IMG/VR virus record: IMGVR_UViG_3300031586_000323
Location: 1-29,588 of that record
From: a virus
Direction: 5' to 3' (one strand)
DNA: 29,588 bases
Shown in pieces: positions 1 to 29,588 of this stretch (position 1 is the first letter of the stretch; each line of letters begins with the position of its first letter). A model generated the notes under the pieces. That model saw only the letters and a list, made by a program, of their open reading frames with translations. It did no database searches and was not told the DNA's origin. Both the position numbers and the translations under genes were made by a program.

Positions 1-1708
1 TCAGCGCCGTCGGCACCAGGAGGATGCTGGCGGGCATCCCCAGCGGCTTGCCGTTGGGCTTGGTCTGCTTGCCGAAGAGGACCTCGGCATCGGTCAGCCC
101 GTCGACCGACAGCGCGGTATCCGCGCCGGCGACATAGTTGCTGTGGTCGGCGTGGAAGAACGCCTTGCCGTCGGACTGGACCGGGTTGGAAAGCCACAGG
201 CCCCAGGCCGCATCGGCGATGGCCTCGGCCGCACCCATGCCGATCTGGCGAGGGATGTCCGTGAACGCGCCCATGTCATCGTTGATGATCATCTGGCGCG
301 TCAGGGCGAACATGATCCCGTGGGTGTCGGCCTTCTGACCAAACTTCTGCTCGTCGAGCTTGCCGTGCTTGAGCTCGCCGTCGGGGCCGACCTGCTGGAA
401 CTGGAAGCTGCCGGTCATCCGGTAGCGGGTGTGCTCCTTGAAGTCGTTGACGGACGCGATCTTGGCGATGCGCCGCCAGGCGTCCTCGATGTAGTTGTAC
501 CCCTCCAGCAGCATCTTGTTGGCGATGTTGGAGAGGATGCCCGGGAGCGATGTGGTGCTGAACGCCGCCTGCAGCCAGCCGCTGGCATCACGGCGGAAGC
601 GCGGCAGTTGCTGACCCGAGGCCAGCTCGCAGAACTCCTGGATGCCCACGCCGCGCAGCTTGTCGGCGGCTTCCAGAATCGGCTCGGCGTAGATCGTCTC
701 GATCCGCGAGTTGGGCAGGCCCGAGGCCATCAGCGCGAGGGCCTCGAAGACCTGCGGGCTGGAGTTGCGCGGGCGGGTGCTGACCGCAGGCACCTGCGGC
801 CGCGAGGCGCGGAGCACGTGCAGTTCGGTCTTGCTCTCGTCCCAGCCTTCCTCGATGGCCTGGGCCTCGAGGTCGGGGTGCTTGCCGGCGCAGACCTTGT
901 GAATCGCCTCGACGCGCCGAGTCTCGGCGGCCATGCGCTGACGCATCTGCGTCACGGCGTCGTCACCCGAGGCAGACGCGTTGACGGTGCCGGCAGTCGC
1001 GGGCGCTTGGGTCGCCTGCGGCTTCGGCTCCTGGGTCGGCGAGGACTTGGGCTCGCCGTCGGCCCGCTGGGGATCGGCTCCCTGCGTTTGGGCATCGGTC
1101 TGCCCCGCATCCTGCTGGGCATCGTCCGCTACGTTGGCGGTGGTGGTGTCGTTTCCGTCCATGGAAGTTTGCTCCTTACTGTTGGCGGCGATGCGTGCCG
1201 AAGTGGCCGTATCCGCGCCGCTGTCGACGAACGAGATTTCCTTGAGGATGGCCTTGCGGACCACATGCAGCGGGCCGTCGAAGGTCCTTCCGTTGACTGT
1301 CACATGCTGGCCGTTGGGAATGAACTCGGCGTCCACGACGGCAGCGCCGATACTGGCCTGCCAGGGGAAGCCGTTCACGCCGGATTTCGCGACGTCGCGC
1401 GCCCAGGATGTGTCGCGGCTGACCAGGCCCTCGGCGACGACCTGGCCGTTCTCGATCACCACCCGCTGCGTGTGGCCCACCCCCTGGCGTGGGTTGTGGT
1501 CCAGGCGAACGGGGATATCCTGGCGTTCGATGGCCAGGCCCTCCAGGTCGACGACGACCGGGTGCGGGAAGCCGACGATCCGCATCACGCCGCCGGTGTA
1601 GGCGACCATGCGGAAGCGTGGCATCTGCTTGTCCGGCTCATCCGCCGCCTCGATGGTCAGCGGGCACCGAAAGGTGAGGAATTCAGGCTGCTTGCTGTTC
1701 TTCGACAT
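1..1708 (-). CDS. Prohead protease / major capsid protein fusion (3' end outside window)
   Basis: The frame is open from an ATG at 1708 to the window edge, giving 569 codons with no stop. Residues 1-180 look like a phage prohead protease: a strand with LDHNP (H71) followed by WQASIGA (S119) and KEISFVDSGAD, matching the His/Ser layout of HK97-type (S78-like) maturation proteases. Residues 183-235 form a low-complexity linker rich in D, Q, T, P and A. From about 240 onward the sequence is capsid-like (for example a segment with NYIEDAWRRIAKIASVNDFKEH and later FFHADHSNYV, given here in part), as in the known protease/major-capsid fusion family. The start overlaps the portal gene by 26 bases, so the two are probably coupled. 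An in-frame ATG at codon 183 has its own AAGGAG nine bases upstream and could yield a separate capsid product. The C-terminus is missing. Recognition of the fusion is confident; the exact protease catalytic residues are inferred. Confidence 0.88.
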   Translation of the reverse strand, partial: MSKNSKQPEFLTFRCPLTIEAADEPDKQMPRFRMVAYTGGVMRIVGFPHPVVVDLEGLAIERQDIPVRLDHNPRQGVGHTQRVVIENGQVVAEGLVSRDTSWARDVAKSGVNGFPWQASIGAAVVDAEFIPNGQHVTVNGRTFDGPLHVVRKAILKEISFVDSGADTATSARIAANSKEQTSMDGNDTTTANVADDAQQDAGQTDAQTQGADPQRADGEPKSSPTQEPKPQATQAPATAGTVNASASGDDAVTQMRQRMAAETRRVEAIHKVCAGKHPDLEAQAIEEGWDESKTELHVLRASRPQVPAVSTRPRNSSPQVFEALALMASGLPNSRIETIYAEPILEAADKLRGVGIQEFCELASGQQLPRFRRDASGWLQAAFSTTSLPGILSNIANKMLLEGYNYIEDAWRRIAKIASVNDFKEHTRYRMTGSFQFQQVGPDGELKHGKLDEQKFGQKADTHGIMFALTRQMIINDDMGAFTDIPRQIGMGAAEAIADAAWGLWLSNPVQSDGKAFFHADHSNYVAGADTALSVDGLTDAEVLFGKQTKPNGKPLGMPASILLVPTAL

Positions 1709-3146
1709 CGTTGTCGACCTCCTCCTCTTCTTCATCCGTGGGTTCGGGTACTGCCTGCGTCGCGGTCGGTTCGACTGCGCTCACCGCAGACAGGCCGAGT
1801 TCCTTCATCAGCGTCTGCTCCTTGGCGCGTTGGCGCAGTTCGGTCTCCCAGTCCTTGCCCTGCCGGGCGTACTCGGCCGCGAGCGTGGTGGTGTTGCTGC
1901 CCAGACGCGTCGCCTGGGCGTTGGCCTCCTTGGCCGGGTCGACGTGCTCGGTGCCGTCGAAGAACCACTGGTGCCCCGCGTCCATCGTGCGAAGGACCGC
2001 GAAGTCGCTCAGGAGTTCCGCTTCGCCGATCCAGGCGGTGAAGATGCGGTCGAGCACCGCCTCGGCGAGGTGCGTTTGCTCCACGCGGATGGACTTGTAG
2101 TAGGTCTGGTGGTCGAGACGGCCGGAGGCATAGTTGTAGCCTGACGAATTGCACGCGGCGATGTTGTACGGCAGGTTCAGGCAGCGGGCGATCTCATTGA
2201 GAATCTCGCGCTTGAACTCGGCGTAACTGGTCGCCGGCTGCTGGGCCTCGATCTGTCCCAATCGCCAACCGTCGGGCAGCACCGTGGCCATGCGCTTTTC
2301 GAGCTCGACCACGTCCATCGGTTCGAGCGCTTGGGCCTCGCCGTTGGCCGGCGCGTCGGTGAACAGGACCGCCGCGAAATCTGCAGCGGTCTCGGCTGCC
2401 GCGATCACCGCCAGCGTGTATCGCCGCAATTGTGCGAACAGCGGCAGCGCGGGCGTGATCTCCGGAATGCCCCGATGCTGGCCGGGTCGATCCGAGCGGA
2501 ACCAGTGAACCACCGCGTCGGCGGGCACGAGGTCGTACTGCGTCTTCCACGCCGTCAGGTCGCCGGGATGCTGACGCAGGATCGTGTACGTCTGCGGGTT
2601 GCCCCAGGCGTCGAGCGTAATGCCATCGACGTCGTTGACGACCGGCAGCACCGCCATGAGCGGCGAGGCCACGCGGTCGGCCTCAACGAGTTGCACGTCG
2701 AGCGTGACCGGCGAGTCGACCATGGGGTTGGCCGTCAGCACGGCGAAGGTCTCGCCGTCGGTGCTTTTGGCCATGCGCATGGTGCGGAGCTTCTCGGCCA
2801 GGTTGACCGCCTCGGACCATTCGGCGAAGGCCATCTCGACCCGACGGTTGATCTCCCCATCATCGGCCAGCATTTGCAGGCGCGGGCCGGTGCCGATGCA
2901 ATCGTTGGCGATAGTGAGCACAATGCCCTTGGCGTAGGAATTGTTCGCCACCTCGTAGCGGGCGCGCTGCCGCAGCTTGCGGCGAACGTCGGCGGAACCA
3001 GCCCCGTCGGCCGACATCGCATCGGCCATCGCCCAGTGCCTGGCGTTCTCGGCGGTGGTCTGCGCGGCGTCGAAACGCGCCCGGACCACGGCCGGGATGG
3101 ATCGTTTCTTGGAAAAAGCCTTCCTGGTCTTGCCGAAGGGCCACAT
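1683..3146 (-). CDS. Phage portal protein, lambda family
   Basis: This 487-residue protein forms the dodecameric ring at the capsid vertex through which DNA is packaged and to which the tail attaches. The N-terminus carries the hallmark series of the lambda-type portal family: RFDAAQTTAENARHWA, then RARYEVANNSYAKGI and GTGPRLQM (residues about 24-97). A central block has QHPGDL and VHWFRSDRPGQHRGIPEI, and residues around 325-355 contain LNLPYNIAACNSSGYNYASG. The C-terminus is acidic (EEEEEVDNDVEEQQ), a common feature of portal tails. The length is normal for the family. The start codon overlaps the stop of the upstream small gene by one base (TGATG), and the 3' end overlaps the protease-capsid gene by 26 bases, consistent with one head-morphogenesis transcript. 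Confidence 0.95.
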   Translation of the reverse strand: MWPFGKTRKAFSKKRSIPAVVRARFDAAQTTAENARHWAMADAMSADGAGSADVRRKLRQRARYEVANNSYAKGIVLTIANDCIGTGPRLQMLADDGEINRRVEMAFAEWSEAVNLAEKLRTMRMAKSTDGETFAVLTANPMVDSPVTLDVQLVEADRVASPLMAVLPVVNDVDGITLDAWGNPQTYTILRQHPGDLTAWKTQYDLVPADAVVHWFRSDRPGQHRGIPEITPALPLFAQLRRYTLAVIAAAETAADFAAVLFTDAPANGEAQALEPMDVVELEKRMATVLPDGWRLGQIEAQQPATSYAEFKREILNEIARCLNLPYNIAACNSSGYNYASGRLDHQTYYKSIRVEQTHLAEAVLDRIFTAWIGEAELLSDFAVLRTMDAGHQWFFDGTEHVDPAKEANAQATRLGSNTTTLAAEYARQGKDWETELRQRAKEQTLMKELGLSAVSAVEPTATQAVPEPTDEEEEEVDNDVEEQQAA

Positions 3147-3358
3147 CAGACGGTCCCTCCCGGCGAGATCTTGGCCAGCTTGACGCCGAGTCCCTTCGAC
3201 CGGCTGGCCTTCTTCGATTCGAGGTACTTGTCAGCAGCGATCTGGTCCTGAAGGCCATGCTGCTCGATGGACCCCGAATCACCGCCGGCCTTCCGTGGCC
3301 CGGCGGCGTTCTCCTTGATCGAGTTGTCGAGTTCTTCGCCCATGTAGTTTTCCGGCAA
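3146..3358 (-). CDS. Small head-cluster protein of unknown function, gpW position
   Basis: This is a 70-residue hydrophilic protein if it starts at the TTG at 3358, or 65 residues from the ATG at 3343. No strong ribosome binding site decides between them. The N-terminal half is polar and probably disordered (NSIKENAAGPRKAGGD). The C-terminal half, from about residue 40, is lysine-rich and helical (ADKYLESKKASRSKGLGVKLAKISPGG). It sits directly between the terminase/zinc-ribbon pair and the portal gene, the slot occupied in lambda by the head-tail joining protein gpW. I see no clear sequence similarity to gpW, so the role rests on position only. Its stop overlaps the portal start by one base, which argues that it is a real translated gene. 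Confidence 0.65.
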   Translation of the reverse strand: MPENYMGEELDNSIKENAAGPRKAGGDSGSIEQHGLQDQIAADKYLESKKASRSKGLGVKLAKISPGGTV

Positions 3359-3372
3359 CAGTGCCCTGTCAT

Positions 3373-3407
3373 TGGTTACCTATGCCGTGGCGCACGCGGC
3401 GCACCGC
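3373..3407 (-). promoter_or_regulatory. Hairpin plus 17-base repeat ahead of the head genes
   Basis: On the minus strand a short GC hairpin (GCGG/CCGC, 3396-3407) is followed by CACGGCATAGGTAACCA (3389-3373). The identical 17 bases occur once more at 19089-19105, again just after a GC hairpin and again at a boundary between gene blocks. Here the motif ends 15 bases before the first start codon of the portal cluster. It could be a promoter element, an operator or part of an RNA structure; the sequence alone does not decide. Confidence 0.45.
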
Positions 3408-3476
3408 AAAACGCCGGAAAAATGACACGGGACGTGAAGATGTTCCGCATGTAGAACTTGCGGGCGAGAATCGAGG

Positions 3477-3668
3477 CTATATGGTCATCGCGGCGCTTTG
3501 CTCATACGTCGTGATGCGCCGCCCGCAGTAGCGACATTCACGGCGACGCAGCAACCGACCGCCCAACGCTCGGCGGGTGTAGAGCACCCGGAAATGGGCG
3601 CAGCCGCATTGAGGGCATTCGAGGCCGCGATTCTGAGTGGGCGTCCGTTTGTCGGTTGCCTGGGCCAT
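3477..3668 (-). CDS. NrdR-type zinc-ribbon protein
   Basis: This 63-residue protein consists almost wholly of one zinc ribbon: CPQCGC at residues 19-24, then VLYTRRALGGRLLRRRECRYCGRRITTYE. This closely follows the N-terminal zinc ribbon of the NrdR transcriptional repressor (CPxCG, R-rich strand, RRECxxCGxRxTTYE). The ATP-cone domain that completes NrdR is absent, so this is not a complete NrdR. It is most likely a small nucleic-acid-binding phage protein. The ATG at 3668 directly abuts the stop of the large terminase gene (0 bases between them), so it is probably translated by coupling. Similar short zinc ribbons are common near phage packaging genes, but their role is not established. Confidence 0.75.
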   Translation of the reverse strand: MAQATDKRTPTQNRGLECPQCGCAHFRVLYTRRALGGRLLRRRECRYCGRRITTYEQSAAMTI

Positions 3669-5933
3669 TTAACGCCTGCTCCTTTGCATCTCCGACAGCC
3701 GCATACGTTGTCGCCCCGGCGCGGCCTTGGCTTCCGTGCCCGGCAGCACCGCGCCTTGAATGGACGCCGCCACGGCGCAGCCGACGAGGCAGTCGAGCCA
3801 GTGATTGTCCGGCCCGCCGGCCCGGAGTTTCCATTCATCCACCACGCGGCCCCGCGCTTCGGTTCGCACGCGGTATTCGGCGGTGATGTGTTCGGCCAAG
3901 AGCTGATGGTCGGTGGGCTTGCGGCCGAAAAGCGACAGACAACCCCGATCGCCCATCGCCACGGACAACCGGGCGTGGATGAAGCTTTTCCAGTAGTTGG
4001 TGTCGATGAGAACGTGTCGCACCTGGCGACGGCCCTGCACGTTGGGGATACGCCAGTGGTGGCCGACCCGCTCGCCGCGCTTGCGTTTGTACTCGCTGAA
4101 GGGAATGCTCGACGCCCCGACGTACCGCCCGTGGCTGGGCATCACCAAGCTGGCGTGGGCGCTCTGGCGGCAGAACTGGTAGACCACATCGGTGGATTGG
4201 CCCCAGTTGGCATCGATCAGGCATCGTTCGATGCGCATCTCCGCACCGTCATCGCGCCGCCAACGACGCGACAGGTAGTCGTCGGTGAGCTTATCCAGCC
4301 CGGCGTAGATCGAGCCTTCCAGCCCCGCGCCCGGCGCGGCCCGGCCGAGCGTCTTCTGCGCTTCCCGCAGCGTGAAATACCCGCGCTGCTGGTCGGGGTA
4401 CGTTCCATAATCGACGACGTGGCCGGTGAAGTCTTCCTCCCACGCGATGACCGTGTGGAAGAGCATCTTTCCCTGCACGTCGATGAACATCGTCAGGTGG
4501 CTGGCCCCGATCGGCACACAGCCGCGCGGGTGGCCGTTGGTCTTGGCGGCGATGGCGTCGGCGGAGAGCTGATCCCCATCGCCCTCATCCTGCGGCAGCG
4601 GTTCATTCTGGTATTCGGCCCAGAAAGCCCGTTCATCCTGAAGCCGCAGGTTCATCGCGTGCTGAATGGCGGACAATTCATCCTCGTTGTGACGCTGCGG
4701 CCAGGCGATCACCGCACCGGCGTCCATCTCCTCGCGGTGCTTGCGATAGAACTCGGTGGCCTCGTGGCCGTCGCCGTCGTTGCGGAAGCTGTCCGCACGA
4801 ATCTGCGCGTACTTGTCCCAGAGCTTCTCGTTGTCCGGGAATGAATAGACCAGCTTCGTGCGCTCGCCTTGCCAGGTGGGATGCTTGTCGCGGTCGAGAA
4901 TCTGGTCGGCCATGTCGCCGGGACGGATCACCGTACACGGCATGACGCCCGCAATCTTCTGGCCCGGTCCGGCCAGGTTCAGGATCGCGCCGTTGAGTGT
5001 CTCCATCCGCGAGCGAACCTGCTGATCGCTCCGGGCCGACTCGTCGGTCTGCGGGTCATCGAGTACAACCAGCGACGGCCGCACCGCACGGCCATCGGCA
5101 CGCTTGAACTTCATGCCCCGAATGCGACTCTCGATACCCGCCACACGAATGATCGCTCCCGACGCTTTGCTGTCCGGGATGGTCGGTAGCACGATCTCGT
5201 CGGCCGTCCAGACGATCCGCGTGTGTTTGCCGCTCGCCAACTGCCCCTTGGCCCGGTTGTGAATCCGCTCCAAGGCGTGGATCGGGAACACCGCCTCGGG
5301 GTAGTCGTCGAGAAGTTGCTCGTTGGTCTCGAACTCGACCTTGATGCTTTCGAGCATGTTGCGGGCGTGTCCGGCGTCGGAGCCGATCAAACAGACGAAC
5401 TCCCGCGCCCCGGTCAGCATGGCCCAGATGCAGGCGGTTTCGGCCAGCGTGGTCTTGCCGCTGCCGCGCGGCATGGCCATGGCGAACACGCCGCCGCGCA
5501 GCACGGCCGTTTCGATCTTGGCGATCACCTTCAGGTGGTCGTCCGACCACGGCATGCAGAATGCCTCCGGGAAGTACGCTTCGCAGAAGAACCGAAAGTC
5601 GGTCGCACCCCGCGCCTTGCGCTGAAGATCGACCACTTCGGGGATGTCGCCGATGTCTCGTCCGATGGCCGACAGTTCCGCGTTGCGGGCACGGGCTGCT
5701 TCCTTCAGCGCCTCGTAGTCGGCGGGCTGCTTGTCCGGCTCCGGGTTGTGCCGCAGCCACACCAGCCACGCGGTGTAACGCAGCAGGTCGACGTGTTTCT
5801 CATCTCCGATGCGGTAGCCCGCCCGGTTGCGGTGACGGCGCAATTGCCTCTCGCTGATCACCTCGCCCAAGGGCGTGGAGTTCAGCATCCGCGTCAACAT
5901 CGACGGGCGAAGTTTGCGGGGATCAATCGCCAC
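3669..5933 (-). CDS. Terminase large subunit
   Basis: This is the DNA packaging ATPase/nuclease that powers genome translocation into the prohead and cuts the concatemer. From the chosen GTG start at 5933 (AGGAG six bases upstream) it has 754 residues. Walker A is PRGSGKTT at about 155-162 and Walker B is LVVLDD at about 288-293. The nuclease domain begins near LTMFIDVQG at about 480, with the first acidic metal ligand there. Residues 20-60 hold a compact charged segment (ISERQLRRHRNRAGYRIGD, then LLRYTAWLVWL) that resembles the winged-helix DNA-binding domain of small terminases. The frame extends further upstream to 6038, but that extension lies inside the preceding gene and lacks a good ribosome site. 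The 5' end overlaps the upstream gene by 11 bases. The family call is confident; the start is a choice. Confidence 0.93.
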   Translation of the reverse strand: MAIDPRKLRPSMLTRMLNSTPLGEVISERQLRRHRNRAGYRIGDEKHVDLLRYTAWLVWLRHNPEPDKQPADYEALKEAARARNAELSAIGRDIGDIPEVVDLQRKARGATDFRFFCEAYFPEAFCMPWSDDHLKVIAKIETAVLRGGVFAMAMPRGSGKTTLAETACIWAMLTGAREFVCLIGSDAGHARNMLESIKVEFETNEQLLDDYPEAVFPIHALERIHNRAKGQLASGKHTRIVWTADEIVLPTIPDSKASGAIIRVAGIESRIRGMKFKRADGRAVRPSLVVLDDPQTDESARSDQQVRSRMETLNGAILNLAGPGQKIAGVMPCTVIRPGDMADQILDRDKHPTWQGERTKLVYSFPDNEKLWDKYAQIRADSFRNDGDGHEATEFYRKHREEMDAGAVIAWPQRHNEDELSAIQHAMNLRLQDERAFWAEYQNEPLPQDEGDGDQLSADAIAAKTNGHPRGCVPIGASHLTMFIDVQGKMLFHTVIAWEEDFTGHVVDYGTYPDQQRGYFTLREAQKTLGRAAPGAGLEGSIYAGLDKLTDDYLSRRWRRDDGAEMRIERCLIDANWGQSTDVVYQFCRQSAHASLVMPSHGRYVGASSIPFSEYKRKRGERVGHHWRIPNVQGRRQVRHVLIDTNYWKSFIHARLSVAMGDRGCLSLFGRKPTDHQLLAEHITAEYRVRTEARGRVVDEWKLRAGGPDNHWLDCLVGCAVAASIQGAVLPGTEAKAAPGRQRMRLSEMQRSRR

Positions 5934-6147
5934 CAGCTTCTCCTCTGCCTGAGCCGCTGACGGCCTCCCGCGCCAGCCAGGCGGCGTAATGCACCAGATT
6001 GATCGTGCCGTCGGCGTTGGTGGGAGCGCCGGCCTCAATGTCGGCGCAAACCATCGCCTCGGTGATCCGCCGATTCCAGGCGGCGGCGAGGATTTTCGCC
6101 GCCTGGGTGGGCGTCAGGGCCGTGATTTTGGGCGTTTTTGCGGTCAT
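5923..6147 (-). CDS. Small terminase-like DNA-binding protein
   Basis: This 74-residue protein has a helical core, LTPTQAAKILAAAWNRRITE at about residues 11-30, followed by MVCADIEAGAPTNADGTIN and LVHYAAWLA. The layout of helix, turn, helix, then the phrase GAPTNADGTI and a final aromatic helix is like the Nu1/MerR-type winged-helix domain of small terminase subunits, in which similar GAP-x-x-DGT wording is common. Its position immediately upstream of, and overlapping, the large terminase supports a role in recognising the packaging site. It is much shorter than a complete small terminase, so it may be only the DNA-binding part, with the rest supplied by the N-terminus of the large subunit. 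It is the first gene of the minus-strand late cluster, next to the divergent region 6148-6277. Confidence 0.6.
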   Translation of the reverse strand: MTAKTPKITALTPTQAAKILAAAWNRRITEAMVCADIEAGAPTNADGTINLVHYAAWLAREAVSGSGRGEAGGD

Positions 6148-6277
6148 ATCTCTAGCCCCCGGGCATGCTTGCGAGAATATGTAAGTTCTTTCGCCACAGG
6201 CGCTTAATTGACTTGATGAAGTGGCGATTTGCTGGCTTCATGTGTGTGTAACGTAGGCAATGACAAGGAGATACGAA

Positions 6278-6466
6278 ATGAACGCGACGCCCGCACAAAT
6301 CAGAAACACCAAGAACACAATGGCCGACGCCGAAGGTTTCTGCCGCCACGTTGCCCGACGCGTCGCCAAGATCGACGGCATCGACCATCAGCCGGAGCTG
6401 GTCGCCCTGATCGATGAGGCCAAGGCCCACGTCGAGGCCCTCCGCAAGGCCCGCGTCAACCTCTAA
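6278..6466 (+). CDS. Small hypothetical phage protein
   Basis: This encodes 62 residues from an ATG at 6278 with AAGGAG at 6265-6270; an in-frame upstream start at 6260 lacks such a site. The product is helical and charged (MADAEGFCRHVARRVAKIDG, then ELVALIDEAKAHVEALRKAR), with a probable short coiled coil at the C-terminus. I do not recognise the family. It opens a run of six closely spaced plus-strand genes that oppose the flanking minus-strand phage modules. The repeated use of near-consensus ribosome sites in this run supports it being a real operon of small accessory proteins. Confidence 0.7.
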   Translation: MNATPAQIRNTKNTMADAEGFCRHVARRVAKIDGIDHQPELVALIDEAKAHVEALRKARVNL

Positions 6467-6484
6467 CGCGAAGGAGAACGAATC

Positions 6485-6757
6485 ATGCGACTGACACGAA
6501 TCGACTTCGAAGGCAAACCGGGGCACTACGCCACCGCCCAGCGACGCGACGGGATGCACAACGGGCCGGACATCATCCTGGTGACGATCCTGACGCCGGA
6601 TACACCCAACGGCTGCGAGCACCACGTCAACGCCGATAGCGAGGACGACATCCGATCGATGGCCGAGTGCCTGCAGCATCATCTCAATGGTTGCCAAGGC
6701 ACCGGCAGCGACATCCATGGCTACTACGTTGAGCTGCTGCGGCTCAGCAACCTGTAA
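6485..6757 (+). CDS. Hypothetical phage protein, 90 residues
   Basis: The ATG at 6485 follows GAAGGAGAACGAATC, a strong ribosome site, 18 bases after the previous stop. The product looks like a small alpha/beta fold: N-terminal strands (MRLTRIDFEGKPGHYATAQ), a middle strand pair (IILVTILTP), a charged helix with SEDDIRSMAECLQHHLNG, and a C-terminal strand (IHGYYVELLRLSNL). No catalytic motif or metal site is evident and I do not recognise the family. No function is proposed beyond membership of the small-gene operon. Confidence 0.7.
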   Translation: MRLTRIDFEGKPGHYATAQRRDGMHNGPDIILVTILTPDTPNGCEHHVNADSEDDIRSMAECLQHHLNGCQGTGSDIHGYYVELLRLSNL

Positions 6758-6772
6758 CCGGAGAACACGACC

Positions 6773-7048
6773 ATGACCAGCAAAGCAATCCAACGCGACC
6801 TGGAACGCCTCGACGAGGAGATCGCCCGCAGCCGCCGAATGGCCGCATTCCACGAAGGCGACGACCACTACCTGGCCGAGGCCTACGAGCGAGACGCCGA
6901 GGATCTCCAGGCGGTGCGCGACGCCGTCGCCCAAGACGACCTGGCCGAGGCAGGGCGCATCGCCTACGGCCTCGACACCTACGTCCGCGACGAGATTCCC
7001 AAGCGGCTCTTCAACACGATCATGAAAGCCAACGGCACCAACAGCTGA
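6773..7048 (+). CDS. Hypothetical helical protein, 91 residues
   Basis: The gene starts at 6773 behind CCGGAGAACACGACC. The product is almost entirely helical and strongly charged: residues 4-21 (KAIQRDLERLDEEIARSR) and 32-58 with many E, D, R and A residues would form an antiparallel coiled coil. There are no cysteines and no membrane segment. I do not recognise it. Spacing of 15 bases to each neighbour and the shared style of ribosome site place it in the same operon. Confidence 0.7.
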   Translation: MTSKAIQRDLERLDEEIARSRRMAAFHEGDDHYLAEAYERDAEDLQAVRDAVAQDDLAEAGRIAYGLDTYVRDEIPKRLFNTIMKANGTNS

Positions 7049-7063
7049 CAGGAGACCACGACC

Positions 7064-7303
7064 ATGGCAACGCAGAACAACAAACAACGCATGATGGACG
7101 CCGTCAAGTGCGCCCGAGCCGACATCGCCAGCCTTGCCGACTGGATCGAGTGCGAGCTCGACAAAGAGAACGACGACGAGGTGACCTGGGCGTCGGTAAA
7201 TTCGCTCGAACACGTTCGCCAGCAACTGATGGAGACGCTGGCATTCTTCTCCGGCGTCGAGCAGTCCGAAATCCAACGCAGCCTCGATGAGCTGCACATG
7301 TAG
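7064..7303 (+). CDS. Hypothetical acidic protein, 79 residues
   Basis: The ATG at 7064 is preceded by CAGGAGACCACGACC. The protein is acidic and helical: KQRMMDAVKCARADIASLAD, then DWIECELDKENDDEVTW, then a helix with LEHVRQQLMETLAFFSG. It ends with a further acidic helix (EQSEIQRSLDELHM). Small acidic proteins in phage accessory operons are sometimes DNA mimics or inhibitors, but nothing here proves that. I do not recognise the family. Confidence 0.7.
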   Translation: MATQNNKQRMMDAVKCARADIASLADWIECELDKENDDEVTWASVNSLEHVRQQLMETLAFFSGVEQSEIQRSLDELHM

Positions 7304-7366
7304 ATCGACATCATGCTGCCGCGTGTGGCGGCGGCAACCGCAACCCCCAGCAGAAGGAGCACGACG

Positions 7367-8005
7367 ATGAAGAAGGCAAACGTACAGATTGGCGCGACGT
7401 ACCTGGTCAAAGTGGCCGGGAACCTGGTGCCGGTGAAGCTCGACCGCGAACATGACAGCGGCGGCTGGCTTGGCGTCAGCGTGAAAACCGGCAAGACTAT
7501 TCGAATCAAGAGTCCACAGCGCTTGCGGAAGCGCCTGGCCGACCCCGAGCACATGAAGGCCGTCCACAAGGCCGACCAGGAGAACGCCCGGTTGGCCAAG
7601 CAGCGTGCCAAATCGACCGATGGCCGAACGGCCAGCGAACGGGCGATGGCGCAGTCGGCCACACGGTCGAAGAAGACCACCAAGGCGAGCAAGGACGCCA
7701 AGTCGCCCGCGAAACGCCACACGGGCGAACGTGCCGCGAACGGAGCCAAGCAGGGCGCGAAACCGATGAGCCTGCTCGACGCGGCCGCCCACCTGCTTTC
7801 GCTGGGCACCGGAGACCCGATGCGATGCAAGGACATCGTGGACCTCGCGGTGAAGCGGAACCTCTGGACGCCCGGCAAGGGCAAGACGCCAGCCAGTACG
7901 CTTTATGCAGCGATCCATCGCGAGATCAAGGCCAAGGGCGACGCCAGCCGTTTCGTCAAGGCCGAGCGCGGCAAGTTCGCCCTGACCAGCAGGAAGGGAG
8001 CGTGA
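7367..8005 (+). CDS. HARE-HTH domain DNA-binding protein
   Basis: From the ATG at 7367 (AGAAGGAG at 7352-7359) the product has 212 residues; the frame runs upstream to 7313 without a good site. Residues 1-60 are strand-rich (IGATYLVKVAGNLVPVKLD, then GWLGVSVKTGKTIRIKS). Residues 65-130 are a lysine/arginine/alanine-rich linker that should be unstructured and bind nucleic acid. Residues about 133-207 form a HARE-HTH winged helix: SLLDAAAHLLSLGTGDPMRC, KDIVDLAVKRNLW, then TPASTLYAAIHREIK and a final wing GKFAL. This fold is known from Asxl proteins, RNA polymerase delta subunits and some restriction enzymes, where it reads DNA or modified DNA. In a phage it could be a transcription regulator or chromatin-like protein. 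The family call is firm; the role is inferred. Confidence 0.85.
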   Translation: MKKANVQIGATYLVKVAGNLVPVKLDREHDSGGWLGVSVKTGKTIRIKSPQRLRKRLADPEHMKAVHKADQENARLAKQRAKSTDGRTASERAMAQSATRSKKTTKASKDAKSPAKRHTGERAANGAKQGAKPMSLLDAAAHLLSLGTGDPMRCKDIVDLAVKRNLWTPGKGKTPASTLYAAIHREIKAKGDASRFVKAERGKFALTSRKGA

Positions 8006-8008
8006 ATC

Positions 8009-8383
8009 ATGCGACGATCCCTCGAACACCGCGACATCGAATTCCAAGGCACGCCTGGCGGCGTACTGGAACGCGTCGTCAAGCTGCCCGACGGCCGTGA
8101 GTACGCCCATCGCTGCTCGAAGGAAGTCTTCGAAGCGGTCGCAGGCCACCTCGACGAACACCAGGGCGAGGGGGTGAAGATTCAGTCCATCGCCGACACG
8201 CTCGATGTGCCAATGACGCAGGTGAACGTCGCGCTGCAGTTGTTGACCGAGCGGGGCCTGCTGGAGACCCATGGCCGACTGGGGTATGTCGCCCCTGGTT
8301 ACGCCAACGCGTTCTACGAGTACGCCATGACGGAGTTGTACGCCTTGATCGAAGGCCATCCGCCTGAGTTTCGTGAAGCGTAG
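8009..8383 (+). CDS. Winged-helix DNA-binding protein
   Basis: This 124-residue protein starts three bases after the HARE-HTH gene and is likely coupled to it. Residues 1-50 form a small strand-rich region (FQGTPGGVLERVVKLPDGRE). Residues 52-95 form a winged helix: GVKIQSIADTLDVPMTQVNV, then ALQLLTERGLLETHGRLGYV. The recognition helix (PMTQVNVALQLLTERG) resembles MarR/DprA-type winged helices. The last 30 residues are an aromatic and acidic helix (NAFYEYAMTELYALI) that could mediate dimerisation. It probably regulates transcription, perhaps of the phage itself. It ends only two bases from the convergent methyltransferase gene, with no visible terminator between. Confidence 0.7.
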   Translation: MRRSLEHRDIEFQGTPGGVLERVVKLPDGREYAHRCSKEVFEAVAGHLDEHQGEGVKIQSIADTLDVPMTQVNVALQLLTERGLLETHGRLGYVAPGYANAFYEYAMTELYALIEGHPPEFREA

Positions 8384-8385
8384 GC

Positions 8386-9774
8386 TCACACCATCACCTC
8401 TTCGACAGCCCTGGCATCCGTCGGGGTTGTCTCAGTCACGACCTCTGCCTCGATCCGCTCCGCCTTCTTTCCGGTGAACTGCTCCCAACGCTGAACGATC
8501 ACATCGCAGTAGGCTTGGTCGAGCTCCATCAGAAACGCCCGACGCCCGGTCTGCTCGCAGCCGATCAGCGTCGATCCGCTGCCGCCGAACAGGTCCAGCA
8601 CGTTCTCGCCCGGTAGCGACGAGTACTGGATCGAGCGGACGGCCAGTTCGACAGGCTTCTCGGTCAGGTGGACCATCGCCTGGGGGTTGACCTTCTTGAC
8701 GTGCCAGAGGTCGGTGGCGTTGTTGGGGCCGTAGAACTTGTGGCCAGCGCCCTCCTTCCAGCCGTAGAAGCATATCTCGAACGCGCCCATCATGTCCTTG
8801 CGGGTCAGCACCGGATGCTGCTTGTCCCACACGATTCCCTGGCTGAAGTACAGCCCCGACGCCTTCAGCGGCGCGGGGTAGTTGCCGAGGTTGGCATACC
8901 CTCCCCAAATGTAGAACGAGCCGCCCGGCTTGAGCACGCGCGAAGCGTTGGCGAACCAGGCCAGCAGCATTTCGTCGAACGCCTCGTCGGTGACGAAGTC
9001 GTTTTCCAGTGGCCGATCCTTGGCCCGCATCTTCTTGCGGGCCTTGGCCGGATCGGTCACGCCGCGTGCGACGTCGAAGCTCTGGTGGTGCATTTTCCCA
9101 GAAGACTTCGACAGGTCGGGGTGGGAGCTGAGACCGGCGGCGATGGCGGTGCTGCTGCGCGGTTCAACGCGGACATTATATGGAGGATCACATGCAACAA
9201 GATCGATGGACGCGCCATCCAGCAGTTGGTCAAGATCGGCCTCGCTGCCGCTGTCGCCGCAGAGCAACCGGTGGTCGCCGAGAATCCACAGGTCGCCGCG
9301 CTGCGTGATCGGATCGTCGGGCGGCTCGGGCACCGAATCCGGATCGGTCAGGCCCTCGGCCACATCACCGTCGAGCAGATGGGCCAATTCGTCCTCGTCA
9401 AAGCCGAGCAGGCTCAGGTCGTAGTCGGCCTGCTGAAGGTCTTTCAGCTCGATGGGCAGCAAGTCGAGGTCCCATTCGGCCAGCGTTGCGGTCTGGTTAT
9501 CGGCGATTCTGTACGCTTTGACCTTCTCCGGCGGCAGGTCGGTGGCTACGTGGACGGGCACCTTGGCCAGGCCGAGCTTCTTCGCCGCCTTCCAACGCGT
9601 GTGGCCGACGATGATCACGCCGTCGGCATCGATCACGATGGGCTGGCGAAACCCGAACTCGGTCAAGCTGGCCGCCACGGCGTCAACCGCATCGTCGTTG
9701 ATGCGAGGATTGCCCTCGTAGGGCGTGATGGTGTCGAGGGGTCGCAGTTCTACGTCAAAAGTCTTCGTCGTCAT
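8386..9774 (-). CDS. ParB domain-DNA methyltransferase fusion
   Basis: This 462-residue protein has two domains. Residues 7-95 are a ParB/Srx-type nuclease-like domain (ITPYEGNPRINDDAVDAVAA, then DGVIIVGHTRWKAAKKLG and YRIADNQT). Residues about 160-440 are an AdoMet-dependent DNA methyltransferase with the catalytic DPPY at 196-199 and the AdoMet-binding loop FGGSGST at 396-402. The catalytic motif before the AdoMet motif and DPPY chemistry point to a beta-class N6-adenine or N4-cytosine enzyme. No matching restriction enzyme is adjacent; such ParB-methylase fusions are common in phages and ICEs and probably protect the phage genome from host restriction or mark it for regulation. The start overlaps the HNH gene stop by an ATGA. 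Confidence 0.93.
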   Translation of the reverse strand: MTTKTFDVELRPLDTITPYEGNPRINDDAVDAVAASLTEFGFRQPIVIDADGVIIVGHTRWKAAKKLGLAKVPVHVATDLPPEKVKAYRIADNQTATLAEWDLDLLPIELKDLQQADYDLSLLGFDEDELAHLLDGDVAEGLTDPDSVPEPPDDPITQRGDLWILGDHRLLCGDSGSEADLDQLLDGASIDLVACDPPYNVRVEPRSSTAIAAGLSSHPDLSKSSGKMHHQSFDVARGVTDPAKARKKMRAKDRPLENDFVTDEAFDEMLLAWFANASRVLKPGGSFYIWGGYANLGNYPAPLKASGLYFSQGIVWDKQHPVLTRKDMMGAFEICFYGWKEGAGHKFYGPNNATDLWHVKKVNPQAMVHLTEKPVELAVRSIQYSSLPGENVLDLFGGSGSTLIGCEQTGRRAFLMELDQAYCDVIVQRWEQFTGKKAERIEAEVVTETTPTDARAVEEVMV

Positions 9775-10034
9775 GATTGAAACTCCATGTGCGTTGATGA
9801 GGCGTCGGACCAGCGAACCACTTCACGGCACATGCCGATGAACTCCTCGCTCGTCAGCGACCCCTTGGCTCGGTTTACATCCTTGTGCAGCACTTGGGCG
9901 TTTGCGATGCTGTGTTCGCCGCTGCAGCGGATCGGCACGATGTGATCGATAGCAGCCGTTTGCGGTGTGAGCTTGCGCCCGGTCAAAGCGCAGCAATATC
10001 GCTGTTGTTCCAGCAGACACAGAACATTGCCCAC
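9771..10034 (-). CDS. HNH endonuclease
   Basis: The domain reads LLEQQRYCCALTGRKLTP, then AAIDHIVPIRCSGEHSIANA and QVLHKDVNRAKGSL. This is a compact HNH fold with a zinc-type C-x-L-T-G pair, the DH motif and the final N-x-AKG. HNH proteins next to phage packaging or replication genes often assist terminase cleavage or act as homing nucleases. I chose the GTG at 10034 (AGGGG nine bases upstream), giving 87 residues. The same frame is open upstream to an ATG at 10415 with a good ribosome site, which would add a 127-residue N-terminal region that is low in hydrophobic order. That stretch is better explained by another gene at 10064-10411. The stop overlaps the methyltransferase start by ATGA. 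Confidence 0.78.
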   Translation of the reverse strand: MGNVLCLLEQQRYCCALTGRKLTPQTAAIDHIVPIRCSGEHSIANAQVLHKDVNRAKGSLTSEEFIGMCREVVRWSDASSTHMEFQS

Positions 10035-10063
10035 TGATACCGGCCCCTGTAGAGCGGGTTCCT

Positions 10064-10411
10064 CTACCACAGGCGTTTGGCCTTGGGGATGTAGCGGCTC
10101 CCGGCAGTTGTTCTGTTCGTTGCCCATCGGTGCCAGTCGTCTTGTCTCGCCCGTGACGCCGTCTTGGCAGCGATTCCTACCGCCATGCGAGCGAAAGCCT
10201 TCCACGTCGGCCTGGATGCTGCTCGGCGCTGGCCCTGGGCTGGCGGGCGACTGAGACGGATTCGCCAACCTTGCACCATGCAATGTGCCGCTCGCGACCA
10301 GGGATCGCGAAGAATCTGCCCGTTGCGATAGTCTGTGCGGAGACGGCCTACCAGGCGACTCGCTGTTGTCCGCCATGCATCTGTCTTGGGTTTGTGGGTT
10401 ACCGCATCCAT
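10064..10411 (-). CDS. Hypothetical basic, tryptophan-rich phage protein
   Basis: This 115-residue frame starts at an ATG at 10411, four bases inside a second ATG (10415) that belongs to the overlapping HNH frame; both could use the AGGAG at 10422-10426. The product is basic with regularly placed tryptophans (PTWKAFARMAVGIAAK, then RQDDWHRWATNRTT) and two probable amphipathic helices. It looks more protein-like than the overlapping frame in the same stretch, and it would leave a tidy gap before the HNH gene. I do not recognise a family. The choice between this gene and a longer HNH protein is uncertain. Confidence 0.5.
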   Translation of the reverse strand: MDAVTHKPKTDAWRTTASRLVGRLRTDYRNGQILRDPWSRAAHCMVQGWRIRLSRPPAQGQRRAASRPTWKAFARMAVGIAAKTASRARQDDWHRWATNRTTAGSRYIPKAKRLW

Positions 10412-10415
10412 GCAT

Positions 10416-10722
10416 TTTGATCTCCTGTAGAAAAACCGGACACGTAAAAGAAACTCTCCCGAACACCGCGACTGGTTCCGCTGACGTCAGGAGAAGCCCT
10501 GGCCGGGAAGGAACCATGGACTTCTTTCACCCCACCCCCATGCGCGCACGCAGGCGGTTTTTTCCTTTGCGCGCGGACATGGGGGTGAAAGGGTGAAAGA
10601 AGGAGAGAGAGTGTTGTTATTCCTATAGTTAAGGCTCGTACTTCTTTCACCCCTACCCGGTGAAAGAAGGGGTGAAGCATGGTGAAGGAAGCGCCGGTTG
10701 TGACGGGTTGTTTCACCATCTT
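10416..10722. repeat. Repeat-rich intergenic region, candidate replication origin
   Basis: No gene is supported here. The stretch, plus the first 18 bases of the adjacent primase 3' end, holds at least six copies of GGTGAAAGA-like sequence in both orientations: CTTCTTTCACCCC at 10521-10533 and 10641-10653, GGGTGAAAGAAGG at 10591-10603, GGTGAAAGAAGG at 10659-10670, and three head-to-tail TTTCACC units at 10711-10737. A long imperfect hairpin joins the arms around CACCCCCATG (10531-10541) and CATGGGGGTG (10578-10587). Iterated repeats beside a primase/helicase gene are typical of phage origins; a transcription terminator or regulatory role is the alternative. Confidence 0.6.
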
Positions 10723-13158
10723 TCACCTTCTTTCACCCCCGGCCAGACGGTAGGTCAGCCCGCTCCGGCCGTCGGTGGCGACGGACGCGGCCAGCACGTC
10801 ACCGCGCTGGACGAGCGTCTCGATCAGTTCCTTGAAGTCCTTGGTCTTCATCTTCATGCGCTTCAGCAGCACGCTGTGCGGCAGTTCCTGTGTGGGCGCT
10901 TCGCGCAGCTTGCGCATGAGCTTGAGGCACTCGGCGTGGAACGGGTTCTCGGCGACGTAGTTGGCCGCCAGGAAGAGCTGCCTCCGGGTCTGGTGGATCG
11001 CGAAGGCGCTGGCCCAATCAACGGCCGGCAGGTCTATGACGGGGTCTTCGTGATTGGCGCTGCAGGCGTAGAGCATCGCCAGCTTCTTGGCGTTCTCGTG
11101 GGTGCGGGACCAGGCGACACGGGCGACCTCGTCGTTGCGGGCATGGGCCTGGTCGTATTCGTCCTCAGTCTGGCGTTGCAGGGCCGTGACCGCCTCGGCG
11201 GCTTCGGGCGTGCAGGGCACGATGTGCGGCTCAGGATGAACCTCCAGCAGGTTCGCCCGACGATTGCCGGGCTGGTACTCCCCCCACCAGCGCGCCGTCT
11301 GGAGGATCGTCTCGGGCAGATGGCGGGCGCTGCCGGGCGTCTGACCTTCGCCGCGTCTGCCGATGTCCACGATGATCAGCCGGGCGAAGAAGCCGTTGGT
11401 CAGCATCCGCTGGCTGAGCGACTCGTAGAAGTACTGCGGCGTGGCCGTGCCGAAGAGCGTCAGGTGCGGTTGGTCGATGTGGCCGGCCTCTTTCTGCCCG
11501 GCCTTGACCCGCATCGGGTAGACATCGTTGGCCGAGGTGTAGAGCGTCAGCAGGATGTTGGGGATCGACTCCCGCTTGTTCTCACGGTCCAGATTGATCT
11601 GCCGCAGGACGCCGTCCATCTCGTCGTTCTGAAAGAGCATGGCGCTGGTGCGGGCCAGGGCGTCCTGGATGCCCTCGCCGGAGGCGAACTTGTCGCCCAG
11701 GGCGGCGACGTGGCCGATCTCGAACAGCGCCCGCGAGTTGACCTTGCGGGGAAAGTCCTTGCCCGTGCCGCTGCTGGCCAGCGCCAGCAGGTAGATGTTG
11801 GGCCGCAGGTCGCCCGAGTCGCAGACCTTCCGCCCACAGAGGTACGATTGCAGGGCCATCGCCCCGCAGAACGCCAGGCCGACGTTCGGATACGGCGCAT
11901 TGGCCAGCGTGAAGTCCATGACCTGCCTGACAAAGCCAGGCACATGGAAGAGATGTTCGGGGATCGGGCCGGGGTCGGGAATATCGGGCCGATGATCGCC
12001 ATTGTCGGCGTTGTCGGCCGCACCATGGCCGAGATGCGAAATGTCCGACGGACAATCGCCAGGTGCGGCGGACATTCGCATGATGGCCGAGATGTCCGTA
12101 CCGGCGGCGCTGTCGGCCAGAGAATCGCCGCCGTAACCGAGTTCTCGCAGAGAGCGAGCGGCCTGTTCGAAGTCGCCGCCACAGGTCAGCAGCGCATACA
12201 CCGCGAACGGCGAATAGGGCCGGTTGGGCTCGAACGGGGCGGCGTTGGAACTGAAGACGTAGAACACCCGGTCCTTGAGCGTCGCGGACGTGCCTGATTC
12301 CTTGCCTGGCCGACGCCAGTATTCGTTTTCTCCGCCTTTGGTGCGAATCCATCCGAATTGTTCGAGCACAGCCCGCACATCTCCGCGAACATTGAAGTCA
12401 TCGCCGGGCCTATCGGGATTCTCTGGCGGACAGCCGCCTTGTCCGACGGATAATTGACTTGTCCGACCGACAACGCCTTTGTTCGACGGACAATCGCTGT
12501 TGTGCGAATTCTCTGCCGACATCTGGCCTTGTCCGACCGATGATGGGCCTCTCTGGCCGACATTCGCCAAGGCCGTCGGACCATCGACCACCGGCGGCAG
12601 ATATTCATTCAGTTCCCACGCCGCCTGCAGGAGAACGTCCCGCTCGGCCACGGTCAGCACGGGCGGATTGGCCAGGCCGCCCTGGATCAGCTCGTAGCCG
12701 TGAGTCGGGGCGCAGAGGAACAGACCGCCCTCACCGCGCGTTTCGATCAGCGTGGTGATCTTCTCGCCGTCGCTACGCTGGGCGAGCTTCATGTTTCCGC
12801 AGACTTCCTGATCGCAGCGGTAGTACACGTGCCGCCCGTCGTGCTGGGTCGTCTCGATAACCAACCGGGCCATCAAGTCCGGCGGAATACGCTGCGCCCA
12901 GACATCGAACAACTCACCGCCCGCGTCGAAGTCGATCATCTCGCCGTTGCCCGATACTTTTCCGCAGACAATACAGATCGCGTCGGGATCATTGGCGAAC
13001 CAGGCCGACACCTCTGCCTCGGTGGGCAGGCGATTGCGATACTGCTTCCACCGACCGATGGCCGGGCGCTTCTCGGCCCGACGGGCTGGCAGTACGCACA
13101 GACCGGCGGCGAGGTACTCGGTAGCTGCCGATTGAAGGCCGTCTGTTTCAACGATCAA
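10723..13158 (-). CDS. PrimPol-DUF3987 primase/helicase
   Basis: This is an 811-residue replication protein. Residues 1-195 are a bifunctional primase-polymerase domain (AEP superfamily): AAGLCVLPARRAEKRPAIG, the metal-binding MIDFDAGG (D76, D78), then HDGRHVYYRC and ETRGEGGLFLCAPTHGYELI. Residues about 400-780 are a DUF3987-type helicase/ATPase: LLALASSGTGKDFPRK with Walker A at 461-468, then FQNDEMDG as the probable Walker B region. Between them lie two low-complexity linkers (about 196-255 and 350-400) rich in S, G, Q, D and N whose DNA carries a set of 20-base repeats. The protein would unwind and prime the phage genome. The stop lies inside the iterated GGTGAAAGA array, and the start overlaps the DEAH helicase stop by ATGA. 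Confidence 0.9.
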   Translation of the reverse strand: MIVETDGLQSAATEYLAAGLCVLPARRAEKRPAIGRWKQYRNRLPTEAEVSAWFANDPDAICIVCGKVSGNGEMIDFDAGGELFDVWAQRIPPDLMARLVIETTQHDGRHVYYRCDQEVCGNMKLAQRSDGEKITTLIETRGEGGLFLCAPTHGYELIQGGLANPPVLTVAERDVLLQAAWELNEYLPPVVDGPTALANVGQRGPSSVGQGQMSAENSHNSDCPSNKGVVGRTSQLSVGQGGCPPENPDRPGDDFNVRGDVRAVLEQFGWIRTKGGENEYWRRPGKESGTSATLKDRVFYVFSSNAAPFEPNRPYSPFAVYALLTCGGDFEQAARSLRELGYGGDSLADSAAGTDISAIMRMSAAPGDCPSDISHLGHGAADNADNGDHRPDIPDPGPIPEHLFHVPGFVRQVMDFTLANAPYPNVGLAFCGAMALQSYLCGRKVCDSGDLRPNIYLLALASSGTGKDFPRKVNSRALFEIGHVAALGDKFASGEGIQDALARTSAMLFQNDEMDGVLRQINLDRENKRESIPNILLTLYTSANDVYPMRVKAGQKEAGHIDQPHLTLFGTATPQYFYESLSQRMLTNGFFARLIIVDIGRRGEGQTPGSARHLPETILQTARWWGEYQPGNRRANLLEVHPEPHIVPCTPEAAEAVTALQRQTEDEYDQAHARNDEVARVAWSRTHENAKKLAMLYACSANHEDPVIDLPAVDWASAFAIHQTRRQLFLAANYVAENPFHAECLKLMRKLREAPTQELPHSVLLKRMKMKTKDFKELIETLVQRGDVLAASVATDGRSGLTYRLAGGERR
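12440..12542. repeat. Tandem 20-base palindromic repeats inside the primase gene
   Basis: Successive units begin with TTGTCCGAC: 12439, 12459, 12479 and 12529, with a degenerate one at 12500. Each centre resembles the palindrome TGTCCGACGGACA, which occurs exactly at 12042-12054 in the second linker of the same gene. The period of about 20 bases is close to two helical turns. The units encode the non-conserved linker between the primase and helicase domains, so the DNA signal rather than the protein may be under selection. Confidence 0.6.
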
Positions 13159-14879
13159 AATGGCACCTCGTCTTCCGGCCAGTCGTAGTCGGGCAAGTTG
13201 CCGTCATCCCGTTCATCGCTGCCCTCCAGCCGTGGAGGAATTGGGCCGAGTTGGTAATCCGTGATGCGGTCGAACTTCTCGCCCGTCACCGAACGCACGG
13301 TGATGGCTCTGGTCTTGGCGACGCCGCCTGCCTCGCAGATATCCACGGCTTGCTCGGCGGTATCCGGCGGCGGGTCGTTCGATCGCGCCCGCCACCAGGC
13401 CTCGAACTTGCCCCTGGCGTAGCCGGTATGCTCAGGACAGACCCACTCGCTGTGGTAGTCGTTGAACCCGCAGCGGTAATCGACCCGCACGCTGCGCGGG
13501 TGGTCCTCGGGCGCACCGCGTTTGACGTGAACGCTGTGGTAGACCTCGCTGACCTGGTAGTCGGTTTCAGTGACCTCGCCGGAGAGTATGCCCGCCGTGG
13601 ATGCCTGGTGGTCGTGCTGCTCACGCTGAGGTGGCGGGAACTCATGGCCGCATTCCGGGCAGATGCCGTAAGCGGCGTGAATCACCGCCTGACACTCGGG
13701 GCACTCCTTCGCGGGCGCTTCGCCATTGCCGGAAGATCGGTCCCTGATCTCCAAGGCATCGACCGGCCCATGGCGCAGAATGTTGCCGCCGAAGTCCAGA
13801 ACCAGGCAGTCAGCCTTCGACGGGTCCAACCGAAAACCGCGACCGACCATCTGGTAATAGAGCCCAGGCGAGTTCGTCGGACGCAGCAGCGCCACGCAGT
13901 CGATGTTGGGCGCATCGAAGCCGGTCGTCAGCACGTTGACGTTGACCAGGTACTTCAGCCGGCCCTCCTTGAAGCGATCCAACGTCTCGCCGCGCTCGAA
14001 CGGCAACGTCTCACCGCATACGAACCCGCACTCGCGCCCCATCTCGCCAAGGATACGCTGCACGTGCTGGGCGTGCTTGACACCTGACGCGAAGATCAGC
14101 ACCGAGTGGCGATCCCGCGTGTGATCCACGATCTCTCGGCAAGCCGAGCGGACGAGCGAGTCATCGTCCATCAGGGCTTCGACCTCACCAGCGATAAACT
14201 CGCCGCCCCGTATGTGCAATCCCGACGTATCGGCCTTACGCCGACCCGCCTTGGTCTTCAGCGGGCACAGGTAGCCCTGCACGATCAGCTCGCGGACGCC
14301 CACCTCATAGCAGACGTGGTTAAGCAGGTTCTCCGGGCCGCAGATCATCCCCGTCGTCATGCGGTACGGCGTGGCCGTCAGGCCAATCAGCCGCACGTTG
14401 GGATTGACCACCCTCGCGTCGGCCAGGAATGTGCGGTACATACCCTCGCCATCAGGCGGCAGCATGTGCGCTTCATCGATCAGGATCAGATCGAACCGGT
14501 CCAGTTCAGCGGCGCGGCGGTAGACGCTCTGAATGCCCGCGACGATGATCGGATGGTCGGTGTCCCGACTCTTGAGACCCGCCGAGTACACCCCGATCCG
14601 GTTCCACAGGTCCGGGGCCATGGCGTGAAGCTTTTCCACGGCCTGCTCGAGCAGTTCCTTGACGTGCGCCAGGATCAGCACCCGCCCATTCCACTGGCCC
14701 ACCGCGTCGCGGCAGATCGACGCCATCACCGGCGTCTTGCCGCCCGCCGTGGGGATCACGACGCAGGGGTGATCGTCCCGATGGCGCAGGTGGTCGTAGA
14801 CGGCACTGACCGCTTCAACCTGGTACGGACGCAGCGTGATCGCGGACGCTTTGGAAGGAGGAAGAAGCGTCGCGGTCAT
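13155..14879 (-). CDS. DEAH-box superfamily 2 DNA helicase
   Basis: From the ATG at 14879 the protein has 574 residues; an in-frame ATG at 14891 lies too close to its ribosome site and inside the upstream gene. Motif Q/I: LRPYQVEAVSAVYDHL and PTAGGKT at 43-49. Motif II: LILIDEAHML with DEAH at 135-138. Motif III: GLTATPYR. Motifs V/VI: VLTTGFDAPNIDC and QMVGRGFRLD. A C-terminal zinc ribbon has CPEC and CPECGHEF about a dozen residues apart. The set is that of phage SF2 helicases related to the RecQ/UvsW/type-III-restriction group, which remodel forks or recombination intermediates. It lies between the primase and nucleotide/recombination genes, joined to both neighbours by ATGA overlaps. Confidence 0.93.
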   Translation of the reverse strand: MTATLLPPSKASAITLRPYQVEAVSAVYDHLRHRDDHPCVVIPTAGGKTPVMASICRDAVGQWNGRVLILAHVKELLEQAVEKLHAMAPDLWNRIGVYSAGLKSRDTDHPIIVAGIQSVYRRAAELDRFDLILIDEAHMLPPDGEGMYRTFLADARVVNPNVRLIGLTATPYRMTTGMICGPENLLNHVCYEVGVRELIVQGYLCPLKTKAGRRKADTSGLHIRGGEFIAGEVEALMDDDSLVRSACREIVDHTRDRHSVLIFASGVKHAQHVQRILGEMGRECGFVCGETLPFERGETLDRFKEGRLKYLVNVNVLTTGFDAPNIDCVALLRPTNSPGLYYQMVGRGFRLDPSKADCLVLDFGGNILRHGPVDALEIRDRSSGNGEAPAKECPECQAVIHAAYGICPECGHEFPPPQREQHDHQASTAGILSGEVTETDYQVSEVYHSVHVKRGAPEDHPRSVRVDYRCGFNDYHSEWVCPEHTGYARGKFEAWWRARSNDPPPDTAEQAVDICEAGGVAKTRAITVRSVTGEKFDRITDYQLGPIPPRLEGSDERDDGNLPDYDWPEDEVPF

Positions 14880-15085
14880 ACCGGTCCCCATTCCTCATCC
14901 ACATGGTCCAGGTGTTCGCCGTTCTCTCGCAACGAGTAGCATTCCTCGCACAACCAGACCATTTCAGTTTCGTCGAAGTTGTGGAAGAGGAATGGATCGG
15001 GGCCGTGCTTGCAGTCCCGCTGCCGCTTGCAGAACTGGCACTTCCTGCGCCGGGGCCTCTGATCGCGCCACAAGTCGGCCATCAC
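14876..15085 (-). CDS. Small zinc-binding protein
   Basis: This 69-residue protein has a cysteine cluster typical of a treble-clef or ribbon: CQFCKRQRDCKHGPD at residues 16-30 and WLCEECYS at about 44-51. A basic N-terminus (RDQRPRRRKC) precedes it and an acidic tail follows. It probably binds nucleic acid or a replication partner, but I do not recognise a named family. Both ends overlap neighbours by four bases (ATGA at 15082-15085 and 14876-14879), which strongly supports it as a translated gene in the replication operon. Confidence 0.75.
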   Translation of the reverse strand: MMADLWRDQRPRRRKCQFCKRQRDCKHGPDPFLFHNFDETEMVWLCEECYSLRENGEHLDHVDEEWGPV

Positions 15086-15741
15086 TCATCCCCCGCGATC
15101 ATGGCGGCCGTGCGGGCGTAGCCAGCGATGTCCACCAGATTGTCGCGTTTGTGCCGGTGGGCTTGACGGGCGAGTTTGACGGCGATCATGCACAGGGGCA
15201 CGTCCATGGGCGTGACCTCCGCGCCATCGCGCAGCTTCCCGGCCAGGATGCCGGTCCACATCTGTGAGGTCCGGGTAAAGTCCTGCGACGGATGGCCGTA
15301 GTCCTCCTGACGATCGGATGCCGTGATGCGCTTCGCTTCATCCAAGACGGGCTCGGGCGTGTCGCTGGACTCCTCCCGCCGGATGCGGAGCCGATGCAAG
15401 TGAACAAGCGGCACCGGCGCGCTCTGGAGCGGCTGTAGGTTCTCGGCACCGAGGACGGGCATGCCCAGTTCCCGCGCCAGCAGGTATTCGAGCTTCGCGC
15501 CCCGCGAATCCTCCCAGCCGCCCAGCACCGCGACGGCATCGCAGTCCACCAACAGCGCCACATCGGCGCGGAGGCAGTCCTCGCGCGGCAGATCGGTCCG
15601 CCCGCCGAAGTTCTCCGCCGGGTTAACCACGTCCCAGCCCGCCTGCCGCAGCCGGTCCGCCGCCGCGTGGAAAGCCGGGAAGTTATGCTCGGGCAGGCCG
15701 GTCATCGGCCCGGCGATGTAAATGTGTTTCGGATGGTCCAT
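15082..15741 (-). CDS. DUF4406-DUF6378 fusion, nucleotide-metabolism protein
   Basis: I chose the ATG at 15741, three bases after the RusA stop; a TTG at 15759 would overlap RusA. The N-terminal 100 residues match DUF4406: HIYIAGPMTGLPEHNFPAF, then DCLRADVALLVDCDAVAVLG and GWEDSRGAKLE. This is a Rossmann-like fold related to nucleoside 2-deoxyribosyltransferases, with D and E residues in the expected places. The C-terminal 80 residues match the phage domain DUF6378: RQEDYGHPSQDF, then MDVPLCMIAVKLARQAHRHK and DNLVDIAGYAR. Both halves are usually separate phage proteins; here they are joined by a linker near residues 105-135. The likely role is turnover of nucleotides or modified bases during replication; the substrate is unknown. 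Confidence 0.85.
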   Translation of the reverse strand: MDHPKHIYIAGPMTGLPEHNFPAFHAAADRLRQAGWDVVNPAENFGGRTDLPREDCLRADVALLVDCDAVAVLGGWEDSRGAKLEYLLARELGMPVLGAENLQPLQSAPVPLVHLHRLRIRREESSDTPEPVLDEAKRITASDRQEDYGHPSQDFTRTSQMWTGILAGKLRDGAEVTPMDVPLCMIAVKLARQAHRHKRDNLVDIAGYARTAAMIAGDE

Positions 15742-15743
15742 GT

Positions 15744-16142
15744 TCAGTTGTTCTCCCAAAGACGTCCCCCGCAGAGCGGGCAGCGCCGCAGCGGAAACTC
15801 CTCGACGCGGATATCGAGCCTGCCGCCCTTGACCACCTCGCCCCGACGGGTGAGAAGCAGGTCAATCTGGCTGTCGTCCTCGTAGATGCCCGCATGTTCG
15901 AGCGCGTCGAGCACGGGCTTGGCGATGTTGTCCAGGTCACGACGGCGGCGGTCGGGAGGGAAGGCATCCATCGCTAGGGCGATGCGCCCACCGGATGGCG
16001 GCTTGCGAGGCCCGCTACCGCCCAGGAGGGCGCAGACGTTCTTGCGGAACGTCCGGCCCTCCCGGCTGATCAACGTGCGCGGCCCAACGTGTCGCCAGTA
16101 ATGGTTGATGCTGGGCGGGTATGGAAGGTTGAGCATCACCAT
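15744..16142 (-). CDS. rusA: RusA-family Holliday junction resolvase
   Basis: This 132-residue protein has the RusA signature: LPYPPSINHYWR at 6-17 and DRRRRDLDNIAKPVLDAL at 64-81, then IYEDDSQID. The acidic residues D69, D71 and D90 and lysine K75 line up with the catalytic D70, D72, D91 and K76 of Escherichia coli RusA. It is a dimeric enzyme that cuts four-way junctions arising in phage recombination and clears branches before packaging. The C-terminus adds a short CPLCGGRLW tail with one cysteine pair, which is unusual for the family. The ATG at 16142 follows closely on the membrane-protein stop at 16147. Confidence 0.93.
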   Translation of the reverse strand: MVMLNLPYPPSINHYWRHVGPRTLISREGRTFRKNVCALLGGSGPRKPPSGGRIALAMDAFPPDRRRRDLDNIAKPVLDALEHAGIYEDDSQIDLLLTRRGEVVKGGRLDIRVEEFPLRRCPLCGGRLWENN

Positions 16143-16146
16143 TGGC

Positions 16147-16389
16147 TCACCACCCAGCTTCCTTGTTGCCCCAATCGGAGGTCTCCAGCCTGTAGACCAG
16201 GACGATCAGGATGGCTAAGAAAGGCATCAGCGGCCCGTACAGCATCGAAAGCACGATGGCAGAGAGCCGATCGTTGCGGGTCCACCGGCTGCCCATGGCC
16301 CGGTTGGACCAGCGGGCGAACATGTATCCGATTGGGGCGCAGAGCACCCAGATGCAGGCGAAGATCAGGATCAGGATGTTGGTGGTCAT
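16147..16389 (-). CDS. Small two-helix membrane protein
   Basis: From the ATG at 16389, which has AAGGAG a few bases upstream, the product has 80 residues. Two hydrophobic segments are clear: NILILIFACIWVLCAPIGYM (about 4-23) and a second around IVLSMLYGPLMPFLAILIVL (about 45-65), separated by a basic loop (RWSNRAMGSRWTRNDR). This suggests an inner-membrane hairpin with the loop in the cytoplasm. The C-terminus is hydrophilic. It lies in an early operon rather than a lysis cassette, so a holin is less likely than a membrane anchor or superinfection-exclusion protein. No family is recognised. Confidence 0.65.
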   Translation of the reverse strand: MTTNILILIFACIWVLCAPIGYMFARWSNRAMGSRWTRNDRLSAIVLSMLYGPLMPFLAILIVLVYRLETSDWGNKEAGW

Positions 16390-16406
16390 TTCTGTCTCCT
16401 TGCGGG

Positions 16407-16871
16407 TTAGCGCTTCCACGGCGGGGTGTTGTCGGTCGCCGGCGCTTGGGGCTGCTGACCATTTCCATTGGCGGCGTCCTTGCGGGCGTAGCCTTTGATT
16501 TCGTTGGTCAGCTCGCCCGTGTCCTCACGGTTCTTGAGCTTGACGGTGATCACCAGCGGCAGGTTGTGCAGCTCCACGCTGTCGCGAGGCTGCATCACAC
16601 CGACGGCCCGGCAGACCGCCGACAGTTCGCCTCGGGCGATTTTGACGGCCGTGGCGTTGGAGTTGTTGAGGTTCAGGCGCGCCCAGAGGACGCGGTTCTT
16701 GAACTCGCCCTCCAGGATCGTGAACGTCAATTGCAGATAGCTGCCCGATCCGCTCTTGGTGGCTTTCATCTCCGATTCGGTGATGGCGGCGAGGTACTTG
16801 CCCGCCGGCAGCGGCTCGAAACTGGTGGTCGGTTCGACTTCGGTCGCGTTGAATCCATTGAGGTTCGCCAT
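16407..16871 (-). CDS. DUF669 protein, probable ssDNA-binding protein
   Basis: This 154-residue protein matches the phage DUF669 family: an N-terminal PLPAGKYLAAITESEMKATK, then SGSGSYLQLTFTILEGEFKN and RVLWARLNLNN, then KIARGELSAVCRAVG. The fold is predicted to be OB-like and family members sit beside recombination ATPases as single-strand DNA-binding partners. The C-terminus is disordered (about 125-150) and ends DNTPPWKR, like the flexible tails of SSB proteins but without the usual acidic DDDxPF tip. It lies 3 bases downstream of the Sak4-type ATPase gene, an arrangement common in phage recombination modules. Confidence 0.88.
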   Translation of the reverse strand: MANLNGFNATEVEPTTSFEPLPAGKYLAAITESEMKATKSGSGSYLQLTFTILEGEFKNRVLWARLNLNNSNATAVKIARGELSAVCRAVGVMQPRDSVELHNLPLVITVKLKNREDTGELTNEIKGYARKDAANGNGQQPQAPATDNTPPWKR

Positions 16872-16874
16872 GGG

Positions 16875-17657
16875 TCAGTTCTCCTTCGGGTTGGTGTTTG
16901 CGGGTTCGTTGCTGCCCACCAGACGCAGGCCGTGGGCGGGCGAGGGGCTGGCGGTCAGCGCCTGCATCAGCGCCGACCAGGACAGGGGAAGCTCGGCGGG
17001 CAGGCTGTAGCGGTTCTTCGCCAGGATCACGTTGGTGGCCTCGGTCAGCAGCGTGCGCCGGTCGCCGTCGCGCGAGGCGTACAGCACCGCATCGGCCCAT
17101 TCGATGAACGGCGGCGCGATCCAGTGCGGCAGATCAGGCGCGGCCAGTCGCAGGTCGAATCCTTCCGGCGAGGTCATCTTGGTGTTGGCGGCATGGGCCA
17201 GAAGGATGATGGCCACGCCGTTGTCGGCGATGGCATTGAGCACCGGCAGCAGATCGCGGTACACGATATTTTGCACGATCTCGCGAGCCTTGAAGTAGCC
17301 GCCATGGGCGGTGCCGAGGGTGTTGGTGATGTCGCCCGCCGACTTGTCGTCGAGGTCCAGCACGACGTGCTCGACGATGCGCTGCACCATCCAGTCGATG
17401 GTGTCGACGGCCAACGCCGAATTGCCGTCTGGCGGGGACGTGGCGAGCTCGACCAGCCACTGGCGCATCTGCGGCCAGGATTGCAGATACGGCGTGCGCT
17501 TCAGGCCGGGCACCGCACCGGCCCCATTCTCGCAGTCGAGCAGAATCGCATCGGCGGAGGCGGCGAAGGTGGTCTTGCCGACGCCCGGCTGGCCATAGAC
17601 GATCATCTTGGGCGGGGCTGGCGTGGTCGTGGTGATCAATGAGTTAATCAGTGACAT
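16875..17657 (-). CDS. RecA-like AAA ATPase, Sak4-type recombinase (AAA_24)
   Basis: The ATG at 17657 follows GGAGAACTTCT and gives 260 residues; an upstream in-frame start lies inside the neighbouring gene. Walker A is YGQPGVGKTT at about 21-30, an acidic DCENG follows, and a Walker B-like strand SALAVDTIDW is near residue 85. Later come VAIILLAHAANTK (a sensor-like strand) and ILAKNRYSLP. This layout fits the phage nucleotide-binding AAA_24 family, which includes Sak4, a minimal RecA-like annealase. Together with the DUF669 protein and the PD-(D/E)XK exonuclease nearby it would form a two-component recombination system. The C-terminus is proline- and asparagine-rich and probably disordered. 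Confidence 0.88.
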   Translation of the reverse strand: MSLINSLITTTTPAPPKMIVYGQPGVGKTTFAASADAILLDCENGAGAVPGLKRTPYLQSWPQMRQWLVELATSPPDGNSALAVDTIDWMVQRIVEHVVLDLDDKSAGDITNTLGTAHGGYFKAREIVQNIVYRDLLPVLNAIADNGVAIILLAHAANTKMTSPEGFDLRLAAPDLPHWIAPPFIEWADAVLYASRDGDRRTLLTEATNVILAKNRYSLPAELPLSWSALMQALTASPSPAHGLRLVGSNEPANTNPKEN

Positions 17658-17968
17658 AGAAGTTCTCCATTCTTCGAGGTTGCGTTCGTGTTGCATATGC
17701 AGAGATGCCAGGTCATCGCCTGGCGTCCGCTTACAGTGCAGGCGCGGGCCTGGCCGTTGCAGATCAGTTCGTCAGCTCGCAGTTCGGGCAGACGCTTGTG
17801 GGCTTTGATGCCGATGCGGTCTTCGATCTCGCGGGCGGTCAGGCCCGGCGTCTTGACGACTGCTGCAAGACACATCGAGCGTTGGTCTTTCGCGGAACCG
17901 CCGATTTCCAACTGCCGACCGGCCAGCGCCGAGGTCGGTGGGTCGCTCTTGCGGTAGTTCTGGATCAT
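17648..17968 (-). CDS. Winged-helix phage protein
   Basis: From the ATG at 17968 (preceded by a CAGGAG site) the product has 106 residues. The opening MIQNYRKSDPPTSALAG is typical of small phage proteins of this type. Residues 35-75 form a helix-turn-helix (LAAVVKTPGLTAREIEDRIG, then KAHKRLPELRADELI) followed by a wing with a small ribbon (CNGQARACTVSGRQAMTW). It probably controls early transcription or binds replication intermediates. The 3' end overlaps the Sak4-type ATPase start by ten bases and contains that gene's ribosome site, so the two are coupled. Confidence 0.75.
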   Translation of the reverse strand: MIQNYRKSDPPTSALAGRQLEIGGSAKDQRSMCLAAVVKTPGLTAREIEDRIGIKAHKRLPELRADELICNGQARACTVSGRQAMTWHLCICNTNATSKNGELLCH

Positions 17969-18038
17969 GTCGTTACTCCTGACTTGCTTGTGGTCATGGG
18001 TTACACGTCCCGTCACGCTGGCCAGCGTTTAAAGGCAA

Positions 18039-18110
18039 TGGCAGGTGTGGGAGTCGAACCCACGTCCCGAGGCCTTTCCGAATAGGAGGCCCCGGTAGCC
18101 CGGCCCTGCC
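18039..18110 (-). ncRNA. tRNA/tmRNA-like structured RNA element
   Basis: Read on the minus strand, the 72 bases from 18110 to 18039 open with GGCAGGG and close with ACCTGCC plus an A, forming a six-pair acceptor-like stem. The T arm is perfect: GTGGG, TTCGACT, CCCAC. It is preceded by GGAC, as in tmRNA 3' ends. The middle does not fold into normal D and anticodon arms; instead a nine-pair hairpin (CCGGGGCCT with AGGCCTCGG) encloses an 11-base loop. No CCA is encoded and there is no room for a full tmRNA. It may be a tRNA-like regulatory or processing element, or a remnant. Confidence 0.5.
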
Positions 18111-18115
18111 GAAGT

Positions 18116-18170
18116 GCGCCCGGGGGGTGGCCGTCGCGTTTGGTGGACTCGCCACAAGCCGCCCGGGCGC
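18116..18170 (-). other. GC-rich hairpin next to the tRNA-like element
   Basis: GCGCCCGGG and CCCGGGCGC form a perfect nine-pair outer stem around a 37-base loop. The loop itself contains TTGTGG and CCACCAA, which can pair. It begins about ten bases after the exonuclease stop and ends five bases before the tRNA-like fold, so both would be on the same transcript. No T tract follows, so it is not a standard intrinsic terminator. Confidence 0.55.
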
Positions 18171-18179
18171 GAGAAATGC

Positions 18180-18989
18180 TCAGGCCACATCGAGCACGCG
18201 AACCTCCTCGTAGCCCGTGGGCCAGTGATCGTGCTGATGGCAGATCTGAAGCCGACGGATCGCGGCCTCGTTTTCACGCTGGGCGATGGCGAGCGTGTCA
18301 TCGCTGACGCGCCAGACGCCGCATCGGAATGGCTCCTTCTTCTCGACGGCGACGAGATGAACCGGAGCCAGGAGGCCGTCGAGAGGCTGGGCCAGGACGG
18401 CCCGGTAGAACGCCATCTGCCGGTGGTAGCCGTAGCGACGCGCGTCCGCCTCGAACCAGGTCAAGTCATCGCAGGTCTTGAAGTCCACGATGCCGCGATG
18501 TGGATGCACCCAGTCGATGCGAATCTGGCACGGCACCCCGCAGTACTCGGCCCGCACGACACCTTCGGAGCGGCCATAGAGCAAAAGGTCCACGGCCTCA
18601 TCGTTCATGGCCACGCCGGAGGCCATCTGCTCGACCAGTTCGACCTGGTCGTGAGAGAGCACCGGCTTGCCCTGAACCTGACGCCACTCGGCAAAGGCCT
18701 TGGTATTGGCCCCAAACGGCCTGTTGGTCTTCGGGTTGATCGGCCCGCCGAGCGCGAAGGCGGTCTCGTAGACGTCGCGGCCTTCGAGGATACGGACATG
18801 CGCTGCTCGCCCAACCAGGTAGGCCGGCGAATCCTTGTCCTCGATCAGCCCCAGGGCCTTCTTGCGGTGCAACCACGGCGACTTCATGAAGTCCAGCAGT
18901 TGGTGGCTGGAAAGATACTCGCGTGCCTTGGCGTGGTATTGCTCCGCCGGTTCAACATCCAGAATGTTCAGGTCGATACTCAAATCCAT
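18180..18989 (-). CDS. PD-(D/E)XK exonuclease, RecE/DUF3799-like
   Basis: This 269-residue protein has the ordered nuclease motifs: E148 in GVVRAEYCGVP, then IRIDW (D159), GIVDFKT (D169 and K171) and a final YHRQMAFYRAVL (Q191 and Y195), the Q-x3-Y motif of RecB/YqaJ-type nucleases. The N-terminus, with SSHQLLDFMKSPWLHRKKAL and AYLVGRAAHVRILEG, is the usual start of DUF3799/RecE-type phage exonucleases. It would degrade one DNA strand to expose single-stranded DNA for the Sak4-type annealase encoded downstream. Its ATG at 18989 has a GAGG site, and a 100-base leader containing a GC hairpin and the 17-base repeat lies upstream. Confidence 0.9.
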   Translation of the reverse strand: MDLSIDLNILDVEPAEQYHAKAREYLSSHQLLDFMKSPWLHRKKALGLIEDKDSPAYLVGRAAHVRILEGRDVYETAFALGGPINPKTNRPFGANTKAFAEWRQVQGKPVLSHDQVELVEQMASGVAMNDEAVDLLLYGRSEGVVRAEYCGVPCQIRIDWVHPHRGIVDFKTCDDLTWFEADARRYGYHRQMAFYRAVLAQPLDGLLAPVHLVAVEKKEPFRCGVWRVSDDTLAIAQRENEAAIRRLQICHQHDHWPTGYEEVRVLDVA

Positions 18990-19033
18990 TACGTGCCTCG
19001 CATTCGACTAAGGTTCCACTGCCCGCCCCCCGG

Positions 19034-19060
19034 AGGCCCCGGCGTCCGTGCCTGGGGCCT
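19034..19060 (-). other. Leader hairpin upstream of the exonuclease gene
   Basis: AGGCCCC (19034-19040) and GGGGCCT (19054-19060) pair perfectly, and inner GGC/GCC bases extend the stem with one bulge. It lies between the sigma-factor gene and the exonuclease start, 45 bases before the latter. No T tract follows on the minus strand. It may mark the end of the sigma transcript or regulate the exonuclease mRNA. Confidence 0.5.
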
Positions 19061-19088
19061 TCGAGGACGGCATGAGTTGTCTGCTCTC

Positions 19089-19122
19089 TGGTTACCTATG
19101 CCGTGCCGGGGTGAGCGCCCCG
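19089..19122 (-). promoter_or_regulatory. Second copy of the hairpin plus 17-base repeat
   Basis: The motif CACGGCATAGGTAACCA (19105-19089) is identical to that at 3389-3373. Directly upstream on the minus strand is a five-pair hairpin CGGGG/CCCCG (19107-19122). It begins two bases after the sigma-factor stop codon and about 100 bases before the exonuclease start. The repeated placement at block boundaries suggests a shared control site, perhaps read by the adjacent phage sigma factor, but this is inference. Confidence 0.45.
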
Positions 19123-19123
19123 T

Positions 19124-19705
19124 TTAGTTGGGGCCAAGACCCGCTTTTTTGAAGTTGGCACGAATACGCTTCATGGCGTTGTCGACCTGTCGCCAGGACA
19201 CACCGAGGGACTTGGCTGTGCTGGTGATGCCGCGGGCGGCCACTTGGATGAGCAGCGTCCGGTCGTCGGGCTCCAGGTTCTGCATCGCATGCTCGATGGC
19301 TTCGCGCAGTTCAAATCGCTCGACCTCAGAGATGGGGTAGGTCCGGGTGAGACGCCGGCCGTCTTCTTCAAGCAAGACGGCACCGAGCGAGGTGATTCCC
19401 CCTTCGTACTCGACGGGCGTGCGCTCCAGCGAAACCACCTTGTGCGATTCGCAACGTTTCTGGCGTTTGCGGTAACGCAACCGCATCGCCACCCAGGTGC
19501 GGAGGGCGTTGGTGACGAAGGCCTCAAGGTTGCCCCGAACGGGGTCGAACAGGTGCGCCTTCTCGAGCAGGTAGAGGCGCATATCCTGCCGCAGATCGTC
19601 GTAGTCCGACCTGGAGAAGTCGGACCGCCGACAGAGCTGGCGGGCCTTGATGCGGATGAAGGTGACAGTGAACGGGTCCGAAACAAAGTCGTGGAGCTCG
19701 GCCAT
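19124..19705 (-). CDS. Phage-encoded sigma-70 family (ECF-like) factor
   Basis: This 193-residue protein has the two-domain layout of group 4 sigma factors. Region 2 covers about residues 12-82: YDDLRQDMRLYLLEKAHLFD, then PVRGNLEAFVTNALRTWVAM and RLRYRKRQKR, with the aromatic promoter-melting segment around TWVAMRLRY. Region 4 covers about 135-190: LEPDDRTLLIQVAARGITST, AKSLGVSWRQVDNAMKRIRA, a clear helix-turn-helix. There is no region 1.1 or 3. It should redirect host RNA polymerase to phage promoters. The ATG at 19705 follows TTGAGGAATC. It is the first gene of the early minus-strand block, downstream of a palindrome-rich control region and the neighbouring terminator. Confidence 0.88.
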   Translation of the reverse strand: MAELHDFVSDPFTVTFIRIKARQLCRRSDFSRSDYDDLRQDMRLYLLEKAHLFDPVRGNLEAFVTNALRTWVAMRLRYRKRQKRCESHKVVSLERTPVEYEGGITSLGAVLLEEDGRRLTRTYPISEVERFELREAIEHAMQNLEPDDRTLLIQVAARGITSTAKSLGVSWRQVDNAMKRIRANFKKAGLGPN

Positions 19706-19867
19706 GATTCCTCAAGGCCGATCCACTGGCTCCCGAACCAGTCAGCGATCACACAGTCGAAGGTCTGTGCCGCGACAACTTGCCGCGAGGTAACACAGGT
19801 GCGGTCGTGACTGGCCGGTATTGAGCTGGCCGGCCTCGACCGAGGCCCGTCGTGTCGCGGCTGGCGC
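19706..19867 (-). promoter_or_regulatory. Palindrome-rich control region upstream of the sigma gene
   Basis: No gene is supported. It contains the 16-base palindrome GGCCTCGACCGAGGCC at 19832-19847 and direct repeats CTGGCCGG at 19811-19818 and 19826-19833 (15-base spacing, overlapping the palindrome). Further toward the gene lies a cluster of imperfect inverted repeats around GCCGCGACAACTTGCCGCGAG. The arrangement suits repressor or activator sites controlling the phage sigma factor. I could not place confident -35 and -10 boxes. Confidence 0.4.
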
Positions 19868-19892
19868 ATAAAAAAGCGGGCCGATGGCCCGC
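19868..19892 (-). terminator. Intrinsic terminator of the XRE-ImmA-397-326 unit
   Basis: On the minus strand GCGGGCC, ATC, GGCCCGC (19892-19876) forms a perfect seven-pair hairpin followed directly by six T residues (19875-19870). It lies 34 bases beyond the stop of the 326-residue gene, so it ends that transcript and separates it from the phage early operon. Confidence 0.85.
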
Positions 19893-19925
19893 ACGCGCGT
19901 CGCTCAAGTTGTTGTCCATACAGGA

Positions 19926-20906
19926 CTAACGCCTTTCTATGAATTTCTTCGCCCTGTCGCGGCGTTGCGACGCGACAGTCCTTGAGACGGATGGGGAGTC
20001 CTCCTTAGGCATGATCTCCGCCAGCCCGCCGCGACGTTCAACGGCCCGTCTGACCTTGTCCTTGCCAATCTTCTGGCCGGTCTGTTCGGTCAGCGCATCC
20101 GCCGCCTTGCGATACGAACCGTGCTCCTTGTAGGCAGCCACATACGCATCGTCGGTGAGCAGTGACTTGATCTCGGCCTTCACCTGCCGGCGAACCATCT
20201 TCTTGCCGGTCGAACCAAGCGAGATCGCGCCGGATGATTCGGCAAGATGGTCGGCTGTCTCCACCGCATGGACAAGGGCCATGACGTCCAGAACCAGCTG
20301 ACCATCATCCCACGTCATCACCTCCGTCAGCGGGATCACTGCCGGGATTCTGCCCCGCCAGACACGCTCATCAGGACGAAGACAGGGGACCACCACAATT
20401 GTCCGCCCGCCAGGCCCCACGTGGGCCGCGATGGTCGCTGCATCGTCGTCGCCCATACGCCTCGCGAAGACCACAGGACGGGTCTTCCTGGTACCTGGGG
20501 GCCACGACGTTCGCCCCAGTCGCCAGAACCGTGCCGCAACGACCACCTGAGGCCTGCCTACAAGCCCCATAGACGTGGCGGCCGCTTTCGCCAGACCAGC
20601 GGGATTCACCTGCCAGCCATTGCACATCTCCGGCTGCACCTCGACACGCATCGACTCAGGGCACCAGATATAGAAGCGTTTCGTCGCGACGGGACCCGCG
20701 CGGATCGTGACCGGTTCGATGTGGCCGTCGGCACAGTTCGGGCACGGCGCGTACAAACCATTGGCCGCCTGACGAATCAGACCCAGGCGGCGGAACTCGT
20801 CCAACGAGCCTGGCGGCCAGATGGCGATCTCGGCGTGGTCGAAGATCCGGCCCTCGTCGTCGACGGCGGTTAGGATCAAGCCAAGCAGGTCATTCTGCGT
20901 CATCAT
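19926..20906 (-). CDS. Unrecognised protein with zinc ribbon and C-terminal HTH (326 aa)
   Basis: From the ATG at 20906 (GGAGG nine bases upstream) there are 326 residues. Residues 1-50 look like a winged helix (MTQNDLLGLILTAVDDEG, then LDEFRRLGLIRQAANGLY). A zinc ribbon follows: CPNCADGHIEP at about 55-65 and FYIWCPES with a later EMCNG. The middle (about 110-215) is alpha/beta with a strand-rich segment (RTIVVVPCLRP, then PAVIPLTEVMTWDD). Residues 250-300 contain a basic helix-turn-helix (AYVAAYKEHGSYRKAADALT, then GKDKVRRAVERRGG). I do not recognise the family. Two nucleic-acid-binding ends around a central domain suggest a sensor or DNA-targeting subunit. It overlaps the 397-residue gene by 17 bases and ends before a strong terminator. 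Confidence 0.8.
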   Translation of the reverse strand: MMTQNDLLGLILTAVDDEGRIFDHAEIAIWPPGSLDEFRRLGLIRQAANGLYAPCPNCADGHIEPVTIRAGPVATKRFYIWCPESMRVEVQPEMCNGWQVNPAGLAKAAATSMGLVGRPQVVVAARFWRLGRTSWPPGTRKTRPVVFARRMGDDDAATIAAHVGPGGRTIVVVPCLRPDERVWRGRIPAVIPLTEVMTWDDGQLVLDVMALVHAVETADHLAESSGAISLGSTGKKMVRRQVKAEIKSLLTDDAYVAAYKEHGSYRKAADALTEQTGQKIGKDKVRRAVERRGGLAEIMPKEDSPSVSRTVASQRRDRAKKFIERR

Positions 20907-22083
20907 CAACGACTACCTCCCAGAGTTTCAGGCATCGCTCGCCGACCTCACGTTTCTCGTCGGGCTTGCTCTTAAGATTGCTGGAGTTGGGGGCCGATAC
21001 GTCGAAAGTCAGCACCGGCTGGCGGCCTCGACCCTCGTGCTGGAACTTCAGGTGGAAAGTCGCCTGCAGCACACGCGTGCCGGCCGCCATAATACTCCCG
21101 GCCTTGAGCCACCGCTCGATCTTGCGGTAGATGTCGTTCGGGTGGCCTTTGGGGTCGGCCTTGATCTCGATGTAGCCGCCGCTGCCACGTGGGGCCAGGC
21201 GAAGCCGCGTGATCCGGGCCTCCTCGACACCATCCTTTGGATCGGTCGGCAGGGGGAAGTCGGGCGTGAGCAGGTGGTCTAGCTGGAACGACGGGCGCAG
21301 CGGATCGGCCGGATCGACCTCCTCGCCGAGCACCGCCTGGCAGAACGCCAACTGCAGCGGCTCCCAGACCTTCTTGCCGCCCTGGGCGAATACCTCCATC
21401 GCGCCGTCGGCGGCGTTGTAGACGAAGACATTCTCGAACACATACCGATCCGAGCGCACCGTGGGCTGATCGCTGTCGCCGTCGAACACCAGGTGCTTGT
21501 CGGGGTAGTCGTCGAGATACGCGAAGAAGTAGTCGGCCCCGCCCGATCGCCGGTAGTTCACAACCTTGCAGAACCGGCCCCGCATCTGGGTAGGCCCATA
21601 GTACGAGGTCAGCGCTTCGGCCAGAGCGTTGCGCATGGCCTCGTCCACGACGATCCGCTTCTTCGGCAGGTTGTTGCGGCGCTTCCAGTACCGTCCGGCC
21701 GCCAGGGCGTCAGCACGGGCGAACATCGCCGCCTCCTCGAACGCCTCGGGCACGTGCAGGTACACCCACATCGCCCTGTCCGCCTTGCTCACCTGGGCCT
21801 TGAACTCCTCGGCTCGCTCGGGGCAGCGCCAGAGCATCTCCTCGGCCAGCACCGCCAGCCCACGGTGGTCGGCCAATTCATTGATGTCGCGGAGGAGGAT
21901 CTGCACCTCAATCTTCGACGCTTCGTCCAGCGCCTGCCATCCTTCGAACACCGGCTCGATCTTGTGCTCGGTCAACTCATCCCACGGCACATCGCCGAGT
22001 TCGCCGCGCCGCGTGAAAAACTTACGCAGCAGAGGGTTGGCGATGTGCTTGAGAACCTTCCTTGGATCAAACGGCTTTGCCAT
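20890..22083 (-). CDS. Unrecognised 397-residue protein, partner of the 326-residue protein
   Basis: The ATG at 22083 has AGGAG eight bases upstream. The N-terminal 150 residues are helical and charged (FDPRKVLKHIANPLLRKFFT, then LLRDINELADHRGLAVLAEE). A central alpha/beta region has YYGPTQMRGRFCKVVNYRRS, then YFFAYLDDYPDKHLVFDGDS. The C-terminal third is strand-rich: RITRLRLAPRGSGGYIEIKA, then LQATFHLKFQHEGRGRQPVL and FDVSAPNSSNLK. A GGADYFFAYLDDYPD segment and GYIEIKAD hold conserved-looking acidic residues, but no known active-site motif can be assigned. I do not recognise the family. Close linkage and overlap with the next gene imply that the two products act together. Confidence 0.8.
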   Translation of the reverse strand: MAKPFDPRKVLKHIANPLLRKFFTRRGELGDVPWDELTEHKIEPVFEGWQALDEASKIEVQILLRDINELADHRGLAVLAEEMLWRCPERAEEFKAQVSKADRAMWVYLHVPEAFEEAAMFARADALAAGRYWKRRNNLPKKRIVVDEAMRNALAEALTSYYGPTQMRGRFCKVVNYRRSGGADYFFAYLDDYPDKHLVFDGDSDQPTVRSDRYVFENVFVYNAADGAMEVFAQGGKKVWEPLQLAFCQAVLGEEVDPADPLRPSFQLDHLLTPDFPLPTDPKDGVEEARITRLRLAPRGSGGYIEIKADPKGHPNDIYRKIERWLKAGSIMAAGTRVLQATFHLKFQHEGRGRQPVLTFDVSAPNSSNLKSKPDEKREVGERCLKLWEVVVDDDAE

Positions 22084-22101
22084 AACGGCGACTCCTATCT
22101 A

Positions 22102-22116
22102 CCGTTCAGTGAACGG
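22102..22116. promoter_or_regulatory. Palindromic operator candidate in front of the 397-residue gene
   Basis: CCGTTCAGTGAACGG has perfect seven-base arms around one central base. It lies 19 bases before the start codon of the 397-residue gene. The half site CCGTTCA plus the following AG recurs at 23263-23270, directly beyond the -10 box of the promoter for the XRE gene. This is what an XRE-family operator would look like, with the XRE protein of the same unit as the obvious candidate binder. Confidence 0.55.
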
Positions 22117-22130
22117 CGAACAATGGAAAG

Positions 22131-22150
22131 AAAAAAAGAGAGGACACCTC
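22131..22150 (-). terminator. Weak terminator or attenuator between ImmA and the 397-residue gene
   Basis: On the minus strand a four-pair hairpin GAGG, TGT, CCTC (22150-22140) is followed by TCT and an unbroken run of seven T residues (22137-22131). The stem is short, so full termination is doubtful. Its position just after the metallopeptidase gene and before the palindrome suggests that transcription of the two unknown genes is controlled separately. Confidence 0.4.
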
Positions 22151-22157
22151 GGCCCCC

Positions 22158-22871
22158 TCAGAACAGTCGCGGTTGAACCTTTTTCACCAGAAGCTCCAGC
22201 TTCTGCAATCGGTAGCGCATCGCTTGCGCCGACACCTCAAATCGCTCTGCCAGTGGCTTGCAGAATCGGTCCATCGCCATCCCTTCATTGGCCTGCCGGT
22301 CGGTGTGGTAGTCGCCGACCGGTAGTTCGGAGATGGCCACGGGCGTATCAGTGCCTCGCCACTGCGACCACGCTTCATAGACCAGCTCACGCGGCATCAG
22401 CACGCAGGCCGCGAAGGCGTTGGCCTGGATTTCCTCGGGGGGGTTCGCGCCGGATCGCTGCACGAAAGCCGGTTCGCAGTTCGCCTCGAAGAGTGACTTC
22501 GCCGACGGGTCGTCCATCAGGTGCTGACGATGCAGACGCCAGTGCCCCACCTCGTGGGCGAGCGTGAAGCGGTATCGCCCCAGAAGCTTGGGCCTGATCG
22601 ACGGGTCAAGCGACTGGTCCACCTTGATCATTCGGTCCCCGAACCAGATACCGCCCAGCACATCCTGGTGGCCCAGTTCGGTCTGGAGATCGGCCAGGCA
22701 GAATGCCAATTCCAGGTGAAGCTCAAGGATGTCGTCGATAGGCACTGGGGGCTTGGTCATTGACGGATGGGTTTCCGCCCACTCGTCCAGGAGCAGTTGG
22801 GCCTGGTCTTCGATCCGCTTCTCAGGCAGGAACGGCACCTTGTATTGCCGGATGGCGACGCGACGCTTCAT
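22158..22871 (-). CDS. ImmA/IrrE-family metallopeptidase
   Basis: This 237-residue protein has the zinc protease motif HEVGH at 106-110 inside RYRFTLAHEVGHWRLHR, and the third ligand E147 in EEIQANAFAACVLMPRELV. This is the hallmark of the ImmA/IrrE (DUF955) family, which cleaves or antagonises a partner XRE repressor in response to DNA damage or other signals. The C-terminal 40 residues contain a helix-turn-helix-like segment (LAERFEVSAQAMRYRLQKLE). The start overlaps the XRE stop by ATGA, so the protease and its probable substrate are made together. It could be the switch for the downstream unknown genes, or a toxin-antitoxin-like pair. Confidence 0.9.
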   Translation of the reverse strand: MKRRVAIRQYKVPFLPEKRIEDQAQLLLDEWAETHPSMTKPPVPIDDILELHLELAFCLADLQTELGHQDVLGGIWFGDRMIKVDQSLDPSIRPKLLGRYRFTLAHEVGHWRLHRQHLMDDPSAKSLFEANCEPAFVQRSGANPPEEIQANAFAACVLMPRELVYEAWSQWRGTDTPVAISELPVGDYHTDRQANEGMAMDRFCKPLAERFEVSAQAMRYRLQKLELLVKKVQPRLF

Positions 22872-23239
22872 TCTTCCTTGCCCCCATCCTTCTGCTGGTC
22901 GCGGATATGGTCGGTGAGCTTGCGAAGCTCATCGGCGGTAAGTCCTTTTGCCGCACGCAGGAGCGCCGGCATCGCCTGAGGCTCCTTCTTGATGATGTCC
23001 GTCAATTCTTCGGATACGCGACCCGCCAGGGCAACCCACTCGTCAGCGTCCTGCCCAAGCAATTCTGCTATCCTGCGGACCCGCTCTTCTGCCGGGGGCC
23101 GCTCGTTTTTTGCCTGCTCTATCTGGGAGAGGTAAGTCGGGCTGGTTTTCGACAGCTCCGCAAACTTCCGGAGGCTGTACCCCTTGGCGATGCGTGTCGC
23201 CCGGAGAAGGTCACCGAAGGTCTTTCGTGGATCATTCAT
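22868..23239 (-). CDS. XRE-family repressor paired with ImmA
   Basis: This 123-residue protein has an N-terminal Cro/C1-type helix-turn-helix: FGDLLRATRIAKGYSLRKFA, then LSKTSPTYLSQIEQAKNERP and RVRRIAELLGQDADEW (residues 8-67). The C-terminal half is helical and charged (ELTDIIKKEPQAMPALLRAA) and may bind the metallopeptidase. The ATG at 23239 has an AGGAA site. It is the first gene of the unit that starts at the promoter 23276-23304, and it probably represses that promoter through a CCGTTCA half site. Confidence 0.9.
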   Translation of the reverse strand: MNDPRKTFGDLLRATRIAKGYSLRKFAELSKTSPTYLSQIEQAKNERPPAEERVRRIAELLGQDADEWVALAGRVSEELTDIIKKEPQAMPALLRAAKGLTADELRKLTDHIRDQQKDGGKEE

Positions 23240-23275
23240 TACCGATTCCTGTTGACGAAGTTCCGTTCAGCGTTT

Positions 23276-23304
23276 AATGTACATGGACGCGACGGGCGAG
23301 TCAA
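23276..23304 (-). promoter_or_regulatory. Promoter for the XRE-ImmA unit
   Basis: On the minus strand TTGACT (23304-23299) and TACATT (23281-23276) are separated by exactly 17 bases, close to the sigma-70 consensus. The likely transcript starts about 30 bases before the XRE start codon, and the CCGTTCA half site at 23263-23269 lies across the predicted start point. Confidence 0.65.
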
Positions 23305-23407
23305 GTGCATCTTGGCCGAAAAATGAAATTTCGATCCAGACGAGTGTGACTCATGGTGTTTTGGCTAGGCGTGCTGCCATTCCCACGGCGCTTCCCCCAA
23401 TAGACCA

Positions 23408-23436
23408 TTGACACAGAGCCCGTCATGGATCATATT
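23408..23436 (+). promoter_or_regulatory. Promoter for the restriction-modification operon
   Basis: TTGACA (23408-23413) and CATATT (23431-23436) are spaced by 17 bases, a good sigma-70 type match. It lies about 55 bases before the TTG start of the controller gene and points away from the XRE-ImmA promoter. Short inverted sequences around GGTGATTTATCACTTGATT (23442-23460) just downstream could be the controller's operator. Confidence 0.6.
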
Positions 23437-23491
23437 GGTCAGGTGATTTATCACTTGATTAACTCATGCGGTCTAGCCAGGAGATACCCAG

Positions 23492-23719
23492 TTGACCAAG
23501 AGCACCGACCCTGCGGCGATGATCCGGGAGGTCCGAGCACGCCTCGAGCTCACCCAGGAGAAGTTCGCGGCCAGGTTGGGGGTGACGCTACCGACGATCA
23601 ATCGGTGGGAAAATGGCCGGACGAAACCGTCACCGCTGGCGATCCAGAACCTGCGGGAACTGATCTCCAGCATGGATGAGGAAGGCAAGGACCTGATGGC
23701 CAAGTTCTTCCGCGAATAG
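23492..23719 (+). CDS. XRE-family controller of the type I restriction operon
   Basis: This 75-residue protein begins at a TTG at 23492 with AGGAG eight bases upstream; a later ATG at codon 10 lacks such a site. Nearly the whole protein is one Cro/C1 helix-turn-helix: IREVRARLELTQEKFAARLG, then VTLPTINRWENGRTKPSPLA. The C-terminus is a short helix (LISSMDEEGKDLMAKFF). Short XRE proteins in front of restriction genes usually act as timing controllers. It is separated from hsdR by a strong ten-pair hairpin. Confidence 0.85.
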   Translation: MTKSTDPAAMIREVRARLELTQEKFAARLGVTLPTINRWENGRTKPSPLAIQNLRELISSMDEEGKDLMAKFFRE

Positions 23720-23736
23720 AGAAAGAATGCCGTTGA

Positions 23737-23762
23737 CCCCTGGCTGAAGCAGCAGCCAGGGG
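23737..23762 (+). promoter_or_regulatory. Ten-pair hairpin between the controller gene and hsdR
   Basis: CCCCTGGCTG (23737-23746), a six-base loop AAGCAG and CAGCCAGGGG (23753-23762) form a perfect stem. No T tract follows, and the hsdR ribosome site (AAGGA at 23769-23773) is only a few bases downstream. It may damp or time HsdR synthesis by attenuation, RNA processing or translation control. Confidence 0.6.
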
Positions 23763-23779
23763 GACGATAAGGAAACCGG

Positions 23780-26161
23780 ATGCCGTATAACGAAGCCGAC
23801 ACACGAGCCAAACTCATTGATCCGGCCATTCACAAGTGTGGCTGGACGGAGGATCTCATTCGGCGTGAAGAGACGGCGGGTACGGTCGAGATTATCAACG
23901 GCAAGGCCCGGCGACGCTCGCGCGGCAAGATCGACTACGTCCTCCGGGTCAAGGTCAACGTGGACACGCAGCCCGTCGCATTGGCTCTCATCGAAGCCAA
24001 GAAGGAAAGCCTCCCAGCCGGGCACGGCCTTGATCAGGCGAAGGGCTACTCAGAGTGTAAGCGGCTCAACGTTCGCTTCGTCTTCTCCTCCAACGGCCAC
24101 CAGTACGTCGAGTTCGACTGCTTCACCGGCCTAACCGCCGCTCCGAAGCCCATTGCCGAGTTTCCCAGCCCCGCCGAGCTTCGTGCCCGTTACGAGCAGG
24201 GCATGGGCTTCACCCTCGAATCGCCAGCCGCCCGGCCGCTGCTCCAGCCGTATGCCGGTGGCGAGGGTACGCGACGCTACTATCAGGACGCCGCCATCCG
24301 CGCCGTCATGGAGAAGCTTGCGAAATGCGAGGGAACCGGCGAACCCACGCGGGCGCTGCTTGCCATGGCGACGGGATGCGGCAAGACCTTCATCGCCGTC
24401 AACCTCCTCAAGCGAATCTCCGACGCGGGGCAACTCACGCGTGCCTTGTTCGTCTGCGACCGCGACGAACTCCGCACGCAGGCCGTCAAGGCCTTCCAGA
24501 ACGTCTTCGGCTCCGACGCCGCCGAGGTTTACCGTAAGCCCGACGGCACCAACAACGCCAAGAACGCCCGCATCCACGTCGCCACGTACCAGACCCTCGG
24601 AGTGGAGAACGACAACGGCGACGCCACGTTTCTGACCACCTACTACCCGGAGAACTACTTTACGCACATCGTCATCGACGAGTGCCACCGCTCGGCTTGG
24701 GGCAAGTGGTCGCAGGTGCTCACCCGCAACCGCAACGCCGTGCAAGTCGGCCTGACCGCCACGCCGCGTGAGCTCAAGTGCAAGGAGGAGACGGCCGAGG
24801 TCAAGCAGGACGCCGAGATCACCGCCAACAACATCGCCTACTTCGGCGAACCCGCTTATGAATACGACATCGCCCAAGCCATCGAGGACGGTTATCTTGC
24901 CGCCTGCGAAATCCAGAAAGGCCGCGTCAACCTGGACGACACCGGCATCTCGAAGGCTGAGATTATCGCCCGCAACCCCGTAGACGCCATCACCGGTCAG
25001 CCGCTCACGCCCGCACAGATCGATGATCTCTACGAGCGATACCAGTTCGAGGACCGCATCCTTTTGCCCGACCGTGTGCTGGCCATGTGCCAGGACCTGT
25101 TCAACTACCTCCTGGAGACCGGAGGCCCCGAGCAGAAGACCATCATCTTCTGCGCCCGCGACCGCCACGCCGACGATGTGGCCGTTTGTTTGAACAACCT
25201 CTACGCCAAGTGGTGCACCGACAACGACAAGCAGCGTCTGGACTACTACACTTTCAAGTGCACCGCAGCCAGCAGCGGCAACGATCAGCTTCCCGACCTG
25301 CGTGCTTCTTCCCGCAGCCACTTCATTGCCACCACGGTCGATCTGCTGACGACCGGCGTGGACGTCCCCTGCGTGCGGAACATCATCTTTTTCAAGTACC
25401 TCAAGTCGCCCATCAGCTTCTACCAGATGGTCGGCCGGGGCACACGCATCGACGCGCCGACGGGCAAGCTGATGTTCCGCGTCTACGACTACACCGACGC
25501 CACGCGACTCTTCGGCGAGGGCTTCATCACAAAGCCGCCTCGCACGGGCGGTGAAGGCCCCGGCCCCGGTCCGATCCCGCCGCCGCCACCGGAACCGACG
25601 ATCAGCGTCGAGGGCTTCGACGTTCACATCACCGACGCCGGACGCTTTATTGTCGCCGACGTGGACGGTAGGGCCATGCCTGTACCACTCGACGAGTACA
25701 AGGCACTCCTGGCCGCGCGGCTCGTTCAGGAAGTCCACACGCTCGACGACTTCCGCAATCGGTGGATTGACCCTCCGTCGCGGCAGGAACTGATCGACAC
25801 GCTGGTGACCTCCGGCTACTCGCCGACCGTCGTGCGGATGGTGGACGACAGGCAGGACTACGACCTTTATGACGTGCTGGCCGAACTCGGCTGGGGCATG
25901 AATCCGCGCACGCGCCACGACCGGGCAATGGCTTTTACCTACAAGCACGAAGACTGGATCAACACGCTGCCCACCCCGGCCGCCGCCACGATCCGCGCCA
26001 TCGCTAGCCAGTTTGATCGCGGCGGTACCGAGGGCCTGGAGAACCCGCAGATTTTCCAGACGCCCGAGGTCAAGGCCGCAGGTGGTTTGGGCGCGCTCCA
26101 GGCTGCGGGCAAGCCGTCCGACCTTTTACGTGAGACCAAGACGAGGATGTTTGCAGCATGA
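23780..26161 (+). CDS. hsdR: Type I restriction enzyme, HsdR subunit
   Basis: This 793-residue motor and nuclease subunit translocates DNA past the bound complex and cuts it. The N-terminal nuclease motif is KIDYVLR with D52, then IEAKKE with E72 and K74, then DQAKGY with Q86 and Y90. The SF2 helicase motifs follow: Walker A ATGCGKT at 197-203, DECH at 300-303, LTATP at about 323, and later TTVDLLTTGVDVPC and QMVGRGTRID. A proline-rich hinge (PGPIPPPPPEP) separates the motor from the C-terminal helical region that docks to the methylase complex. The length is at the short end for HsdR, as in EcoEI-like enzymes. The stop overlaps the hsdS start by ATGA. Confidence 0.95.
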   Translation: MPYNEADTRAKLIDPAIHKCGWTEDLIRREETAGTVEIINGKARRRSRGKIDYVLRVKVNVDTQPVALALIEAKKESLPAGHGLDQAKGYSECKRLNVRFVFSSNGHQYVEFDCFTGLTAAPKPIAEFPSPAELRARYEQGMGFTLESPAARPLLQPYAGGEGTRRYYQDAAIRAVMEKLAKCEGTGEPTRALLAMATGCGKTFIAVNLLKRISDAGQLTRALFVCDRDELRTQAVKAFQNVFGSDAAEVYRKPDGTNNAKNARIHVATYQTLGVENDNGDATFLTTYYPENYFTHIVIDECHRSAWGKWSQVLTRNRNAVQVGLTATPRELKCKEETAEVKQDAEITANNIAYFGEPAYEYDIAQAIEDGYLAACEIQKGRVNLDDTGISKAEIIARNPVDAITGQPLTPAQIDDLYERYQFEDRILLPDRVLAMCQDLFNYLLETGGPEQKTIIFCARDRHADDVAVCLNNLYAKWCTDNDKQRLDYYTFKCTAASSGNDQLPDLRASSRSHFIATTVDLLTTGVDVPCVRNIIFFKYLKSPISFYQMVGRGTRIDAPTGKLMFRVYDYTDATRLFGEGFITKPPRTGGEGPGPGPIPPPPPEPTISVEGFDVHITDAGRFIVADVDGRAMPVPLDEYKALLAARLVQEVHTLDDFRNRWIDPPSRQELIDTLVTSGYSPTVVRMVDDRQDYDLYDVLAELGWGMNPRTRHDRAMAFTYKHEDWINTLPTPAAATIRAIASQFDRGGTEGLENPQIFQTPEVKAAGGLGALQAAGKPSDLLRETKTRMFAA

Positions 26162-26796
26162 GTACTAACGGCAAGGTAGAACAACTGGAGTTTTTCGGGA
26201 AAGGTGCCCCATTCCCGATTCCGCCCGATTGGAGTTGGGGCTTCCTCTCCAAGGCGCTCCGGCACCGCAAGGAATGCATCACGATTGATGATGAAACCGA
26301 GTACCGGCGAGTCACGGTCCAGCTTCATGGTCGCGGCATAGTTGCGCGTGATGTAGTTAAGGGCTCGGAGATCAAGACGAAGCAGCAGAAGGTCATTCGA
26401 GCCAAGGATTTCCTTGTTGCGGAAATCGACGCCAAGATGGGCGGTTTTGGAATTGTCCCCGATTCCTTAGCGGGTGCGATAGTCAGTAGTCACTACTTCA
26501 CGTTCGAGATTGACTACGCACGGCTCCTGCCCAGTTTTCTTGACGCATTTGTCAGAGTTGGCTTTGTCACAAGGAGTATAGAGAACTCGGTTCGTGGCTC
26601 TCTCAACTACGCGGCGATTCGACCCGCACATATCCTTCGAATGCAGTTCCCATTCGCCCCCATTTCAGACCAAGAACGTGTAATACGGCGGATGATTAAG
26701 GCATCGCAGGCTATTGATGCTGCCCAGAAGCAACTGGAAGCTCTCCAATCCCTGCCGGGAGCGATCATCCGCAGGGCGATCAAGGAAGACATATAG
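26158..26796 (+). CDS. hsdS: Type I specificity subunit HsdS, half-size (one TRD)
   Basis: Typical HsdS proteins have about 400 or more residues and two target-recognition domains; this one has 212 and only one. Residues 18-175 form the single TRD, opening with PFPIPPDWSWGFLSKAL and including GSLNYAAIRPAHILRMQFPF near its end. Residues 176-208 are the conserved long helix (DQERVIRRMIKASQAIDAAQ, then KQLEALQSLPGAIIRRAIKE). Half-size HsdS proteins are known to work as homodimers that recognise a palindromic split site. The codon use and lower GC of the TRD differ from the neighbours, as expected for a domain that is exchanged between strains. It is coupled to hsdR by ATGA and lies three bases from hsdM. 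Confidence 0.9.
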   Translation: MSTNGKVEQLEFFGKGAPFPIPPDWSWGFLSKALRHRKECITIDDETEYRRVTVQLHGRGIVARDVVKGSEIKTKQQKVIRAKDFLVAEIDAKMGGFGIVPDSLAGAIVSSHYFTFEIDYARLLPSFLDAFVRVGFVTRSIENSVRGSLNYAAIRPAHILRMQFPFAPISDQERVIRRMIKASQAIDAAQKQLEALQSLPGAIIRRAIKEDI

Positions 26797-26798
26797 CG

Positions 26799-28583
26799 AT
26801 GGCGAAGCGAAAGCCCAACGGTTCAGAGAACGGCAACGGTAAGCGCCATACGACGCAGGCGTCAGTGGATCAGGCCGTCAAAAGCATCTGCGACATCATG
26901 CGGCGAGGCAACTGCGCCGGTGCGATGCAGTACGTGCCCGAATTGACATGGATTCTCTTCCTTCGCATCCTCGACGAAATGGAGTATCGCGAGGAGCAGG
27001 AAGCCGAGGCGCTGGGCGTTCGGTTCCGACCCTCGCTGGAGTCACCGTATCGCTGGCGCGACTGGGGTTCACCGCCCGAAACGTTGCCGGAGGGCCAGAC
27101 GAACAAGCGGTCCGAACTCCAGAACGCGCCGCAGAATGCCTTGTTCAACTTCATTAACATGGAGTTGCTGCCGCACTTGAAGGGCCTAAAAAACCAGCCT
27201 GACGCCGCGCCTCGACAGAAGGTCATTACTGAGATCATGACGGGCGTCGAGCGGGTCCGCATCGACACCGAGCGAAACTTTCTCGACGTGCTGGACAAGG
27301 TGCACGAGCTCACGACCGAAGCGGTGGACCCGACGCACGTCTTCACGCTGTCGCAAGTCTATGAGGGCCTGCTGCTGAAGATGGGCGAGAAGGGCAACGA
27401 TGGCGGACAGTTCTTCACGCCGCGCCAAGTCATCAAGGCGATGGTGCAGGTGATCGACCCCGGCGTCGATGACACCGTGTACGACCCTGGCTGCGGGACG
27501 GGAGGCTTCCTTGCCCAGAGCTTCGAGCACATCACGGCCAACTTGGGCAACGACGTCACACCCGACCAGCTTGAGACGCTCAAGCAGCGGACGTTCTGGG
27601 GGCGTGAGAAAGAGAATCTCGTGTATCCCGTGGCTCTAGCGAACCTCGTCCTTCATGGCATCGATAAGCCAAACCTCTGGCACGGTAACACACTCACGGG
27701 GCAAGAGTCGTATGGGGGACTGTTTGAGGGTGCACCTCAGGCCTTTGATGTGATCCTGACGAATCCTCCGTTTGGCGGAAAGGAAAGCAAAGAGGCTCAG
27801 ACCAACTTCGATTACAAAACTCGGTCAACCCAAGTTCTCTTCATGCAGCATGTTATCCGGTTGCTTTGCGACGGTGGCCGATGCGGCATAGTCGTCGACG
27901 ATGGATTTGTCTTCCGGATCGACCAAGATGCCTTTGTGAAGACGAAACGGAAGTTGCTCGACGACTGCAACCTCTGGTGCATTGTGAGTCTCCCGCCTCG
28001 TGTTTTTTCATCTGCGGGTGCTGGCGTCAAGACGAATCTGCTGTTCTTAACAAAGGGAGAGCCAACCCGGAATATCTGGTATTACGACCTTGGCAACCTA
28101 TCCGTTGGGAAGAAGAAGCCACTGACATTGCAGCACTTTGAGGAGTTCTTCCGGCTTCTGCCGTCCCTGGGCGATAGCGAGTTCTCGTGGACCGTTGACT
28201 TGGCTGAGCGCAGACAACTTGCCCATGAGGAAGCTCGTCCCTTCAAGGAGAGGGCCACCGCCACGAGTCAACAGGCTGCCCAGTGGAACGAGCGACTGAA
28301 GGATTTGAAGAAGGCCAAGCCCCGCGACGATGCGGCCGTCGAGGAAGCCGAAGCGAAGGTCAAGGAACTGACCCGTGAAGCAAAGGAACTCGCCGCCAAG
28401 GCCAAAGAGATCGAAGACGCAGTCTACGACCTCAAGGCCGTCAACCCGAACAAGAAACCGGTCGTGGACACCCGCACGCCCGAAGAACTCATGGACATCA
28501 TCGAGGCCAAGGGCAAGGAAGTCGCAGAGGCATTAGCGACCCTACGCAATGGCGCAAGGCCGCGAACGGAGGCAACGGCATGA
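26799..28583 (+). CDS. hsdM: Type I DNA methyltransferase subunit HsdM
   Basis: This 594-residue N6-adenine methyltransferase has the N-terminal helical HsdM domain (SVDQAVKSICDIMRRGN, then YVPELTWILFLRILDEMEYR), the AdoMet motif DPGCGTGGF at 229-237 and the catalytic NPPF at 322-325. FTPRQVI before motif I is also a family hallmark. After about residue 475 comes a long charged coiled coil (WNERLKDLKKAKPRDDAAVE, then KVKELTREAKELAAKAKEIE), which makes it longer than usual and probably contacts HsdS. With HsdS it methylates host DNA; with HsdR it restricts foreign DNA. The stop overlaps the SIR2 gene start by ATGA. Confidence 0.95.
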   Translation: MAKRKPNGSENGNGKRHTTQASVDQAVKSICDIMRRGNCAGAMQYVPELTWILFLRILDEMEYREEQEAEALGVRFRPSLESPYRWRDWGSPPETLPEGQTNKRSELQNAPQNALFNFINMELLPHLKGLKNQPDAAPRQKVITEIMTGVERVRIDTERNFLDVLDKVHELTTEAVDPTHVFTLSQVYEGLLLKMGEKGNDGGQFFTPRQVIKAMVQVIDPGVDDTVYDPGCGTGGFLAQSFEHITANLGNDVTPDQLETLKQRTFWGREKENLVYPVALANLVLHGIDKPNLWHGNTLTGQESYGGLFEGAPQAFDVILTNPPFGGKESKEAQTNFDYKTRSTQVLFMQHVIRLLCDGGRCGIVVDDGFVFRIDQDAFVKTKRKLLDDCNLWCIVSLPPRVFSSAGAGVKTNLLFLTKGEPTRNIWYYDLGNLSVGKKKPLTLQHFEEFFRLLPSLGDSEFSWTVDLAERRQLAHEEARPFKERATATSQQAAQWNERLKDLKKAKPRDDAAVEEAEAKVKELTREAKELAAKAKEIEDAVYDLKAVNPNKKPVVDTRTPEELMDIIEAKGKEVAEALATLRNGARPRTEATA

Positions 28584-29588
28584 ACTTCGTCCAAGATCCT
28601 ATGAGGCAGGTCGCATATTTGCAGCAGTGCCTGTCGAGCGATAAGAAGCCGCTGGGGTTGTTCCTGGGCGCGGGTTGCCCGGTTTCAGTCCAAATCGAAG
28701 ATGGCAAGACGGCATTAATACCAGACATTGCGGGAATGACGGAAGTTGTCCGGGAGAACCTATCTAAGAATAAGGAAACAAAACAGCTTCTCGGCATCCT
28801 GGACAAACACTTTGAAGAGGATGGCGAAAATGACATAAGCGTTGAAGACATGCTAAGCCATATACGCGCCCTTCGCGTTGTTGCCGGAAAAGCTAAGGTC
28901 CGGGAACTCTCAGCCGACAACCTCGACAGGCTCGACGCCGATATCTGCCAGATCATCCAGGAGTTGGTAGACAAAACGCTTCCCTCTAACGAAACGCCAT
29001 ATCATAGCACAGCCGTGTGGGCAGATGCTGTTCCTCGGGGAATGCCAGTTGAAGTGTTCACGACGAATTACGACCTCTTGATGGAACAGGCATTTGAAGA
29101 TAGCCGCGTACCATATTTTGATGGCTTTGCCGGTTCCCGAAATCCTTTTTTCGACCTCCGTGCAATGGAAGAGGACAAGCTTCCTCCACGCTGGGCCCGG
29201 CTTTGGAAGCTGCATGGTTCAATCAACTGGTTCCAGGATGCTGAAAAGGGAGTTCTTCGCGGTGCCTCAAACGAATCGGAGTTGCCGCGTGTTATTCATC
29301 CATCGCACCTGAAGTACGACGAGAGCCGAAGAATGCCTTACCTGGCCATGATCGATAGGCTTAGGGCATTCTTGAAAAAGCCATCACCTGCACTCGTGCT
29401 ATGCGGCTATTCCTTCCGAGACGACCACCTGAATGAGGTGATTGTACAAGGCCTTCAGGGCACTCAGACCGCAACCGCTTTTGCCTTGCTCTACGACGAA
29501 CTCAGCGTGTACGCCAAAGCCAAGGATCTCGCGCGCGGACGCCCTAACCTTTCTCTTCTGGCAAGGGACGGAGGATTCATAAGCGGCC
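28580..29588 (+). CDS. SIR2-like domain anti-phage protein (3' end outside window)
   Basis: The frame is open from the ATG at 28580 to the window end, giving 336 codons. SIR2-like motifs are clear: GLFLGAGCP at 26-34, FTTNYDLLMEQAF at 160-172 (N163), KLHGSINW at 210-217 (H212) and LCGYSFRDDHLN at 274-285. These match the SIR2_2 group used in bacterial defence, where the domain depletes NAD+ upon phage infection. GC and codon use are lower than in the phage genes, indicating separate acquisition. It is coupled to hsdM through a four-base overlap, so it is expressed with the restriction operon. In several known systems a HerA-like ATPase or another partner follows such a gene; the window ends too early to tell. 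Confidence 0.85.
   Translation, partial: MNFVQDPMRQVAYLQQCLSSDKKPLGLFLGAGCPVSVQIEDGKTALIPDIAGMTEVVRENLSKNKETKQLLGILDKHFEEDGENDISVEDMLSHIRALRVVAGKAKVRELSADNLDRLDADICQIIQELVDKTLPSNETPYHSTAVWADAVPRGMPVEVFTTNYDLLMEQAFEDSRVPYFDGFAGSRNPFFDLRAMEEDKLPPRWARLWKLHGSINWFQDAEKGVLRGASNESELPRVIHPSHLKYDESRRMPYLAMIDRLRAFLKKPSPALVLCGYSFRDDHLNEVIVQGLQGTQTATAFALLYDELSVYAKAKDLARGRPNLSLLARDGGFISG

Follow-up and report, generated by a model that had tools for sequence, protein, structure and literature searches.

The DNA analyzed here, a window of 29,588 nucleotides from IMG/VR virus record IMGVR_UViG_3300031586_000323, carries phage-type genes and includes a conserved, separately regulated unit of four genes, two of which encode proteins without a named family. 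We identify this unit as the switch region that temperate phages share with related integrative elements. This conclusion follows from two observations: genes for a terminase, a portal protein, a RadD-like helicase, a prim-pol, and a RecE-like exonuclease lie on the same (minus) strand as the unit, and in relatives the unit still heads this string of genes. On balance, we favor the reading that the unit is an induction switch of the ImmR/ImmA type that controls two coupled, predicted DNA-binding regulators of a mobile element, rather than a defense system. A first-pass annotation of the DNA had proposed a candidate undescribed system. Conservation of the unit and the two unnamed families bear this out, but the emphasis now falls on a phage or integrative-element switch.

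From two protein families without a name, the analysis derives a system open to experiment, composed of a repressor-protease switch, two candidate operators, and a coupled pair of proteins, and it offers a starting point for understanding how planctomycete phages control lysogeny. It also puts forward a candidate cis-regulatory RNA and a possible, still weak, tie of a phage regulator to the RdgC/RexA/kinetochore CENP-N fold.

A repressor-protease module and two coupled genes

The first gene of the unit (22868-23239, minus strand) encodes an XRE/Cro-CI-type repressor of 123 aa (Pfam HTH_31, E 1.8e-13). It overlaps by 4 bases (22868-22871) the gene for a 237-aa ImmA/IrrE-type M78 metallopeptidase with an HEVGH motif (22158-22871, minus strand; Peptidase_M78/IrrE-like, PF06114, E 5.4e-13). 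The remaining two genes, also on the minus strand, encode proteins of 397 aa (p397; 20890-22083) and 326 aa (p326; 19926-20906, ATG start) and share 17 bases (20890-20906). This arrangement of four open reading frames and two overlaps is the one described in the first-pass annotation.

With an XRE-family HTH repressor adjoining an M78 HEXXH protease, the first two genes have the layout of an ImmR/ImmA-type module. The unit has in common with ImmR/ImmA of ICEBs1 and prophages, and with DdrO/IrrE (PMC10233336, PMC7907104), a small XRE repressor, an overlapping M78 metallopeptidase gene, an operator motif at its own promoter, and a mobile-element setting. Unlike the systems as described there, the unit has two controlled genes of unnamed families that are co-directional and preceded by a terminator and by another candidate operator. 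The same two proteins match PADLOC models for the CBASS components CapH (XRE, E 2.6e-11) and CapP (ImmA, E 3.1e-18), but Pfam, NCBIfam, and PADLOC searches found neither a CBASS cyclase (CD-NTase) nor a CBASS effector among the genes of the unit.

Promoter, candidate operators, and terminators

A promoter with the sequence TTGACT-N17-TACATT precedes the XRE gene (23276-23304, minus strand), exactly where it had been proposed. Similar promoters occur in 21 of 47 relatives by a strict pattern, for which the window’s own copy fell one base short. The -10 box is overlapped by candidate operator O1, TTAAACGCTGAAC (23265-23277), at a place where the 13-base motif GTTYACNGTTYAC is enriched in relatives; O1 of the window has two mismatches to this motif and is thus a weak copy. 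A second candidate operator, O2, lies before the p397 gene (22102-22121) and comprises GTTCGCCGTTCAC and the palindrome CCGTTCACTGAACGG; L002 has ACCGTTCAGTGAACGGT and L023 has ACCGTTCACGGAACGGT. A conserved motif is thus present at the XRE promoter and before the pair, the two places where a repressor of the ImmR/ImmA type would bind, albeit weak at O1 of the window.

With up to one mismatch allowed, the intergenic stretches upstream of XRE and between ImmA and the 397 gene contain GTTYACNGTTYAC 43 times in approximately 50 loci, and the remaining ~876 kb contain it 6 times, a ratio that is flattering because the motif was derived from those very regions. The motif was not found at the O1 position where restriction genes abut XRE (L009, L014, L025, and L033). 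The shared palindromic operator that had been proposed is supported by the motif at both places, but a simple perfect palindrome common to both promoters of every locus was not found; a repeated GTTYAC half-site fits better.

Two intrinsic terminators are present on the minus strand. The one after p326 (t2; 19868-19892), which had been reported previously, is real in close relatives, and another (t1; 22131-22159), consisting of GAGGGGGCCGAGGTGTCCTCTC followed by 7 T residues, lies between the ImmA and p397 genes. We rejected t1 and t2 as a family-wide trait, since only close relatives show them clearly. The stretch from t1 to p397 yielded no clear promoter, and O2 might act either by blocking a promoter or as a roadblock.

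The pair is retained while its neighbors change

Of 79 related loci, 78 have the p397 and p326 genes side by side, and XRE-ImmA is located directly upstream of the pair in 56 of 64, in agreement with the co-occurrence that the first-pass annotation had set out as a check; defense genes are near the pair in many of these genomes. Nearly all hosts of related loci are phages or prophages of Planctomycetota, and the pair is mostly accompanied by phage, recombinase, or integrase genes. The control cassettes that precede it are exchangeable: a divergent sigma-like gene plus an ImmA-like gene takes the place of XRE-ImmA in L004, L018, L024, and L047, and a recombinase plus an HTH gene does so in L087 and L157. 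Of these loci, L024 comes from the planctomycete strain ZRK34. The pair is retained while control cassettes and defense cargo are swapped. A like plan is seen in a second phylum sample, the one around a “Deltaproteobacteria” bin, which has the identical four-gene order beside serine recombinases and DUF2924. A “Streptosporangiaceae” record was rejected as a true further host; none of the 197 other genomes in that phylum sample carries the pair, and the contig is therefore probably mis-binned.

Both proteins are undescribed, as is the hairpin element discussed below. Neither has a Pfam, NCBIfam, PADLOC, or PDB entry, in keeping with their earlier description as unrecognized, and PHROGs lists p397 as “unknown function” (PHROG_37634, E 4e-35). 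Searches with p397 and p326 against 50,697 phage records using tblastn gave no match, and those with a divergent p397 gave mere fragments (E 0.7-0.8). Within the close group, p397 is 66-91% identical, which is on a par with replication proteins and places it among the best-conserved phage genes, as expected of a core gene.

Predicted structures of p397 and p326

The structure model of p397 (pLDDT 77.6, pTM 0.46) predicts a helical N-terminal domain followed by two alpha/beta halves, and weakly resembles the RdgC/CENP-N/Iml3 fold. The top PDB match in Foldseek is RdgC 2owl, with a weak E of 1.2e-3, and a VIA comparison with RdgC 2owy gave a Z of 6.8 (224 residues, 10.2 Å); structural matches overall have Z values of 8 or less. 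RdgC lacks the extra helical N-terminal domain, and profile-profile comparison with RdgC was negative (probability <1%), also with a more diverse alignment. Profile searches against PDB sequences gave short chance matches only, and BFVD contributed a single weak match (E 3.3e-4) to an uncharacterized siphovirus protein.

For p326 (pLDDT 82.7, pTM 0.62), the earlier claim was a zinc ribbon and two DNA-binding-like ends. The zinc site, with a CPxC-x3-H...C motif, is real (C55, C58, and C82 are invariant and H62 nearly so), and the modeled zinc domain shows a weak resemblance to PSV ORF131. The C-terminal HTH-like region is weakly seen, with HTH_50 matching 8 of the 39 members (E 0.004 at best), and the N-terminal HTH is conjectural. 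Beyond HTH_50, there is no match in Pfam, NCBIfam, or PADLOC, and the fold search returned no chain with a Z of at least 5. C-terminal ends have been exchanged between relatives, and the middle of the protein is conserved.

The fold of p397 invites comparison with lambda cI-rexA-rexB, in which a repressor gene is likewise followed by a two-gene pair and for which RexA has been reported to have the RdgC/IML3/CHL4 fold class (PMC11077077). With p397 as a distant functional counterpart of RexA and p326 as its partner, the pair may serve in superinfection exclusion or bias the switch: expressed from the immunity region during lysogeny or close to it, it would block other phages or tip the lysis-lysogeny choice. 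We consider this doubtful, even though the pair sits directly behind repressor genes and has defense cargo nearby, and p397 has this predicted fold class. RexA is not among the structural matches listed for p397, there is no sequence relation, and hhalign, also with a more diverse alignment, gave a probability of 0.3-0.4% with a RexA side of only 4 sequences. Moreover, p326 is larger than RexB and differs in its motifs (zinc motif and HTH-like end), an ImmA is present, and t1 and O2 stand between the repressor genes and the pair, which in close relatives is set apart by its own operator and terminators. The core-gene conservation of p397 also argues against a Rex-like role.

A covarying hairpin element before a sigma-like gene

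The 157-base spacer after p326 (19706-19862) has as its core a covarying hairpin element (19765-19861, minus strand), a candidate leader RNA that matches its model with 108 bits in the window. Pairing extends to 92.2% of cells versus 85.0% in shuffled alignments, and double-sided changes number 49 versus 17.2 (0 of 500 shuffles). No Rfam family reaches its gathering threshold, the best being Actino-pnp on the opposite strand (18.9 of 47.7 bits). In the genomes tested, each prophage has a single copy of the element, adjoining the pair, and in nearly all relatives it is located 3' of the p326 gene and 5' of a sigma-like gene. That gene (19124-19705, minus strand), which 73 of the 79 loci have beside the pair, is the next one after the element and encodes a 193-aa sigma-70-family-like protein whose scores fall below the cutoffs of TIGR02937 (42.4 versus 42.9 bits) and Pfam Sigma70_r2 (19.6 versus 24). 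Since the element precedes this gene and covaries with asymmetric bulges, an RNA is a better explanation than a duplex site.

The induction switch that we favor builds on the observed gene order, operator motifs, terminators, pairing, phage context, and covarying element. XRE would repress its own promoter via O1 and would also occupy O2 before the p397-p326 genes. Upon stress, ImmA would remove XRE, by cleavage if it acts as its protease family suggests, and the pair would then be made. The two proteins would act as one complex, in which p326, with its zinc part, conserved middle, and exchangeable C-terminal DNA-binding part, would locate element-specific DNA, and p397 would bind DNA as its partner, perhaps as an RdgC/RexA/CENP-N-type clamp. 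The complex would start the early program downstream, behind the folded leader element, comprising the sigma-like factor, RecE-like exonuclease, AAA protein, RadD-like helicase, and prim-pol. A bolder version, about as doubtful as the Rex-like role, would make the pair a new mobile-element machine: an adaptor with exchangeable DNA-binding ends would bring a kinetochore/RdgC-fold DNA clamp to sites specific to the element, and the two would act with the adjacent structured RNA, which would control the sigma-like factor of the element.

Somewhat less likely is an accessory role in recombination, replication, or partition, whereby an RdgC-like p397 would be loaded by p326 at a cis site, possibly the hairpin element, and help the element to replicate its DNA early or to segregate. 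The RecE-like exonuclease, AAA_24, RadD-like helicase, and prim-pol genes that come next in the downstream gene string are consistent with such a role, as are the abundance of RdgC genes in phages (445 records) and the single hairpin element adjoining the pair. Against it stand the lack of sequence relation between p397 and RdgC, the separate regulation of the pair via XRE operator motifs, and the better fit of the element to an RNA.

Defense genes as cargo

Defense genes near the pair vary by locus (type I RM, HKD+Snf2, SIR2, and Hma) and, because they vary, behave as cargo; such genes beside a prophage switch are no proof that the switch is itself a defense system. The first-pass annotation had offered mobile-element functions or induced defense, of which the former agrees with the findings and the latter does not. 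That the unit is an induced anti-phage defense system carried as cargo is improbable, despite recurring defense genes, CapH/CapP-like regulators, and a divergent branch of the pair that lies behind the Hma operon and closes the HmaABC operon in two genomes, because the pair stays constant while cargo changes, has no PADLOC match, is found for the most part beside genes of phages, recombinases, or integrases, and adjoins known cargo that is complete without it. In the window, the cargo adjacent to but outside the unit (23492-29588, plus strand) begins with another XRE gene, continues through the type I R, S, and M genes and SIR2 (23780-29588) that had been recognized as a restriction-SIR2 island, and runs off the contig.

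A conserved unit of four genes beside exchangeable neighbors

The four minus-strand genes at 19868-23304 form a real, conserved and undescribed unit, which is most likely an induction switch with paired regulators of a mobile element rather than a defence system. The genes, overlaps, promoter, operators and terminator proposed in the first-pass annotation are all present in the sequence of the window. The XRE product has an HTH_31 domain, and the ImmA product is a Peptidase_M78 protein with HEVGH. The two remaining proteins, of 397 residues (p397, 20890-22083) and 326 residues (p326, 19926-20906), had been assigned to no known family, and Pfam, NCBIfam and PADLOC indeed yielded no match for either. 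p397 belongs to PHROGs family 37634 (E 4e-35), whose function is listed there as unknown.

Scans of viral and genome contigs yielded 79 distinct p397 loci, nearly all from Planctomycetota and mostly from Phycisphaerae MAGs. p397 and p326 are adjacent in 78 of these loci, and a gene for a sigma-like protein is present in 73. The neighborhood of the pair in other genomes, a check that had been proposed, is also kept: of the 64 loci whose sequence extends far enough, 56 have XRE-ImmA immediately upstream. The conserved order is XRE-ImmA-p397-p326-sigma-(exonuclease)-AAA-DUF669-RadD-primpol.

p397 is carried by 23 of 392 Planctomycetota genomes, and distant homologues (E 1e-9 to 1e-21) were found in 10 of 193 in a phylum sample around a genome labelled Deltaproteobacteria. 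Several of these ten have the order XRE-ImmA-p397-second protein beside a serine recombinase, DUF2924 and a protein of ~970 residues with primase-like sequence and no Pfam match. The second protein shares with p326 its place, length class and some cysteines, but because identity is just 15-18%, it is only a candidate homologue. These loci (L191-L199) probably constitute a second element family.

The window as a whole is a viral record. Downstream on the same strand are genes for the sigma-like protein, a RecE-like exonuclease (DUF3799; PHROG exonuclease VIII), AAA_24, DUF669 (16407-16871) and DUF4406, and further in this string a RadD-like helicase, prim-pol, HNH, a ParB-methylase fusion, large terminase and portal. 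The window proteins that were searched include no recognisable integrase, and the linear contig may be incomplete. On the opposite flank, reading away from the unit, are an XRE gene, type I restriction R, S and M genes, and a SIR2 gene (28580-29588, plus strand; PADLOC SIR2 E 2e-129) that runs off the contig. The SIR2 gene is directly behind the R-S-M set, whose S protein is a half-length specificity subunit of only 212 aa.

XRE-ImmA is absent from its usual place in eight loci. In four of them, a divergent gene for a protein of ~205 residues, sigma-like by its sequence, and an ImmA-like gene (assigned to Pfam M78 in L004) stand instead (L004, 7892-9754; L018, 7890-9752; L024, 5892-7751; L047, 5877-7736), and L087 and L089 have a serine recombinase there. 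Farther out, relatives carry type I restriction genes, an HKD+Snf2 protein or recombinases. In two planctomycete genomes, a divergent p397-p326 pair is the end of an HmaA-HmaB-HmaC defence operon (L167, 26-11832; L180, 7626-18501), and one element has a row of tyrosine integrase, p397, a p326-like gene and a D5-type primase beside tRNA-Cys. Given these exchangeable cassettes and flanking genes, we read the surroundings as a mobile-element control region beside a cargo slot, and the induced-defence option of the first-pass annotation is disfavoured. By eye, a recombinase gene may also be present in L180 (3619-5367).

Operator motif and terminators

With at most one mismatch allowed, the motif GTTYACNGTTYAC has 43 occurrences in the 120 bases upstream of XRE and the gap between ImmA and p397, counted over about 50 loci, compared to 6 in all the other ~876 kb. 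This contrast is descriptive, as the motif was taken from the same regions. The copy at the XRE promoter shares bases with the -10 box. In loci with restriction genes immediately next to XRE (L009, L014, L025 and L033), no upstream copy was detected, but the one in the gap is still there. In close relatives, the pair is flanked by two terminators, one between ImmA and p397 and one after p326 (19868-19892).

Features of p326 and p397

The zinc ribbon and DNA-binding-like ends ascribed to p326 held in part. In an alignment of relatives, three cysteines of zinc type are invariant and a histidine is nearly so, and C-terminal HTH_50 matches occur in 8 of 39 members; the C-terminal part is swapped for other sequence in relatives. 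In six homologues (L020, L021, L089, L095, L096 and L097), this part is a ~170-residue domain of another kind, carrying FRLRGQFWELTFDG...LGRHL... and lacking a Pfam match, which we presume to resemble C-terminal regions of some bacterial regulators.

An AlphaFold2 model of p397 (pLDDT 77.6, pTM 0.46) has RdgC (Foldseek E 1.2e-3) and CENP-N/Chl4 as its best PDB matches. VIA gave Z 7.6-8.0 against the best CENP-N/Chl4 chains (residues ~59-263), 6.8 against RdgC (residues 128-397, 10.2 A) and 4.8 against Iml3 (residues 130-396), where values under 8 may reflect merely a common arrangement. The same set of fold names describes lambda RexA, which is reported to share the RdgC/IML3/CHL4 fold, with a DALI Z of 4.4 to RdgC; fold prediction from sequence had overlooked this (PMC11077077). 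Because profile comparisons of p397 with RdgC and RexA were negative, this modelled likeness is suggestive at most.

A candidate cis-regulatory RNA

The 157 bases between the second terminator and the sigma-like gene (19706-19862, core 19765-19861, minus strand) contain a covarying hairpin element, and their conservation is striking even in relatives with proteins only ~40% identical. Using RNAalifold and pair counting on 34 sequences, we found 92.2% of cells paired (85.0% in shuffled alignments) and 49 double-sided changes (17.2 shuffled); none of 500 shuffles reached either value. Pairing fell under 49% when partners were slid by 1-3 columns, a comparison biased against the slid versions since the structure was derived from the same 34 sequences. 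The window's element has a fold energy of -72.4 kcal/mol (z -2.9).

Asymmetric bulges speak for an RNA rather than a duplex site. The simplest guess is a leader controlling the sigma-like gene, and the element, which is absent from Rfam, is a candidate for a new cis-regulatory RNA of planctomycete phages. A covariance model places it immediately after p326 in most relatives. Of 14 host genomes, 10 contain it, with a single copy for each p397 locus and none at any other position.
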